IMG/VR virus record: IMGVR_UViG_3300022871_001550 | Span: 1-64,000 of that record | Origin: a virus | Reading direction: 5' to 3' (one strand) | DNA: 64,000 nucleotides | Shown here: positions 1 to 64,000 of the stretch, piece by piece | Layout: the number at the start of each line of letters is the position of its first letter | How positions within the stretch are numbered: the first letter of the stretch is position 1 | Notes under the pieces: model-generated | Databases searched by the model: none | What the model was told of the DNA's origin: nothing | Seen by the model: only the letters and a program-made list of their open reading frames with translations | Program-made: the position numbers and the translations under genes

Positions 1-6
1 AAAATT

Positions 7-258
7 TCAACTTAAAACCGCAGTGTTTGTATTAAGTTGAAATTTTTCGGGCGACATTTGGGCAACCGTAGTTCCGCTTCCCATTTCCGCCAAAGCGTAA
101 GGAAGATTAAAAGAGGAAAAATAATTGCTTTCTTTTTCGCTTGTGTCAGTTCTATCTGCTAGTGTATATACAACTTCAGCATCTATTAAAGATTTTGATG
201 TTGAAGATTCTCTAACGGTTGAAATTGAAGTTTCTACTTGTTTTAAATATAATGCCAT
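7..258 (-). CDS. Small hypothetical protein, end of tail-appendage operon
   Basis: This is a complete 83-residue reading frame with ATG at 258 and a TGA stop, a rare stop codon in this window. I recognise no family. It is soluble, rich in Ser and Thr, and has no signal peptide or membrane segment. It starts 13 bases after the stop of the preceding minus-strand gene and has no promoter motif of its own, so it is probably read from the same message. Position suggests a small virion or fibre accessory protein; this is inference from context only. Confidence 0.6.
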   Translation of the reverse strand: MALYLKQVETSISTVRESSTSKSLIDAEVVYTLADRTDTSEKESNYFSSFNLPYALAEMGSGTTVAQMSPEKFQLNTNTAVLS

Positions 259-271
259 GATTTATTATTTA

Positions 272-1015
272 TTAATTATTTCGTATATCGTTTATTGCTC
301 TAGTTATTGCATCTGTTTCTAATGTTCCAGGCATTGCTGGTATTGTAGGAGTTACTGGTGTTATTGGTGGTATATATGGTTGAGTAAATCCGCCTGTACC
401 CACTTCTATTGCTGATGGATTATCTACAAATTGAAGTTTGAAATAAACTTTTCCTTGAGTGTCACTTGCAATCGAAGATGGTCCTAAGCCTTTAAAATTA
501 GCCCAAAGCACTAATTCATTGTAAGTTAAAAATTGGTCTGATGCAAAGTTTTTTGTTCGTGAATCCCCTACATTTGAAGGCATTCTGCTAGCATAAGTAA
601 TGGCTGCGTTTGTCCATGCAACATCTACACTTTGTTGATAATCCATCCACCCATCTACATAATCAGAAGCTCTTTTGCAAAAAGTAATATAAATCATATT
701 TCTGTTTTCTCCATAAGGAAAATGAAATTTCATTCCATAACCACTAGCACCAAAAGGTAATATCCATCTATTTCCACCCGAATTAGCCAATTTTGTAGGT
801 GAGAAATTTCCAGGTATTACCTGAAATTCTTCATCTATAGTTATAGGATTTTGAGGGTCTGTTACATCTTTAGTGGACATTTGCACTTTTTTTGACAGCA
901 TGTTAGAGGACTCTGGAAAACGATTAGCATACAATGGTTGTAAATTTGTAGCTCTTGTTCCTCCTATAGTTGCTAACCTATCGTCAATTGCGTTTATTCT
1001 TGATTCTGTTGACAT
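272..1015 (-). CDS. Putative tail appendage protein
   Basis: The product has 247 residues and belongs to no family I recognise. It opens with a polar stretch (INAIDDRLATIGG). A Pro/Thr-rich linker (IPPITPVTPTIPAMPG) precedes a short C-terminal helix, the sort of hinge often seen in fibre-associated proteins. There is no signal peptide. It lies between two other virion-type genes on the same strand, 27 bases from the upstream gene. A virion function is inferred from the neighbours. Confidence 0.6.
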   Translation of the reverse strand: MSTESRINAIDDRLATIGGTRATNLQPLYANRFPESSNMLSKKVQMSTKDVTDPQNPITIDEEFQVIPGNFSPTKLANSGGNRWILPFGASGYGMKFHFPYGENRNMIYITFCKRASDYVDGWMDYQQSVDVAWTNAAITYASRMPSNVGDSRTKNFASDQFLTYNELVLWANFKGLGPSSIASDTQGKVYFKLQFVDNPSAIEVGTGGFTQPYIPPITPVTPTIPAMPGTLETDAITRAINDIRNN

Positions 1016-1042
1016 ATTATTTTTTTTAAAGTGTTAATTATT

Positions 1043-1462
1043 TTATATTAAAGAAGTTGGCAGTAAGTTTTCAACATTAATATTAATGTTGAAAGAATTA
1101 TCTCTTGCATCTGTGCCATATTCTATTTGTATATCATCCCCTGTAGTGTGACTTGTAATTAAACTACCATCAAGAGAAATTAAATTTTTCTCCTCTGAAA
1201 CAACAGTAGACTTTATACAACTTTCATTCCTTCCTGAAATATCTGGAACATCCCCTGATTCCAATTGAATTCCGTCTAAAAGATTGTAATTAACATCTGG
1301 GTCAGAAAGAGAAAAATGAGTTATTTGCATTAAATCTATCATAGTTCCCGTTACTGGGTCTGTTAAAAATCTATTGTTTTCTTGATTAAAAAGATAATTT
1401 CTACCTTTTTTAGTTAAATAAGCATTTGCATATATTGTTGATGCTGATAAAATGTTTCCCAT
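1043..1462 (-). CDS. Virion protein with LTxxGR N-terminal domain (short paralogue)
   Basis: This 139-residue protein carries an N-terminal module (NAYLTKKGRNYL...FSLSDPDVNYNLL) that matches, residue for residue in pattern, the start of the 683-residue protein encoded next to it (MKLTDTGRRLL...VGLFDNEVNYSLV). From memory, an LTxxGRxxL...D-x-(E/D)-V-x-Y module is common at the N-terminus of structural proteins of large tailed phages. It probably attaches the protein to the particle. A late-type promoter motif lies upstream at 1484-1491. It may be a short paralogue of its neighbour produced by duplication. Confidence 0.65.
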   Translation of the reverse strand: MGNILSASTIYANAYLTKKGRNYLFNQENNRFLTDPVTGTMIDLMQITHFSLSDPDVNYNLLDGIQLESGDVPDISGRNESCIKSTVVSEEKNLISLDGSLITSHTTGDDIQIEYGTDARDNSFNININVENLLPTSLI

Positions 1463-1483
1463 AATAATTATTGTTTATTTTAT

Positions 1484-1491
1484 AATAAATA
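1484..1491 (-). promoter_or_regulatory. Putative late promoter motif
   Basis: On the minus strand the sequence reads TATTTATTATAAAA, about 22 bases before the ATG at 1462. It matches the motif found before most structural genes here. Confidence 0.5.
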
Positions 1492-1509
1492 TTTAAATTT
1501 TATTTTTTT

Positions 1510-3561
1510 TTAAAAATCGAGTTCTAATTGAAATGATAAAAATCTTGATGCGTCCTTTTTTATGGGATAAGACGGCTTTCCCACAGCAACTAAATTACTA
1601 TCACCATCAAAAATTCCTATTTCAGTAATGAACGTGCTTTTATACTCTTCTTCTAAATCTTCTACACTGGCATATGAAATATTATTTGAACTATTAAATT
1701 CGCTATTTCTAGCATATACAGTGATGACAGTTTTAAAAACCGTTGACATTATTCCAGTTTTAATATTTCCAAAAAAGAAACTTTCATTACCAAAAGTTAA
1801 GCCGCTTGTTTGAATGTCATCATTAGATGTAAAAGCAGAATAAGCACCTTCAAACGAATATGTTGTTCCTGAATCATAATCTTCTTGAGATACTACAAAA
1901 GAATGAGCTTGTAAATAAACAGGGTCAATAGTGGCACTTCCTGTTTCTCCAGTATATATTCCATTTCCAATTCCCGTTGAGACTAGTTTCCAATCATATG
2001 TTAATATTTCCCCCACTGTGGTAACTGCTGATGTAGCCATTTCTTTTACTAACAGTTGAATTTTATTTGCATTCCAACCCGTTCCACTTAAACTGTATAA
2101 ATTAGCTTCGTTTCTCATGAAAGGAAATTGATTTGTTGGAAATTCTGCCCTTAAATATTGTGGCAAGCTATTATCTGCAACTATTGGTGCCATTGAGATA
2201 CTTTCACAATGTATTGGTTGTGAGTATCCAAAACTTCCACCTTCTTCATAGCTATTACTACTTAGAACATATGTTGCAAAGTACGTTTTTCCTGACTTAC
2301 ACAATCCAGTCTGAGTTGGATAAGAAGATGAGGGACTACTTTGTACAGTTAAGTTCAAATTCGGAAGAGTATAGTTTCTGTTGGATTTATATGTTAATGC
2401 AGTTAATAGTTCCTGATTGGTTATTACAAATATTTTTAACTTATGATAAATTCTACCCACAACTAATCCTGTTTCCACCTCTGAATCTCGTAATTCTTTA
2501 TAATGAGTTTTTGCAGCACTGTCATAATATACATCACCAGCAACATCATATAATACCAAACCTTGTTGTGTTTCTGTTCCAACTGGGGAAGATAAAGAAT
2601 TTTTGTGCCACATAATATTTGGAATGTCTATTTCTGTCGTTCCTGGCACTAATTGTTCTGCATATGTATTTCCTGAAAATTGATTTGTGTAATGAACAAT
2701 TCCAAATGATTTTGTTTCTGATGAAAATCCTAAAAGCATTTTTGTTCCATTATAATCTAAAGAACCATATGAAGTAAACCCACTCATAGCAACTGTGGTT
2801 CCTATTTCTGATGTAGTTCTAGCTATATTCATGTTCCAAACTCCAGTGTTAATAGTAGTAGATGAACCATAATATGTTTCTATTCCATCATAAGGGTAAA
2901 AGTAAGTTTGCACTTGCTGTAAAGAACCTGAAATTGCTGAACTACCAAAATTCGGTATTGCTCTGTCTACTGAAATTGTGTCGCCAGTTACCCCATGTAT
3001 TCTATACCACATTGCAACACTTGGTTGTCCTGAATAAATATTCGATGTGCTGTTTGTAATTCCTCTATATTGTGGTGGCTCCCAAGGAATGTAAACTAAA
3101 TTGCCAACCTCTGGAGAATAAGACCCTCCAGATAAAGTAATTTCTTCTCCCCCATTGGGTGTGAAAGCGGAATAATTTATTTCTCTGACTCCCATAGGCG
3201 CTCCTTGTCCTAGTTCAGCATTTATGTCAATAGTAAAATTATTAGTATCTCCAGTAAAAAAACCTCGACTTTCAGTTTCTGCAGATACAATTTGTCTTGC
3301 ACTCCCTAAATTTTGTCCATCTAAAGTAACAAAACCAGACCCATCATAACTTGTAGTAGGAACATCTGGATTGTCATCTTGAGGATTTAAAATCATATTA
3401 TTACAAACATCATAATTGTCTGTAACCAAAGAATAGTTTACCTCATTATCAAATAAACCAACTTTTGCAAATGTTAATCTTCCTAGAGAAAGCAATCTTC
3501 TACCTGTATCGGTTAACTTCATGTTGATGAAGTTTGTAGGTTCTTTTATAATATAGCCCAT
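1510..3561 (-). CDS. Large tail fibre/adhesin-like virion protein
   Basis: The product has 683 residues. Residues 1-50 hold the same LTxxGRxxL/D-x-EVNY module as the adjacent 139-residue protein. The rest is Ser/Thr/Gly/Tyr-rich and beta-prone, as in receptor-binding or fibre proteins. There is no signal peptide or transmembrane segment. The start is supported by a late-type promoter motif at 3571-3583. It is divergent from the plus-strand appendage genes beginning at 3697. A role in the tail tip or host attachment is inferred; no enzyme motif is visible. Confidence 0.65.
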   Translation of the reverse strand: MGYIIKEPTNFINMKLTDTGRRLLSLGRLTFAKVGLFDNEVNYSLVTDNYDVCNNMILNPQDDNPDVPTTSYDGSGFVTLDGQNLGSARQIVSAETESRGFFTGDTNNFTIDINAELGQGAPMGVREINYSAFTPNGGEEITLSGGSYSPEVGNLVYIPWEPPQYRGITNSTSNIYSGQPSVAMWYRIHGVTGDTISVDRAIPNFGSSAISGSLQQVQTYFYPYDGIETYYGSSTTINTGVWNMNIARTTSEIGTTVAMSGFTSYGSLDYNGTKMLLGFSSETKSFGIVHYTNQFSGNTYAEQLVPGTTEIDIPNIMWHKNSLSSPVGTETQQGLVLYDVAGDVYYDSAAKTHYKELRDSEVETGLVVGRIYHKLKIFVITNQELLTALTYKSNRNYTLPNLNLTVQSSPSSSYPTQTGLCKSGKTYFATYVLSSNSYEEGGSFGYSQPIHCESISMAPIVADNSLPQYLRAEFPTNQFPFMRNEANLYSLSGTGWNANKIQLLVKEMATSAVTTVGEILTYDWKLVSTGIGNGIYTGETGSATIDPVYLQAHSFVVSQEDYDSGTTYSFEGAYSAFTSNDDIQTSGLTFGNESFFFGNIKTGIMSTVFKTVITVYARNSEFNSSNNISYASVEDLEEEYKSTFITEIGIFDGDSNLVAVGKPSYPIKKDASRFLSFQLELDF

Positions 3562-3570
3562 TGTAATTTT

Positions 3571-3583
3571 TTTATTATAAATA
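3571..3583 (-). promoter_or_regulatory. Putative late promoter motif
   Basis: The minus strand reads TATTTATAATAAA, 10 bases before the ATG at 3561. Together with the motif at 3675-3686 it makes a bidirectional start region between divergent gene sets. Confidence 0.55.
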
Positions 3584-3674
3584 TACTAGGAAAAAATATT
3601 TAAAAAAAAAATTAAAATAAATAGTAAAACGGAAAAAAAAGAAAATAGTTTATTTTTGAATTCTTTTTTACTTA

Positions 3675-3686
3675 TATTTATTAAAA
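3675..3686 (+). promoter_or_regulatory. Putative late promoter motif
   Basis: TATTTATTAAAA lies 11 bases before the ATG at 3697 and is followed by an A/G-rich leader. Confidence 0.55.
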
Positions 3687-3696
3687 AAGAAGAAAT

Positions 3697-6348
3697 ATGG
3701 CTTTCGCTGAATCAAATAGTGCAAACACTCTATCGTTAAATTATAGACCAGGAGAAAATAAGAGACTTATTGCAAGTAATAAAAGTGCTCTTTTTTCTTT
3801 TGGAGATTTTAAAATTGAGCGTAATCTTTATCAAGATGTCATGTCAAGCACAACCAATTCTGCAAGTTTTGGTGGATTTTCTACACTAGAAACATTAAAA
3901 GCAGTTAATTTTGACGACTCTGGACTTAGCATTAGCGTCAATGAAAATGAACTAAATCTTCCCCCAACAGACCCAGAAAGCCACGTTTATTTTTCTTCTT
4001 TTTATACCGAGGCTGCAACTGCAATTAATAATATTATTGAAAATTTTCCTTATGCTGTTTTAGCATGGAGCGAAGGCGCTGTTAATGTTTTCAATTATAG
4101 TGAAGAAATAAATATGATTTCAGGGGTAACATACTCAACGTTTTCACTACATCTTTCCGCTCTAACAAACCAAGGGAATATTATAATAAATTCAGGAAAC
4201 ACGCTTGATAAAATCAGCCTAATTTATGAATATAGTAATTATGACATTCAAGTATCAGGAGAAACAAATACGTACAGTATTAAAGAGTATTCTTTTTCGG
4301 GGGAACAATTAACATTCACTGTATTTGGGTCTATATTTGGAGATGATATATCAACAAGCACAGAAGCTATTTATATAAAACCCATCAAGGAAACATTTAA
4401 TAATTATTATAATTCAATTACTTCACTTGAATACCAGTTATTAAATACAGGAGAATTGTATATTCCTGATATTGAATATGCCTCAGACAGGTCTTATTTA
4501 GAAACATTCTACTGGCCTAGAACAATTGATGGGTTTGCACCTGATTCTTATGGAGATGATTATGAGACTTTTAAAGAAGAATTATTGGCTGCCTCTGAAA
4601 AAATTGATGAAGAGAAGACTAACATATTCATAAAGACAATAATTCCTGAAAATTATTTAGAGTATGATTCTGATAGTATGATTTATAGGACATTAGTACA
4701 ATCTTATGCTAGAGAATTTGATAGGTTGAAGAAATTTATAGATGGGATTGCTTATGCACACTCAATTAATTACAATGATGAAGAAAGTGTGCCTGGCAAA
4801 TTTTTAATTAAATTAAGCAATCTTTTAGGATGGCAACTTTCAGACTCATTTAGTGAATTAGATTTATTTGAATATCTTACGACAGATTTAGACGAAGAAG
4901 ACAATTCTTATTCACATTTTAACTTAGAGATTTGGAAGAGAATTATGGTTAACATAGTTTGGTTGTACAAGAAAAAAGGAACAAGAGATGCTTTGTCTTT
5001 TGTTTTTAAATTGTTAGGTGCTCCTGATTGTTTAGTTAATTTTAATGAATTTGTTTATGATGTAGAAAGAATTGTTATAACACCACCTATTCGTGCCGTA
5101 GCATCAGCACAGGCATTTTTGTTAAGCACAACAAATACGCTGGTTAATTTTACAACACCTACATTTACTCCATTGGATGAGTCACAATTAAATTTAGTTT
5201 CTCCAGCCATTGGGACTTTCCCAATTCAACCCTCTTATTTTACACCAAGCGTACAACCAATTGTACCTGGTGCATTTACAATAAACGAAACAATGTTATC
5301 TGGTATAGTAAGTTCGGACATTATAATTCCAATAAACATTGAAATTCCTGAAATAAATAGCAATAAAGTAGATGCAAATGGCTTTGTAAATTACAAGAAT
5401 TCAACATATATTTTCCAACAAGGAGGAGCGGGTCGAGGCGATGGCCAAGACTACATCAATCAATGGAGACCAGAATTTAATCCTACTATTAGGATTGACA
5501 ACGTGAAAGTTCAAACTGGAAATACAGATGTAAGAATAGGAACTAAAACAATAATGAACTCTAAAGAAGTAGATTTATATTTTACTCCAGCGAAAGCTAT
5601 AGAGTGTGATGTCTTTGAGTTTTACCAACAAACAGGTAGTTGTTGGAGTTGGGGAAGCACGGGACCTTCTTTTAGCGCTTTGACTGTCCCTTATGAATAT
5701 TTAAACTTTGATTGTTCCGTGGCGAGCCCAAGCAATATAGAAGACATGACTTTAAGTCAATATATAGATTATATTTTCACAAATTCAATAGACCCCACTA
5801 CAAGAAAAACAAATGCGCAAGGACATAATACATGGCATTATCCTGAATTGAAAAATATTTATTTAAATTATTATTTTTCTGTTAACCCAGAAGGAAATCA
5901 TTTAACAATGGGAAAACTAGAATCTTTTTTAACTTTATTAGAAACTCATTTGGGGGATTATATACAACAACTAATTCCCGCAACTACAATATTTAAAGGA
6001 GAAGGGTCTATTACATATAAAAACCCAGAATTCCATAGACAAAAATTTGTTTACAAAGAAGGTATAGATAAAGGCTCAACGTTTCAAACTCATTTACAAG
6101 ACGATATTGACCCGTCTATAAATCCAAAGCATTTTTCTTTAAATGTTTCTACAGGAGTAGAGGGCACATTAAATTGCATTGTTGTTAGCACAATCATACC
6201 TAGTCAACATGTAGTAAACAATTCAGTTTTTAATATTGAAATGATTATAGGCTCAAGCATAAGTGCAAGAATTGCAGGATGGGATGTTAATAGTAATGTA
6301 GATGGAGAAACTGCAGATTATTTACATAATTTAATAGATTTAACATAA
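3697..6348 (+). CDS. Baseplate/tail protein with tail-protein-I-like domain
   Basis: The product has 883 residues. The middle (about residues 310-460) runs from IIPENYLEYDSDSMIYRTLV to IVWLYKKKGTRDALSFVFKL. The 'WLYKKKGTRxALxFVFKLLGAP' arrangement is typical of P2 gpI-type tail proteins, which sit in the baseplate wedge where fibres attach. The flanks are beta-rich and unassigned. It starts the plus-strand group 3697-8723, ten bases before the next gene, which suggests one message from the motif at 3675. A baseplate-periphery role is inferred from this domain and the following fibre-like genes. Confidence 0.6.
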   Translation: MAFAESNSANTLSLNYRPGENKRLIASNKSALFSFGDFKIERNLYQDVMSSTTNSASFGGFSTLETLKAVNFDDSGLSISVNENELNLPPTDPESHVYFSSFYTEAATAINNIIENFPYAVLAWSEGAVNVFNYSEEINMISGVTYSTFSLHLSALTNQGNIIINSGNTLDKISLIYEYSNYDIQVSGETNTYSIKEYSFSGEQLTFTVFGSIFGDDISTSTEAIYIKPIKETFNNYYNSITSLEYQLLNTGELYIPDIEYASDRSYLETFYWPRTIDGFAPDSYGDDYETFKEELLAASEKIDEEKTNIFIKTIIPENYLEYDSDSMIYRTLVQSYAREFDRLKKFIDGIAYAHSINYNDEESVPGKFLIKLSNLLGWQLSDSFSELDLFEYLTTDLDEEDNSYSHFNLEIWKRIMVNIVWLYKKKGTRDALSFVFKLLGAPDCLVNFNEFVYDVERIVITPPIRAVASAQAFLLSTTNTLVNFTTPTFTPLDESQLNLVSPAIGTFPIQPSYFTPSVQPIVPGAFTINETMLSGIVSSDIIIPINIEIPEINSNKVDANGFVNYKNSTYIFQQGGAGRGDGQDYINQWRPEFNPTIRIDNVKVQTGNTDVRIGTKTIMNSKEVDLYFTPAKAIECDVFEFYQQTGSCWSWGSTGPSFSALTVPYEYLNFDCSVASPSNIEDMTLSQYIDYIFTNSIDPTTRKTNAQGHNTWHYPELKNIYLNYYFSVNPEGNHLTMGKLESFLTLLETHLGDYIQQLIPATTIFKGEGSITYKNPEFHRQKFVYKEGIDKGSTFQTHLQDDIDPSINPKHFSLNVSTGVEGTLNCIVVSTIIPSQHVVNNSVFNIEMIIGSSISARIAGWDVNSNVDGETADYLHNLIDLT

Positions 6349-6358
6349 AATTAAAAAA

Positions 6359-7993
6359 ATGATTTTAGAATATAGCGATATAAAACAAATATTTGTCCAA
6401 AATGAATACAATAGGATTTCAGGAGGCGATTTGTCAAATGCACAAATATTTTATTCAAATAGGTGGATTGAAAAAGAAGTAGGGGAAACTAGCCTCTTTG
6501 CATATGATACCCCAATGTATACAACAATAGGTGGTACGCTAAATTATTATGGACAAGATATAAATTCTATATTCACTAATACATATAGACCTTCCATCAG
6601 ATTCAATTTTAGCGCCAATACAGACAGTTTTGGCACTGGAACTACAATTGTTCATAATATCTATAAAATTGACTTTAAGACATTTCAAAAGAGCTCCTCG
6701 AACCTTCAATTGAATGATGCTTCTAAAGAAAACCTTTCTATAAAGGAAATTACTGAAAATAATCAAAAAAATAAATTTGATAAAACTACGGCCACCTTAA
6801 CAGAAAACAATGTCAATATAAATGATTTTTATGATAATGCATATTCAAATGTAGAAACGCTATTAGAAACACCAATTTTAACAATAACAGCATCTACTAC
6901 GGGAATAACAAGTAATATTTATGATTTAGCCTTAGATGAATGTTATAAAAATTTAGGGTCATATAAATTTCAACTATTTGAAGATAGGTCTCAATATTTT
7001 ATTACAACAATCTTTATGTTTGAAAGAACTCAAGGTGAAGATTATGTTGATTTTTACAAATATAGTGATGAAAGCGGTTTATATGAGTACGATTTTCAAA
7101 AAACATTTGTTGAAGAAACTTCGATAGTAAACTATACAATTACAGCGGGGACATTTTCTGGCTTAAGCGTGGCAGGAAATTTCTTTTCTTATTTTTTAAT
7201 TCCAAATAAACCAAAACTACAAGAGCCTTTAGTGAGTGGTCAACTAGATACGTTTACGCCTACTTTTCGTTTTTCTGATGTAGATGATGGCAATAAGTAT
7301 TTATTACAAGTTGTTTATAGTTCAGGGGATAGTATGAGCTTTTCAGGAACGGTATACTCATATCCATTAAGTAAAGAGGATTCTGCCTTAGATACAAGGG
7401 AAATGCTAGGGTTGGAAAGTGGAGATTGGGGAATAGATTATGAAGTAAAAGATGTATTTAGAAAGCTATCCGCACCTTTAAAACCAAACAAAAATTTTTG
7501 GTATAGAATAGGAAACATTAAAACAATTAATAATTTATTTGGTGTTGACCAAAGCGTAGTTACCTTCTCAGATATTTTAAGTGCAACTACAGGTTCTGAT
7601 TTATTATCCACATTTGTTCAAGTGGAATCGGATAGTCCATATGTTGAAACTGTTCCAATATATGAAACCCCTACATACATAGATGATACTGAAGAGCCCA
7701 CCTACACTCTAAGTGGAATTGTAAGCGGGAGTATAGTTACTGGTGCAACCGTTTATTTATACTATCCGAGTGACGTATACATTTCTCAAACCACAACAGA
7801 AACTGGATATTATGAATTTAATGAAATTGATGAAGGTGAATATACTCTCGTAACAAACTACAGAGGCTACAAACAAGATTCAAGAGATGTCTCTATTACA
7901 GGAAATACAAGTTTATCCTTTAAAATAAAGCTAGTTTGGGGTAACAATATTGACACTTGGAATAAATTAGCTAATGAAAATTATTTCATTTAA
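6359..7993 (+). CDS. Tail appendage protein with C-terminal carboxypeptidase-regulatory-like domain
   Basis: The product has 544 residues. Residues 455-525 (YTLSGIVSGSIVTGATVYLY ... TETGYYEFNEIDEGEYTL) form a beta-sandwich repeat of the CarboxypepD_reg/CnaB type, with the usual 'T-x-G-Y-Y-x-F-x-x-I-x-x-G-x-Y' signature. A preceding segment (KPKLQEPLVSGQ...FTPTFRFSDVDDG) looks like another Ig/FN3-type domain. Such domains serve as spacers or carbohydrate-binding platforms in phage fibres. It follows the baseplate gene by ten bases and precedes the short fibre gene, so it is probably a fibre or fibre adaptor. Confidence 0.55.
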   Translation: MILEYSDIKQIFVQNEYNRISGGDLSNAQIFYSNRWIEKEVGETSLFAYDTPMYTTIGGTLNYYGQDINSIFTNTYRPSIRFNFSANTDSFGTGTTIVHNIYKIDFKTFQKSSSNLQLNDASKENLSIKEITENNQKNKFDKTTATLTENNVNINDFYDNAYSNVETLLETPILTITASTTGITSNIYDLALDECYKNLGSYKFQLFEDRSQYFITTIFMFERTQGEDYVDFYKYSDESGLYEYDFQKTFVEETSIVNYTITAGTFSGLSVAGNFFSYFLIPNKPKLQEPLVSGQLDTFTPTFRFSDVDDGNKYLLQVVYSSGDSMSFSGTVYSYPLSKEDSALDTREMLGLESGDWGIDYEVKDVFRKLSAPLKPNKNFWYRIGNIKTINNLFGVDQSVVTFSDILSATTGSDLLSTFVQVESDSPYVETVPIYETPTYIDDTEEPTYTLSGIVSGSIVTGATVYLYYPSDVYISQTTTETGYYEFNEIDEGEYTLVTNYRGYKQDSRDVSITGNTSLSFKIKLVWGNNIDTWNKLANENYFI

Positions 7994-8005
7994 AAATGTT
8001 TTAAC

Positions 8006-8016
8006 TATTTATAAAA
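8006..8016 (+). promoter_or_regulatory. Putative late promoter motif
   Basis: TATTTATAAAA lies 15 bases before the ATG at 8031, after the stop of the upstream gene. Confidence 0.5.
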
Positions 8017-8030
8017 AAAAATAAAATACA

Positions 8031-8723
8031 ATGAGTGAACTAATATTAACCGCATACACATACGACCAGGGAAGAATTGCTATAAACAATGCTTTTAGTG
8101 GCACAGCTGAATTTAATGTCTTTTCAGCGTCAACAATTTACTCAGGAAGTACTGATTTGTATAATATATTTTTAACAGAGGCAGATGGAAACGATATAAC
8201 AAGAGTCCAGTCAGGGGCAAATATAATAACTGGTGGCACCGCAAATTCGCCAATTGTTAATTTAGCTGACTCTCCTTCAGTGGAAAATTTCATATCAAGC
8301 GGAAACTCAAGTTTTAACGTACTTTCAGCGTCAACAATTTACTCAGGAAGTACTGATTTGGGTGATATTATAGCTTCGATATCTGGGGGCACTAGTGGAG
8401 GGGTAACTCCTTTTGTTGAGATTGTTTATTTTTCTGCTGGAAATATACTTTGGGATGTTAATAGTGATGCTAATGTGTATTTTAATTTAACAGCGGACAC
8501 TACCCTACAGGTAGCAGGCTCTAGTAATGGGATGATTGGAACATCCATGGTAATTCAAGATGGAGGCCATAAACTCGCTCTCTCAGGAACAAATAAAATT
8601 GTAAACGGAGGCGGAGGAGTTTTAAACGTTACTTCAACAGCTGGTGCAGAAGATATTGTTTCTTTTGTAGATATCAACGGTGTTAAATATTGGAATATCG
8701 GATATAATTACAACTCATCATAA
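8031..8723 (+). CDS. Short tail fibre-like protein with internal repeat
   Basis: This 230-residue, Ser/Gly/Thr-rich protein carries two copies of the segment FNV(F/L)SASTIYSGSTDL (about residues 27-43 and 94-110). They are encoded by two identical 38-base stretches. The C-terminal half (TLQVAGSSNGMIGTSMVIQDGG...) resembles beta-helical fibre tips. It ends three bases before the convergent stop of the next minus-strand gene, with no visible terminator between them. A tail-fibre or receptor-binding role is inferred. Confidence 0.6.
   Translation: MSELILTAYTYDQGRIAINNAFSGTAEFNVFSASTIYSGSTDLYNIFLTEADGNDITRVQSGANIITGGTANSPIVNLADSPSVENFISSGNSSFNVLSASTIYSGSTDLGDIIASISGGTSGGVTPFVEIVYFSAGNILWDVNSDANVYFNLTADTTLQVAGSSNGMIGTSMVIQDGGHKLALSGTNKIVNGGGGVLNVTSTAGAEDIVSFVDINGVKYWNIGYNYNSS
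8122..8159 (+). repeat. 38-base perfect direct repeat, copy 1
   Basis: It starts tttcagcgtcaacaattt and is identical to 8323-8360. It lies in frame inside the fibre-like gene and encodes SASTIYSGSTDL. Confidence 0.95.
8323..8360 (+). repeat. 38-base perfect direct repeat, copy 2
   Basis: It is identical to 8122-8159 and begins 201 bases downstream, so both copies are in the same reading frame. Confidence 0.95.
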
Positions 8724-8726
8724 TAA

Positions 8727-9608
8727 TTACGTATTTTGCTGAGAAAATTGGTCAAAATCTTGATTAAAGTTAATTGTACTACGCTCTTCTTTGATATCAA
8801 CCTCTCCACGAGAAAAAAGTTTCTTTCTAGTTAATAGATTATATTGTTTGTATAAGCTTCCATTTTCATCAAAAATACTATATATACCCGTTTCAAGGTC
8901 TCTTGTTGAATTCCCAAAAATACCATAACTTAAAGTTTTAATAGTTTGGTCAACCATTTCAATTTCTAACATAATTGGGTCAAAAAAAGTATTAGAAATT
9001 ATAATTTGTTGACCAGCCTTGCCTAAATCTGCTTGTTTGACATCAGAAATTAAGCTAATTTCATCTGGAGTTAATGTTAAAAATAAAAATGCACCATTAT
9101 CATCTAAAACATATGATTGAGAAGAAGACGGGTTGGACTGATTACTATTTGGAGCCGAACTTACCAAGTCACTTCCTGTAATAATTCTATGAAAATTTTT
9201 AACCTTTATGTTATTGTCATCAAAATATTCTAATTGATAACCTATTAAGCTACCAGTTCCTTGAAATTGCAACTTTGGAATAACAATTCCTTTTTTTGAA
9301 ACTTGTATGTCTTCATCTGTTTCTCTAACAACATAAGAACAATCAACTATTTCTACTTCATATGATTTTGGCTTTACTAAAACAACATAAAAGCCCAATT
9401 GATTAAAAATAGATGCTGGCAATCTTAATTTAAAAGCACCATCAGCTCCAAACATTTTCATAAATTCTGAGCTTGTTACATTTGAGAATAACGGTGAAAG
9501 TTGATTGTCGGTGACTTGTTCTCTGCTCTGAGAATAGGCATATAAAATGTCTACATCGTTAAAATCTACATCTGCTAACCTCTTTGTTCCATATATTCCT
9601 ACTGCCAT
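8727..9608 (-). CDS. Hypothetical virion protein
   Basis: The product has 293 residues and no family I recognise. The start MAVGIYGTKRLADVDFNDVD is followed by a beta-rich body with no membrane segment or signal peptide. A late-type motif (9615-9627) stands just before the ATG. It is separated from the next minus gene by about 70 bases, so it is likely its own late unit. Its place between a fibre gene and baseplate genes suggests a structural protein. Confidence 0.6.
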   Translation of the reverse strand: MAVGIYGTKRLADVDFNDVDILYAYSQSREQVTDNQLSPLFSNVTSSEFMKMFGADGAFKLRLPASIFNQLGFYVVLVKPKSYEVEIVDCSYVVRETDEDIQVSKKGIVIPKLQFQGTGSLIGYQLEYFDDNNIKVKNFHRIITGSDLVSSAPNSNQSNPSSSQSYVLDDNGAFLFLTLTPDEISLISDVKQADLGKAGQQIIISNTFFDPIMLEIEMVDQTIKTLSYGIFGNSTRDLETGIYSIFDENGSLYKQYNLLTRKKLFSRGEVDIKEERSTINFNQDFDQFSQQNT

Positions 9609-9614
9609 AACTTT

Positions 9615-9627
9615 TTTTTTATAAATA
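9615..9627 (-). promoter_or_regulatory. Putative late promoter motif
   Basis: The minus strand reads TATTTATAAAAAA, seven bases before the ATG at 9608. Confidence 0.55.
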
Positions 9628-9681
9628 TATAATAATAAAATTTTTAAAAATTCTCAAACTATTCGGAGTTTTATTTTAAAA

Positions 9682-11394
9682 CTACCCATCGGTAGTGTCA
9701 ATAATTGTTATTTCAGACCTAGAGCTAGATTCTGTTCTATATTGTAAATTAAATAAATTACTTAATTTTATCTCGCACCTTCTATCCCTAAGATTAAGCG
9801 TATCTAATAGTACTTTTGCAATATCTAACAAAATAAATTCCTGTCCCTCTTGTGGATAATAAAATTTATCCTCAACACCATATTCAAAATCAGAAGATTG
9901 TAATAAATAATCTTGAAACTCCCACGAAACTTTAAATGACTCATTTCCAAATGCTGGTTCAGATAATAAAACTTTTACCTGGAAATTTTCTTCTTCATTA
10001 TAAGAAAGCCTACTACTTTCCAATCCAATTAAAACTTCTATATTTGAAAAGAACTCGTTTTCATTTGTTTTTAAATTTAAATCTACAAAACACTGAATCA
10101 ATTGTGGCTGCTCATTACTAACAATTACCTCTGGCTGCGTATCTATTGCATTTGTTAAAGTTTGAGCTGATAACAGATGCTCTGTGCCATTTAAAACTGC
10201 CTCATTGATTATTCTAATGTTAGTGTCAAAATTAACTGCCCTTATAGTATCGTTTACGATATCGTCTTCAAAAAGAATGTTGTTTCTTAAAACAAACTCA
10301 TGTGCAAATGGTATTGAAACATAATTCACATCTTCAAAGCCATCAGAATTTATATACACGTTTTGTTGTCTTAAACTAATGTCTTTTTCCAATTCTTGTT
10401 TTTCAATCTTATTGATTTTCTTATATCCCTTAGTTTCATAAAAACTTCTTACTACACTGTAGATTTGGTCATCTGTAAAAACATCATCTCCATCATTGAC
10501 AATTTCCTTTTTCTTTAAATTGAGTTCATCTGAAACTACGCTAATTTTATCAATCAATTGTTTTTGTTTTTCCTTTATAGAAATCGTTGGTGTTATATCT
10601 AAATTCGAATTATTTACTTCGATAGGTATAGTTCTTGGTCGAACTGTTGAGTTACGTTCAATTAAACTATTTAAAAATCCATCTTCGATATTTGTTGAAT
10701 CAAGATTAAAAAAAACCGTATTGCCTAAAGAAAGGCTTTTTATTATTTTTTTATCACATAATTCAAAATTGTCCCTTGAGATTTGAGCAGTCTTTCTTTG
10801 TAATAAAATATTAATAAAATAATTTTCATCTGTGGGCATTTTAATTATAACATTTTCAAATTCTCTGTTTCTTTGTTCTGTATTAAAATCTAAAGGGATA
10901 TATTGTAAATACTTAGGCAACATTGTAGTAGTGCCTGTGTTCCATAAAAAATTATTATTTCTTTTTGAAAATAACTTATATTCAAATTCAGTCTCATTTA
11001 AATTGGAGATTTGATTTGAAAGATATTTCTCATTAAAAAGACTGCCCCTAAGGACTGTATTATTATAATAATCATTAAAAACTTCGGCAAGTTTTTTATC
11101 ATTATAATATATTTCCTTAAACGCTGGGGAAGCTTTAAATTCGGTTCCGTTTGATGTTTGCATTAGTTCATTCATCAACGTATTGCCTGTTAAATAAGCC
11201 ATAAAACCACTTATAACAGCTTGATTTCTTGCATTATCAATAAATCCTCTTACATTATATTCATCAACTATTTTATTGTACTCCCCCTCTTCATTGAGCA
11301 AATAGTTATTGTAAGACTTTAAATTACTTTGTTTAAAATCCTTCGTTGTAGACGAAAACATTCTGTTTATCAATATGTTAAAATTGTACGTCAT
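9682..11394 (-). CDS. Hypothetical structural protein
   Basis: The product has 570 residues with no recognised domain. It is rich in Asn, Glu and Lys, with a mid-protein coiled-coil-like stretch (about residues 270-300, KEKQKQLIDKISVVSDELNL). The ATG overlaps the upstream gene's stop by one base, which indicates translational coupling with the 277-residue protein. Its position downstream of the gp6/gp25 operon in a continuous minus-strand run suggests a baseplate or tail-tip component. Confidence 0.6.
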   Translation of the reverse strand: MTYNFNILINRMFSSTTKDFKQSNLKSYNNYLLNEEGEYNKIVDEYNVRGFIDNARNQAVISGFMAYLTGNTLMNELMQTSNGTEFKASPAFKEIYYNDKKLAEVFNDYYNNTVLRGSLFNEKYLSNQISNLNETEFEYKLFSKRNNNFLWNTGTTTMLPKYLQYIPLDFNTEQRNREFENVIIKMPTDENYFINILLQRKTAQISRDNFELCDKKIIKSLSLGNTVFFNLDSTNIEDGFLNSLIERNSTVRPRTIPIEVNNSNLDITPTISIKEKQKQLIDKISVVSDELNLKKKEIVNDGDDVFTDDQIYSVVRSFYETKGYKKINKIEKQELEKDISLRQQNVYINSDGFEDVNYVSIPFAHEFVLRNNILFEDDIVNDTIRAVNFDTNIRIINEAVLNGTEHLLSAQTLTNAIDTQPEVIVSNEQPQLIQCFVDLNLKTNENEFFSNIEVLIGLESSRLSYNEEENFQVKVLLSEPAFGNESFKVSWEFQDYLLQSSDFEYGVEDKFYYPQEGQEFILLDIAKVLLDTLNLRDRRCEIKLSNLFNLQYRTESSSRSEITIIDTTDG

Positions 11395-12227
11395 TATCTA
11401 TTTACGTCAATGTTATAATATGCTGCTTTAGAGATTAAATTACTCCAGACAGTTTCGATTTTATCAATATAATAAACCAACTCTTCTTGAGAATCAACAT
11501 CTGTTTGCTCTAACAATTCATTATATCCTACTTCAGAAAACCACTGTCTAATTTCTGCTTCGTTTTGAAATTTTATATCAACTAATTTGATTGTGATATT
11601 ATCTGTTTCGTTAGGGCGATACCTCATCCAATTGCCTTCTTGGTAGCTATCAACACTTAAAGGGATTGCGGGGGTACAAAAAAATCCTCCTATCTTTTCA
11701 TTAGCATCAATATAATCAAATTCTATAGTATAAATACCGTCATACGGAGAACCCCCTTCTAAAATAACCTTAGATGTTCCAGGTCGAGTTTCTTTTCTGT
11801 CTTCATCATCAATCATAAGTCCTATTTTTCCATAATATCTACTAGTTGTAGGCAATAATAATGATTCCATATATCCAAGCTTATATTCTTCTAAAACCTG
11901 AACGTTTTCTATGTTTTTTTCAATATATTCTATCATTTTAATTGTTAAATCATCTCCAGAATTTGTTTTTATTCTTGATATGCCTTCGAATATTCCCATT
12001 TCAATGAAGAAAGGATTAATTTCTTGTCTTTCTATTTTTAAAGTTTTTTCATCCTTCTTTATATCTACATAATCTATAATCTCAAATGTTCTAGTTAATA
12101 AAATGGGAATATATAGGTCCTCATATCTATTGGACGCTGTTGGTCGTGAGCTATTAAAATCAAAAGCTAGTTTTTTTTTCGGCTTTAATTTTATTTTCTT
12201 TTGTATGTATTGATTATTTAAATTCAT
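11394..12227 (-). CDS. Hypothetical structural protein
   Basis: The product has 277 residues. A Lys-rich N-terminus (KKIKLKPKKKLAF) leads into a mixed alpha/beta body with no known motif. It overlaps the following gene by one base and begins eight bases after the stop of the gene upstream, so it sits in the middle of an operon. Context supports a tail or baseplate role, but nothing in the sequence names one. Confidence 0.6.
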   Translation of the reverse strand: MNLNNQYIQKKIKLKPKKKLAFDFNSSRPTASNRYEDLYIPILLTRTFEIIDYVDIKKDEKTLKIERQEINPFFIEMGIFEGISRIKTNSGDDLTIKMIEYIEKNIENVQVLEEYKLGYMESLLLPTTSRYYGKIGLMIDDEDRKETRPGTSKVILEGGSPYDGIYTIEFDYIDANEKIGGFFCTPAIPLSVDSYQEGNWMRYRPNETDNITIKLVDIKFQNEAEIRQWFSEVGYNELLEQTDVDSQEELVYYIDKIETVWSNLISKAAYYNIDVNR

Positions 12228-12235
12228 TATTTTTT

Positions 12236-12949
12236 TTAAAAATTACAATTATTAGTATTACAATATAATGCACTTTTCATAACAACTGATTCCGTAAGAA
12301 TAAATCCATACCCATTTTCAACATACTCTCCATCTAATAATATTTTAGTACTATCTCCATCAATAAAAGCACAATCTTGTTGACAAACTAGTTCTCCCTG
12401 TTCAGAGCCAAGAATTCTTATTAAAGAACCATAAGGATAATAAACACTTTGTCCTCCGAATAAAATTGGTTCTTGAGAATCATTTACTTCAAATCGAACA
12501 GAACCCCCTGCGGCAGCTATAATTTTAACATCATCAGGTTGAAAATTAATTAATATATTTTTATTAGCATTCATTATAAAAGTAAAACTATTACCAGAAA
12601 CAATTCCTTCACTTCCGCTGAAAGATTCTAATGTAAATCCGACATTACTAGAAGCGCTAATAGTAACAGTAGAATTTTCTAAATATTGTCCACCATCTTG
12701 TACAGGCTGTATTGTAAAATTACCTCCATTTATATTTGCATCAACTATCAATGTATAAATATTTGGAATTGATGTTGTGTCTTCAAAAGAATTTAATATT
12801 TCAGGAGTTGGGCACATAATATAATCCGTAACTGGCGCCACATAATCTACATCATTTGAACTATTGATTTTTTTGAGACCTGTTGGTTTTCCATTATCAA
12901 TATAACGCTCAATTAATTGTGTATATATTTTTTTCCCTGTTTTTATCAT
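12236..12949 (-). CDS. Virion protein with bacterial-repeat (Flg_new/InlB-type) domain
   Basis: The product has 237 residues. About residues 63-142 (NGGNFTIQPVQDGGQYLENS ... SFTFIMNANKNILINFQPDD) match the bacterial repeat family. Its signature is a Gly-rich strand, 'G-x-x-x-x-x-G-S-x-V-T-I-x-A', then 'F-T-x-x-M-x-x-N-x-x-I-x-x-x-F'. These small beta domains occur in surface adhesins. The N-terminus (KKIYTQLIERYIDNGKPTGL) may be the particle-anchoring part. A late-type motif lies at 12958-12967. The C-terminus has several Cys residues (CQQDC, CNTNNC). A fibre or adhesin role is inferred. Confidence 0.6.
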   Translation of the reverse strand: MIKTGKKIYTQLIERYIDNGKPTGLKKINSSNDVDYVAPVTDYIMCPTPEILNSFEDTTSIPNIYTLIVDANINGGNFTIQPVQDGGQYLENSTVTISASSNVGFTLESFSGSEGIVSGNSFTFIMNANKNILINFQPDDVKIIAAAGGSVRFEVNDSQEPILFGGQSVYYPYGSLIRILGSEQGELVCQQDCAFIDGDSTKILLDGEYVENGYGFILTESVVMKSALYCNTNNCNF

Positions 12950-12957
12950 AATATACT

Positions 12958-12967
12958 AATAAATATG
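12958..12967 (-). promoter_or_regulatory. Putative late promoter motif
   Basis: The minus strand reads CATATTTATTAGTA, nine bases before the ATG at 12949. Confidence 0.4.
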
Positions 12968-12975
12968 TTTTATTT

Positions 12976-13707
12976 TTATAATTCAATAACGCTAATATTT
13001 AAACTAGCAGGGTCAACTTCTTCACAATATGCAGACGACTCTTCGGGCACCCATTCTTTTTGTCTAATTTTATTTATAACTATTTTATTATTTATCCAAT
13101 GTTTATTATAAAAGAAATCAAAGTCATTATCAACCTCTATAATATTTCCATCTATGTCCAAAAAGGCCTCACTAGAACCATATGGTATAAGAGATTCTAT
13201 TGATTGTGCCATTAAGTTAAAAGTATTATATTTAAATACAAGTTGTTTCTCAAAAAGATTTTGATAGGTTGTATTTACGCCTGGGATAAAAATATAAACA
13301 TAATCAGAATCTAAATATTCATCTAACTCAATTAAGTATTTTCCCTTTTTTTTATTAAAAATATTTTTACATTCCCAATCTTGTGAAACAAGCCTGGTTG
13401 TTTTTACAGTTTGAACATATCCTGAGCTCCAAATTCCTATAGATTCTCCCTCTGGAACTCTATCAAATACAAATAAATCTAAATCATTGCAATCTACAAA
13501 TGGAGACTCTATGATTCCATAGATTCTAAAATTTCTACATTCATTTCTCTCTTTTTTATATTGTTTTAATAAATCAAAAGAATTAACATATTTATCTGGT
13601 AAAATTTCTTTCGAATCTCTCGAAAGCTGAATGTTTAAGAAAATATCTTTTAAAACTCTTTCTTTAATATCTTTATTCCCTAATAATATTTTTTTTCTAT
13701 TAATCAT
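12976..13707 (-). CDS. Hypothetical baseplate-region protein
   Basis: The product has 243 residues and no recognisable motif. It is charged, with aromatic-rich beta segments and no signal peptide. It begins nine bases after the stop of the 1112-residue protein gene, so the two are probably co-transcribed from the gp25/gp6 unit. In T4-like genomes this slot follows gp6 and gp7, so a small wedge protein (gp8 position) is possible, but sequence does not prove it. Confidence 0.55.
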   Translation of the reverse strand: MINRKKILLGNKDIKERVLKDIFLNIQLSRDSKEILPDKYVNSFDLLKQYKKERNECRNFRIYGIIESPFVDCNDLDLFVFDRVPEGESIGIWSSGYVQTVKTTRLVSQDWECKNIFNKKKGKYLIELDEYLDSDYVYIFIPGVNTTYQNLFEKQLVFKYNTFNLMAQSIESLIPYGSSEAFLDIDGNIIEVDNDFDFFYNKHWINNKIVINKIRQKEWVPEESSAYCEEVDPASLNISVIEL

Positions 13708-13716
13708 AATTTAAAA

Positions 13717-16700
13717 TTAATTTAGCCATTCTCCATGGTAATAACCATCATATGCGGCACACCAACTAGTTTCATTTGATAGTGCGCTTTCTGCTTTTTG
13801 TTTTCCAACATCAATCCCTAATATCGTAGATGAATCACCATTAATAAAATAAAAACCATCTACGGTAATAATGTTACCATTTATAAAACTAGTAGAGCTT
13901 GAACAGCTTGTTCTAGTTTTTATATTACTCAATCTAGTTGTCACATAAAAAATTTCATTACTATTTATTTCAGCATCTTCTTGAAAATCAATATTATATT
14001 TATCCATGTTACTACAATTAACATATTCATCGCCATTTGTTCCATATTTTGGAATTGTTACAGCATAAAAAGAAAAAGAATAATCAAATTTTGCCCAAAT
14101 AGGACCTTCATTTTCGCTAATTCCTCGTTCTGCATTTGATTCTAATTCTATAATCATATTATCCCAAGTGTCTATATCCTCTGCAAATATAGGGTCACTA
14201 TCTGTACCACTAGCAATAACATATGTTATACTATTAACTTTTACCGTTGCTGTTGTAGCGCCATTGTTTTTTATAGTCATGTAGGCTTTGTTTTGAAGCC
14301 CTGCGGTACGCCCTTGTTTTATATCTGTCCAATAAGTCCAACAATCTTGGTCTCCATTATTATCTTTTCTCATTTTTGAGCTTCGTACCGTAGTTCTCGC
14401 ATTTTGAATTCTTGTCCTTTGAAAATCTATTTTACACTTGTAGCTAATAACATTAGAAGTTTGAATTAAACTATAAACTTCAGTAGGGTCTGCAATACTT
14501 CCTGGATTTACTATTCTATAAATTGATAAAGCTCCCTGGTTTTTATTATTTCTATAATCGCCTTCATCATCATAATCCATCCTAAGAGCACAGGTGTGAC
14601 CCTCATCAAAAATTACCCCATAGTTATTTAAGGATTTTGAGAAATAAAAATCTTCATCTGCTCCCTCGCTATTATTTAACATAAATCCAGTTTTTCCACT
14701 TAATATTGTATTGGCGGCTCTATAGTTATCATATTCACACGAATAATCAAAACCATATCTTGCTCCAACTCTAGGTAAACCAAACGGATGTAAATAATAA
14801 CCATGTCCAGCTTCAACTCTTTGATATTCTTCTCCATTGTCAACATGTGAAAATGGTTTAGGTGACATTTCATCATTATAATTTATATAAGAATCTTCTT
14901 CTTGAAAGTATCCATTTGCATACATTCCAAATTGCTTAAACGGAGAATATTCATAATGATACAGTTCACTATTTGTAATATAATAACTAAATGAAGTGGC
15001 ATACCAATCATTATCAATAGCAGTTCCACCTTCAGTGTTCCTCCCAAATCTAGCATGTCCAAATCCACCTGTAGGAATACTACCATAATCGGGATTATGT
15101 CCCAATCCTATACCAACAAGATGTCCATCTGTATAGCTTGGAGATTCAATAAGATTATAACTACGAATACCATGAGTTATCACACGAGGCAAAACTGAAA
15201 TAAAAGGCTTTTTTGGAATTGAATATTTTGTAGGGTAATTTATCGACCAAGATTTTTCAAAAGGAAAATTTCCTAATCTAACTTTGTCATTATTTATACT
15301 TGAACTAATATCAATATCAGGACCACTATCCCCTCCATCTGGAAATTCACTATTTATATGATAGTTATCTCTTGAATTATTATATTCTTCATTCGATAAA
15401 TAAAAACCAGTAGTTCTATATGCAGTATTAGGATTGGCATGATACATTTTAAATTGATAAGAACATAACCATACTCCTTTTTGATGCATTCCGTTTTTGG
15501 GAATTCCGCTAGATTGTGTTTTATAGCCATTTGGGTCATAAATATTAGCAGGTATTCTAATGGCATTATAACCAAATTTTCTAAACTCAACTCTATCTCT
15601 TATTTGAGAAAACTCATTTTGCCAAGACATAACGTTTATCTTCCCCTCTTTTCTATCCAACATGTCCTCAACTTGAACCATTTGAACAGACTTGTTTGAG
15701 TTTTTGATTTCAGCTGGAGATATTTTAGTCATATCTCTAACTTCCACTGTCAATGGAGTTGGTATAACCCGTAAAAGAGCGGGGTCTCCTATTTTAAAAA
15801 AAACACCCTCAGAACTATTATCATCTCTATCTAAAACAACTTCTCCAATATCTCCCTCATCTTTAAAAGAACCATTGTCTTGAAAATATCTACTTTTAAT
15901 ACCTTGTATTTTATTACAAGCTGGTGGGAAAAAATATGTTGCCCATTTTCTCAAATCCAAATTTGCCTTAATGTTAACTTCTGTATATCCAGATTGTATT
16001 TCTCCCCATGCAGGAACAACATCTATTGGAATTTGTCGAAAGAAGAAATGTGGAACTGAACCTATATTTTCATCTTTGTTTCCACTGTATGGATAGAAAT
16101 TTAAAGCAACTTCATCTTGAGTCATTCCTTGTTGCAGCAAATCTACTTCAAACATTAACGTTTGAGCTCCTACTGGAACATCATGAATAATAAATTCCCC
16201 ATATTCGTTAGTTAAAACTGTATTTTGAAATTCTGCAGGCATTTCAATCAATGGATTATTTTCATCAAAAATATAATCATTCATGTTTGGCAAATAATTA
16301 TTGAAATCTGATTGATATGTTAGTGCGTCAAAATAATAATTTTGATTTGGCCATGAATCATCTGGAGATTTAAAATTAAGTCTTATTCTATTTCCATCTT
16401 TGTCAACATCAGAGACACTTCCAAATTTATTGCCAGGTTGAAAAATTCCAATTGGAACTCCAATGAGAGGAACTCTTACAAAATTTCCTTCTTCATCTTT
16501 AATTTTCTGAATCGCCTCTAATTTTCCAAACACAACTCCAACCTGAGCATTTCGAACAGGAAATTCTTTATATGCCTTATTATAAGTACTTAGTGTGTTT
16601 AATATATCAAAGCTTCTTTCAAGTTTTATATTTACAGAAAAGTCATCTAGGAGTTTTTCCTGTACAAAGGTAAAGTTTTCTGATTGACCTGAAAATATAT

Positions 16701-17055
16701 CATACATCTGGTCGTTAAAATGTTCACTAATAGACCTTGGAATTGCATCTATACCTTCTGAAAATTGAGAAAATGTCCTTCCAGTTATCATTCTGCCTCC
16801 TGGTGGTATTTCTTGTAATCTTTGAATATTATCTTCTCCGCTAACGTGCCAAACTTCTATTTGATTTGACGTGGTTATTGCAGTGTTGCCTTGAAATTCA
16901 GAAGCAACAATCATCTTCATGGGACTATCAAAACTATCTAAATATAAAGCAGCAGGAATTGATGATATTGGATAATTATTTTCCGAAATCATGGTATCAA
17001 AATACGTAATAGTAGTACCTGTTCTATATTTTTTTAATAGTATATCTTCTTGCAT
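13717..17055 (-). CDS. Large baseplate-wedge-position protein (possible gp7 counterpart)
   Basis: The product has 1112 residues and is the longest in the window. A segment near residues 270-320 (TVLTNEYGEFIIHDVPVGAQ) carries the 'N-x-x-G-E-F-x-I-x-x-V-P-x-G' signature of carboxypeptidase-regulatory-like beta-sandwich domains. Otherwise it is unassigned. It begins 18 bases after the gp6-like gene. T4 gene 7 also follows gene 6 and encodes a wedge protein of about 1000 residues, so gp7-like is the best positional guess. There is no enzyme motif or membrane segment. Confidence 0.5.
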   Translation of the reverse strand: MQEDILLKKYRTGTTITYFDTMISENNYPISSIPAALYLDSFDSPMKMIVASEFQGNTAITTSNQIEVWHVSGEDNIQRLQEIPPGGRMITGRTFSQFSEGIDAIPRSISEHFNDQMYDIFSGQSENFTFVQEKLLDDFSVNIKLERSFDILNTLSTYNKAYKEFPVRNAQVGVVFGKLEAIQKIKDEEGNFVRVPLIGVPIGIFQPGNKFGSVSDVDKDGNRIRLNFKSPDDSWPNQNYYFDALTYQSDFNNYLPNMNDYIFDENNPLIEMPAEFQNTVLTNEYGEFIIHDVPVGAQTLMFEVDLLQQGMTQDEVALNFYPYSGNKDENIGSVPHFFFRQIPIDVVPAWGEIQSGYTEVNIKANLDLRKWATYFFPPACNKIQGIKSRYFQDNGSFKDEGDIGEVVLDRDDNSSEGVFFKIGDPALLRVIPTPLTVEVRDMTKISPAEIKNSNKSVQMVQVEDMLDRKEGKINVMSWQNEFSQIRDRVEFRKFGYNAIRIPANIYDPNGYKTQSSGIPKNGMHQKGVWLCSYQFKMYHANPNTAYRTTGFYLSNEEYNNSRDNYHINSEFPDGGDSGPDIDISSSINNDKVRLGNFPFEKSWSINYPTKYSIPKKPFISVLPRVITHGIRSYNLIESPSYTDGHLVGIGLGHNPDYGSIPTGGFGHARFGRNTEGGTAIDNDWYATSFSYYITNSELYHYEYSPFKQFGMYANGYFQEEDSYINYNDEMSPKPFSHVDNGEEYQRVEAGHGYYLHPFGLPRVGARYGFDYSCEYDNYRAANTILSGKTGFMLNNSEGADEDFYFSKSLNNYGVIFDEGHTCALRMDYDDEGDYRNNKNQGALSIYRIVNPGSIADPTEVYSLIQTSNVISYKCKIDFQRTRIQNARTTVRSSKMRKDNNGDQDCWTYWTDIKQGRTAGLQNKAYMTIKNNGATTATVKVNSITYVIASGTDSDPIFAEDIDTWDNMIIELESNAERGISENEGPIWAKFDYSFSFYAVTIPKYGTNGDEYVNCSNMDKYNIDFQEDAEINSNEIFYVTTRLSNIKTRTSCSSSTSFINGNIITVDGFYFINGDSSTILGIDVGKQKAESALSNETSWCAAYDGYYHGEWLN

Positions 17056-17073
17056 TATATTTTAAATTAGTAA

Positions 17074-18987
17074 CTAACTGCCTGTTGAAATTCTTATTTT
17101 TATGTCTTTCTCGGGATATTTTATTTCGAACATCGAAAGCGGTGTTCCGATAATAGCATTATCAATATATTCAATTTGAGTTGTATATGAACCCGTATTT
17201 GGGTCTCCTGTTCGAGGACCAATTGCCTGTGCAGATAAAGTATTAGAATACAATCCTCTCTCACGATTATAAAACCTAACGTCTACAACATTTATAACTC
17301 CAGGTGTTTCTCTTAACTCATCAACAATTTGAGAAATATAAATATTTTGATTCATTTCCCAATTATTTATATCCATAAAATTTTTAATTTTATTTATAGC
17401 AGCTACCTTAATTTCACTAGAGTTAAAAGATTTATCTAAAAATAAATCCACTTGAATTTCTAAGTTTATAATTTTTCCATCGTTTATTTCCACAAAATCG
17501 TTAACCATCCTAAATTCAGTCATATATCTTACTAAATTATTTTTCATGATATTGGTAGATAAATCAGACAACTTTCCATTTCTATCCATTGTTAATACAT
17601 AAAGTATAATTTTATTATCCTGCACCATCCCTTGAATTCTAAAAGGAGCGCCAAATTTCCCTGGAAGCTGATATGCTCTTGAAATATAATCTGGAAGAGT
17701 TACACATCTTTTTTGAGATGCAAAATTTGCTGCTATATAATTTTTAATTTCTGCAACAGTAGGTAAACCACGTCCACCAAATGCTGGAATTGTATTATTT
17801 GCACTTAAAGAAGAAATTACCGCTTGACTAATTGCAGGATTAGCCCCTAAGCTTACAGCATCAACATTGCTTACTTCCTGTAGTGTATATGAACCTATAT
17901 TACTTAAAGCTCCACCGCCAATTCTATATTTGATGTATATGGTTGAATTACCTTGTACCATTTCGCCTAGAGCACTAGGGTTAAGCAATAAAGATGAAGT
18001 ATTTAAACTAGTTGTTTGATAACATCCGTTTGTGTTCGTTAATTCACTTAAATAATCATCAAAAGCATCAAAATTTTCAATACCACCACCAAAAGTTAAT
18101 TTACACCTTCCATCAGATAAAAATTCTTTAGTAAATCTTTTAGTAATATCTAAATATTTTCCCGTTTTTATTCCATTGACATCATCAACATCATCATTTT
18201 CAACAAAAACTTTACTTGTAGGCAAATAATCAACTTCCCAAAATTTCTTAGATAAATCTTCATAATCTGAAAAATCTGGAAATTTTGTTAAACCAACTCC
18301 ATTTTCCACTTCAACGCCCATTATTTCTAACACATTGGTTTCTGGAAGAATTACAGAATAGAACGCCTTTTCATCACCTGTTTCTATTTCAACTTTATAG
18401 TTTCTTGTAATTCCCGCCTTAACAATTTCACGCTTTAAAATTTTATATTTAATAAGGTCTTGATTAGCATTTAAGATAGGTTCAATTATCCTATTGGCCT
18501 TTCCGTTTTCACTGTAATCATTAGTAAAATCTATTTGATATTGTGTTTCAAATGATTGTCCTCCCCCTTTAACTCTTAAGCCAGGTCTCAATATTGGTGC
18601 ATATGTATAGTCTGGACCATCTGCTGTTGCGGGAAGTTCAAGTGAAATATCTGCAATTGTAGAAGATGCCCTGACACCTGGGACTGAATACCCAAAGGTT
18701 TTAGCCATTCTGTAAACAGCTGCCCTCTGCTGAACACCGTCCAAAAATAGTTCATTATATTTTTTATCTATTACATATGACAGTAAGTCTGCAACATATG
18801 CATTTATTTCAACCATAGCCATTCCTGGAGATGCTAAATTAAAATCTTGCCATTGTTCAGGAAAGAAAGCTTTTAGATAATTTATTAAATCATTTCTTAC
18901 ATTATAAAAGTCTCTACTAAGATAATTAACCTTTACTTTATTTATCAAATTTCCATTTGTAGACGAATGCGTGTTTATATTTGCCAT
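17074..18987 (-). CDS. 6: Baseplate wedge subunit, T4 gp6-like
   Basis: The product has 637 residues. The N-terminus (VNYLSRDFYNVRNDLINYLK ... FNLASPGMAMVEINAYVADL) is the characteristic start of T4-like gp6: 'R-x-D-L-x-x-Y-x-x-x-x-F-P', then 'D-F-x-x-x-S-P-G-x-x-x-x-E' and a helix ending in 'Y-V-I-D'. The C-terminal part (VPxYISRAYQLPGKFG ... ETPGVINVVDVRFYNRE) fits the gpJ/gp6 family. gp6 forms the ring of wedge proteins that opens during contraction. It lies 11 bases downstream of the gp25-like gene, the usual partner order. Confidence 0.85.
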   Translation of the reverse strand: MANINTHSSTNGNLINKVKVNYLSRDFYNVRNDLINYLKAFFPEQWQDFNLASPGMAMVEINAYVADLLSYVIDKKYNELFLDGVQQRAAVYRMAKTFGYSVPGVRASSTIADISLELPATADGPDYTYAPILRPGLRVKGGGQSFETQYQIDFTNDYSENGKANRIIEPILNANQDLIKYKILKREIVKAGITRNYKVEIETGDEKAFYSVILPETNVLEIMGVEVENGVGLTKFPDFSDYEDLSKKFWEVDYLPTSKVFVENDDVDDVNGIKTGKYLDITKRFTKEFLSDGRCKLTFGGGIENFDAFDDYLSELTNTNGCYQTTSLNTSSLLLNPSALGEMVQGNSTIYIKYRIGGGALSNIGSYTLQEVSNVDAVSLGANPAISQAVISSLSANNTIPAFGGRGLPTVAEIKNYIAANFASQKRCVTLPDYISRAYQLPGKFGAPFRIQGMVQDNKIILYVLTMDRNGKLSDLSTNIMKNNLVRYMTEFRMVNDFVEINDGKIINLEIQVDLFLDKSFNSSEIKVAAINKIKNFMDINNWEMNQNIYISQIVDELRETPGVINVVDVRFYNRERGLYSNTLSAQAIGPRTGDPNTGSYTTQIEYIDNAIIGTPLSMFEIKYPEKDIKIRISTGS

Positions 18988-18998
18988 GTTTTTATTTT

Positions 18999-19379
18999 TT
19001 ATTGTTCAAGTGGTAATGCAATTTCTACTGAATCTTCAATATTTAAATCATTTATTAAATATAAAACATTAATAGATAACAAGTGAGTGTCTTCATTAAA
19101 GGAAAACTTAATATCTCTAATTGTTAGTTCTGAGAAAAACTTTTCTAAACTACTCATTAAAGCATCGTAAAGTTCACCTTCGGTAATTTCATCCCACGTC
19201 TCCATTATAAAATCAAATAAAGGGGAATATAAATCATTATGCATGACTCGCTGTCCCTTCTGAAGAGTTAGAAAAGCCATGAGGTTTGATTTTATTGCCC
19301 CTTCATTGGTTTTGACTACGCCTATTATGCCGCCTTCATTGGTTTCTTGGAATGGAAATTTAACTCCTAGTGATTTCAT
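18999..19379 (-). CDS. 25: Baseplate wedge subunit, T4 gp25/gpW-like
   Basis: The product has 126 residues, close to the usual family length (about 130). The segment VKTNEGAIKSNLMAFLTLQK followed by GQRVMHNDLYSPLFDFIMET fits GPW_gp25: 'I-x-x-N-L-x-x-x-L-x-T-x-x-G-x-R-x-x-x-x-x-x-G'. This protein joins sheath and wedge in the inner baseplate and is the most conserved baseplate protein of contractile machines. It is the first gene of the minus-strand baseplate unit and has a late-type motif at 19394-19406. Confidence 0.85.
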   Translation of the reverse strand: MKSLGVKFPFQETNEGGIIGVVKTNEGAIKSNLMAFLTLQKGQRVMHNDLYSPLFDFIMETWDEITEGELYDALMSSLEKFFSELTIRDIKFSFNEDTHLLSINVLYLINDLNIEDSVEIALPLEQ

Positions 19380-19393
19380 AGTATTCTTTTGGT

Positions 19394-19406
19394 TTAAATA
19401 TAAATA
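19394..19406 (-). promoter_or_regulatory. Putative late promoter motif
   Basis: The minus strand reads TATTTATATTTAAA before the gp25-like gene. With the plus-strand copy at 19443-19452 it forms a divergent promoter pair in an 83-base gap. Confidence 0.5.
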
Positions 19407-19442
19407 TTAAACAAAAAAAAATAAAGAATTATAATTATAAGA

Positions 19443-19452
19443 TATTTATAAG
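19443..19452 (+). promoter_or_regulatory. Putative late promoter motif
   Basis: TATTTATAAG lies 10 bases before the ATG at 19463. Confidence 0.5.
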
Positions 19453-19462
19453 AAAATTAAAA

Positions 19463-20878
19463 ATGAGCATATATCGAATTTATTCAGAAAAAAGTAATAC
19501 AATTGCAAGTGGAGTGTTTCAAAATTTAAACTCTGGACAAAACGCTGTATCAGACCTTTGGTATGGTGGAGGAGGAGATGGGATAGCTCCTTTAAAAAGA
19601 AATTCTCTTAGTCGTTTGATGTTATATTTTGATATTTCTGTATTAGAAAATAAAATTTCAGAAAAAGAAATTAATGAAGATTTAGTCCAAAATTACAAAC
19701 TTCATCTAAAAAACTCAATACCTGCTGACTATGTTTTAGAACAAGAATATGAGCTAGTAACGTTAGACAAAAAAATTGCAGCATCTTTTGATTTAATTTG
19801 TTTTCCTATCAATAAAGATTGGGACCAAGGAAGAGGATACGATTTAATCGAAGAAAGGATTTTAGTAAAACAATTGGGAAACACTTTAGTTTCAGGCACA
19901 AGCAATTGGAACTATGCATCAGAAAATATTACATGGGACGAGCCTGGAATTTATACTAATCCATCAGCATCAACATCTTTCTGTTCTGCTCAACATTTTG
20001 ACATTGGTAATGAAGACATTGAATTGGATGTGACTGATATCGTAAAAAACTGGCTTAGTGGAGGTTCTGAAAATTATGGAATCGCAATAGCCTATAATCG
20101 AATTTTTGAAATTGAAAGTGGTAGCACAAGATACGTTTCCTCTTTTTATACAGAAAATACAAACACGGCTTTTAAGCCATATCTTGAAGTTGTATATAAT
20201 CAAACAATAAGAGATGACAGAAAACAAGTAACAAACAACAGGCCTTCTAATTTGTTTTTATACACATTTAGCGGACATACCCCTGCAAACATAAATATGT
20301 CTGCAGTTACAGTAGACATAAAAAAAGGCACCACAACCACTTATGCCGACTTAGTGCCAACTCAGCTATCTAAAGGAGTATATTATGTAAATATATGGAT
20401 GTCTGGGGGAACTCCTGGTGAAATATATACAGACACATGGAAAAATGTGAGCTTTTCTGCTTATGATAACCAAGAAATAGAACAAAAATATCAAATTCAA
20501 AAAAACTATTATACAAGCAAAACACCAAGTATTAATGACTATACAATGGATATTTATGGAATTGATAACAATGATATAATAAGACAAGATGAAAATATCA
20601 GAGTATTTTGTGACTTGCGAGTTAATTACAGTACAAATGCACCTGAAACATCTTATGATATAGAATATCAAATTTTAATGAATAATCAACTAGAAATATG
20701 CCCTTGGACTTGTGTAAATCAAATAGTACTAAGTGATTGTAATTCTAGTTATTTCGATTTAGATACATCTTGGCTTTTACAAAATCAAACATATCAAATT
20801 TTCTTTAGAATTAAGGAAATGGGAACAAGCAGAGTGTTGCCAGACAAATTACACTTTAAAGTAATTAAACCTTTTTAA
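19463..20878 (+). CDS. DNRLRE-domain virion protein
   Basis: The product has 471 residues. Residues 1-235 form a DNRLRE-type module. It opens with SGVFQNLNSGQNAVSDLWYG and 'SLSRLMLYFDIS'. It ends with LDVTDIVKNWLSGGSENYGI, where 'DVTxxVxxWxxG...NxGIxI' is the family hallmark, then 'FKPYLEVVYN'. In bacteria this module sits in secreted cell-surface and carbohydrate-binding proteins. The C-terminal half has Ig-like strands. It is a single plus-strand gene set inside minus-strand baseplate genes, with its own promoter motif, and its stop overlaps the convergent stop of the hub gene. A surface-binding appendage is inferred. Confidence 0.6.
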   Translation: MSIYRIYSEKSNTIASGVFQNLNSGQNAVSDLWYGGGGDGIAPLKRNSLSRLMLYFDISVLENKISEKEINEDLVQNYKLHLKNSIPADYVLEQEYELVTLDKKIAASFDLICFPINKDWDQGRGYDLIEERILVKQLGNTLVSGTSNWNYASENITWDEPGIYTNPSASTSFCSAQHFDIGNEDIELDVTDIVKNWLSGGSENYGIAIAYNRIFEIESGSTRYVSSFYTENTNTAFKPYLEVVYNQTIRDDRKQVTNNRPSNLFLYTFSGHTPANINMSAVTVDIKKGTTTTYADLVPTQLSKGVYYVNIWMSGGTPGEIYTDTWKNVSFSAYDNQEIEQKYQIQKNYYTSKTPSINDYTMDIYGIDNNDIIRQDENIRVFCDLRVNYSTNAPETSYDIEYQILMNNQLEICPWTCVNQIVLSDCNSSYFDLDTSWLLQNQTYQIFFRIKEMGTSRVLPDKLHFKVIKPF

Positions 20879-22194
20879 TTAATTCTTACATTATTAGAAA
20901 GTAAATTTTGTAATTTACCATCTAAGGTATAACGTTGTAACTCATCGGATATTGCTGTATTTAAAGGTGGATTTTGAGGCTGGTGAATATGATTTAGTAA
21001 ATATCTAATAATCAAATCTAATAATTTAATTGTTTCATCTCCAAATGTAGACGGATGTAAGGAATCAGCTAAGACTCCCCATTTCTTTAATATGTCAACA
21101 GCTTCCACAGAGCTTAAATCTTTATTTCTAAATTTTCCATTTGGAGCATATAACGCCAAAACATTAGACACAAGCTCTCCTTGAGAAAAAGGTTCGATGA
21201 TTTCTTGTGCAGTTTTAGGTATGCTTGAATAATATAAAACACTTGCACCTTCAAATTCAGGAATGTCCGATGACTCAAATCCCCATAGGGTATATTTGCT
21301 CTTATATTCTTCAATTTTAGATTTTAAAAAGTCTATAGAATCCGTTCTTTTCTTTGATGTGTCTGTCTCCTCTTCGATTGTATATTCTTCCAGTGTATCA
21401 TCTTCTAGTATATCAAAATAAACTACTCTTATGTTTGCGATAAACGCTTCCTGTGTTTCTTTAAGAATAATTTTAATTAAATGAGTTGGTTCTGGAAAAG
21501 ACTGAACTTCTGGAATAGTTGGTGCAAGATTTATTTGTTTTAAATTTAAAAAAGAAGGGGTTTTCGTATTTATCGAATAGGTTTGACTATTAAATTTACC
21601 AGCTACTAATAAAGCTTCTCTGCTCCTTAAGATTAAGTCTGCATCATTTCTGCCCTGAACTGCTACGTCTGAATCTTGTGGAAAAACACGTTGTATATCT
21701 AGTGGAGATGATTCAATTTTTCTATTTGTATAGAATTTGGTTTTATCAAATAATTTTACAGAATCTTCATAAGACTGACTTCTTAACTTTAATTTAGATG
21801 TTATAATAGGACCAATCCAATATCTAACTGAACTAATATCTTTGGGGTTTTCTAATATTACAAATACCATTTCTCCAACCTGAGGTTTAACAAAGAAAAA
21901 TTGCGGAAGAAAAGGAATGCACATAACAAGGTCATCATCAGGAATGCCTCTATCTGCTCCAGAAAAAGTATTATAATCAGTGCTGTTATCTGATGTTTTT
22001 CCCATGATGGTGCCATCTTCATCGTTTATAGCTACAATTCGAGCTCGAATTCTATTTTGTTCAGCATCATCTCTTGTGCCCCCAGGCACAACGATAGCTG
22101 GATATAAATTTCGTTCCCTGGCAAATTCCCCAGAAAACCCCCCTTGACCAAGATTGGTCAGGCTTGATTTAACTAATTTATCTGGTTTACCCAT
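20875..22194 (-). CDS. Baseplate hub protein with gp5-type OB-fold N-terminus
   Basis: The product has 439 residues. The N-terminal part (NLYPAIVVPGGTRDDAEQNR, then IRARIVAINDEDGTI ... LVMCIPFLPQFFFVKPQVGE) resembles the OB-fold at the start of T4 gp5 and related spike/hub proteins. These plug the tail tube at the baseplate centre. An internal acidic insert (about residues 265-300) and a C-terminal 'YLLNHIHQPQNPPLN' segment follow. No lysozyme domain is visible, unlike T4 gp5. Its ATG overlaps the stop of the small 51-residue gene upstream, so the two are translationally coupled. Confidence 0.6.
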   Translation of the reverse strand: MGKPDKLVKSSLTNLGQGGFSGEFARERNLYPAIVVPGGTRDDAEQNRIRARIVAINDEDGTIMGKTSDNSTDYNTFSGADRGIPDDDLVMCIPFLPQFFFVKPQVGEMVFVILENPKDISSVRYWIGPIITSKLKLRSQSYEDSVKLFDKTKFYTNRKIESSPLDIQRVFPQDSDVAVQGRNDADLILRSREALLVAGKFNSQTYSINTKTPSFLNLKQINLAPTIPEVQSFPEPTHLIKIILKETQEAFIANIRVVYFDILEDDTLEEYTIEEETDTSKKRTDSIDFLKSKIEEYKSKYTLWGFESSDIPEFEGASVLYYSSIPKTAQEIIEPFSQGELVSNVLALYAPNGKFRNKDLSSVEAVDILKKWGVLADSLHPSTFGDETIKLLDLIIRYLLNHIHQPQNPPLNTAISDELQRYTLDGKLQNLLSNNVRIN

Positions 22195-22342
22195 TTCTAA
22201 TTTCTTTAATTTTTAAAGTTTTTTCACTAATTTGTCTGTCAATGACATCTAATTCATTTAACATTTGATTGACGACATCTTTTAATTCTTCGCCCTTATC
22301 AACTAATTCTTGTATTTCTACTAATAATTTTGCTTCGTTCAT
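22187..22342 (-). CDS. Small coiled-coil protein
   Basis: This 51-residue frame (MNEAKLLVEIQELVDKGEEL at its start, KIKEIRNG at its end) begins two bases after the upstream gene's stop. It ends in an ATGGGTAA overlap with the hub gene's ATG, an eight-base coupling. Leucine and isoleucine occur at heptad-like spacing, so it is probably one continuous helix forming a coiled coil. The tight coupling on both sides is the main reason for calling it a real gene. The function is unknown; a tail-assembly chaperone or hub accessory protein is possible. Confidence 0.7.
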   Translation of the reverse strand: MNEAKLLVEIQELVDKGEELKDVVNQMLNELDVIDRQISEKTLKIKEIRNG

Positions 22343-22343
22343 A

Positions 22344-22763
22344 TTATCTTGCTACTCCCACTCCTGTTTGGGCATTAACGGTTGACCCTACTGATGCGAC
22401 TGGTCCACCTGCATTCGCTCCAGCTGCTTGTATAGTTCCACCTGGAAAAACGGCAACGTCAACTCTCATTTGATTTTGAATGGCGTCTACAACCTCTTCA
22501 GACAATATTACAGTAAAAGCCTCCATAACATTAGTAGCTCCATTTACAAGTGGTCCAGAAGGAATTCCAGCTTCTTTGAATCGTTTCATAATGTTGGTTG
22601 CTAGATTGTCTGCATTAAGACCATTTCTAAGCTGTTTTTGAGCTAAAATCTCATATGTTGTTAAATTCCTTGTAAACGAAAAAGAATCGGATACAAACGT
22701 TAACATTAAGTCTGCTATCTCTTCCGAGATATTTAAACTGTCATCAATTGGAATTAGTGCCAT
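22344..22763 (-). CDS. Hypothetical tail/baseplate protein
   Basis: The product has 139 residues. The N-terminal two thirds are helical (SEEIADLMLTFVSDSFSFTR). The C-terminus is a Gly/Ala/Val-rich flexible tail (PGGTIQAAGANAGGPVASVG). No family is recognised. Its start overlaps the end of the 483-residue gene by ten bases, and it is followed directly by the 51-residue gene, so it belongs to the hub operon. A structural or assembly role is inferred from position only. Confidence 0.6.
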   Translation of the reverse strand: MALIPIDDSLNISEEIADLMLTFVSDSFSFTRNLTTYEILAQKQLRNGLNADNLATNIMKRFKEAGIPSGPLVNGATNVMEAFTVILSEEVVDAIQNQMRVDVAVFPGGTIQAAGANAGGPVASVGSTVNAQTGVGVAR

Positions 22764-24205
22764 AGTTTTAATTTAAAAATGTAATTATTCTCTTTATAGT
22801 TAATTGCAGGACCAATGGCAGTTAAAATTTCTTTTTGTTTTTTAATTTTACTCGTTATTTCCTTAGCTGCATTTATTTCTTTTTGTACTCCTCCCATATA
22901 TTGTTGCTTAAGTTTTTCTGCCTTACGTTTTGCTTTACCTTCGGCTCTTTTAGCAAAAAACTTAACAATAAAAGCTTTAACTTGTTTTAACAAAAAAGAG
23001 AGTAAAAATCCTATTGCTGCATTTAATACCATATTACACAAAATCGTTAACAACAAAGATTGTTTTTTTTGAGGTTCTGTCCAATTGTCAGGATTGCCAT
23101 CCCAATTCAAAAGAATATCACAACTTGACGGTGGAAATAAATTATTTGGATTAAAATTTTCCGCTTCTGCGTTTCGACCTTGAGAAAACAATAAATTTTG
23201 AAACTCTTTTAGCAACCCGTCATAACCAGAACTAAAAGCTGGACCTGCACCATCTATTGGTTGGATTACCCCCATAAAAAAAGGTTTTAATAAAATTGTT
23301 ATGTGAGTTATTAACTTTTCAATTAGCAGCTGAGAAAAACTTTTTTGATTTGCTGCAGCCTTTCCTTGTCCACTTCCAGTTGTGATTTTTTGAGTTTGAT
23401 TTGATACATGTCCAATACAATTAGCTAAAGATTGAGCTGGAGTAGTATAGCTAGATGAAACAACTCCTGGTGGAGAATCTGAAAACAAATAACTAGGATT
23501 ATCTGGAAAAGAAATATCAACTCCACTACAGCTAACTCTGAAAAAAGCTTTTCCAGCTTTTATTTGTTCTTTCATTTTAATTCGATTATATTCCAAATCC
23601 TCATTTCTATTGTTCGCAGGAGATGAAACGCTAAAGATTTCAGTTCCACAAAATGACTCATTTAAAATTTCTTCTAATCTACCTTCATCTTGCTGACTAG
23701 TCATCACCTCAATTCCTGCATCTTTTTTTGGATTTCCAAATATCAACAACATTAAATCTTTGATTATTTGCATTTTAAGTGCATTTATAACTGTTCGTAA
23801 CGCAGTTTTTATGGTATCATTTGAATTTAAATACTCATAATTACTATCCGCTGCAGCTTTTCTTTTTTCTCTTGATGAACCTGCAATTATTCTAAGAGGA
23901 GATTCTGGGTCTAAAACAATAAAAACTCCAGCTGCAAGCTGTGCAGTGCCTCTCAACATAACATCTACCAATTTATCAGTTTCTAAAAAACTGCTAATAA
24001 AAGAACTCAACAATACAACAGGGTCAACACCCATCGCTCTCATAATTTTCAAAATATAATCAAAAGTTGAAATCTGTTCTCCTTTTGGAATTTTAAATCT
24101 TTGAAAGAAATTTAAACTCAATAGATTTTTCATAGAACCTACTTTAGCAATAAGCTCACTTTGAGTTTCAGTTAACGGTTGATTTAGTGGTACCTGATAT
24201 GCCAT
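22754..24205 (-). CDS. Hypothetical tail protein with hydrophobic helices and basic C-terminus
   Basis: The product has 483 residues. Hydrophobic stretches occur near residues 75-110 (VVLLSSFISSFLE, AAGVFIVLDP), and near 390-415 (LLTILCNMVLNAAIGFLLSF). A strongly basic coiled-coil tail follows (KRAEGKAKRKAEKLKQQYMG). Helix-rich, partly hydrophobic tail proteins can be tape-measure or membrane-interacting hub components, but 483 residues is short for a tape measure. It lies four bases downstream of the 117-residue gene and overlaps the next by ten bases. The identity is unproven. Confidence 0.6.
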   Translation of the reverse strand: MAYQVPLNQPLTETQSELIAKVGSMKNLLSLNFFQRFKIPKGEQISTFDYILKIMRAMGVDPVVLLSSFISSFLETDKLVDVMLRGTAQLAAGVFIVLDPESPLRIIAGSSREKRKAAADSNYEYLNSNDTIKTALRTVINALKMQIIKDLMLLIFGNPKKDAGIEVMTSQQDEGRLEEILNESFCGTEIFSVSSPANNRNEDLEYNRIKMKEQIKAGKAFFRVSCSGVDISFPDNPSYLFSDSPPGVVSSSYTTPAQSLANCIGHVSNQTQKITTGSGQGKAAANQKSFSQLLIEKLITHITILLKPFFMGVIQPIDGAGPAFSSGYDGLLKEFQNLLFSQGRNAEAENFNPNNLFPPSSCDILLNWDGNPDNWTEPQKKQSLLLTILCNMVLNAAIGFLLSFLLKQVKAFIVKFFAKRAEGKAKRKAEKLKQQYMGGVQKEINAAKEITSKIKKQKEILTAIGPAINYKENNYIFKLKLWH

Positions 24206-24209
24206 TTAA

Positions 24210-24563
24210 TTATTCTTTGTCTTTTTGTTTTTTGCTATCTTCAAATTCAACAATCTCACTCATAATTTTATCTTTAAACCCATCATCCAAATGAAGGTTG
24301 ACATCTTGTGGAGATGCATCATTATAAACTATGCTTTTGATTTCTTTTGCTATATTAGCAATATCAGACGTTGAATTTGACGCTAGCGTTAAGAATGAAA
24401 CGGCATTTTTTCCCATTAACACAAATGCTTCAGCAGAATCCATTTGTTCATCTGCTTCACGAAACCTATCTAGCGCAAGCTCTCTTTCTTCTGTTTTGTT
24501 TTGAAAAACCTTCTCTAAAAGGTCTAAATAGCCTTCTTTGGAAATATTAATTTTGTTACCCAT
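24210..24563 (-). CDS. Hypothetical helical protein, first gene of hub operon
   Basis: The product has 117 residues and is mostly helical and acidic. It begins MGNKINISKEGYLDLLEKVF and ends with a charged EFEDSKKQKDKE tail. It lies downstream of a late-type motif at 24576-24588 and heads the run 24563 to 20875 (five tightly spaced genes). No homologue is recognised. Size and place would suit a tail-assembly chaperone, but there is no direct evidence. Confidence 0.6.
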   Translation of the reverse strand: MGNKINISKEGYLDLLEKVFQNKTEERELALDRFREADEQMDSAEAFVLMGKNAVSFLTLASNSTSDIANIAKEIKSIVYNDASPQDVNLHLDDGFKDKIMSEIVEFEDSKKQKDKE

Positions 24564-24575
24564 AATAAAAATTGT

Positions 24576-24588
24576 TTATATATAAATA
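24576..24588 (-). promoter_or_regulatory. Putative late promoter motif
   Basis: The minus strand reads TATTTATATATAAAC, 13 bases before the ATG at 24563. Confidence 0.5.
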
Positions 24589-24602
24589 TATAGCCAAAAT
24601 TT

Positions 24603-25568
24603 TTATTCATTTTTATCATTAAAATCCTGCCTTAAGACTTTATATGCAACTCTGAAGCGCTGTAGCGAATATGTAATATCTTTAGTTTCCAATTCTGTAA
24701 TAACTTTAATCATTTGGTAAATTTGATTTTTGTTATAAACGCCCATGATTTCATGGTTTTTGAAAATTTGTACAATTGCATCTCCAACTTTTTGGTCATT
24801 TTTTGTTAAAACTCCATTTTCTAAATTTGCCTCAATGGTTTCAATAACATGATTAAACAATACAGTTGTTTTTTCTTCGGGCTCAAAAAATTTATGTTCT
24901 TCCAATAGGTCATGTTTAATTTCTTCTTTGCTATTTTCAAAGCTTGCTAAGATTTTCAACTCCTTAGAAGCTTCTTTTCTTTTGCCTAAATAATGATGCT
25001 TTGCAACTGTTCCATAATATGAATAAGATTTTGTCTTTTGCCAAGGGTTAAAATTAGTAAACTTTATATACAAAAAAGTATAACAATCTCCCAATTGTGT
25101 CTTGATATCAATCCCAGGCACAAAAAGCCTATAGTTAAACAAAATGTTTTCAACCAACTTTGTTAAAGGCTCTTTTATATGATTTCGAAATATTTTATCT
25201 CTAATGTTTTTTCTATCAGGATTTAATAGAACTTCTTCTTTTCTTCTTTGCATTTCGAAACAATAACTCTTATCTATAGGCCTCTTCTGTTTGAATGCTT
25301 TTGTTTCTTCTTCTTTAATTCTATTTTCAAAAAACAGCTCATTTAAATAAAGAAAGTTCATTACTGCATTTTCAGTCTCTTCCGTCCAATAATCATTATC
25401 TTTATCGCTATCAACATCGGTGCCAGCATCAACGTCAACGTTTAAAGATTCATCTTTAAAGGATTTCTCTGAGTCGCCTATCTCATTTTCGCTAGATAAC
25501 TCAAACCCATCCTTTGAAAAAGAATCATCATCTTCTAAGAATGTATTTTTATTTTCATCAATACTCAT
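24603..25568 (-). CDS. 55: Probable late-transcription sigma factor, T4 gp55-like
   Basis: The product has 321 residues. An acidic, disordered N-terminus (residues 1-60) precedes a helical core. In the core, IKFTNFNPWQKTKSYSYYGT followed by VAKHHYLGKRKEASKE fits sigma region 2 as found in gp55: a 'kF..Fdp.k..npyaYit.i..n.....ikke.ke' pattern. gp55 binds host RNA polymerase and recognises an A/T-only -10 element at late promoters. The window carries such an element before its structural genes. It is longer than T4 gp55 (185 residues). Its start abuts the stop of the 311-residue gene. The match is by pattern, not alignment. Confidence 0.5.
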   Translation of the reverse strand: MSIDENKNTFLEDDDSFSKDGFELSSENEIGDSEKSFKDESLNVDVDAGTDVDSDKDNDYWTEETENAVMNFLYLNELFFENRIKEEETKAFKQKRPIDKSYCFEMQRRKEEVLLNPDRKNIRDKIFRNHIKEPLTKLVENILFNYRLFVPGIDIKTQLGDCYTFLYIKFTNFNPWQKTKSYSYYGTVAKHHYLGKRKEASKELKILASFENSKEEIKHDLLEEHKFFEPEEKTTVLFNHVIETIEANLENGVLTKNDQKVGDAIVQIFKNHEIMGVYNKNQIYQMIKVITELETKDITYSLQRFRVAYKVLRQDFNDKNE

Positions 25569-26504
25569 TTATTGCTTTATTGATGGTTCGTAAAGTTTTT
25601 TTCTATCTTCATCAAAGAAATATTCCTTCTTAGACAAATCTAGCCAATATTGTGCCTCTGCTGGTAAATAGCCACCTTTCTCCTTTGGGATTGTTGTTAA
25701 GTTTTGAGGAATTTTACAAGAGTATTCATTAAATTCAGTTGCTGTGAATATTCTATGTTCATATCCTATTCTTTGAACGCTCATTCCTTTTAGGTCATTA
25801 TAAATCATTCTCATTAAGAATTCATAATAATGGCTTAATTTCATGCTTTCTTTTACAGGCAAAAAAGTTCCATCTTTAGTCACTTCGCTATATTCTTCTA
25901 AAGACTTTATTTTAAAAATCGCCCCAATTGGAATTATACAGTTAAAGCGATTTAATAAACTTAAGTCAATTTTTCCTGCTTCTTCAGCTAACCCTTCAGC
26001 CCAAGGGGCTTCATTCATAAGATTACTAAAAACACCATTGGCTGTATTTCTTATAATAGGAAAGAACATATCAATCTCAGGATTTTCAACGTTAAATTCA
26101 TTTGCTAACCTATACCATTGAAGTCCTACAATATCATTTCGCTCTATTATAGAGCAGAATTCATATTTATTATTAGAAGCTACATTAAACATAAAGTTAA
26201 ACAATTTAGGAAATTCAGTTAATTCAGTTTTAGCTAAAACATAATTTATAGTTCCGTCAGATTTGATTGTTTCCTCTTCAGTCTTACCATCAACCTGGCT
26301 TCTTGCAATAATCGTAGGATTTTCAACAATTTCAACTAATGCTTTTAAATCATCATCTCCTAAATTATGCATTACCAACAAGTCAATTGGATAAGTTTGT
26401 TTAGAAATGCTAAAAAACGTTTCTTGTAGCATTTCTTTATTCTTTAAACTGTCAATAAAGATTGACACTAAGATATTACTTTTTTTTGATTCCTTCAAGT
26501 TCAT
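25569..26504 (-). CDS. Glycosyltransferase-like protein (degenerate GT-A)
   Basis: The product has 311 residues. The start (NILVSIFIDSLKNKEMLQET, then FSISKQTYPIDLLVMHNLGD) follows the GT2 nucleotide-binding opening 'V-S-x-x-I-x-x-x-x-x-L-x-x-x-x-x-S-I-x-x-Q-x-x'. No clear DxD follows; 'IIERNDI' occupies about that place. It may be an inactive or divergent glycosyltransferase. The start overlaps the upstream GT4-type gene by 29 bases, so the two are co-translated. It ends one base before the sigma-like gene begins. Confidence 0.55.
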   Translation of the reverse strand: MNLKESKKSNILVSIFIDSLKNKEMLQETFFSISKQTYPIDLLVMHNLGDDDLKALVEIVENPTIIARSQVDGKTEEETIKSDGTINYVLAKTELTEFPKLFNFMFNVASNNKYEFCSIIERNDIVGLQWYRLANEFNVENPEIDMFFPIIRNTANGVFSNLMNEAPWAEGLAEEAGKIDLSLLNRFNCIIPIGAIFKIKSLEEYSEVTKDGTFLPVKESMKLSHYYEFLMRMIYNDLKGMSVQRIGYEHRIFTATEFNEYSCKIPQNLTTIPKEKGGYLPAEAQYWLDLSKKEYFFDEDRKKLYEPSIKQ

Positions 26505-27663
26505 ATATTCTTTCTTTTTTATATTCGTTAATAATTTCTAAAAATCTTTTTTGTTCTTTTACATCAGTGTATGGTTCTAAGGTTGTTTCATAAGACTTTT
26601 GAATTTCGTCTGTATCCATTTCTCCGTTTAACCATTTATCTATAGCTACACCAAGAATTTCTGCTGTTTGAAAAATTTCACCATTTGTAGTCCAGAAACC
26701 ATTATCTTGGTTTACATATTCTTTTCCGCCATAAGCATTCCAACCTACAACGTGCGTTCCTGATGCCATAGCCTCCAATGGAAGTGTGCCAAAACCAGCA
26801 ATATCGTCAGTATGTAATACAAATGCACAACTAGCTAAAGTCTCTGCAAACTCTTCTCTTGAAAGTCCTGTGAGCTCAATAAAACGAACCCACCTTAAAT
26901 GAGGATAAAAAGATTGGAAAGTTTTAATAATATTAAAAGTCTTAGCTCTATTTTCAGGACCTCTAGTTCCAGTAAACCCAACCATAGGATATTTTTCTGA
27001 TTTTTTTCCTGGCACTTTAAATAAATTTCTATTGATGCTCTGCGAAAATTGTTTAACGCTTAACCCTGGCATTACAGCATCTAAATATTCCGAAATAGCA
27101 TCTGATACTGAAATTACATCTTTTACTCCAAAAGAATGCCAGCTTTCACCTGTATTTAAAGAATTAAGAATATAAAACCAGCTTTGTGCTAAAACTATTT
27201 TTTTACAAGCTACTTGCATGGTTTTCTTCATAACATTTGGAAATCCCTCAGGAATAAAAATAAAGTCCTCAGGATTCAAATTTAAAGGAATACATTTTTC
27301 CTCAGTGCCATCGACAAATTTGATAGACTGGTCTCCCAGTGGAAGAAATTCGATTTTAGAATAATCAAAATCTAACCAAGTTGGATTAAAATTTTCAAAA
27401 ATATCAATTTTTTTATTTGCTTTTGACGAAGCTTCATATGAAGCTCTTTGGTCTTGTCTTGGCTCATAAATGATTTTTGCATCATAACCATCGTCAACCA
27501 TTATTTTAGCCAGACGAATAAGCGTGCCAATTCCTCCACTTGGAGTATTTAAAGGGGGACAATAGAAATAAAATTTTCCTTTGTTATTTTTTACTTTTTC
27601 AATTACTGTATTTATTAACTCATTGTGGTCAATTTCTACAGGCTTGTTTTTTTCATTTTCCAT
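26476..27663 (-). CDS. Glycosyltransferase, GT4-type (GT-B fold)
   Basis: The product has 395 residues. The N-terminal 'PPLNTPSGGIGTLIRLAKIM' is the glycine-rich acceptor-side loop. The C-terminal domain starts at 'VGFTGTRGPENRAKTF' and contains DDIAGFGTLPLEAMASGTHV, the E-x7-E-type nucleotide-sugar site of GT4 enzymes. It would transfer a sugar from a nucleotide donor to an unknown acceptor in the cytoplasm. It overlaps the following glycosyltransferase-like gene. It is separate from the main sugar cassette but may act with it. Confidence 0.75.
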   Translation of the reverse strand: MENEKNKPVEIDHNELINTVIEKVKNNKGKFYFYCPPLNTPSGGIGTLIRLAKIMVDDGYDAKIIYEPRQDQRASYEASSKANKKIDIFENFNPTWLDFDYSKIEFLPLGDQSIKFVDGTEEKCIPLNLNPEDFIFIPEGFPNVMKKTMQVACKKIVLAQSWFYILNSLNTGESWHSFGVKDVISVSDAISEYLDAVMPGLSVKQFSQSINRNLFKVPGKKSEKYPMVGFTGTRGPENRAKTFNIIKTFQSFYPHLRWVRFIELTGLSREEFAETLASCAFVLHTDDIAGFGTLPLEAMASGTHVVGWNAYGGKEYVNQDNGFWTTNGEIFQTAEILGVAIDKWLNGEMDTDEIQKSYETTLEPYTDVKEQKRFLEIINEYKKERIYELEGIKKK

Positions 27664-27709
27664 ATTATAAGAATGTTTTAAATTGTTGTTAATTAAATTT
27701 ATTTAATTT

Positions 27710-28486
27710 TTAAGAGATAGTAAATAGTTTTTCAAGAAACTTTTCATTATTCACTTCTTTTAATGATTTTACTGAAAAATCAGCCTCATCCCACTCATTA
27801 TAAGGTCTAATTATTTTAATCGAAGTTTTTCCATCAGGCTTGTTTTGAAATGCTTCTGGAGCCACATCAATTAGAACATCGCAATAGTTCCATTTATCGA
27901 CATCATTTTCTACAATTTGAAAATTTCTTGCTCTACTTCCCATTTTATGGAGGAAGTGAAAATTAGATGTTATTGCATTTGATTTAAGGTCTGACAATAA
28001 AACAGTTTCAAATAAATTATTTTTTAAACCATAAGCCTGTATTCTATTGAAATAACTCATGGCATTTGTAAATTCTTCAGCATCTCCAAAGATTTTAAAT
28101 GGATATTTTTCATACATAAATTTATGCATTCCTTCTTCTGGGCTTAAAATTTTATCTTCCATCTCCAATTCCATATCCCATTCTCTAAATTCAGAGTTCT
28201 TAGGGGTTTTAAATGCATTTTTATTTTCAAACTCAGGAGCCTCATCAAATTGATAATGATTTAAAAGGTCATGCGTATCAACTGGTAAAGAAATACGGTC
28301 ATCTGTTTCTTTAGCAATTTTCGCTGCCTTTTCTTCAAGCTCTTGCTCAGTAGGTTCTTTATATTGAAATTCTTCATCCATATCAACTAAAGTTGGGTTG
28401 TCTATGAATACTTTTCTGTATTGTTTATCAAAAGAGTCGTGGTAATTTCTAATTACTCCGTCTATGCTAATTCCTAATTTTTTCAT
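27710..28486 (-). CDS. HAD-like protein, probable inactive phosphatase
   Basis: The product has 258 residues. The opening KKLGISIDGVIRNYHDSF matches HAD motif I (hhhDxDGV), but the first, nucleophilic Asp is replaced by Ser. Later motifs are present in order: VLLSDLKS (motif II Ser), a Lys-containing helix, and CDVLIDVAPEAF (motif IV Asp). The arrangement resembles the 5'-nucleotidase (NT5C) branch. Loss of the nucleophile suggests a binding or regulatory rather than phosphatase role. It lies between a terminator (28504-28538) and the GT4 gene. Confidence 0.5.
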   Translation of the reverse strand: MKKLGISIDGVIRNYHDSFDKQYRKVFIDNPTLVDMDEEFQYKEPTEQELEEKAAKIAKETDDRISLPVDTHDLLNHYQFDEAPEFENKNAFKTPKNSEFREWDMELEMEDKILSPEEGMHKFMYEKYPFKIFGDAEEFTNAMSYFNRIQAYGLKNNLFETVLLSDLKSNAITSNFHFLHKMGSRARNFQIVENDVDKWNYCDVLIDVAPEAFQNKPDGKTSIKIIRPYNEWDEADFSVKSLKEVNNEKFLEKLFTIS

Positions 28487-28503
28487 ATAATTTACATTTA
28501 GGA

Positions 28504-28538
28504 TAAAAATAAAAAAAGCCCTTAGAAAACTAAAGGCT
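28504..28538 (-). terminator. Rho-independent terminator
   Basis: The minus-strand RNA gives AGCCUUUAG-UUUU-CUAAGGGCU, fully paired with one U-G wobble, then UUUUUUUAUUUUU. It lies 34 bases after the stop of the phosphoesterase gene. Confidence 0.85.
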
Positions 28539-28571
28539 AAAATTAAAAAAAATTATTTTATTTGAAGATTG

Positions 28572-30128
28572 TTATTTTAAAGTAGTATATTCGGCTTTTT
28601 TCCCAATAAAGTTAATGTGTTGAGCCTTTCCATCTTTATGGATAATAACATGCGTATGTAACCATGTGCTTGGCCCTAAGTTATATCCTAAACGTAATTT
28701 TGTTGAAGTTCCCACAGACAATGCACCATCTTTTCTTCCAGGAGTATGATAATGCGCTAAAACTATTTTTGTATTAAGGTTTTTAAATTGATTTAATGAA
28801 CCCCTGCTTCCATTTTGTCCATAATCTCCATGCACGCCTAATTCCCATCCTTTAACCTTGTAGCCATCCATTCTACCTAAAGCATTGATGTTGTTGAAAT
28901 TTTGATTAATTACATATGGTACAATTCCCTTTGGGGCTTCATTTGCTAATAATACTCGTGCATATTCCATATATTCAAGAGAATTTTTAATATTCTTTTT
29001 CCAATCACTATTAATTATCCACCTATCTACAAAATCATCATGATTACTTCTAACTACAACAAGATTGTATTTTTCCATACCCTTTAACCAATGAACCATA
29101 TTGTCCATTTCTTTTTTAAGAGAATTGGTTCCTTGTTGTTCTTTGTGAAATTGTAAAACAGGGTCTTTAAGATGATGATGGCTAATCGAGTAACCGTCAA
29201 ATAAATCATGCAAAATAGTATGCTTAGGTTTTAAAATATCAAGAAGCTCTTTTGTTGAATTCATTACGGCTTCATCTTCATCTCCTAAGTGAATGTCTCC
29301 TAGAACTATAGCTTCAACGCCATCAATTCTTGATACATTCTTGTTTTTAGTATGGAAAAACAAATCTATAAAGTCCCCATTGTCTTTTGCTGTAACTTGA
29401 CGCATGAAGAATTTTTCTTCATTTTTAATTTCTACTACTACAAAACCAAGAGTATGGTGAAATTCACCCTTTTTCCCTGCTTTAGAGTCCGTATAATTTC
29501 TTTTGGTAACAGCACCTGTCGTTAGCATAATCTTTGGCTTATGACCCACTAAAGCGCCTAAAACCTCCATATGAACTTTAGGTGAACCAAAGATACATGA
29601 ATTAATTCCGCTCATTCCGCCCATACCAGTTAAAGGATTAACTGCAGTAGGTTGAACTTTTACGTCTGACATTACAGAAACATATTTATGAATATTATGT
29701 CTACCTGCATCTAAAAAAGGTAAAACTCTATTATCCCAGACATCAAAGTTTTTATCTGTAAAAACAGATGTTGGATTCTTATAACGTCCTGCAATAACAT
29801 GAATATCTGCATTGATAAATTCTGCATAAGCCTTCATGTTATCAAAAAATTTCTGATGAATAGGAGTGTCATTTTGAGCCCATGTGATTAAAAATCTCTT
29901 TTTGGTTTTGTCAAAAGTTCTCTTTTTTGCTTCTGCATACTGTTCAGAATTCTCAACATTTTCTTTTTCTTTGACATTAAGTTTAGATAACCATTTTCGC
30001 ACAGTTCTTTCGGACTTATCAAAGTATTTCATTAAAATAGCCATTCTTTCGTCCCATGACAATTCTTTGTTTAAGTGGATTGTTCGAGCATAGTTTACTT
30101 GCTCTTCAGTAAGTTCTTTAAATTTCAT
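28572..30128 (-). CDS. Metallophosphoesterase with N-terminal helix-turn-helix
   Basis: The product has 518 residues. Residues 8-52 (SWDERMAILMKYFDKSERTV) look like a helix-turn-helix. Residues 275-480 carry the calcineurin-like metal motifs in order: GDIHLGD (277), HDLFDG (307), SNHDDF (361), GVHGDYG and AHYHTPGR (about 464). This architecture recalls the T5 A1 family, associated with host DNA breakdown and DNA transfer, but I name that only as a possibility. A host-like -7 element (TATCTTTA at 30142-30149) lies upstream and a terminator downstream, so it is a single-gene unit, perhaps early. Confidence 0.65.
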   Translation of the reverse strand: MKFKELTEEQVNYARTIHLNKELSWDERMAILMKYFDKSERTVRKWLSKLNVKEKENVENSEQYAEAKKRTFDKTKKRFLITWAQNDTPIHQKFFDNMKAYAEFINADIHVIAGRYKNPTSVFTDKNFDVWDNRVLPFLDAGRHNIHKYVSVMSDVKVQPTAVNPLTGMGGMSGINSCIFGSPKVHMEVLGALVGHKPKIMLTTGAVTKRNYTDSKAGKKGEFHHTLGFVVVEIKNEEKFFMRQVTAKDNGDFIDLFFHTKNKNVSRIDGVEAIVLGDIHLGDEDEAVMNSTKELLDILKPKHTILHDLFDGYSISHHHLKDPVLQFHKEQQGTNSLKKEMDNMVHWLKGMEKYNLVVVRSNHDDFVDRWIINSDWKKNIKNSLEYMEYARVLLANEAPKGIVPYVINQNFNNINALGRMDGYKVKGWELGVHGDYGQNGSRGSLNQFKNLNTKIVLAHYHTPGRKDGALSVGTSTKLRLGYNLGPSTWLHTHVIIHKDGKAQHINFIGKKAEYTTLK

Positions 30129-30141
30129 ATTTCTTTTTTTG

Positions 30142-30149
30142 TAAAGATA
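30142..30149 (-). promoter_or_regulatory. Possible host-type -7 element
   Basis: The minus strand reads TATCTTTA, one mismatch from TAnnTTTG, 14 bases before the ATG at 30128. No clear -33 element is seen. Confidence 0.35.
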
Positions 30150-30175
30150 CTAAAAAATATCTAAAAAAAATGATT

Positions 30176-32419
30176 TTACTCTATTTTTTTTGTTTTTTCC
30201 ATTTGAGAATAATCACTTTCTATAATTTCTTTTATTAAATCTTCGAACTTAACTTTTGTTTCCCAATTTAAAACCTCTTTTGCCTTAGTTGCATCTCCAA
30301 GTAATAATTCAACCTCTGTCGGCCTAAAATAAGCAGGGTCAATTTCAATTAACAATTGGCCTGTATTTTTATCATGACCCTTTTCATCAATACCACTCCC
30401 GCTCCATTCAATTTCATATCCTAAATATTTAGCAGAAATCTCTACACACTCTCTAACCGAATGTAGTTCCCCAGTAGCCAAAACAAAATCATCTGGAGTA
30501 TCCTGCTGTAACATTCTCCACATTCCCTCTACATATTCTTTTGCATGTCCCCAATCTCTTTGAGAATCTAAATTTCCAAGCTTTAAAGTTTTATTCGCTC
30601 CAAATTTAATTTTAACTAATTCAGATGTAATTTTTCTAGTAACAAATGTAAGTCCTCTACGTGGAGAATTATGAACATGTCCTTGTCCCACCCCAGCATG
30701 AAACGTTCCACTTTCTGTCTCTAAATCAAAAAACCAACCATTATATTCTTTCATATCAATTATTTTTTTTATTGAATTATTTTCAATATTAAAATGATGT
30801 TTGTTATTTGGTATATAACCGTTTTGAATCTTTCTTATAAAACCTCTACTAATTTCTGTTTCTCTTTGTATTTTTCTTTGTGAATATTCTTTATTAATTA
30901 ATTCTTCAACTTTATTCCATTTCTCAATGCTATTTCTATGATTTTGTCCTTTATTTGAATTGCTTAAAATATTAATTGAATAATATAATCTCTCTTTATT
31001 AAATTTAAAAATTTTCTCAACATTTATATTATATTTTTGTTTGGTCGTATTTTGTAAAAGAAAAATTAAACCAGCAGCCAAAGTGTGAGAATTAGTTTTA
31101 AAATTTTTAAATTTATATTTACAAGGGTTTTTTTTCAACCCATCTGCATTATTATACCCATTTAAAAAAGATAATTGTATATTTTTATTGGAATTCAATA
31201 TTAACTTAGGAACTCTCTTTTTTTTATATTCATCATATATATCATTTAAATATTTTTTACCCCATTCTTTATTGCCATTTAAATTATATTGCCATATTTT
31301 TTCATTTTTATTAAATCCAGACCTAGTTTGATATTCATGAATTGTTCCACCTAAATTTTCCCAAATTTCAGCATACTTTTTTATATATTTAGTTTCTTTT
31401 CCTGTAATTCTTAATTTATTTTCTTTTTTATTATAGTCACCATCTCCAACTATAAACCCTATCAATTCTGCTTCTTTTTCTGAAATTTTATTTTTTAGAT
31501 TTTTATTTATTGGATATGCTATAAGACTTACTTTATCACCTAGTTTAATATTACCAAATGTTTTTTCTTCTCCATTTTCCATTATGCATTTATGTGAAGA
31601 TGTTGCTAAATATGCAGCATTTTTACTGACTAAAAATTTAGGATTTTTATTATTATCTGTGTCATGTGGGTAACCAGAAGCATACTTAACTTTTGTCCAT
31701 TTATTTTTGTCCCAAACTTCTAAGTTTTCAGTTACTATTGTTTCTTGATATTCTTTTTTATTTATATCTATAGATAATTTATTCTTATTTGTATGATATT
31801 TAACTATTTCTGAAATAGGTTTAATATCAATTTCATCACCAATCTTAAATATCATGGGTGTAAAATCAACTACAGTTTCGTGGTTAAATAAAATTCCATT
31901 GCAAGCAAACAAATCATATGCTTCTCGATAATTTTTTACAATCCAGTATCCATATATTTTAGCTACTCCATAAGGAGACCTTGGATAAAACGGAGTCGTT
32001 TCTGTTTGAGGTGTTTCTATAACCTTGCCAAAAAGCTCAGAAGTTGATGCCTGATAGAGTTTAGCTGTCGGACAATGCGTTCTCATCGCTTCTAGAATGT
32101 TTAATGTTCCAATAGCATCTACTTGAGCAGTATAATAAGGAATATCAAAAGAAACTCTCACATGCGACTGTGCCGCAAGATTATAAATCTCATCTGGTTG
32201 AACTTCTGAAATTAACCGTGTTATAACTATGGGGTCTGTAATATCTCCAAAATGCAATTTGAGTTTTCCAAAAATATGGTCAATCTTACCCGTATTAAAA
32301 GAACTACTCCTTCTAACTACCCCGTGTACTTCATAACCTTTTTCTAGCAAAAGCTCAGCAAGGTAACTCCCATCCTGACCAGTTATTCCAGTTAGAAATG
32401 CTATTTTTCTTTTCTTCAT
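30176..32419 (-). CDS. gmd: GDP-mannose 4,6-dehydratase interrupted by an intein
   Basis: The product has 747 residues. Residues 1-181 and 585-747 join to a 344-residue Gmd, the normal length. The N-part holds the [11 protein letters not shown] Rossmann loop (10-20), S/T-S-E at 125-128 and Y150-x3-K154, the dehydratase catalytic set. The C-part begins [13 protein letters not shown]. The break falls inside the conserved [15 protein letters not shown] motif. The spliced enzyme makes GDP-4-keto-6-deoxymannose from GDP-mannose. The gene begins two bases before the stop of the upstream ColD-type gene and feeds that enzyme. The last residues (MEKTKKIE) are a short basic tail. Confidence 0.92.
30668..31876 (-). 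mobile_element. Intein with LAGLIDADG homing endonuclease, in gmd
   Basis: This is a 403-residue insertion, host residues 182-584. Block A is [10 protein letters not shown], with Thr as first residue instead of Cys or Ser. Block B is ATSSHKC (His276). LAGLIDADG motifs are [11 protein letters not shown] (319-329) and [12 protein letters not shown] (416-427), both with the catalytic acidic residue. A helix-turn-helix-like segment ([20 protein letters not shown]) lies at 512-531. Block F is [16 protein letters not shown]. The end is HVHN, with penultimate His and terminal Asn, followed by Ser585 as the +1 nucleophile. All splicing and homing blocks appear intact. The only anomaly is Thr1. Confidence 0.9.
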
Positions 32420-32420
32420 G

Positions 32421-33611
32421 TTAAATATTTTTAATAATTATATTACATATTTGTTTTATATCATTATAACTAAGTTCGGGGTTATTTGGAACATAAAGCC
32501 CATTTGAATCTATTAGAGAACAATATTTTTTTTCATTGCGCCCATATTCTTTTATGTAATAAGGCTGAGTGCCAAGTGACCCAGCAATTAATGGTCGAGA
32601 TTCTATGCCATATTTTTTTAATTCTCTAACAAGGTTTTTCTTCTCTTCTTCACATTTTCCCAACATAGTTTTTTTATTTCCAAGAATTATTGGAATACAA
32701 AAACTTGAAATAATTTCGCCTTCGGGTATATTTGGCCAAAATCTTAAATGTTCCTTTAATAATGATTCGAAATGACAAAAATTTTGAAATCTTTTTTCTA
32801 CGATGAAATCTAATTTTTTTAATTGTTCTATGCCTAAAAATGCTTGCAAGTCCGTTGACCGCATGTTAAATCCAGGTACATAAAATGTATAAAGAGCAGA
32901 AAAATTATCGACCCCCCATTGGTCTCTAAGTTTTTTCTGAGCTTCTTCGTCTAAGTCTCTATCCCAGCCATGACTTCTAATCATTTTTAAAATATTATAC
33001 AGCTCATCATCATCTGTACAAATCATTCCACCTTCAATTGTTGATATGTGATGTCCGAAATAAAGCGAGAAAGTTGACATTTCGCCAAATGTTCCTAATT
33101 TTTGCCCTTTATGCTCCGAACCTAATGATTCACAAGTGTCTTCCAATAAGTAAACTCCATACTTTTGACATAGTTCTTTAATTTTTGTCATATTAGGGGG
33201 TAAACCTAAAACTGAGACAAGCATAAGCGCTGCGGGAGCTTCAATTTTAAAAACTTCCTCTAAATCAGTAAGATTTACTGATAAATTTTTAATATCGGTA
33301 TCTACTAGAACTGGGTTAAAACCAAGCTGCATTACAGGAGCAAGGTCGGTTGCCCATGACAACGATGGTACTACTATAGTATTGTTTCGAAGTTTTTTTG
33401 TGAGCTTTAACGCATAGAGCATCATTAGATTTGCTGAAGAGCCAGAGTTAACAAATACAGAGTGCTTTACTCCGAGCCATTTTGACCACTTTTCTTCAAA
33501 TTCAATTGTTTTATCTCCTTTTGTTAAACGGGGATATGTCTTAAGCCACTCTATTAATTTATCTATATCTTGGTTAGATATCGTATCATTTACAAGTTTG
33601 ATTTCTCTCAT
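32421..33611 (-). CDS. colD: GDP-4-keto-6-deoxymannose 3-dehydratase (ColD-type, DegT fold)
   Basis: The product has 396 residues in the PLP-dependent DegT/DnrJ/EryC1 family. The usual Schiff-base Lys is replaced by His: [16 protein letters not shown], with His187-His188. This matches ColD, whose catalytic base is His188, and separates it from perosamine-type aminotransferases. Other ColD-like stretches are [27 protein letters not shown] and [10 protein letters not shown]. ColD removes the 3-hydroxyl of GDP-4-keto-6-deoxymannose, the product of the next gene (gmd). A host-type promoter lies at 33627-33658. RfbH-type dehydratases also carry His, but the gmd neighbour favours the GDP-mannose branch. 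Confidence 0.75.
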
Positions 33612-33626
33612 GAAGTTTAATTTCCT

Positions 33627-33658
33627 AAAATATAAGAAATTTTCACTCTGAAATCAAA
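33627..33658 (-). promoter_or_regulatory. Host-type (Bacteroidota) promoter
   Basis: The minus strand reads TTTG-N20-TATATTTT, one mismatch from the TTTG / TAnnTTTG consensus. It lies before the colD-gmd unit, in the only sizeable gap of the cassette. Confidence 0.5.
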
Positions 33659-33662
33659 TATT

Positions 33663-34460
33663 TTACACGATTTTCCAATCTTCGCAATAAAGGTCTTTTA
33701 TATTATAGTTAGCATAAGCTTTTCCAAACCATATAGAGGGCGCTATAATTTTCTTTTTTGGATTTTTATTCAAAAAAGCACTCCACCAAGAAAAAGTTGA
33801 ATTGCATATAATGTTATGATTACATAAGCTCATTAAACACAAGTCTTCATAGTCCATAAAATCTTCAACAAAAGTCAAATTATCCATATCTGGGAAATTA
33901 TTTTTACACCATTCTATATCATCAGAGAAAACAAGAAATTTTTTGTCCATTCCTATTTTTTTCATAGCTTTCATATAGTAATTTAAACTTTGTGCTGGAT
34001 GGTGGTCTGGAGATTTTAAATAATCTCCTCTTCTTACATGAATAGAGCATATATTGTCCGCAAGCATATCAATTTTATATTTTGTTTTAACAACTTTGCT
34101 TACATTATTAACAATTTGCAAGGGAAATTCGAATAATTTTTTTATGTCACCCAAATAGTCTTTAAAGTAATTTTCAGCCTGAAAATAACCAATTAGCATG
34201 ACATTTCCATTTATGTTTGGAATTTCTGTAAAGTTAAATCCAGGCTCAGTGAATGACTTAAATCCTTTGGTATTATAATTGTTTAAAAAATCAACATTGT
34301 GTAATATATTTTCTTTGTAACTATCTAAATGTTTATGTACTACATTAAAATCATTAGTTGTTAATTTTAATTCTTTATTGGTTTTTTTTGCATAAGCATA
34401 TGCGGCAGCTATTTGGAAAAGCACATTTCCAATTCCACCCATAAGTTTAATTGTTACCAT
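33663..34460 (-). CDS. GT11-family fucosyl/colitosyltransferase
   Basis: The product has 265 residues. It has the three GT11 signatures: GGIGNVLFQIAAAYAYA (8-24), HVRRGDY (141-147) and NSTFSWWSAFL (220-230). GT11 enzymes transfer L-fucose, or in the case of E. coli O55 WbgN-type enzymes probably colitose, in alpha-1,2 linkage from the GDP-sugar. It overlaps the end of the synthase gene upstream by seven bases. The adjacent pathway genes make GDP-colitose or GDP-fucose the likely donor. The acceptor is unknown. Confidence 0.85.
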   Translation of the reverse strand: MVTIKLMGGIGNVLFQIAAAYAYAKKTNKELKLTTNDFNVVHKHLDSYKENILHNVDFLNNYNTKGFKSFTEPGFNFTEIPNINGNVMLIGYFQAENYFKDYLGDIKKLFEFPLQIVNNVSKVVKTKYKIDMLADNICSIHVRRGDYLKSPDHHPAQSLNYYMKAMKKIGMDKKFLVFSDDIEWCKNNFPDMDNLTFVEDFMDYEDLCLMSLCNHNIICNSTFSWWSAFLNKNPKKKIIAPSIWFGKAYANYNIKDLYCEDWKIV

Positions 34461-35371
34461 GATTGCTTTTCTTTTAAAAATTCATAAGTTTTTTTTATCC
34501 CATCATATAATTCGGTAAATTTAAAATCAGGCATTATTTTTTTCATTAACCCATTAGAAACATCTTTTCTAAATTGACCATCTGGTTTGGTGGTATCAAA
34601 TTTAATTTTTAAATGTTCTGCATCACATGCTTTTAGTGAAATCTTTGCAATTTCTTCTATAGAATAATTTTCTGTAGGAGCAACATTAAAGCTATCATAA
34701 CAATTGTTATCAATACAAGATTTAATAACCTTAGCAAAATCTCTAGCGTAAACAAATTGTCTAAGAGGAGTTCCTGTACCAAATAACATTATATGGTCAC
34801 TGCCATTTTGTTTCGCTATTATTATTTTTTTAATTAAAGCTGCAATAAAATGACTATTTTCCCCATACTTATCATACTCTCCATAAAGATTAGGAGGAGT
34901 AAGATAGTTGTAATTAGTTGCATACTGTTTGTTATATGCATCTATTTGTACTGCCATACATCTTTTTGCATACCCATAAGAAAAATTAGTAAGAGTTGGT
35001 GGTCCTAAATGTAAATCACTCTCTTCCATTGGGTATTTTTTCACTTCGTCTGGATAAATACATGTGCTTAAGATACCAATAAATCTGTCAACATTATAAA
35101 ATTTAGCCCATTTAATTAAAAGAGTATTCATTAAAATGTTATCAGTAAAATATTCTGCTGGCTTATTAATGTTATCTATGATTCCTCCAACTTTAGCAGC
35201 TAAGTGTATAACAATATGTGGTTTGTATACCTTAAACATCGTAATAACTTCTTCTTCTTCTGTAAAATCATATTCCTTAGTGGATAAATAAACCGCATTT
35301 GGCATAATGTCCCTAAGTGCTCTACCGACCATTCCTGAGCCACCTGTAACTACTATTTTCTTTTCTTCCAT
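34454..35371 (-). CDS. GDP-L-fucose synthase-like / GDP-L-colitose synthase (ColC) candidate
   Basis: The product has 305 residues, a short-chain dehydrogenase of the Fcl/WcaG family. It shows the NADP loop GGSGMVGRAL (10-19), AAKVGGI (58-64) and STCIYP (102-107). The YxxxK pair is Y132/K136. His174 (ENSHFIAALI) matches the epimerase acid. Retention of Cys104 and His174 implies 3,5- or 5-epimerisation plus 4-reduction, giving an L-sugar. With a ColD-type dehydratase in the same cassette, the likely product is GDP-L-colitose; without it, GDP-L-fucose. It is separated from the next gene upstream by 12 bases. Confidence 0.8.
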   Translation of the reverse strand: MEEKKIVVTGGSGMVGRALRDIMPNAVYLSTKEYDFTEEEEVITMFKVYKPHIVIHLAAKVGGIIDNINKPAEYFTDNILMNTLLIKWAKFYNVDRFIGILSTCIYPDEVKKYPMEESDLHLGPPTLTNFSYGYAKRCMAVQIDAYNKQYATNYNYLTPPNLYGEYDKYGENSHFIAALIKKIIIAKQNGSDHIMLFGTGTPLRQFVYARDFAKVIKSCIDNNCYDSFNVAPTENYSIEEIAKISLKACDAEHLKIKFDTTKPDGQFRKDVSNGLMKKIMPDFKFTELYDGIKKTYEFLKEKQSW

Positions 35372-35383
35372 ATTTTTAATTTA

Positions 35384-36151
35384 TTATGTCCACGTATGAA
35401 GTGAAATTGCAATTTCATCATTAAAAACTCTTGTGTTAAGTATATTTTCCACCTCTTGTTCCGTATAGTTTTTTGGGAAATCTTTACCTTCTAAAATTGT
35501 TTGAATATCTTTTTGAATTGAATATTCTCCTGAATGATGTTTTAGGCACCAATTTGCAAAACAATCTTGTTCAGTTGGGTATATTTTACTTGTTATATTT
35601 TTACAAGCCTCATTAAAAAATACATTAAAATCGTCACCATAAGGTTTTAACATTTCTTTGCTCATTTTTTTATTATACATCATAAAATCTATAATAAACG
35701 AATCATCTCCAACTCTCTCTAGGTCAAACATCTTTTGACTAAAAAGAAAATATGGTAAATGATAATGAGAATGTTGTGGTGACATAAAGAAAATAGGTTT
35801 TCCTTCGTCACTAAACAAATCCAATGGTTTTATAAAAAAATTATCAGATTGAATGTCTAGGTAAAAATCTTGTTCTGTCACATCTTGGAAAAGTGCCACA
35901 AAAGTTGCAAAGCACCAATTAGGCCTATGCACAATATTCTTTCTATCACATCCTGGAAAGACTTCATCATCCTTAATGACAACTATTTTACTGTCATAAT
36001 CAGAATTTTCTGGTTTGAAGCCATCTGGATTAATTAAAAACACCTTGCTTGGTTGTGGATTAAGAAACTTAATTGAGTTTATTACATGTCTAAGTTTTGC
36101 ATAATCTTTAGTCCCACTTTTGATTAACACGTCATATTTTGGGTAATTCAT
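35384..36151 (-). CDS. Glycosyltransferase-like protein, DUF6492-type
   Basis: The product has 255 residues. A GT-A-like opening (YDVLIKSGTKDYAKLRHVIN) is followed by FYLDIQSDNFFIKPLDLFSD, where 'D-I-Q-S-D-N' stands in the DxD position. 'EGKPIFFMSPQ' and a C-terminal His/Trp (SLHTWT) complete a pattern I associate with DUF6492 glycosyltransferases. It is in the minus-strand cassette, four bases downstream of the STELLO-like gene. The sugar and acceptor are unknown. Confidence 0.6.
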   Translation of the reverse strand: MNYPKYDVLIKSGTKDYAKLRHVINSIKFLNPQPSKVFLINPDGFKPENSDYDSKIVVIKDDEVFPGCDRKNIVHRPNWCFATFVALFQDVTEQDFYLDIQSDNFFIKPLDLFSDEGKPIFFMSPQHSHYHLPYFLFSQKMFDLERVGDDSFIIDFMMYNKKMSKEMLKPYGDDFNVFFNEACKNITSKIYPTEQDCFANWCLKHHSGEYSIQKDIQTILEGKDFPKNYTEQEVENILNTRVFNDEIAISLHTWT

Positions 36152-36155
36152 ATTT

Positions 36156-37100
36156 TTATTTTCTTTTATCTATTAAAGCAATTTGTTTTTTATATTCCTT
36201 TAAACTTTCAAATGTTTCTAAAGGTAAATAACGTCCTATGTTCATTGTATTTTCTTTAAGGTCTTTTAATAAATTTATTGTATTTATATTTCCCAAATAC
36301 TCATCTTCAAAATCTTTTGTTTCGTTATGAATATGTCTATCATGTCTGACATCAACCTCTGTATATACTGATTTAAAACCGCATGCTTGATTATAAAACG
36401 AGGCCCATATATCAGTCATTCTCCCTGTTTTCGCCATCATGAAATATTCCCTAGCCGCAGCTCTTGATAAAATTGTATTCTGAGAATTATAAGGAGAAAA
36501 TGTATTTGTCGCCATTGGAAAACCAGCTTTTGTATACTCGCAAAATTTGATTTTATGCATATGCTCCATCCTACAAATCGAGTCTATGTCTGGCTCATTA
36601 TTCCAAAGACCAGATTGAACATCTGGAATTATGGTTTTTCTAGTTCTAATATAGCTATCTCTTTCCTTTAGTAACTGAAGAGGATATCCTCTATGCCATA
36701 GTTTAGGATAATTTGTATGATATAATGGGTCAAAGCAAATTCTATCTGTTTCGTAAAAATCAACTTCTACTTCTTTGCCAATCAATAAGTTTTTCCCCCA
36801 ATTATCAAGAGGCACATTATCATCGTCTACTATTGCTATTATATCCGCTCCTCTATCATATGCTTCAAGTACACCTAGATTTTTTCTTTCTGCACAATTC
36901 CAACCAATAAGGTCACTTAGTTTTTTCCATTTATTTTCTTGGTATTTAGGTATTAAGTAATCACATTTGATTTTTTTATAATCTTCCTCTGGGGTTTTTA
37001 AATCCCCCACCACAATAAGCTCCCATTCCTCCATTTTAGAGTATTTTTCAGTTGCCTCTAAAACGGAGCTTATAGTTGTTGTTACGATAATTTTTTTCAT
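36156..37100 (-). CDS. STELLO-like glycosyltransferase
   Basis: The product has 314 residues. 'KKIIVTTTISSVLEATEKYS', 'WELIVVGDLKTPEEDY' and 'AERKNLGVLEAYDRGADIIA' followed by 'IVDDDNVP' reproduce the STELLO family pattern (VVGDxKTP ... RKNxGxLxAxxxGAxxIxxxDDDN). 'LWHRGYPLQLL' matches its next conserved block. These are GT-A enzymes known best from plants, also found in bacteria and viruses. The triple Asp is the likely metal/nucleotide site. It lies seven bases after the GT10-like gene stop. Confidence 0.7.
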   Translation of the reverse strand: MKKIIVTTTISSVLEATEKYSKMEEWELIVVGDLKTPEEDYKKIKCDYLIPKYQENKWKKLSDLIGWNCAERKNLGVLEAYDRGADIIAIVDDDNVPLDNWGKNLLIGKEVEVDFYETDRICFDPLYHTNYPKLWHRGYPLQLLKERDSYIRTRKTIIPDVQSGLWNNEPDIDSICRMEHMHKIKFCEYTKAGFPMATNTFSPYNSQNTILSRAAAREYFMMAKTGRMTDIWASFYNQACGFKSVYTEVDVRHDRHIHNETKDFEDEYLGNINTINLLKDLKENTMNIGRYLPLETFESLKEYKKQIALIDKRK

Positions 37101-37107
37101 AGTGTTT

Positions 37108-37914
37108 TTATTTTAATATTTTTTTTATGGTTTTTTTCAAACGAGCTTTAATATTAACAAACTCTTTACTTAATTCATAGTTTTTTTCAACATATTTTAA
37201 TTTTTCCAAATATGTGTTTTCATCTAAAGAGTTACAAACACTAATAATTTCATCAACAGAATTTACTAAAAACATTCCATCTGTATCAAAATAGTTTTCA
37301 ATGTTTGGACATCCATAGTAAATAGGCACTGTTTTGGTATATAAACAATCAATTAACTTTTCAGTAAACCAATTTTTTCTTTTTACATTTTCAATAACAA
37401 TATGAAATTGACTGTTAAACAAAGGTTCTTTTTTATTACCCAACAAAGGATTGTTGTTAAAATTTTGAAGGTTTCCATGCATATTTCCGCTAATAAAAAA
37501 CCTTTTAGGAGTTTTTATTTTATTTTCCTTGTACCAGAGCTTTTGTCTTAAGTGATGTCCAGGCGCCATTAACTTTCCTCCTACTAATGTCGAAACTTCA
37601 AATTTTTTCTTTGTAAAAGAATATGGCTCTTTAATCCATGTTGTGCCAAATTCAAACAATATAGCATTTTTACACTTATCTAATATTTCCTGATTATGAG
37701 TTAAGATAAAATCAAACTCTCGCTGTCTACTAATTGCCATATTAGTAAATGCAGGAGCTATTTCTGGTGGCTCTAATATAAAAAGAATTTTAATAACATT
37801 TTTCCCAAGAACTTTATTTACATTATGAAAGTCCACAAAAAGCTCTATTTTTTTTTCATGAAACATCTCAAAATCTAAATCCCAAGTACAATTTATATTT
37901 AATTTATTCATCAT
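37108..37914 (-). CDS. GT10-family (alpha-1,3-fucosyltransferase-like) glycosyltransferase
   Basis: The product has 268 residues. The C-terminal half holds FHIVIENVKRKNWFTEKLID and TVPIYYGCPNIENYF, the hallmark of GT10 enzymes ('F-x-x-x-x-E-N...Y-x-T-E-K...A-x-x-V-P-I-Y-x-G-x-P'). A 'EPPEIAP' segment fits the N-domain. The donor of this family is GDP-L-fucose. Here GDP-L-colitose is equally possible given the pathway genes. The start overlaps the preceding gene by 11 bases. A second fucosyl-type transferase besides GT11 supports the sugar assignment. Confidence 0.75.
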   Translation of the reverse strand: MMNKLNINCTWDLDFEMFHEKKIELFVDFHNVNKVLGKNVIKILFILEPPEIAPAFTNMAISRQREFDFILTHNQEILDKCKNAILFEFGTTWIKEPYSFTKKKFEVSTLVGGKLMAPGHHLRQKLWYKENKIKTPKRFFISGNMHGNLQNFNNNPLLGNKKEPLFNSQFHIVIENVKRKNWFTEKLIDCLYTKTVPIYYGCPNIENYFDTDGMFLVNSVDEIISVCNSLDENTYLEKLKYVEKNYELSKEFVNIKARLKKTIKKILK

Positions 37915-38785
37915 TAAATAATTTATTTAGTTTTTTAAAGTCTTCTTCATTGTATTTTACTTTAATATCTTTGTTATAAAATATCTTCATATAAAGCGCA
38001 TATCTTGCTTCTGCCCAGTCTGCATATGAATCAGGAACATCCCCTTTTCCATTTTCATAGAAACTCATTCCAGAACCAATTCCTGCAAAATGAGCAATGT
38101 TTTCACCAAAATCAATTATTTTATTTAAATCACTAAATCCATTATCCCAATCTCCTTTCTCATTACAAGAACCATATTTTTTAAAATCTAAATAATAAAT
38201 TTTACCTTCGTTTTTTATAATATCAAAAGAAACTGGGTCAAAAAAATCTATTACATTAAATCCCATTGGATTATAATAACCAACAATCATTTGCTGTAAC
38301 GTTTGAAAATCATAATTTGAAACTTTGTTTATGTTATAACCAAAAAAATAAGTACTACTTACGTCAGACATATTATTATATTGACCATTTTTATTTGCTA
38401 CATTGTTTTTATAAGGTCTTCTTGGTCCTACTAAATCATATCCTTCTTTAAATTTACTAATAATGTCATTTAAACTTTCTTTTCTAAAAATTATATCACT
38501 ATCAAAATGAATCACATAATCATAATCTCCATATTCTCTTTTAAGAACTTTTGCAAATATATATGCAGTCCCTAAATGTCCCCCTGTTTTATAATAATGT
38601 TTTAATTTATCATCGCCAGCAAAATTAATATATTCAACATTATTAAATTTCCCAAGATTTTTAAAATCCTTGTCCGTACCTGCAACGTGTATAATTACAT
38701 CTTTGTGAAACTTAAAAAAACTTTCTAAGCATTTTTTTCCAATTAATCCACAATTAAATATTTCTGTATAAATAAAAATTTTCAT
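37904..38785 (-). CDS. Glycosyltransferase, GT-A type with DSD motif
   Basis: The product has 293 residues. It opens MKIFIYTEIFNCGLIGKKCL. It contains YGDYDYVIHFDSDIIFRKES with a DxD motif (D-S-D) and a second segment GHLGTAYIFAKVL typical of donor-binding helices. The family number cannot be told by eye; GT6-like blood-group enzymes share the 'FxDxD' plus 'ExxxxxD' layout. It follows the GT25 gene by four bases and is coupled to the GT10 gene by overlap. Confidence 0.65.
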   Translation of the reverse strand: MKIFIYTEIFNCGLIGKKCLESFFKFHKDVIIHVAGTDKDFKNLGKFNNVEYINFAGDDKLKHYYKTGGHLGTAYIFAKVLKREYGDYDYVIHFDSDIIFRKESLNDIISKFKEGYDLVGPRRPYKNNVANKNGQYNNMSDVSSTYFFGYNINKVSNYDFQTLQQMIVGYYNPMGFNVIDFFDPVSFDIIKNEGKIYYLDFKKYGSCNEKGDWDNGFSDLNKIIDFGENIAHFAGIGSGMSFYENGKGDVPDSYADWAEARYALYMKIFYNKDIKVKYNEEDFKKLNKLFNDE

Positions 38786-38789
38786 CTCG

Positions 38790-39398
38790 TTATTTTTTTA
38801 AAAAATCATAATTAACTTCTTTGTTTAATATATCGCTATAACCATCTTTTTGCCACGCTAAATGAGGACGAAAAACATAACAATTAAAGCTCCCCTGCAA
38901 TAAAGAATACATAACATCCACCTCATGCTTTAATTTAGGAAACATCTTTAAAACTACCTCGTAAACAGGCTTTCTAATAGCATAAGCATGAGTGGTATAA
39001 GTTTTTTGAATTTTTGCAACATTTTCATCAACCATTTCTAGTGGTATTCCATTATGATTACCTCCAAAATAAAGCATATCCCAATCTTCTGGAACTTGTT
39101 TAATAAGTTTTTTAAAATCATCTTGTAAGTTTTCAGAAAAAACAACATCATCTTCTAAAACTAATATCTGATTTAAATTATTTTCACTTGCTTTTTTTAT
39201 AATATTATAATGACTTAATACGCACCCTACGTGCCCTGACACAATTTTAGTTGGGATATTATCTGGATTACCCTCTATTGCCGAAAATCGCTCTACTTCT
39301 AAATTATGTTTCTTAAACTGAACTTGTGCTTGCTCCCATCTATCTTTTCTCTTATCAAGATTTACGCAATAAATTTTTTCAAAATATTCATTCATCAT
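38790..39398 (-). CDS. Glycosyltransferase family 25
   Basis: The product has 202 residues and is textbook GT25. It shows YCVNLDKRKDRWEQA (9-23), GHVGCVLSHYNIIKKA (55-70), LVLEDDVVF (79-87) and a late WDMLYFGG. GT25 enzymes are mostly LPS beta-galactosyl or glucosyltransferases. Its ATG overlaps the upstream gene's TGA in an ATGA coupling, one of the few clear uses of TGA as a stop here. Confidence 0.88.
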   Translation of the reverse strand: MMNEYFEKIYCVNLDKRKDRWEQAQVQFKKHNLEVERFSAIEGNPDNIPTKIVSGHVGCVLSHYNIIKKASENNLNQILVLEDDVVFSENLQDDFKKLIKQVPEDWDMLYFGGNHNGIPLEMVDENVAKIQKTYTTHAYAIRKPVYEVVLKMFPKLKHEVDVMYSLLQGSFNCYVFRPHLAWQKDGYSDILNKEVNYDFLKK

Positions 39399-40279
39399 AT
39401 TAAAAATTTCTTAATTTGTTTACTTTTTTCTTTTATTTCTCTTGTTTTTTCTTCTTTTGTAAGCTTTTTAAAATCCTCGTAAATTTTTTGCATTTGCTTA
39501 ATATACGGATTGCTCATATATGTTGGAGAGTGATACATATGAAAAATATCAATAGCAGGATTTTCAGCCGTATGCATTTTACTAATAGTATCTATTTTTT
39601 CCCAAAAATAAGCATCCTCGGGGGAGTTAGCCAAAAACAAATCATCATCATATCCGCCAACATCGAAAAACAATTCTCTTTCAACTAAAATAGAACCGCC
39701 AGGCGCTCCCAACATAACTTTTCCTCCCAGTCTCGGCAGGTCTATGTTTGAATTGTCTTTCAAATTTAATACATCAAATGCTGTAAATTTTTCATTGACA
39801 ATTTCTTTTGTTAAATTTTCATTACAATATAAAACCCTGCGCTGTTGAAAACATTGAATTGCTTTACAGTTTTGATTTGTTATGTTTTTGGTTAATTTTA
39901 CAAAAAAATCAGATTGAACTAAGCAATCAATGTCATGAAATAGAATATATTTAGAGATATTTGAATATAAAGCTCCTAAATTATAACACAAACATTTGTT
40001 AAACAATTCATCAGGAGCCGATTTAATCCAAATGTAATTTATTTTATTTTTTTTGCAAAATTTAGCATGGTCTGGAATTTCAGAGTGCTCTATAACTGTA
40101 TAACTTATTGCTAAACTCGAATTTTCTTTAGCTTTTAAGAAACTGTTATACATCGGTTGGGCAAATTCTATCCTATTACGCACTGGAATAAGAAAGTTAA
40201 TATCAAAAAGTTTCTCTGGATTTTGAATTAAAACTAAATTTTCTTCTTTTATTTTTTTGTAATTATTCATAACTTTCAA
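39395..40279 (-). CDS. Glycosyltransferase, GT2/GT7 galactosyltransferase-type
   Basis: The product has 294 residues. 'INFLIPVRNRIEFAQPMYNS' is the nucleotide-binding start. 'YILFHDIDCLVQSDFF' holds the D-x-D. 'GAPGGSILVERELFFDVGGY' followed by 'DDDLFLANSPEDAYFWEKI' matches the GT7 C-terminal motif (GGxxxxxxxxFxxVGGYD...SxEDxxF). The stop is TGA. The N-terminus overlaps the preceding GT2 gene by 17 bases. Confidence 0.75.
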   Translation of the reverse strand: MKVMNNYKKIKEENLVLIQNPEKLFDINFLIPVRNRIEFAQPMYNSFLKAKENSSLAISYTVIEHSEIPDHAKFCKKNKINYIWIKSAPDELFNKCLCYNLGALYSNISKYILFHDIDCLVQSDFFVKLTKNITNQNCKAIQCFQQRRVLYCNENLTKEIVNEKFTAFDVLNLKDNSNIDLPRLGGKVMLGAPGGSILVERELFFDVGGYDDDLFLANSPEDAYFWEKIDTISKMHTAENPAIDIFHMYHSPTYMSNPYIKQMQKIYEDFKKLTKEEKTREIKEKSKQIKKFLI

Positions 40280-41006
40280 TTTGATTAAAAGGTTTCTTTT
40301 TCAATATCTCTTTATGAATATCCCATTGTAATTTTTGATTTACTTTATCATCACTTATTGGATTGTCACGATTGTAAGTATATAATACCTTATCTATATA
40401 TTTTACTTTATCATATCCCGACAACTCTAAAAGAGGAAGCATAATGGCAACATCATACGTCATTTTATAAAATTCACCATTTTTTCCCTTTAAACAACTA
40501 AACCCTTTGTCTTGGTCTTCTATTGCCATATAGACTCCTGTGATAAACGTTCTTAAATGAGAGATTCTAAAAGGGGCTTTTCTCAAATGGTCAAATTCTT
40601 CTTTGGGATATGCCGAAGCAAACCCTCTTCTCCCATCTGTCCAAGATGCTTGTCCATAAGTTACCCAACAATCATTTTCATTGTAGAAATCATTTAAATA
40701 CTTTAAAACATTCTTACTTGGAAGCCAATCGTCACCGTCCACTAATACTACAATATCTTCTGGATTACAGTGATACATAATCGCATGATGAATGTTTGGA
40801 AGAGCTGTTACGTTGACTTCATTTTTAATGCATATAACCTTTTTATTATCATGAGGCAATAAATCCCATGACTTATCAGTTGACGCATCATCAACAAAAA
40901 TTACTTTATAGTTCTCATATTTTTGAGACATCACTGAACCCATGCATCTTTCTATAAACTTCTCAGCATTATAGAATGGTACTATTATTTTAAAGCTTCT
41001 TTCCAT
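40263..41006 (-). CDS. Glycosyltransferase family 2
   Basis: The product has 247 residues. The classic GT2 pattern is clear: FKIIVPFYNAEKFIERCMGS, QKYENYKVIFVDDASTDKSW, and VVLVDGDDWLP with the D-G-D-D metal site. The donor and acceptor cannot be told. Its ATG overlaps the stop of the upstream gene by one base, so it is translated from the cassette message. Confidence 0.85.
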   Translation of the reverse strand: MERSFKIIVPFYNAEKFIERCMGSVMSQKYENYKVIFVDDASTDKSWDLLPHDNKKVICIKNEVNVTALPNIHHAIMYHCNPEDIVVLVDGDDWLPSKNVLKYLNDFYNENDCWVTYGQASWTDGRRGFASAYPKEEFDHLRKAPFRISHLRTFITGVYMAIEDQDKGFSCLKGKNGEFYKMTYDVAIMLPLLELSGYDKVKYIDKVLYTYNRDNPISDDKVNQKLQWDIHKEILKKKPFNQIESYE

Positions 41007-41776
41007 TATTTAGCTATTTTAATATTTTCGAAGTGTATTTCACCTTCACATTTATTTATATTTGTAAAATCCATACTTTCGAAGTCGGGGGTATATCCAT
41101 CTAAAAAGTCATCAATAGTTATGAACTCTGGATTATAAGGAATAAAAACAGATTTACTGTACTTAAAGGCCGTCATATGTTTTTTAGGAAAAAGCTCAAA
41201 CATTTGTAATCCCTCTTCGAGAGTAAAGTGGTCATTAAATACTGCTTTTTTTATAAGCTTGGTAATTTCTTTAGTATTAAATATATGTCCATGCAAACTA
41301 AAAGGATATCCAAAATCTAAATAATGTTTAGACCAATCCCAAATTATATGATTATCCTCTTCTCTGGCCTTTATAACATTTTCGCACTCCATTCTCGTAC
41401 AAACATTCGTATTTAATCCCAATCTTAAAGAATGACAAAGAACTTCATCGTTTAATAAACATTTTTGAACCTCTGATATGTCAAAATCATCAAACAAGAC
41501 ATCGCCATCAGTTAAAAATAAGACCTCTTTAGACATAAGTGTCTTTAGAAGATTTATTAGATTTTTTTTATAGTTACCTATATTTGTCGTATGCCAATAG
41601 ATTTCAGAAAACTCTCCCCAGTGCTCTAAAAGTTGCAAATATCCCTTAGGTGTTCCTTTTTCTATGCCATGAAATAAAACATTTATTTTAACTTCTGAAA
41701 ACTTTTTCTTCAAAGATTGCAAAGTTAACGATAGCATTTGGGGGTTATTCTGACTGAGAATTATTATATCTAACAT
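41006..41776 (-). CDS. Glycosyltransferase-like protein, first gene of sugar cassette
   Basis: The product has 256 residues. MLDIIILSQNNPQMLSLTLQ opens a GT-A fold, and VLFLTDGDVLFDDFDI supplies a D-G-D motif. It is divergent GT2-like. It is the first gene of a ten-gene minus-strand run ending with the GT11 gene. A strong host-type promoter lies at 41792-41822, just before the ATG. Confidence 0.65.
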   Translation of the reverse strand: MLDIIILSQNNPQMLSLTLQSLKKKFSEVKINVLFHGIEKGTPKGYLQLLEHWGEFSEIYWHTTNIGNYKKNLINLLKTLMSKEVLFLTDGDVLFDDFDISEVQKCLLNDEVLCHSLRLGLNTNVCTRMECENVIKAREEDNHIIWDWSKHYLDFGYPFSLHGHIFNTKEITKLIKKAVFNDHFTLEEGLQMFELFPKKHMTAFKYSKSVFIPYNPEFITIDDFLDGYTPDFESMDFTNINKCEGEIHFENIKIAK

Positions 41777-41791
41777 ATTTAACGTTTACGC

Positions 41792-41822
41792 AAATATATG
41801 AAATTTCCATCAAATAATCAAC
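41792..41822 (-). promoter_or_regulatory. Host-type (Bacteroidota) promoter of the sugar cassette
   Basis: The minus strand reads TTG-N20-TATATTTG, an exact match to the TAnnTTTG -7 element, 15 bases before the ATG at 41776. It differs from the TATTTAT motif before structural genes. Confidence 0.65.
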
Positions 41823-41881
41823 TTTTTTCAAAAAAATACAATATGTTTTAAAGAAAAAACGAAAAATAAAAAATTTTGTAA

Positions 41882-41893
41882 TATTTATTTAAA
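41882..41893 (+). promoter_or_regulatory. Putative late promoter motif
   Basis: TATTTATTTAAA lies 15 bases before the ATG at 41909. Confidence 0.55.
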
Positions 41894-41908
41894 AATAAAC
41901 GTAAAGTT

Positions 41909-42340
41909 ATGAAAGTTAATCCAAACAATGTAAAAAAAGCTATAATTCAAGAAGCAATTAATTACAAGGCGAAAACAGAATTATATAAAAAAGCAAAACA
42001 ATTAAACGAAGAAGTAAAAAAATTAAATGAAATGCGTTCTTTTGAAGTTGGCTTAGGTCCTGGTTTTAAGAATTCTACTGCACCTGGAATGCCTGGTGGT
42101 GGCGGAACACCTGCTCAAGTTTTAGGCCTAGCTACACCATCTCCTATGGCAAGTGAAATTGGCGATTCTGAAGATTTAAATGCCGTAGGTAACCTACAAG
42201 ACCTTTATGCACTTGACCAAGAAATGTGTTGCCAAGATGGCGAAAATGAAGGTGAAGATGCTGTTGAAATGGATGCGCAGACTAAACTATTAGATTTAGA
42301 AAGACAAATTGAAGAGTTAAAACAGACTTTACAAAAATAA
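41909..42340 (+). CDS. Putative head-core/virion protein
   Basis: The product has 143 residues. The N-terminal helix (NNVKKAIIQEAINYKAKTEL ... KKAKQLNEEVKKLNEM) is basic and coiled-coil. A Gly/Pro-rich middle (APGMPGGGGTPAQ) and an acidic C-terminus ending in a second helix (LERQIEELKQTLQK) follow. It resembles small prohead core proteins in composition only. It is first in a head-gene group with its own late-type motif. The function is unproven. Confidence 0.55.
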   Translation: MKVNPNNVKKAIIQEAINYKAKTELYKKAKQLNEEVKKLNEMRSFEVGLGPGFKNSTAPGMPGGGGTPAQVLGLATPSPMASEIGDSEDLNAVGNLQDLYALDQEMCCQDGENEGEDAVEMDAQTKLLDLERQIEELKQTLQK

Positions 42341-42364
42341 AAATGTTTTTTCATTTTTTTATTA

Positions 42365-42376
42365 TATTTATTAAAA
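42365..42376 (+). promoter_or_regulatory. Putative late promoter motif
   Basis: TATTTATTAAAA lies 17 bases before the ATG at 42393. Confidence 0.55.
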
Positions 42377-42392
42377 ACAAAAAAAATTAATT

Positions 42393-43139
42393 ATGGCAAA
42401 GAAAATTAAAATTTCCAAATCAGAAGTTGTTCAAATAATCAAAGAAGAATATGCTAAGAAGAAACAAGAGGTTAAATTGAAAACCCGTTTACAAGAAGTT
42501 GAAGCGAAAATCAAGACTCTTATAGAAGGTTTTTCAATGGAAGATGAAGAAACAATTGAAGAAGTAGAGGCAAGTGGAACAAGAAAAATCAATAGCGGAA
42601 GTCCTGACGGTTTATCTGATGGTGATGGTTTTGGTAAGAAATTCCAAGTCAAAGGAACTCATAAACTTGAAGAAGATGAAGAATTAGAAATTCCTGGAGA
42701 AGATGTAGAAGAAATTGAAGTTGAAATTCCTGGAGACGAAGACGTAGAAATGGGTTTTGAAGATGATATTGAAGCCACTGATGACATCGAAGCATTACTT
42801 GCAAAATTAGCAGATGCCATAGAAGAAAAAGTTGAAGACGTTGTTGACAAAAAATTAGGCGGAGAAGCTGAAGAGGGTGGAGAAGGAATTGAAATTGACG
42901 CTCCTGGAGACGAAGAAGGCATGGAAGTTAATCCTGAAGAAATTGAAGAATTACAAGAAAATGCTGAAGAGCCACAAGATGGACATTCACCAGCAACAGA
43001 ACAATCTTCAGATGGTCCAGGTGAGAAAACTCCTTTTACAGAAAAGCAAGATACTATTAATGAAAGTCAGTTAATATCAGAAGAAGCGAAAAGTAGAAGT
43101 CAAGTTTTAGCAGGAATCAAAAAAGGAGATATATTTTAA
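42393..43139 (+). CDS. Acidic prohead core/scaffold-like protein
   Basis: The product has 248 residues. The N-terminal helix KKIKISKSEVVQIIKEEYAK leads into a very acidic Glu/Asp-rich body. The C-terminus is SRSQVLAGIKKGDIF. The last 15 residues match the end of the 477-residue scaffold candidate at 52796 (TRRKVLAGIQKAEEI). Prohead core proteins of T4-like phages are acidic, helical and cut by the gp21-type protease. The shared tail suggests that both are built into the same core. A strong terminator follows at 43161-43190. Confidence 0.6.
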   Translation: MAKKIKISKSEVVQIIKEEYAKKKQEVKLKTRLQEVEAKIKTLIEGFSMEDEETIEEVEASGTRKINSGSPDGLSDGDGFGKKFQVKGTHKLEEDEELEIPGEDVEEIEVEIPGDEDVEMGFEDDIEATDDIEALLAKLADAIEEKVEDVVDKKLGGEAEEGGEGIEIDAPGDEEGMEVNPEEIEELQENAEEPQDGHSPATEQSSDGPGEKTPFTEKQDTINESQLISEEAKSRSQVLAGIKKGDIF

Positions 43140-43160
43140 TCAAAATATAAGAACATAAAA

Positions 43161-43190
43161 AAGGGAACTAAAATTTAGTCCCCTTTTTTT
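43161..43190 (+). terminator. Rho-independent terminator
   Basis: AAGGGAACTA and TAGTCCCCTT pair around AAATT with one mismatch, followed by seven T. It lies between convergent genes. Confidence 0.8.
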
Positions 43191-43201
43191 GTTTACAATA
43201 A

Positions 43202-43369
43202 TTAATCTTCTTTTAATAGTTCTCGCCCATCTTCGGTTACTACTTTTAATTCTTCTCTTTCCATAAGACCATCACTATGGCCAGGGATTGTTTTTATTCC
43301 CTTTTGAGCAGGTTTTTCTTTTTGAGGTGATATTAAACCAGTTCCTCTTTTTTCGTTTGTATTTTTCAT
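43202..43369 (-). CDS. Small hypothetical protein
   Basis: This is a 55-residue frame from ATG 43369 to TAA 43202. The sequence runs MKNTNEKRGTGLISPQKEKP to ELLKED and is polar, charged and likely disordered. A late-type motif lies at 43381-43389, before the ATG. It stands between the terminator and phoH. The reading frame, promoter spacing and lack of overlap support a real gene; the function is unknown. Confidence 0.6.
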   Translation of the reverse strand: MKNTNEKRGTGLISPQKEKPAQKGIKTIPGHSDGLMEREELKVVTEDGRELLKED

Positions 43370-43380
43370 AACTTTTTTTT

Positions 43381-43389
43381 TTATAAATA
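43381..43389 (-). promoter_or_regulatory. Putative late promoter motif
   Basis: The minus strand reads CTATTTATAAAAAAAAA, 11 bases before the ATG at 43369. Confidence 0.5.
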
Positions 43390-43398
43390 GATTAAATT

Positions 43399-44142
43399 TT
43401 ATTTTTTATGCTTGAATTTCTCATATCTATTAACAATGTCTATTAAAATCCTATTACGCACAATGTCCTCTGAGCTAAACTGAAAACTTTTAGTATTCTC
43501 AATTCCATCTACCATGTTAATGAAATCTAAAAATCTAGAATCGCTTGTTTTTATGTCATATTGACTAACATCACCCATTAAAACTGCCTTTGAATCTTTT
43601 CCTAATCTTGTTATCCAAAGCATTAATTGTTTAATTGTAGCATTTTGAGCTTCATCTAATAAAATAATAGCATTGTCATATGTTACTCCTCTCATGTAAG
43701 CCAATGGTTCTACTTGAATTTCTCCATTTATTTTTAACATTTCTACATTGTACCTCCCTATGATTTTTTCAAAATTAGAAAAATAGCTTCTCATAAAAGG
43801 AGCGGTCTTTTCTTCAATGTCGCCTGGTAAATGTCCTAATTCTTCTCCACTTTCTTTTATTGGCTTAGTTAAAATAATTCTTTCTATTTTTTTATCCGCT
43901 AATAAATTGAGTGCCGTATAACACGCAGTGAACGTTTTAGACGTACCCGCAGGACCTTGAACTATGGAAAAAGTATTATTTCTAATCATTTTGTAAAGTT
44001 CATGTTGTTTAGGGGTTAATTCTATTCCTGATTTTTCTATGTTACTTTTTTTTAAAGTCAACTTTCTATTCTCTCTCTGATTGTAAGAAGATACTTCGTC
44101 TTTTAAATCAGCTTTACTTTTTCCTTTAATAGGTTTTGCCAT
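43399..44142 (-). CDS. phoH: PhoH-like ATPase
   Basis: The product has 247 residues. It has Walker A GPAGTSKT (63-70), the PhoH signature around TKPIKESGEELGHLPGDIEE, Walker B AIILLDEAQN (about 155) and sensor-like VLMGDVSQYD. PhoH-type proteins are NTP-driven helicase-like proteins common in T4-like phages, often linked to RNA handling or late-stage metabolism. It is on the minus strand with a late-type motif at 44160-44169 and no partner genes. Confidence 0.92.
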   Translation of the reverse strand: MAKPIKGKSKADLKDEVSSYNQRENRKLTLKKSNIEKSGIELTPKQHELYKMIRNNTFSIVQGPAGTSKTFTACYTALNLLADKKIERIILTKPIKESGEELGHLPGDIEEKTAPFMRSYFSNFEKIIGRYNVEMLKINGEIQVEPLAYMRGVTYDNAIILLDEAQNATIKQLMLWITRLGKDSKAVLMGDVSQYDIKTSDSRFLDFINMVDGIENTKSFQFSSEDIVRNRILIDIVNRYEKFKHKK

Positions 44143-44159
44143 ATATTAAATTATTATTT

Positions 44160-44169
44160 TTTATAAATA
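44160..44169 (-). promoter_or_regulatory. Putative late promoter motif for phoH
   Basis: The minus strand reads CTATTTATAAAAAATAA, 18 bases before the ATG at 44142. No matching plus-strand element is visible for the divergent gene at 44189. Confidence 0.5.
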
Positions 44170-44188
44170 GTTTACCAAAAAACAAAAA

Positions 44189-45295
44189 ATGAAAAAAACT
44201 GAATATTTATATAAAAATAATATATCTATGGTACATCCAATAAACCAAGAAGAAATAAATGCTTTAATTGCACAAGAATTAAGAGAAAAAGGATTAAATG
44301 ATGTTTTAAATCTAAATGCAATAAAAGAAAAGGTATCTAAAAAAATACAAGAATTTCAAGGTGGAGAGCAAATTAATGAACTTGAGAACCCAGGCACTAG
44401 TGTATCTCCTAATGAATTTCCCCAAGAAGAGGAAGAGAAAAATGCCCCTATAAAAACTCAAGAACCAGAAAAAGCTAATAGTACTCAAAATGTACAACCA
44501 CAAGCTCCTATGAGTATGGAAGCGGGCACACAACCTTTAGGTGACGCTATGACACCCAAGGTAGCATTAAGCGATGTTCCTGACTTTTTAAAAAACATTG
44601 ACCCTGGTAAAGTATTTATTTTTGATTATAATGAATTAAGCGAAAGTGGAGAAAATCTTTCTCATAAACCTTTTAAAACTATGGAAAATCCAGAATTTTC
44701 AAAATCGTTAAATCAAATGTGGTCTGAGGAGGGAAAAACAAGAGCAGAGGTGCATCAAGCTAAATTCGAAAAAATTGGAGACTTAGAATATGATTATAGA
44801 AATGGAACAACAAAATTTGTAGCCAATAACGAACAGCCTTTAGCTGATGAAAATGGAGTTTATAAAGAAAATCCATATAAAGTAGAATCAAATCCTGTTA
44901 TAGAAAAAGACATTGAAAATTATATAACCAATAATGTAGATATGGACGCTAAAATTAATGATGTCATTTCAAACATTGTAAAAAGCTATTTCATGACAAA
45001 CTCAGAAAGAGCAATAGAAACATCAGTGGAAGCACCAATTCCCACTGAACAACCTTACTTGCAAAATATGGCCGAAAACAAAGAGTTAAAACTAAAAGAT
45101 TTAGTTGAAGTCGGCTCTAAATTCACTAAAATAGATACACCAAAAGAAGTGGAAAATGCGTTTAGAGGAGAAGCTAGTAGCGCTCTAATAATTAAAGAAA
45201 ATCTAGAAGTAAAACAAATTAAATTTAATAACAAAGATTACTTTATACCAAAGAACCCAATATCAATTAAAAAATGTTATATAAAAACAATTTAA
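44189..45295 (+). CDS. Hypothetical virion/head-region protein
   Basis: The product has 368 residues. A helical N-terminus (NQEEINALIAQELREKGLND) is followed by a Pro/Gln/Glu-rich linker (90-120). A more ordered C-terminal region follows (PDFLKNIDPGKVFIFDYNEL and beyond). No family is recognised. A second ATG at codon 14 is an alternative start. The linker and charged composition resemble structural proteins that are processed during head maturation, but this is conjecture. It is divergent from phoH. Confidence 0.55.
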   Translation: MKKTEYLYKNNISMVHPINQEEINALIAQELREKGLNDVLNLNAIKEKVSKKIQEFQGGEQINELENPGTSVSPNEFPQEEEEKNAPIKTQEPEKANSTQNVQPQAPMSMEAGTQPLGDAMTPKVALSDVPDFLKNIDPGKVFIFDYNELSESGENLSHKPFKTMENPEFSKSLNQMWSEEGKTRAEVHQAKFEKIGDLEYDYRNGTTKFVANNEQPLADENGVYKENPYKVESNPVIEKDIENYITNNVDMDAKINDVISNIVKSYFMTNSERAIETSVEAPIPTEQPYLQNMAENKELKLKDLVEVGSKFTKIDTPKEVENAFRGEASSALIIKENLEVKQIKFNNKDYFIPKNPISIKKCYIKTI

Positions 45296-45323
45296 GCATT
45301 TACTTTTATTATTTATATCAATA

Positions 45324-45335
45324 TATTTATTAAAA
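45324..45335 (+). promoter_or_regulatory. Putative late promoter motif
   Basis: TATTTATTAAAA lies 10 bases before the ATG at 45345. Confidence 0.55.
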
Positions 45336-45344
45336 ATTAAAACT

Positions 45345-45620
45345 ATGAAAACATTTTGGAAAATAAAGAACATTTCTGACAGACAAATTAAAGTTGCAGT
45401 TGCCATTAGTAGCACTCAAGCTCCTGGATTAATTTTACAACCAGGACAGTTTTGTATATCTCAAGGACAAATGACATCTCCAGTAGATAAGCAACAAAAG
45501 TCAGGGTTTATTACAATCGAAAAAGATTTTGTTAACGTGCAAGATTTAGAGCTAGCAAAAGCTTATAATTCTACAATTTTAGATAAAATCAAAGAAAACA
45601 CAAAAAACTATGCAAAATAA
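45345..45620 (+). CDS. Small hypothetical protein, possibly virion-associated
   Basis: The product has 91 residues: MKTFWKIKNISDRQIKVAVA, then a beta-rich core (LILQPGQFCISQGQMTSPVD) and a C-terminal helix. It looks like a small beta-barrel decoration-type protein, but no family is recognised. It overlaps the following gene by 11 bases, so the two are co-translated from the motif at 45324. Confidence 0.55.
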   Translation: MKTFWKIKNISDRQIKVAVAISSTQAPGLILQPGQFCISQGQMTSPVDKQQKSGFITIEKDFVNVQDLELAKAYNSTILDKIKENTKNYAK

Positions 45621-46035
45621 AACAATTTCAATAAATTCTACAGAACAAACGGTAGACATAATAGATTATGAATTTGAGATTTCAGGAGAAAACTATTCTG
45701 AATTAGATTATTCTGTGCTAGCAGGACTACACAAAAGGAGTCATGAAATAGCAATTTCAGTTGACCGTGTTTTAATGAAAAGTTTTTGGGAAATAATAAC
45801 ACTCAAAAATTTACGTTTAAAAATTAAAGAAAAATTAAACTTTATTGATTTGGTTAAAATTAAATTAGATTTTGGGGAAAAAAGCTCAAAATCTACTTTA
45901 TTCTCAATCAGCGCATCTCATAATATTTCTAATGAATTATTTGGTTGGGTATATTATAATGATGATAAAGAAAACCTTCAAACATTCAGATTTATAGTTA
46001 ATATTGAAAGTGGTGGAATAAAATATTTGGATTAA
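45610..46035 (+). CDS. Hypothetical protein
   Basis: The product has 141 residues and is a mix of beta strands with a central amphipathic helix. No known motif is visible. It overlaps the 91-residue gene by 11 bases. It is followed by a 60-base gap before the glycosyltransferase gene. Confidence 0.55.
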   Translation: MQNKTISINSTEQTVDIIDYEFEISGENYSELDYSVLAGLHKRSHEIAISVDRVLMKSFWEIITLKNLRLKIKEKLNFIDLVKIKLDFGEKSSKSTLFSISASHNISNELFGWVYYNDDKENLQTFRFIVNIESGGIKYLD

Positions 46036-46095
46036 TTTCAAAATATAGTTTATTTTCTTATTTCATAAGTTTATATTTTAATTAAAATATATTTT

Positions 46096-47394
46096 ATGAA
46101 TAAAAAAATTCACATTTTAATGGTGCCCTCTGACTTACAGGGAGTAGGTCATTTTCGTAACATCTGGGCAGCACAATCAATTCAAAAGAACTTTTCTGAT
46201 GAATTTGAAGTAGATATTAACCACCAAGTTAAATTTAATGATTATGATGCCTTATCAAAATATGACATCATACACTTCCACAGACAGTTTGGTCCTTTTG
46301 AAGAATTTCCTAAAGTTGCCGAAGAATTAAAAAAACGAGGTGTTATTACTATAATGGACATTGATGACTATTGGCAACCGCCAACCACCCATCCTCTATA
46401 TGAAATAGCTAAAGCAGAAAAATATCCTGAAAAGATTCTAAATAATATAAAACATGCGGAGTATATAACTACTACCACCACTACATTTAAAAAATATATT
46501 GAAGCATATAATAAAAATGTTTATGTAATCCCAAATGCATTAGATATGAATCATAAAATGTGGTCTTCTCCTTTACAAAAAAACCTTACCGATAAATGTC
46601 GAATTTCTTGGATAGGGGGGTCTTCACATCTTCACGATTTAAACCTTTTAGACCAATCAATGCAAAAATTAAATCATAGCCCTGATTTAAAAGATAAATT
46701 TCAAATTATAATGTGTGGATTTGATACTCGTGGTACAGTAACACAGCTGGGCGCTAATAATGAAAAAACAACCAGAAAAATTAAACCACATGAGACTATA
46801 TGGTGTAATTTTGAAAAAATATTCACAAGCAATTATGAGCTTTTAAAAGATGATGAAGAGTATGTAAAATGGTTAAAGAAAATTAAAAAAGAACAATATC
46901 CAGAAGAATACACCAAAAATTTTGTTAGAAGATGGACCCTTCCTTTAACTCAATATGGAAAACACTATGATTATTGTGATGTTTGTTTAGCTCCTTTAAA
47001 GAGAACAGAAACCTATAAAGAACTACCAGGTGGAGAAATAGTTGCAATTATTGACCCACGAAAAGGAACTATTAAAACTCGCCCACACTATTTTAATGAA
47101 GTTAAATCTGAATTAAAATTAATTGAATCTGGTATGAAGAAAAAAGTCTTAATAGCTGAAAATTTTGGAATTTGTAAAGAATTGATAAAAAATGGAGAAA
47201 CTGGAATTTTAGTTGAAAACTCGAAAAAAGACTGGTATAAAGCTATGCGCAAAGTTATTAACGACCCAGGATATAGAAATGCATTAGCTGAAAATCTACA
47301 CAACTTTGTAAAAGATAAATATGAAATTACCAGTGTTACCAAAGATAGATTAAATATTTACAAAGAAATTTTAAAACAAAAGAAAATATGTTAG
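46096..47394 (+). CDS. Glycosyltransferase, GT-B type (GT4-like)
   Basis: The product has 432 residues. An N-domain (KIHILMVPSDLQGVGHFRNI; YDIIHFHRQFGPFE; DIDDYWQPP) precedes a C-domain with 'ISWIGGSSHLHDL', 'IIMCGFDTRGTV' and 'EGNFGICKELIKNGETGIL'-like strands (here AENFGICKELIKNGETGILV). It is a GT4-type layout, with an insertion around residues 215-300. It lies outside the main sugar cassette and overlaps the ADP-ribosylglycohydrolase gene by seven bases, so the two are co-translated. Confidence 0.7.
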   Translation: MNKKIHILMVPSDLQGVGHFRNIWAAQSIQKNFSDEFEVDINHQVKFNDYDALSKYDIIHFHRQFGPFEEFPKVAEELKKRGVITIMDIDDYWQPPTTHPLYEIAKAEKYPEKILNNIKHAEYITTTTTTFKKYIEAYNKNVYVIPNALDMNHKMWSSPLQKNLTDKCRISWIGGSSHLHDLNLLDQSMQKLNHSPDLKDKFQIIMCGFDTRGTVTQLGANNEKTTRKIKPHETIWCNFEKIFTSNYELLKDDEEYVKWLKKIKKEQYPEEYTKNFVRRWTLPLTQYGKHYDYCDVCLAPLKRTETYKELPGGEIVAIIDPRKGTIKTRPHYFNEVKSELKLIESGMKKKVLIAENFGICKELIKNGETGILVENSKKDWYKAMRKVINDPGYRNALAENLHNFVKDKYEITSVTKDRLNIYKEILKQKKIC

Positions 47395-48185
47395 GAGCAA
47401 TTACAGGTGATATAATTGGGTCTGTTTATGAAGCATATAATTGTAAACATGAAGAGTTTGCTCTTTTTACTGAAAAAACTCGCTTTACAGATGATACAGT
47501 TTTGACCATTGCAATCGCAGATGCTTTTATGAATAAGAAAAATTATGCAACTACACTTAAAGAATATACCAGGAGATTTCCTCTTGCAGGATTTGGAGGT
47601 AGCTTTATAAGTTGGGTAGACAGTGATAGCACGTCTGGATATGGAAGTTATGGAAATGGTTCTGCTATGAGAGTTAGTTCATTAGGATGGCTGTGTTGTA
47701 CCTTGGAAGATGTTTTAATAGAAGCTAAAGCAAGCGCACAAGTAACTCATGACCATCCAGATGCAATTGCTGGAGCACAAGCAATTGCTGGAGCGGTATT
47801 TTTGGCTAAAAACAACTATAGCAAAGAACAAATAAAAGCTTTTATTGAAGAAAATTTTCAATATGACTTAAATAGAACGCTTGAAGAAATAAGGCCAGAT
47901 TATAATTTTGATGTTAGTTGTGCTGGTTCCGTACCAGAATCTATTATTGCTTTTTTAGAATCTAGTAATTTTGTGGATTGTTTAAGAAAAGCAATTTCAA
48001 TAGGTGGAGACAGCGATACAATCGCAGCTATGGCCTGTAGTATAGCAGAGGCTTACTATAGAGGAGTTCCAGAAGAATTAAGCATTAAAATATTTGCAAT
48101 TTTACAAAAAACTGCAAATTTTAAAATGGGAGGAGAAAGTCGAAACTTCACAGATATAATAATGCAGTTTTATAAAGTGATATAA
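47388..48185 (+). CDS. ADP-ribosylglycohydrolase (DraG/ARH family)
   Basis: The product has 265 residues, a full-length ARH-fold enzyme. It shows GAITGDIIGSVYE (3-15), the metal site TDDT (34-37), GNGSAMR (89-95), THDHP (120-124) and the second metal site GGDSDTIAAMA (206-216). All acidic metal ligands are present, so it should be active. It removes ADP-ribose from proteins, nucleic acids or small metabolites. The start ATG lies inside the end of the glycosyltransferase gene. In a phage it could reverse ADP-ribosylation by host or phage enzymes, or by a DarT-like toxin; that is inference. Confidence 0.9.
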   Translation: MLGAITGDIIGSVYEAYNCKHEEFALFTEKTRFTDDTVLTIAIADAFMNKKNYATTLKEYTRRFPLAGFGGSFISWVDSDSTSGYGSYGNGSAMRVSSLGWLCCTLEDVLIEAKASAQVTHDHPDAIAGAQAIAGAVFLAKNNYSKEQIKAFIEENFQYDLNRTLEEIRPDYNFDVSCAGSVPESIIAFLESSNFVDCLRKAISIGGDSDTIAAMACSIAEAYYRGVPEELSIKIFAILQKTANFKMGGESRNFTDIIMQFYKVI

Positions 48186-48216
48186 AAAAAGCCCCAAATT
48201 TAGGGGCTTTCTTTTT
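48184..48216. terminator. Bidirectional rho-independent terminator
   Basis: AAAGCCCC and GGGGCTTT pair perfectly (48188-48195 and 48203-48210), with T-runs on both strands. It separates the plus-strand hydrolase from the minus-strand VWA gene. Confidence 0.9.
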
Positions 48217-50536
48217 AAATTTTAATTTTCTCCATTTTATCTTCGACTAAGAATTGAATTTCCTTATCATCAATTTTAAGAGTCATTTCATTCTCTTCAC
48301 GGCTTTCAAATTCTTTAAACCATGATTTTCCAATAATGCATAGGAATTTACTTTTAGAAATTTCACTCATCAATTCATTTTTTCGTTTCCTAAATATCTC
48401 TGACTTTTTATCGAGCCATTTTTCAACAATAGTTAAATCATCAATACCTTCCATATTTTTCATAAAGCTTTCAAATTCTTCAATAGCTGGAATTAAAAGA
48501 TTTTCTCTATCTGTTAACTCATCGCCAGCTTTGTATTTTGCTAAAACTTTATCAATATCTTTTTTTGTACTTATTAAAGTAAGTTTATTGATTTTAACTT
48601 TTAAAGAATTTACAAAAATTTCTTCCTCAGATTTTTCAAGAGTTGATGGTGGGTTAAATCCATAAGAAGCAATTCCTAGAGTTTTTAACCATTCCGCAGC
48701 TTCTACTCCATATTTTTCAACAAAATCAACACTTTTTTGTCCAATATGTTGTTTTTTATAATAATTGAATATAGAATTTTTTGCTTTCATGGTTAGTAAC
48801 TCATATTCATTTCTAAACAATTTTTCTGCAGAAGTAGTTTCAATCATTTGTCTGTTAATTACAGGTATTTCAGAAAAATCAAGAATAAAAATTTTATCAG
48901 TTAAATCATAAATCTCACCTTTTAATAAATCATTTTCTTGCAATTTAAGAAATGTTTCATAGCCTAAGCTTACTGGAAGTTTATAAGTGTGAATTATTCC
49001 ATCTTTAATTAAATTATAATTCCTAAAAATCTGTGTATCAAATTTCTCAGGAAGTGTATCAAATTCATTTTCAGGCAAATTAACATGTCCAGGGTATCTT
49101 ACTTGAACAGATAAATTAGCCCTTTTTTCATTCCAAACTAAATTAGAAATAGAGTGACCTGCAGCTTTATTTTCATAATTAAATTTTAATGCATCTTCTT
49201 TATTAGAGACCTCTTCTGTTTTTTTCTTTAGTTCGTCAAATTTTCCTTCACTAATTAATTGCTTCATTTCATCTTTTTCAGCATTACTTACTTTCGGTTT
49301 TTCAATAGCATTTCTGCCTATACGCTTATAACTAAAAGCTTCATGATTTGGATACCACTTGTTTACAGACGAACTCATAAGGTCTTCCATTAAATCTAAA
49401 ACACAATATGCATCTGTTTTAGGTTCAAGGTTTGGATTATAACCTTCTATAAACCTAAGTTCTGGAGCATTTACTGCTTTTAAAAACTCTGATTCTAATT
49501 CATTATTTTTTTGAGTTCCGAAAGTATTACTTTTTTGTTTAATTAATCTAGCATCACCTACATTTTTTAAAACTTCAGATACCATGTTATAATCATTTCT
49601 CCTACTAAAGCTGAACATAGCAGCATACAAAGGTTTAAGTATATCATTATTAGGAATAATACAATTTGTTTTTTTATACTCCTCATTTAAAAAATCTGGA
49701 GTGCCATAAAAAGTAATCGGTTGTCCTATTGAATGTTTTGAAAAATAATATAAATCTTTTATAGAATCAGAAATTAAAATTTCATTGTTTTCATTTATAG
49801 AATAATTAATAATATCTCCACCCTCAGAAATACTAAATGCAAAATCAAATTCTATTTCATTTTCAATTTTAACATATTTTTTTTGAGAAGTTATTGTGCT
49901 TTTAAATTCCCTTTCTAAATAAGGTTCATAATCTTGAAAATGTTCACTAAAAATATGAATTCCCCCTATCTCAGTGGCAATTTTAGATAGTAATTCTTTA
50001 TTACAATATCAACCATACTCAACAATTGTAGAAGTACTAATATCTTCTTTAATTTCTGTGACAGCTTTTAGAATTTCAGAAGTAGAGCTTTGGTTGTCAT
50101 ATCCATCTGTTAAGAAGAAAAGTGAATGTACACAATTTGGTTTGCTTTGCAAAACTCTTCCAACTACTCTTTTAGCTTCTTCGAATGGTCCTTTAAAAGT
50201 AGTTAATCCCTTAGGAGTTAACCAACGCTCAATAAGTTCTCTTACTTTATTAAGGCTAATATCGCTCTTTAAAGAATAATCTTCCAAAATGACTCCATAT
50301 TGATTTGCTCCAGAAAACCAAATGATTGTAATAGAATCATCAGGTTTCATAACCGTAGATATCTTGTTATATAAATCTTTTCTTATAGTTGTTAGTTCGT
50401 AGTACATAGACCCCGAACAATCAATTATAAAAACATGATTTGTATTAGCTTCTACTTTTTTGTGTTCAATTTGTGTCTTGTCAAAAGTTTGTCTAACAAG
50501 ATGTAAGTTTGAATTTAATGTCCAATAAGTTTTCAT
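48215..50536 (-). pseudogene. VWA-domain protein interrupted by one in-frame TGA
   Basis: The frame runs from ATG 50536 to TAA 48215, with 773 codons apart from the final stop. Its only break is TGA at 50009-50011, codon 176. The N-part has the MIDAS motif DCSGSM (39-44), TF(K)G and FFLTDGYD. The frame continues after the TGA as YCNKELLSKIATEIGG ... FQDYEPYLERE, which reads straight on from VEYG as in intact family members. A Trp codon (TGG) at that site would restore the gene. The long C-part (597 codons) has no other stop. It could be a recent nonsense mutation, a sequencing error, or readthrough. A host-type -7 element (TATCTTTG, 50568-50575) precedes it. The function of the family is unknown. 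Confidence 0.75.
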
Positions 50537-50567
50537 AAAAAGGTTAATTTTAATATTATTTTATAAG

Positions 50568-50575
50568 CAAAGATA
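50568..50575 (-). promoter_or_regulatory. Host-type -7 element before VWA gene
   Basis: The minus strand reads TATCTTTG, an exact TAnnTTTG match. A -33 element is not evident. Confidence 0.4.
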
Positions 50576-50607
50576 TAAAAATTTTTTTAAAAGACATAAT
50601 TTTTGTA

Positions 50608-50615
50608 TATTTATA
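50608..50615 (+). promoter_or_regulatory. Putative late promoter motif
   Basis: TATTTATATTTAAA lies 18 bases before the ATG at 50634. Confidence 0.5.
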
Positions 50616-50633
50616 TTTAAATAAAATAATTTT

Positions 50634-51461
50634 ATGAAAGATATAACTTTAAATTATGGTGCAATCAGAGATTCTATTTCAAGATTAGCTTCACAAGAAA
50701 TATTAAAAGAGAATAAAAATGACTCTTTAAATAAATTCATCACTAACGTAAAGAAATCTCCAGTTTTATTAAAACAACATTTGGTTTTTAAAAATTTTGA
50801 GGATTGTAAACCATTTATAAAAGAAAGCTTGGCCGAAAGGTATATTGCTCAAAACTTAAGTATTTTAAAAGGGATAAATTGGCAAAACATATTAAAAGAA
50901 AACAGAGATGTACGAATTATTATGTTAGAAAATAGCCACGTAGAGTCCAATGCGGGAGAAAAAAATGAATTATTTAACCATATTCAAACATTAGTTGAGT
51001 CTGTAACAAGGCCTGGTTATACTAAAATAGACGAATCTCAAGCGTCTTATGAGTTTATATTAGAACATTTAACAAGAAACATAGAAGAAAGTAAACAATC
51101 TTTAGAAGAAAAAGAGAATCCAGACTTTCTTAATTGGGAATTCATTACAAACATGGCAGTAAATAATTTTAACAAAAGATTTGCTCATCTTAATGAATCT
51201 GATAAAAAGGTCTTTAATATGTTAATATCAGAATCAAATAACAAAATAAATTACATTGAGGATTTGAAGAATGAAAATATTTCTTTAATTGATGGGATTT
51301 TAAACGAGTCAGAAGATATTTCTGAAATTAAATTTCTAGAAGATTTTAAAGTTAAAATGAATTCACTTAACATGTCGGAAAACATAGACTATGATGAATG
51401 CATTATAGAATATTCCGAATTAAACGAGAACTTAAAAGAAATAAAAGGAACTACTATTTAG
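50634..51461 (+). CDS. Hypothetical structural/assembly protein
   Basis: The product has 275 residues and is almost entirely helical and charged (KDITLNYGAIRDSISRLASQ at the start; ELNENLKEIKGTTI at the end). No family is recognised. It precedes the prohead protease and scaffold genes and has its own late-type motif, so a head-assembly role is likely by position. Its stop lies inside a hairpin terminator that also overlaps the stop of the convergent gene. Confidence 0.6.
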   Translation: MKDITLNYGAIRDSISRLASQEILKENKNDSLNKFITNVKKSPVLLKQHLVFKNFEDCKPFIKESLAERYIAQNLSILKGINWQNILKENRDVRIIMLENSHVESNAGEKNELFNHIQTLVESVTRPGYTKIDESQASYEFILEHLTRNIEESKQSLEEKENPDFLNWEFITNMAVNNFNKRFAHLNESDKKVFNMLISESNNKINYIEDLKNENISLIDGILNESEDISEIKFLEDFKVKMNSLNMSENIDYDECIIEYSELNENLKEIKGTTI

Positions 51462-51476
51462 TAGTTTTTTTTTGTA
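51449..51476 (+). terminator. Rho-independent terminator overlapping two convergent stops
   Basis: AACTACT and AGTAGTT pair perfectly (51449-51455 and 51460-51466), followed by nine T. The stop of the plus gene (51459-51461) and the minus gene (51454-51456) both fall within the hairpin. Confidence 0.75.
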
Positions 51477-51966
51477 ATTTTAATATTTTATATCTCTCAT
51501 CTAATTTTTCTATTTCAGTTCCTATTTCATTGCTTACTTTTAAACACTCATTAAATAGTTCAGTGTCTTTCTTTGCATTTAATGGATAAATCTTTGTATC
51601 TATATTGCTTGTATGTAAATACAGTTCAATGGAAACAAAGCTTGGTTTATTATTATAATTAAAGTTTTCTGGAACATTACAAATAAAAATATTTTCTTTT
51701 TCTGAAACAAAAAATGAAGAATCAATCAATTGATTTTTTATAAATTTTTCATCATAAATTTTATTTAAAAAAGATACCAATTCTATATATAATTTTTTAT
51801 TCTTTTCTTTTGTATTTTCACCTACACAATCTACCCAAAAACTCACATAAACATATACTGTTTCGGGACAATTTCTATTCTCTACCGTTCCTATTTTAAT
51901 GTTTATGTCCTTATTGAGTAATAATTCATCCTTAACACTAATTTCTCTCGCTGTCCTTTGGTTCAT
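51454..51966 (-). CDS. Hypothetical protein
   Basis: I choose the start at 51966 (MNQRTAREISVKDELLLNKD), giving 170 residues. An in-frame ATG 17 codons earlier adds only a hydrophobic stretch (IFDIFVIFFYILIK) that is probably non-coding AT-rich leader. A signal or anchor cannot be fully excluded. The body is mixed alpha/beta with no known motif and ends in a coiled-coil helix (EIEKLDERYKILKLQKK). It is convergent with the head gene at 50634. Confidence 0.5.
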   Translation of the reverse strand: MNQRTAREISVKDELLLNKDINIKIGTVENRNCPETVYVYVSFWVDCVGENTKEKNKKLYIELVSFLNKIYDEKFIKNQLIDSSFFVSEKENIFICNVPENFNYNNKPSFVSIELYLHTSNIDTKIYPLNAKKDTELFNECLKVSNEIGTEIEKLDERYKILKLQKKTTK

Positions 51967-52059
51967 ATTTTTTATTAAAATATAAAAAAAAATCACGAAA
52001 ATATCAAATATAAACAACTTATAATTAAATAAAAAAAAGGAATTAAGTTTTTTGTCTCA

Positions 52060-52071
52060 TATTTATTTAAA
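52060..52071 (+). promoter_or_regulatory. Putative late promoter motif
   Basis: TATTTATTTAAA lies eight bases before the ATG at 52080. Confidence 0.55.
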
Positions 52072-52079
52072 AATACTTT

Positions 52080-52736
52080 ATGAAGGAAAAATATATTATA
52101 TCCGAATTTTATAATTTCAAACCCAATGTTGAGTTGATTAAGGAAGCTGAAGAAAAACGCATGCCTATTATATTGAGCGGTGTTTTACAAAAAGCAAATA
52201 CTTTAAATAGAAACGGCAGAGTTTATCCATATGATATTTTAAAAAGAGAAGCTACCAATTATATGGAAGCTGTAGAAGAAGGCCGTGCAGTTGGAGAACT
52301 GGACCATCCAGATAGTGCAGTTGTAAGTTTAGCTAATGTATCACATAAAATAGTTGATATGTGGTGGCAAGGGGAAGAATTGTATGGTAAGGTGCAAATT
52401 ACAGAAACTCCAGCAGGAGATATTTTAAAAGGATTACTTAAAAGTGGTATTATGCTTGGAATCTCTTCTAGAGGAGTAGGTTCTGTAAAAAGTATCAAAG
52501 GAGAAGATTTAGTACAAGAAGATTTTGAATTAATCGCTTTTGACTTTGTTTCTTCACCAAGTACTCCTGGAGCTTATTTGTTTAGAGAAGGGAAACAATG
52601 GGGATTAACATTATTAAATGATGAGAATTCTAAAATAATTAAACCTTCGGATTATAGCACGCAAGAGGAAATAATGAAGTATGAAAAACTACTTGAAATG
52701 CATAAAAATACATTTTGGGAAAAAATAAATGGCTAA
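52080..52736 (+). CDS. 21: Prohead maturation protease, T4 gp21-like
   Basis: The product has 218 residues, a serine protease of the herpes-assemblin/gp21 type. GELDHP (72-77) supplies the catalytic His76, and GISSRG (127-132) supplies the Ser. 'FDFVSSPSTPGAYLF' closes the fold. It cuts the scaffold and the capsid N-terminus during head maturation. It lies directly before the scaffold and major capsid genes, as in T4 (21-22-23). Confidence 0.9.
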   Translation: MKEKYIISEFYNFKPNVELIKEAEEKRMPIILSGVLQKANTLNRNGRVYPYDILKREATNYMEAVEEGRAVGELDHPDSAVVSLANVSHKIVDMWWQGEELYGKVQITETPAGDILKGLLKSGIMLGISSRGVGSVKSIKGEDLVQEDFELIAFDFVSSPSTPGAYLFREGKQWGLTLLNDENSKIIKPSDYSTQEEIMKYEKLLEMHKNTFWEKING

Positions 52737-52762
52737 AAAATCAAGTTTTACATTTTTTGTAA

Positions 52763-52774
52763 TATTTATTAAAA
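52763..52774 (+). promoter_or_regulatory. Putative late promoter motif for scaffold-capsid unit
   Basis: TATTTATTAAAA lies 21 bases before the ATG at 52796. No other motif is seen before the capsid gene at 54268, so both are probably read from here. Confidence 0.55.
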
Positions 52775-52795
52775 AGTCTAAAAAAAAACTATACT

Positions 52796-54229
52796 ATGGA
52801 CAATAATAAAAAATCGACACTGCAAGAGGCAAAAGCCAATTTTGAAGAAATTAAAAATTTTGCAAGAGAAGCTGCTCGAAAAGAGTTAGAAAATGAAGTA
52901 AATGAAAAAGTCGATAAAATATTAAAAGAATCTCTTTCAATAGAAGTTGGAGATAATGGAGATGTTACTATTGAAAAAGATGATAAGGTGGTAGAAATTC
53001 AAAAAAATGAAGAAGGAAGCACTGAAGTAGAAGTAGAATCTTTATTAGACCATAAGGGAGAGGAAGAAGAAATTGAAATTGATGAAAACTTAGAAGAAAT
53101 GATAACATTCGAACAAGAAGAATTTGCTCCACAACAAGGAGAAATGCCAGTTGAAGCACCGATTGAAACACCTGAAGCTCCTGTAGATGATATGCCAGAG
53201 GCTCCTGTAGATGATATGCAACAACCAGAGGGCGTAGAACAAATTGCACAAAGCCTAGCAAGTGAAATTATTAAATTAGTTCAAACTGCATCGGGTGAAG
53301 CATCAGACGGAGCTCCAGAAGTAGTAATTGATGACGAGCAAGATATTAATGCTGAAATGCCAGTTGAACCAGCTCCTGCACCAGTAGAACAACCAGTACA
53401 AGAAGAAGATGAATTTTTTGAAGTTTCCTTAGAAGAAGAAAATGAAGAAAATGAAGAAAGTGATGAAATTTTTGAAATTTCTTTAGAAGAAATTGAAGGT
53501 GCTGAAAATGATGAAGAATATTTTAACGTTGACCCTGAAGATGAAGGAGAAATTGAAGCTATGTTAAAAGCTGTAGGCGATATTGGAAATACAGATAAAA
53601 ATTGGAAAAAAGAAGCACCAAATTTAGACATACCTAAAGTGGGTGATGAATTAGATATAGAAGAATTTGAATTGGACGAAGTTAAAATGATGGGTCAATC
53701 AAATACAGTACAAAAAACAGCAGGAACCAGCGTAGGTCCTGAATTAGCAGTAAAAAATCGTAACAGACAAACTTCAAGTATGCCTGTTAATGAAAATAAA
53801 GTTCACAATGAGTCTAAAGCAGACGAACTTACAAAGGAAAACAAGCGTTTAAACGAATCATTAAAAGAAATGAAAAGTGTAATTAAAGACTATCAAAGTT
53901 CTTTTAAAGATTTAAGAAAGCAATTTGATGAAATGCAAACTTTCAATGCAAAGTTGGCTTATGCTAACAAAATTTTTGCAAACGGTGGATTATCAACAGA
54001 AAACAAAGCAAGAATTGCTGAGCAATTTGATAAAACACAAACTGTAGATGAAGCAAAGAATTTATATGATAACATCATTAAGGAAAATAAAATTTCTGTA
54101 AATGAAAATGTCAAAAAGATTAAAGCTCCAACTACAAATAATGTTAAATCTAAAAATACTTTTTATGAAAGTAAAGATATGACAAGACGTAAAGTATTAG
54201 CGGGAATTCAAAAAGCAGAAGAAATTTAA
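52796..54229 (+). CDS. 22: Prohead scaffold protein, gp22 position
   Basis: The product has 477 residues. An N-terminal basic helix leads into a very acidic Glu/Asp/Pro-rich middle (residues 30-300, with the duplicated segment EAPVDDMPEAPVDDMQ). A coiled coil follows (KADELTKENKRLNESLKEMK and onward). The terminal MTRRKVLAGIQKAEEI is shared with the acidic protein at 42393. Position between protease and major capsid genes matches T4 gene 22, whose product forms the core removed by gp21. Sequence identity to gp22 cannot be judged by eye. Confidence 0.75.
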   Translation: MDNNKKSTLQEAKANFEEIKNFAREAARKELENEVNEKVDKILKESLSIEVGDNGDVTIEKDDKVVEIQKNEEGSTEVEVESLLDHKGEEEEIEIDENLEEMITFEQEEFAPQQGEMPVEAPIETPEAPVDDMPEAPVDDMQQPEGVEQIAQSLASEIIKLVQTASGEASDGAPEVVIDDEQDINAEMPVEPAPAPVEQPVQEEDEFFEVSLEEENEENEESDEIFEISLEEIEGAENDEEYFNVDPEDEGEIEAMLKAVGDIGNTDKNWKKEAPNLDIPKVGDELDIEEFELDEVKMMGQSNTVQKTAGTSVGPELAVKNRNRQTSSMPVNENKVHNESKADELTKENKRLNESLKEMKSVIKDYQSSFKDLRKQFDEMQTFNAKLAYANKIFANGGLSTENKARIAEQFDKTQTVDEAKNLYDNIIKENKISVNENVKKIKAPTTNNVKSKNTFYESKDMTRRKVLAGIQKAEEI

Positions 54230-54267
54230 AATTTCTTAAAAAAAACAAACATTTAAAATTTAAAAAA

Positions 54268-55923
54268 ATGAGTGAATTATTAAACAGTGGTAAAGTTGGA
54301 TTAACAATCTTTAAAAACCTTGCCGAACAAAGAAAAGCAATTGTTGTCAATTGGAATGAATCTGGCCTTTTAGAAGGTTTAGGTGGAATGAAGAAAGTAA
54401 ACATTGCACAACTTTTGGAAAGTCAAGCTCAACATATGCTTAACGAAGTAACATTAGATGCTTCTGCAGGTAGATTTGACACAGTAGCTTTTCCAATCGT
54501 AAGAAGAGTATTCTCAAGACTTCTTGCAAATGAAATCGTATCTGTACAGCCTTTAGCGCTTCCTTCAGGTCTTTTATTCTACATGGACGCTAGAGTATCT
54601 TATGACGGTGCTGATAACACACAACAAGACCCAGTTACAAGAGAAGATGCATGGTTAAATGCTAACGGTAACATGTCAAAAGTTCCACCAAGAAGCGGAG
54701 CTAATAGTCAAGAAGGTCCTACGTTTGCTACAACAACAGCATATGAAAGATTTTATAACAACCGTGGTTTCGACCTTTCATTCGGTTCAGGTTACACAGC
54801 TTTAGGTACATTTGCAACAGTGAATGCATCTGGATTTACTGGTGGTTTAGCTACTCAAACTTTTGCTTTAGGCGTAGGTTTTGATGTAAGTAAGCAACAG
54901 TCAAGTGCAACTGTACGTCTTTCTGCAAGTACTGCTATTTATTACAGTGCAGGTTCAACAAACATCCTTGTAGTAGCTGCTGGCTCTCCAATACCTTTCT
55001 ATTCACAAATTCAATCTTGGACACAAGACCAATTTGCTGGAAATCAAGCTAACGTTGTTATGGACCTTAGACCAGCTTCTGTAATTGGAAGTGACTTTAA
55101 TGTCGATATGATAAATGATAATACTAACTTTGGTGCTGCATATAACATAACTATCGCTCCTGTATATGAAATCTTCCAAGACCTTGAAGGTTCTGCTGAT
55201 ATGGGTGAAATCACATTGAGATTCTCAAGTGTAACAGTTAACACTATTACAAGAAAACTTAGAGCTCACTGGACTCCTGAATTAGCTCAAGACCTTGAAG
55301 CATACCACTCAATTGATGCTGAGGCTGAATTAACAGCTTTATTGTCAGAGCACGTTGCTGCAGAAATTGACAGAGAAATTCTTATTGACCTTATCAACCA
55401 AGCTCCTTTCAGAGCACGTTGGGACTATAATGGATTATCAAATAACGCTAACTTCTTTGGAACACAAAAAGACTGGAATCAAACTCTTATTACAAGGGTA
55501 AATGAACTTTCAGCTCAGATTCACAAAGCAACACTTCGTGGTGGAGCTAACTGGATTGTTTGTTCAGCAGAAGCTGGAGCAATTTTTGATGACCTTGAGT
55601 ATTTCCACGTTGATACTTCAGCTGCACCAGAAAGCGAAAAGTACAACTTAGGTGTTGAAAAAATCGGGAACTTAGGTTCAAGATATGTTGTATATAAAGA
55701 CCCTTATTTACCAGCACAAATCGTGTTATTAGGTCACAAAGGTTCTACATTCTTAGAGGCTGGGTACATTTATGCACCATACATCCCATTACAATTAACA
55801 CAAACAATCACTGACCCTAACGACTTCACACCTCGTAAAGGAATCATGACAAGATACGCGAAGAAAATGGTTAACAACCGTTTCTATGCAGTAGTTTATA
55901 TTGACAACATTAACACTTACTAG
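54268..55923 (+). CDS. 23: Major capsid protein, T4 gp23-like
   Basis: The product has 551 residues. The N-terminus (WNESGLLEGLGGMKKVNIAQ and LLESQAQHML) and the segment FPIVRRVFSRLLANEIVSVQ followed by PLALPSGLLFYMDAR are the hallmark of gp23-type HK97-fold capsid proteins. Two candidate gp21 cut sites (LLE before Gly37 and LLE before Ser52) are in the N-terminal arm. Codon usage is richer in C-ending codons than its neighbours, which fits high expression. A terminator follows at 55942-55972. Confidence 0.93.
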   Translation: MSELLNSGKVGLTIFKNLAEQRKAIVVNWNESGLLEGLGGMKKVNIAQLLESQAQHMLNEVTLDASAGRFDTVAFPIVRRVFSRLLANEIVSVQPLALPSGLLFYMDARVSYDGADNTQQDPVTREDAWLNANGNMSKVPPRSGANSQEGPTFATTTAYERFYNNRGFDLSFGSGYTALGTFATVNASGFTGGLATQTFALGVGFDVSKQQSSATVRLSASTAIYYSAGSTNILVVAAGSPIPFYSQIQSWTQDQFAGNQANVVMDLRPASVIGSDFNVDMINDNTNFGAAYNITIAPVYEIFQDLEGSADMGEITLRFSSVTVNTITRKLRAHWTPELAQDLEAYHSIDAEAELTALLSEHVAAEIDREILIDLINQAPFRARWDYNGLSNNANFFGTQKDWNQTLITRVNELSAQIHKATLRGGANWIVCSAEAGAIFDDLEYFHVDTSAAPESEKYNLGVEKIGNLGSRYVVYKDPYLPAQIVLLGHKGSTFLEAGYIYAPYIPLQLTQTITDPNDFTPRKGIMTRYAKKMVNNRFYAVVYIDNINTY

Positions 55924-55941
55924 TAATAGTATTACCAATAG

Positions 55942-55972
55942 AAAGAGGAAGCTTATGTTTCCTCTTTTTTTT
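55942..55972 (+). terminator. Rho-independent terminator after major capsid gene
   Basis: AAAGAGGAA and TTCCTCTTT pair around a GCTTATGT loop, then a T-run. Confidence 0.85.
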
Positions 55973-56020
55973 GCAATAAATTTTAATCCTCTTTTAGGAA
56001 TAATGACAGTTTTTTGAAAC

Positions 56021-56034
56021 TATTTATAATTAAA
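56021..56034 (+). promoter_or_regulatory. Putative late promoter motif
   Basis: TATTTATAATTAAA lies 16 bases before the homing endonuclease ATG, so the element may be expressed late from its own signal. Confidence 0.5.
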
Positions 56035-56049
56035 TACGTATAATAAAAT

Positions 56050-57546
56050 ATGAAAAATACAAAATTTGTTGCAATATGTAAAAAAACTCAAAAAGTTTTT
56101 AATGATTATAAAAATTTATCTGGAACTTTAACTTCACATTTAAAATTAATTGAGCCCAGTTTAATACACCCATCATCTTTTATAAAAAGACAATATAAAA
56201 AAATACATAACCAATATTGGCATGAACAATTTTTTAATGTTGTCGAAATAGATGATGATACTGAATATAAAAAATGTCCTTATTGTAATTGGGAAACTAA
56301 AGATATAAAAAATAAATCTGGACAATTTACACTTCACTTAAAAAATAAGCATAATATCAGCATTATTCAATATCTAATTGAATTCCCTGAAGAAAAAGAG
56401 CTTTTTAAAACTTTCATTAAAAAACATGAAGATAAGGAAAAAACATTTAGTAATGAAGAAAATTTTATTATTTGTGCCATATGCAATAAAAAAATGAAAT
56501 CTTTAACTAATTCTCATCTAAAAAAACATAATATTACATTAAGTGATTATAAGCTTAAATATCCAAATAGAGAATACCATTCAAAAAGTTTTATTTCTAA
56601 AACTTCTAAAAATCTTATAGAAGCAGCAAAAAAAATAAAAAACTCATATGTTTCAAAACCAGAAAAATCATTAAAAGAATTTTTATTAACTTTAGGATTA
56701 AATATAGATAAAAATAATAGAAAACTTTTAAATGGTGTAGAAATTGATGTAATCAATCATGAAAACAAAATTGGAATAGAATTTAATGGAAATTTATATC
56801 ATTCAGAAAATTATGGTGGAAAGCAAAGAAAATTTCATCTAAATAAAACCGAACTTATGAATCAAAAAAATTATCGTTTGATACATATTTTTGAAGATGA
56901 ATGGGAAAATAAAAATAAAATAGTCAAAAATAAATTAAAGCATATTTTTAACAAAAATAATTCTACAATAATTCATGCAAGAAAGTGTATTTTAAAAGAA
57001 ATAGATTCAACTTTAAAAAATAATTTTTTAAATAATAATCATATTCAAGGTGAAGATAAGTCAAACGTTCATGTTGGAGCTTTTTTTAATGATGAGCTGA
57101 TTTCTGTAATGACTTTTGATAATAATAGACAAATGAATAAAAAACAAAATAAAAAAGACGAATACGAATTAAAAAGATTTTGTACCTCATCTAAGTATAT
57201 AATTTCAGGAATTGCAAATAGACTTTTATCTTTCTTTATTAAAAAATACAATCCTAAAAAAATTATAAGTTTTGCAGATAGAAGATGGACATTAAATAAA
57301 AACAATAATCTCTATGTAAACTTAGGATTTAAATTAACTAAAATTTTACCACCTGATTATACATATTATAATTCAAAAATTAGTAGATATAAAAGACTCC
57401 ATAAATTTTCTTTTGGAAAATCATCTTTAAAGAAAAAATATCCAGAAATTTATAATGAAAATAAAACAGAATGGGAAATGATGCAAGAATTAGGATATGA
57501 TAGGATTTGGGATTGTGGAAAATTCAAGTATGAATTAATTTTTTAA
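56050..57546 (+). CDS. Free-standing homing endonuclease (Vsr/EDxHD-like nuclease with zinc fingers)
   Basis: The product has 498 residues. Two C2H2 zinc-finger-like units lie in the N-terminal third: C76/C79/H96/H101 and C142/C145/H156/H160. A nuclease core follows: GVEIDVINHENKIGIEFNGN with LYHSE (E229, D231, E242, H249) and HLNKTELMNQKNYRLIHIFE with DEW. This order fits the EDxHD/PD-(D/E)xK Vsr-like nucleases of phage homing elements. The C-terminal part (YELKRFCTSSKYIISGIANR ... IISFADRRW ... LGFKL) is found with such nucleases. The gene is even more AT-rich than its surroundings and sits between the capsid and neck genes behind a terminator, like an insertion. Confidence 0.8.
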   Translation: MKNTKFVAICKKTQKVFNDYKNLSGTLTSHLKLIEPSLIHPSSFIKRQYKKIHNQYWHEQFFNVVEIDDDTEYKKCPYCNWETKDIKNKSGQFTLHLKNKHNISIIQYLIEFPEEKELFKTFIKKHEDKEKTFSNEENFIICAICNKKMKSLTNSHLKKHNITLSDYKLKYPNREYHSKSFISKTSKNLIEAAKKIKNSYVSKPEKSLKEFLLTLGLNIDKNNRKLLNGVEIDVINHENKIGIEFNGNLYHSENYGGKQRKFHLNKTELMNQKNYRLIHIFEDEWENKNKIVKNKLKHIFNKNNSTIIHARKCILKEIDSTLKNNFLNNNHIQGEDKSNVHVGAFFNDELISVMTFDNNRQMNKKQNKKDEYELKRFCTSSKYIISGIANRLLSFFIKKYNPKKIISFADRRWTLNKNNNLYVNLGFKLTKILPPDYTYYNSKISRYKRLHKFSFGKSSLKKKYPEIYNENKTEWEMMQELGYDRIWDCGKFKYELIF

Positions 57547-57602
57547 ACAAAATCCATTCGCTTTATTTCATCTCTAAATGCTTTAAGTTTTCTTTTTTTT
57601 AC

Positions 57603-57613
57603 TATTTATAATA
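57603..57613 (+). promoter_or_regulatory. Putative late promoter motif
   Basis: TATTTATAATA lies 55 bases before the ATG at 57669. Confidence 0.4.
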
Positions 57614-57668
57614 AACTACTTGAATGTTTTTCAATCATAGTATAATTATAATATAAAAAATTTTTAAC

Positions 57669-57959
57669 ATGGCACTATACAATCAAAATTACGAAGCAAA
57701 ACTTTTAACAGTAGTAGACTCTCCTTATACGACAGGGGATTTAGGGAATGGAATAACAGCCTCTACAATACATCAAATTGTTTGTTTATCAAGCGGAAAC
57801 ATTAACATTACAGCTCTTGGGGGTGGTAGTTTTATTTGGTCTGCAACAACAAGTCAATCTATTGATATTTTTATGGGAGGTTGTGATGTATTATCAGGTG
57901 AATTTGTAGGCTTTAAGTCACATTATTCAGGAAAAAATTCAAATTCAATAAAATATTAA
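57669..57959 (+). CDS. Small virion protein candidate
   Basis: The product has 96 residues, beta-rich (YEAKLLTVVDSPYTTGDLGN, then NINITALGGGSFIW), and soluble. It looks like a small beta-sandwich, perhaps a head decoration or head-tail joining protein. No family is recognised. It ends 13 bases before the neck-type gene at 57973, so the two form a unit. Confidence 0.6.
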   Translation: MALYNQNYEAKLLTVVDSPYTTGDLGNGITASTIHQIVCLSSGNINITALGGGSFIWSATTSQSIDIFMGGCDVLSGEFVGFKSHYSGKNSNSIKY

Positions 57960-57972
57960 AAAATAAAAAATT

Positions 57973-59172
57973 ATGTCATTTTGCGCAGATGGTTGTTTAA
58001 CGGGAATGACTTCAACCCAACAAACAAACCTTTTTAATAGAATAAGAAGAAAAATAGGAGCTCCTGTTATGGGGGTGGAATTAGTTGATGAACAAATTGA
58101 AGAATGTGTTTGTGAAGCAATTGAAGAATATTCTAGTTTAATAAACAATTGGGTATTAGTAAATAGATTAGGCGAAATGCTTGGTATGCCATCTGATGTA
58201 GATTTTACTTTAAAATATGTTTCTAATAGTTTATATTTTGAAAAATCTTTTGGAAAAGCGATTGCTGAACAAACAGGTTTAGGTGCAGAGGGAACACGTC
58301 CAATTAAATCAGATTATATTAAATTAACTGGCGGTACTCAAATGTATGAGATTCCTGCTGAAAGAGAAATGAATGAAGTATTATGGTTTACCCCTTCTTT
58401 TATTAACTTATTTGGATTAGACCCTTTTGCAAATACGAATATTGCCTTTTCAGAATTTGGTGCCTCCTTTGCTGGTCACACTTTATATCACGTAATGCCT
58501 GTTTTTGATACTATTATGACAGCACAGGCTGCTGAGCTAAGAAATAGAGTTAGAGGTTCTGAATATTCTTATGTTATTAGACCTGGAGAAGAAGGAAAAA
58601 AATATTTATTTTTATATCCTATTCCACGAGTAGGCACATCAACAGATGCAGGTACATCTGGAGGAATTGGTGGTGGTGCAGGTACTCCTGGAACAGTATT
58701 TTACCGTTATTATGACAGATATGGACATTATGGTAATCCAGATTTTTCAGGGAACACAGCAAATCCAGGATGGACAGGTTATACAGATACTGAAATTAAT
58801 CAAGGATATCAAGGAAATGGTTTAGTTTCATCCCCTGCTGATGCCCAACTTAATTATATTTCATATGCTCAATTAAATTCTAATGCTCAAACCTGGGTTA
58901 AAAAATATTCTCAAGCTTTAGCAAAAGAATTACTTGGTATAGGAATTAGAGGTAAATTCAATGGAGTTTTACCTATTCCAGATGCAGAATTAACAATGAA
59001 TAAAGATGATTTAATCTCCACTGGTAGAGAAGACCAACGGCTTATGAAAGAAGAATTGAAAGCTGACCTAGGAGAAATGAGCTATGACAAAATAATGGCA
59101 AAAAGAGCTGAAATTCAAGATGCTGTAAATAAAAGCTTAAGTTATGGACCTATGGGGCTTTATCTATGGTAA
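57973..59172 (+). CDS. Putative neck protein (gp13 position)
   Basis: The product has 399 residues. The start (RIRRKIGAPVMGVELVDEQI followed by EECVCEAIEEYS) is a 'R-x-x-L/I-G-x-P-V...V-E-L-x-D-x-Q-I...A-I-x-E-Y' pattern seen in head-completion proteins of large myophages. A Gly-rich loop (ASTDAGTSGGIGGGAGTPGT) lies mid-protein. It is between the capsid and sheath genes, as in T4 (23 ... 13-14-15-18). Neck identity rests on order and weak pattern only. Confidence 0.5.
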   Translation: MSFCADGCLTGMTSTQQTNLFNRIRRKIGAPVMGVELVDEQIEECVCEAIEEYSSLINNWVLVNRLGEMLGMPSDVDFTLKYVSNSLYFEKSFGKAIAEQTGLGAEGTRPIKSDYIKLTGGTQMYEIPAEREMNEVLWFTPSFINLFGLDPFANTNIAFSEFGASFAGHTLYHVMPVFDTIMTAQAAELRNRVRGSEYSYVIRPGEEGKKYLFLYPIPRVGTSTDAGTSGGIGGGAGTPGTVFYRYYDRYGHYGNPDFSGNTANPGWTGYTDTEINQGYQGNGLVSSPADAQLNYISYAQLNSNAQTWVKKYSQALAKELLGIGIRGKFNGVLPIPDAELTMNKDDLISTGREDQRLMKEELKADLGEMSYDKIMAKRAEIQDAVNKSLSYGPMGLYLW

Positions 59173-59208
59173 TATATAAATACAAACATCTTAATTAATT
59201 ATATAAAA

Positions 59209-59775
59209 ATGAGTGATATAAACGAAATAGGAAAGAAACCAGAAGCTTTCAAAGAACATGAAAATAACCTAAAAGGTATAAATACGTTCTTTGGTGAAAA
59301 AGAAGCTACTTTTTTTCATTCTGCTGGTCGTGAAATTTCTGAACAAATTTTGCAAGAAAGTTTCTTATTATATCGCATTGATATTAGAAAAACAAAAACA
59401 CATAAGCTTTATGGTGAAGCTAAGGTTAAACGCTGGCTTCCAGAAACAGAGGTTTTTGGAAGAATTAATGTAGAAGTAGTAGAACCTACTTATCATGTAA
59501 AAGGTGGCCTTGTAAAGAAAGGAATGGGTGTATTTACAGCACATATTTACATAGAACATCTTGAAGAGTTAAATTTAGTAACCAGAAAATCAGATAATGA
59601 AATATTAGTAGGATTTAAAACAGGAGATTATCTTGGATTTAAAGGACAATTCTATGAAATATATGATGATGGCTATGCACAAATAACTAATAAACATTCT
59701 TGGGCTGGTGATAGAAGATTTTATGTTACAATAAAAGCAAATGAAATTGATGAAGATGTTTTTAAGGCAAGATAG
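59209..59775 (+). CDS. Putative neck protein (gp14 position)
   Basis: The product has 188 residues. Strong beta pattern: GREISEQILQESFLLYRIDI; KVKRWLPETEVFGRINVEVV; GDYLGFKGQFYEIYDDGYAQ and RRFYVTIKANEIDEDVF. It resembles a connector or neck protein in place. It lies 36 bases after the preceding gene and ends with TAG, immediately before the unusual non-coding region. The T4 gp14 identity is inferred from gene order. Confidence 0.5.
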   Translation: MSDINEIGKKPEAFKEHENNLKGINTFFGEKEATFFHSAGREISEQILQESFLLYRIDIRKTKTHKLYGEAKVKRWLPETEVFGRINVEVVEPTYHVKGGLVKKGMGVFTAHIYIEHLEELNLVTRKSDNEILVGFKTGDYLGFKGQFYEIYDDGYAQITNKHSWAGDRRFYVTIKANEIDEDVFKAR

Positions 59776-60160
59776 AAATCCCTCTTAAGGTAATAAAGGT
59801 TACTTTATTTTTGCAAGTAAAGAGATTCCTAAGTGAAAGAGCTTTTCTTGAAGCACAGTTCCCCCTATAGGAAATTTTAAAAAAAAATCCTTTAGAGAAA
59901 CTGTACTTCGAGGTTAAAAATGCGTCCTTTAGCGATTTCACTCCCCCATCGCAACTAACCTAATCATATACATTGGTTAGCCTGAGACACAATCAGCTGT
60001 ATATAAGCTGCCTATTCGGGTTTGTCTCTTTGTTCTCCCGTGTCCAAATAATTACCCTTGATGGACTACTTGTTATAGGGCAGGTGTTTTTAGCCGTCTC
60101 CCTATTAGTATTTCGTGGCAAATATATTAAAAATTTTTCAATTATCAAAAAAAATATAAC
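59776..60160 (+). ncRNA. Candidate structured RNA or regulatory leader, about 385 bases
   Basis: This is the only long gene-free stretch. It is more GC-rich than its surroundings and contains many complementary segments on the plus strand: 59777-59786 with 59820-59827 enclosing hairpin 59787-59806; 59851-59860 with 59899-59908 (9 of 10 pairs); GCGAT/ATCGC (59932, 59948); CTAACC/GGTTAG (59955, 59975); GAGACA/TGTCTC (59984, 60023) enclosing CAGCT/AGCTG (59994, 60006); GTCCA/TGGAC (60042, 60062) with a possible pseudoknot CCCT/AGGG (60055, 60077). A second GTCTC (60096) could compete for GAGAC. I recognise no known RNA family. A late promoter follows at 60161. Confidence 0.5.
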
Positions 60161-60174
60161 TATTTATAAAAAAA
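60161..60174 (+). promoter_or_regulatory. Putative late promoter motif
   Basis: TATTTATAAAAAAA lies six bases before the ATG at 60180. Confidence 0.5.
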
Positions 60175-60179
60175 AGATT

Positions 60180-60890
60180 ATGTCTGCAGACAAAAATATT
60201 GGAAAAAACTTAGAAAATCAGTTTGAAAATCATAATTATTTACCTCAAAAATTAGGGTTAGAAGATTTTGGTTTTGGAATTAAAGAATTTATTGAACAAC
60301 AAGAACTTAGTGTAATTATTGAAAATGGCACAATGAAAAAAGTTCCTATAATTTATGTTCAACAAGAAAAATGGGCTGAAAGAAAGATGAATTGGAATGG
60401 AATGAGAAGTGAATTAGGAGAAGAAGTTACTCGTCCATTTATAGCAATGTCTAGGACAAACGTTAAAAGAGGAACTGCTCCTTTAAAATTTACAATTCCA
60501 AGAAAAAAAATGTTTACATTTGTTAAAGTCCCTATTTTTGATGGAACTTTAAAAGGATATGATTTATATAAGATACCTCAACCAACTTATGTGGATATTG
60601 AATTTGAGGCAATTTTTGTAACTCATTACATGCAAGATGTTGATGATTTTTATGAGATGATGTTAGAACAAGCGTTTTCAGATGACCAGGGATATTTTAA
60701 AGTTAATGGATATGATATTTCTTCTAAAATTGGAGAACCTTCAGAAAATAATATAGTAGATGAGATTTCTTCTGAGAGAATTTTTCAAATATCTTTTCCT
60801 ATTACTGTATTTGGTAAATTAATAGATTCAACAAAATTTGAAAAAGTCAATACTATTACTAAAATTTCTATTAAAATTTCGGAGAAATAG
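60180..60890 (+). CDS. Putative tail-completion protein (gp15 position)
   Basis: I choose ATG 60180 (MSADKNIGKNLENQFENHNY), giving 236 residues. The frame is open 69 codons further upstream, but that part covers the structured non-coding region and the promoter motif. The body is beta-rich (VPIIYVQQEKWAERKMNWNG; APLKFTIPRKKMFTFVKVPI). It lies directly before the sheath gene, where T4 places gp15, the sheath terminator. Sequence alone does not identify it. Confidence 0.5.
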   Translation: MSADKNIGKNLENQFENHNYLPQKLGLEDFGFGIKEFIEQQELSVIIENGTMKKVPIIYVQQEKWAERKMNWNGMRSELGEEVTRPFIAMSRTNVKRGTAPLKFTIPRKKMFTFVKVPIFDGTLKGYDLYKIPQPTYVDIEFEAIFVTHYMQDVDDFYEMMLEQAFSDDQGYFKVNGYDISSKIGEPSENNIVDEISSERIFQISFPITVFGKLIDSTKFEKVNTITKISIKISEK

Positions 60891-60912
60891 GGAATTTCCT
60901 GTTTTTTTTATC

Positions 60913-60924
60913 TATTTATAAAAA
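60913..60924 (+). promoter_or_regulatory. Putative late promoter motif for sheath gene
   Basis: TATTTATAAAAA lies 34 bases before the ATG at 60958. Confidence 0.5.
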
Positions 60925-60957
60925 AGAAAAAAATTAAACTTAAGTAAATTTAATAAT

Positions 60958-63660
60958 ATGGCAACAATATTTGTATCACCAGGGATTTATGATAGAGAAC
61001 AAGACTTTACCGTATTTGCCTCAAGAATTGGAATAACAAGATTAGGATTAGTAGGAAAAACATTAAAAGGTCCTGCCTTTCAATCAATAAAAGTAGCGAG
61101 TGCAGATGAGTATGCATTGAGATTTGGGGGAACACACCCAGATTATCCTTTGGGATATGTAGCTAATGCATTTTTAGCTCAAGCTAATGATTTAACAGTA
61201 TCTAGGGTTTTGGGTGCAAGTGGTTTTACAAACTCTCCAGCATGGTTGGTTGTAGCAGATTCAGTTCCTTTATATACTGGAAGTACAACTGTAAGTGGTT
61301 CAACATTTACTGCTAGTGATGCAACAGGTCCAACTATTTATACAATTACATTTGAAGAGGACAGTGTCATGGAGGATGGTTCTGCAAGTGCTCAAACTGC
61401 TGTTGATAGTGCTATTACAATTGGTTTTTCTGGTTGTAGTATGTCAGAAATATATGCAGCATTAGTAACTGGGGTTGATGCTAATTGGGCTGCTTTTGGA
61501 ATTACAATGACTGATAGCGTTGGTGGTGGTGATATTGTAGATAGTGCAATAACCATTACCACAATAACAGCTGAAGATGTAATCGTTTATTCTGGAGCTA
61601 CATTGGCAATTTTAAGAAGTAAGAAAGATGAGCTTGGAATAGCAATATTTGATTTGGAAACTGATGTTGAAATTGGTATACCAGGGGCGAATGCATTATC
61701 TAATTTTATAATAAGTGGAACAACTGGTCCTTTAACAGCATATACAAATGGATTAACCGTTTGTTTAGACGAGACTAAAGAAAATTATATTGTTAAAGTT
61801 TTTGGAACTAATCCAGAACAAATAACTGGCACTTTGGGACTTTATGTAGAAGAGATTTATCCTCATTTTATTAGAGAAGCTGTTGCTAGAAATGAAATTG
61901 GAAGTATTGAAACATCTCTTTTATTTAAAGCAATTACAAATAATGGTTATGCTGATTATAATAATGGTTATACTCATTCTGAAACTCCTTGGATTGTATC
62001 TAGAGTAGTTGGTGGAATAGTTAATAATTTATTTAAATTTCATACTATTTCTGATGGTAATGCTTCTGCTCAAGAGATTAAAATTTCTATTGGAAATATT
62101 GACCCTTTAAATTATACATTTGATGTTTATGTGAGAAGGTTTGATGATACTGATGCAACTGCATCACAAACAATGTTAGAAAGGTTTCCAAATGTAACTT
62201 TAGATGATACTCAAAGTAATTTTATTGGAAAATACATTGGGACTTATGATGAAGAATATCCAAGTAAATCTATGTTTGTTCTCGTAGAGATGGCGGAAAG
62301 GTATCCTGGCAATACTGTACCTGCTGGTTTTAGAGGTTATGAATTAAGAGGAGATAGTGATGCTACACTTGGAACATCTGCTGATATTTATTATAAAACA
62401 ACATATTTATCTGGAGATACAGTATATAAAACATATCTTGGTATTTCTGAATTAGGATATACAAGTTTAACAGCTTCAAATGTATCATCAAAAAATGCAG
62501 TTAAAACAATAGAAAAAGATTTGTTTAAATATCATGGAGGTTATACTACAACAGGAATTACTACAATTAAAGGTTTCCATTTAGAAAATACTGCAGATGC
62601 TGCAACTTTTATTTCAGGTGATAAAGCTACGATTACAGCTTACACAAAAACTGGCCTTGTAGGAATTACAGATAAAACTAAACTTAAATTTACTGTTGTG
62701 CCTATTGGTGGATTTGATGGATTTGATAAATATGAAACATATACTTATGGATATCAAGAGTTTATTTCAACTAAAGCAAATAATGTTGCTCAATATAAAG
62801 CTGCAATTGACGTCTTTTCAAATCCTGAAGAGGTTGATATTAATTTATTAGCAACTCCAGGTGTTGATTTCAGCAACAATGAGGAAATTGTTAAATATGC
62901 ATTAGATATAGTTGAAGAAAGAGCTGATGTACTTTATGTAATTGATTCTCCAAGAATTACAGATTCTATTGATAAAGGAATTCCTGAAGAGGCTGTAAAC
63001 TTATTAGAGGCTACGGGGATTGATTCTAATTACGCAGCTACTTATTGGCCTTGGATTCAAATTGAAGATACTATTTCGGGAAAATATACTTATCAGCCAC
63101 CTACTTTATTAATAGTGAAAGCATTAGCTTTAACTGATAATGTTGCTGCTCCTTGGTTTGCACCAGCTGGTTTAAACAGAGGTGTTGCTGGAGCAAGCAT
63201 TAAACAGACAGATATTAAACTTAACAAAGAAAAAAGAGATACATTATATGAAGGAAGAATTAATCCAATAGCAAGCTTTGTTCAACAAGGTATTGTAATT
63301 TGGGGACAGAAAACCCTTCAAGTGCGTCAATCATCTCTTGATAGAATTAATATTAGAAGATTATTACTTCAAGTTAGAAGGTTAATTGCTGCGGCTTCAT
63401 TAACTTTATTGTTCGAACAAAATGACCAAACTTTAAGAGACCAGTTTTTAGCGAAAGTTGAGCCTATTTTATTGCAAATTCAAAATCAAAGAGGTTTGTC
63501 AGCATTTAAAGTTGTTATGGATGATTCTAATAATAATGAAGATACAATTGATAGAAATATGTTGATTGGTAAAATTCAGCTTAAGCCAACAAGAACTGCT
63601 GAATTTATTGACCTTACATTTCAAGTTTTACCAACTGGAGCAAATTTTGAGGACTTTTAA
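60958..63660 (+). CDS. 18: Tail sheath protein, T4 gp18-like
   Basis: The product has 900 residues, longer than T4 gp18 (about 660). The conserved N-terminus is FVSPGIYDREQDFTVFASRI followed by GLVGKTLKGPAF. The C-terminal sheath core is GVAGASIKQTDIKLNKEKRD, 'INPIASFVQQGIVIWGQKTL', 'INIRRLLLQVRRLIAAASLT' and 'AEFIDLTFQVLPTGANFEDF'. The extra length lies in variable outer domains (about residues 90-500). It forms the contractile outer tube. Two terminators follow. Confidence 0.92.
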   Translation: MATIFVSPGIYDREQDFTVFASRIGITRLGLVGKTLKGPAFQSIKVASADEYALRFGGTHPDYPLGYVANAFLAQANDLTVSRVLGASGFTNSPAWLVVADSVPLYTGSTTVSGSTFTASDATGPTIYTITFEEDSVMEDGSASAQTAVDSAITIGFSGCSMSEIYAALVTGVDANWAAFGITMTDSVGGGDIVDSAITITTITAEDVIVYSGATLAILRSKKDELGIAIFDLETDVEIGIPGANALSNFIISGTTGPLTAYTNGLTVCLDETKENYIVKVFGTNPEQITGTLGLYVEEIYPHFIREAVARNEIGSIETSLLFKAITNNGYADYNNGYTHSETPWIVSRVVGGIVNNLFKFHTISDGNASAQEIKISIGNIDPLNYTFDVYVRRFDDTDATASQTMLERFPNVTLDDTQSNFIGKYIGTYDEEYPSKSMFVLVEMAERYPGNTVPAGFRGYELRGDSDATLGTSADIYYKTTYLSGDTVYKTYLGISELGYTSLTASNVSSKNAVKTIEKDLFKYHGGYTTTGITTIKGFHLENTADAATFISGDKATITAYTKTGLVGITDKTKLKFTVVPIGGFDGFDKYETYTYGYQEFISTKANNVAQYKAAIDVFSNPEEVDINLLATPGVDFSNNEEIVKYALDIVEERADVLYVIDSPRITDSIDKGIPEEAVNLLEATGIDSNYAATYWPWIQIEDTISGKYTYQPPTLLIVKALALTDNVAAPWFAPAGLNRGVAGASIKQTDIKLNKEKRDTLYEGRINPIASFVQQGIVIWGQKTLQVRQSSLDRINIRRLLLQVRRLIAAASLTLLFEQNDQTLRDQFLAKVEPILLQIQNQRGLSAFKVVMDDSNNNEDTIDRNMLIGKIQLKPTRTAEFIDLTFQVLPTGANFEDF

Positions 63661-63678
63661 AATTGAATATATAAATAG

Positions 63679-63709
63679 AAAAGGGAAGAAAATGTTCTTC
63701 CCTTTTTTT
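63679..63709 (+). terminator. Rho-independent terminator after sheath gene
   Basis: AAAAGGGAAGAA and TTCTTCCCTTTT pair perfectly over 12 bases around AATG, then a T-run. Confidence 0.9.
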
Positions 63710-63726
63710 ATGCTTATTATTTTAAT

Positions 63727-63760
63727 AAAAAAGCCTCCTGAATTTTCAAGAGGCTTTTTT
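63727..63760 (-). terminator. Rho-independent terminator for the convergent minus-strand gene
   Basis: AAAAAAGCCTC and GAGGCTTTTTT pair perfectly, and T-runs exist on both strands. It lies 20 bases after the stop of the minus-strand gene at 63780. Confidence 0.85.
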
Positions 63761-63779
63761 ATTTATTAATTATATTGTT

Positions 63780-64000
63780 TTAATTAAAGTTATTTAAGTC
63801 TTCTAAGATTTCTATTAAAATCCCCCCCATAGATGGAACAGATAGTCTTTTTCCATTTGAAAAATTCAATTCAAATTCCCCTAAAAATTCTCCAGCTTCA
63901 TCTGTGTCTCCATCTTGCCATGCATATTCAAAAGTAGACCCGCTTGCGCAAGTTGTTGTTGCAGATTGTTCAAAGATTTTTGTGGTATTGCATTTAGTTT
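63780..64000 (-). CDS. Partial hypothetical protein, cut by window edge
   Basis: This is an open frame on the minus strand from the right edge to TAA at 63780-63782, giving 72 C-terminal residues. The visible part reads TKCNTTKIFEQSATTTCASG, then EFELNFSNGKRLSVPSMGGI and LIEILEDLNNFN. A well-placed terminator follows the stop, and the frame has no other stop, so it is probably a real gene. The family is not recognised. Confidence 0.6.
   Translation of the reverse strand, partial: TKCNTTKIFEQSATTTCASGSTFEYAWQDGDTDEAGEFLGEFELNFSNGKRLSVPSMGGILIEILEDLNNFN

Follow-up and report, generated by a model that had tools for sequence, protein, structure and literature searches.

Colitose is a rare bacterial surface sugar, equivalent to fucose minus one oxygen and known from few bacterial O-antigens, and its activated form, GDP-L-colitose, is 3-deoxy-GDP-L-fucose. 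We know of no phage for which colitose synthesis has been demonstrated, and no title or abstract among 5.4 million papers of an open library, outside which most subscription papers lie, was found to describe a phage colitose pathway; literature searches on phage GDP-mannose enzymes with an intein and on phage dideoxy sugars found nothing relevant. The colitose O-antigen genes of E. coli O55 provide four functions (gmd, ColD, ColC and WbgN). ColD works with PMP and glutamate and has no iron-sulphur cluster, and transaminase activity is absent from both ColD and E1 under comparable conditions (PMC8987622, a review). WbgN is a colitosyltransferase that also takes GDP-fucose, as such GT11 enzymes accept both donors (PMC11987014). 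Among T4-like phages, P-SSM2, S-SCSM1, S-SRM01 and S-SKS1 carry Gmd and Fcl, several of them with fucosyltransferase-like genes (PMC9602691).

The stretch of DNA analysed here (the window) comprises positions 1–64,000 of the IMG/VR virus record IMGVR_UViG_3300022871_001550, which is 64,669 bases long. Matches to T4-like phage families cover its head protein, head protease, tail sheath and baseplate proteins, and its capsid is nearest to those of uncultured huge phages, Rhodothermus phage RM378 and Microcystis phage Mel-JY01. The glycan genes form a block on the minus strand, with baseplate genes on one side and head genes on the other. Host contamination was rejected as a source, as this is a virus record and head, protease, sheath and baseplate proteins flank the cassette. 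Within the block, gmd (30176–32419) is followed after one base by a DegT-family gene (32421–33611), and a GT11 gene (33663–34460) overlaps fcl (34454–35371) by 7 bases. Beyond fcl, the gene run includes, three places away, a GT10 gene (37108–37914), then a GT25 gene (38790–39398; PF01755, 73 bits), probably part of the same glycan module, and a GT2-type gene (40263–41006; PF00535, 71 bits). A sequence-only reading had placed Gmd, a DegT-fold enzyme, an Fcl-like enzyme and GT11 together, and all of them, as well as GT10, were found where it put them; gmd does adjoin the others, although the range it quoted (32421–35371) leaves this gene out and its intein went unmentioned. On the other side of gmd, two minus-strand neighbours without a Pfam match (28572–30128 and 27710–28486) are also cassette-adjacent in two other loci (L001, L002). 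Elsewhere in the window, a plus-strand gene (56050–57546) flanked by those for the major head protein and the head-tail adaptor has weak matches to a ROS/MUCR zinc finger and the MTES_1575 nuclease and is possibly a homing endonuclease, and another plus-strand gene (47388–48185) belongs to the ADP-ribosylglycohydrolase family (PF03747, 103 bits). Promoter and terminator scans gave nothing clearly above shuffled sequence. Overall, we put the probability that these genes encode a phage pathway to GDP-L-colitose at roughly three in four.

Gmd is identified at equivalog level (NCBIfam TIGR01472, 513 bits; cut-off 415), and an in-frame insert of 403 aa (30668–31876, minus strand; aa 182–584) brings its precursor to 747 aa. 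When joined, the flanking exteins (31877–32419 and 30176–30667, minus strand) share 57% identity with Gmd of E. coli O55. The insert splits a near-invariant motif (FNHE|SPRRG), starts with Thr and ends in HVHN followed by Ser; an in-frame insert in a conserved motif with a terminal His-Asn before Ser, Thr or Cys is what is looked for in an intein. It also matches PI-PkoII in the PDB (2.8e-4), with the alignment reaching the terminal HN, and gives a weak LAGLIDADG endonuclease match (LAGLIDADG_3). Inteins usually have Cys or Ser at position 1, whereas Thr comes first here and in the same-site inteins of two other phage Gmds (L184 and L425), which are 69% and 56% identical to this one. The insert was not present in the remaining Gmds examined. 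An AlphaFold model of the intein was too poor for use (pLDDT 40.6), and the intein is presumed to splice.

The DegT-family protein encoded next to gmd (396 aa; PF01041, 225 bits) has ColD as its best PDB match (3.5e-63, 217 bits), with lower scores for RfbH E1 (151 bits) and perosamine synthase (118 bits); it is only 35% identical to E. coli ColD. Structure prediction, proposed as a check by the sequence-only reading, likewise places it nearest to ColD: an AlphaFold (AF2) model built from 36 natural relatives reached a mean pLDDT of 93.3, and the top five Foldseek hits were all ColD (including 3b8x, 2r0t and 2gms; best 4.2e-35). The same reading was right that a catalytic His replaces Lys as in ColD but wrong in numbering it His188, as ColD His188 corresponds to His187, the first His in GHHIST (predicted catalytic codon at 33051–33053, minus strand). 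The H188N ColD mutant structure 3b8x aligns at this column, and relatives with GHTMST retain that His alone. Among 191 DegT-family proteins the column holds only His (166) or Lys (25), so the His is not there by chance, and it replaces Lys in all examined members of the window DegT clade. The window protein has Trp86, as in ColD, and keeps, as does ColD, one of the four RfbH [2Fe-2S] cysteines, lacking the other three and with them the full set of E1 and SpnQ. RfbH (E1) resembles it in having His for Lys and in its C3 deoxygenation chemistry, but needs a [2Fe-2S] cluster and a reductase; this type was rejected because the cluster cysteines are missing and because RfbG (CDP-glucose dehydratase) occurs in 0/58 dereplicated viral loci with this DegT. 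The catalytic Lys of GDP-perosamine synthase and the DegT aminotransferases is also absent, with His in its place.

A bootstrapped DegT tree, which took in eight further ColD orthologues from Gammaproteobacteria (an earlier version held one long-branch ColD), showed four clean groups, fully supported in their separation: Lys aminotransferases, the RfbH type, ColD, and a phage and cellular His clade that includes the window protein. This clade is sister to the ColD clade (support 99/93) and separated from the Lys aminotransferases at 100/100. Clustering with aminotransferases, the outcome that would have spoken against the sequence-only reading, was thus not found, and the window protein lies on the ColD side; as it belongs to a sister clade outside the ColD clade proper, we call it ColD-like, not ColD. 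To our knowledge the clade has no characterised member. It is widespread, with members in at least 600 viral stretches in our scan. A Prochlorococcus member adjoins a ColC orthologue (50% identity to E. coli ColC), and in a Nanoarchaeota MAG a His-type DegT and Gmd are fused in one 814-aa protein (L069:5992–8448, plus strand). The substrate may vary within the clade, because some cellular relatives adjoin a CDP-glucose-dehydratase-like gene and a Lys-type DegT instead of Gmd; in Pelagibacterales loci L057, L058, L060 and L061, the clade His-DegT has these two neighbours. A Per-like Lys-type DegT directly precedes the His-DegT in loci L112, L116, L126, L148, L167 and L172, several of them near Gmd, and the two together could make a 3-deoxy amino sugar of the 3-deoxyperosamine type.

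The fcl product (305 aa) is of the Fcl/ColC C5-epimerase/4-ketoreductase type, and in the PDB it matches human GDP-L-fucose synthase best (1.1e-57). It retains the Ser102-Tyr132-Lys136 triad and the epimerase pair Cys104/His174, the latter both kept in 79/80 window-type Fcl proteins. Close to the active site, a loop with the sequence NLYGEYDK resembles NLYGKYDK of ColC; fucose synthases have NLYGPxDN, with PHDN in the E. coli and human enzymes and a DN ending in 79/79 phage fucose-type proteins. The bulky residue after His174 is also unlike that of the fucose synthases compared (those of E. coli and human, and 79 fucose-type ones from phages); as a colitose marker it is suggestive only, Val being kept in many His-DegT-linked Fcls. 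On the tree, the window protein groups with phage homologues and human FX (GDP-fucose synthase), outside the E. coli ColC clade. The earlier label "Fcl/ColC-like" is therefore fair as regards residues and the NLYGxYDK loop but does not extend to membership of the ColC clade. Homology of Fcl by itself would not decide between fucose and colitose, and since tree position fails as proof of ColC identity, the argument rests on genomic context.

That context decides the pathway. Around the window-type DegT, 58 dereplicated viral loci had at least four genes on each side, and Gmd or Fcl lay within six genes in 44/58 (both in 32/58). In the reverse search, 37 dereplicated long loci with a window-type Fcl carried a ColD-type His-DegT in 33 and Gmd in 34, the remaining four having an RfbH-type His enzyme. 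For comparison, 12 loci found with the GDP-fucose-type Fcl of P-SSM2, S-SRM01 and S-SKS1 had Gmd in 12/12, GT11 in 9/12 and a His-DegT in 0/12 (Fisher p 2e-8 against the window-type loci), and Lys-type DegT loci had Gmd in only 2/21, all of these associations being partly confounded by phage lineage. A conserved partnership of the DegT with Gmd and a distinct type of Fcl is predicted by the GDP-colitose route and not by the GDP-fucose route; together with the DegT tree and fold, it supports the sequence-only reading's proposal that this is the gene set for GDP-colitose. Seven loci (L191, L193, L209, L212, L226, L240 and L256) combine Gmd and a window-type Fcl with an RfbH-type enzyme bearing four cluster cysteines; those that were read have an RfbB-like dehydratase nearby, and the RfbH-type enzyme may serve a separate pathway.

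The alternative that survives best is that Gmd and Fcl make GDP-L-fucose for GT11 and GT10, while the His-DegT contributes to a separate 3,6-dideoxy sugar with another reductase. We consider this unlikely, even though the Fcl falls with human fucose synthase on the tree and could use the same intermediate to make GDP-fucose, as a window-type Fcl is almost never seen without a His-DegT and the fucose-type phage Fcl almost always is. Cultured P-SSM2, S-SRM01 and S-SKS1 do have Gmd and Fcl with no DegT nearby, but the window protein differs from the fucose-type synthases checked in its NLYGxYDK loop and in having a bulky residue after His174, and no second epimerase-reductase is present in the window gene run. 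That GT11 enzymes take both donors (PMC11987014) suits either product.

For the same reason, the "matching transferases" emphasised by the sequence-only reading are weak evidence alone. The GT11 protein (265 aa; PF01531, 103.7 bits against a cut-off of 23.9) is a candidate colitosyltransferase: on the GT11 tree, it joins E. coli WbgN and the GT11s of His-DegT loci, and those of phage GDP-fucose loci fall separately, a split explained by a single change on the tree. The GT10 protein (268 aa), a possible second transferase, scores 23.3 bits in Pfam, just below the cut-off of 23.9. Its family is backed by its phage relatives, 12/12 of those aligned matching PF00852, and by a profile of the protein with these relatives, which matches solved alpha-1,3-fucosyltransferases (1.2e-15).

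In the GDP-L-colitose route, the intein would splice out and Gmd would convert host GDP-D-mannose to GDP-4-keto-6-deoxymannose, a step for which homology is strong. By analogy with ColD, the DegT enzyme would bind PMP and, with His187 in place of the Schiff-base Lys as acid/base, would then expel the C3 hydroxyl; hydrolysis would give GDP-4-keto-3,6-dideoxymannose, with PMP regenerated by glutamate and no iron-sulphur cluster involved. What points to action on GDP-4-keto-6-deoxymannose with glutamate is the linkage and fusion of this enzyme to Gmd. Fcl would epimerise C5 (Cys104/His174) and reduce C4 (Ser102/Tyr132/Lys136), making GDP-L-colitose the most likely product. GT11, and possibly GT10, would transfer the sugar to an acceptor built by the neighbouring glycosyltransferases. 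A real pathway ending in another 3,6-dideoxyhexose, such as a non-epimerised GDP-sugar of tyvelose configuration, seems improbable: the stereochemistry is read from homology in an uncharacterised DegT clade, but Cys104 and His174 are needless for a plain reductase and are nevertheless kept in 79/80 proteins. It is just as improbable that the DegT protein takes the Gmd product as an aminotransferase or other PLP enzyme to give an amino sugar such as GDP-perosamine, a role suggested by its family and by the "aminotransferase" label in ACG-2014f and PHROGs but rejected by the active site, with His for Lys throughout the clade members examined, by the 100/100 tree split and by the lack of transaminase activity in ColD and E1 (PMC8987622).

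The GDP-mannose is probably host-derived, because in the record, itself a fragment, no GDP-mannose-forming nucleotidyltransferase passes its family cut-off. The genes examined included no recognisable flippase or polymerase, and hydropathy of the glycan proteins showed no clear membrane segment, consistent with glycosylation in the cytoplasm, either of a protein or of a lipid-linked glycan. Either a virion protein or the host surface may serve as the acceptor; the virion is mildly favoured by the location of the cassette, which has baseplate genes on one side and head genes on the other. As to the host, a Shine-Dalgarno-like site precedes only 1/49 window genes of at least 150 aa, against approximately 7% expected for random positions, and the region upstream of the 49 genes is enriched in A, with peaks at −12 to −9, −5 and −3, a pattern described for Bacteroidota (PMC6847099). 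The Bacteroidota promoter pattern was found in the window five times, with five expected. Judged from these upstream sequences, the host is likely a member of the Bacteroidota.

We tentatively extend this reading to a broader proposal, which we hold as possible but somewhat short of even odds: nucleotide-sugar 3-dehydratases would include a third clade, the sister of ColD, present in hundreds of environmental phage sequences, whose members make GDP-L-colitose for phages; this sugar, resembling fucose, would be put on the phages' own particles or on the host surface, and the window Gmd would be active only after its unusual Thr1 intein has spliced. The uses suggested by the sequence-only reading (particle coat, mimicry of host surface sugar, change of the host surface) are possibilities. 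If the broader proposal is true, phage-encoded sugars would include dideoxyhexoses as well as fucose, a function could be assigned to a large uncharacterised enzyme clade, and the "aminotransferase" labels of many phage genes would need correction.

Compared with the E. coli O55 genes, the window has the same four functions, and all four of its proteins match their counterparts by BLASTP (the DegT protein also by fold). The phage set is compact, and genes for a flippase, a polymerase or GDP-mannose synthesis were not seen in it; its DegT belongs to a sister clade, its Fcl comes from another branch and its gmd carries an intein. P-SSM2, S-SCSM1, S-SRM01 and S-SKS1 share Gmd and Fcl with the window, but have no adjoining 3-dehydratase and differ in Fcl type and in their GT11s. 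In the cultured cyanophages S-CAM7 and ACG-2014f, genes for Gmd, Fcl, His-DegT and GT11 stand in a row and the His motif is kept; their DegT proteins, of another subclade, are only 32–36% identical to that of the window, their Fcl lies on the bacterial fucose-synthase branch and their gmd is without an intein. The labels of these genes (CDP-4-keto-6-deoxy-D-glucose-3-dehydrase, aminotransferase or hypothetical) do not refer to a colitose route. Because these two cultured phages have a gene set similar to that of the window, the proposal can be tested soon.
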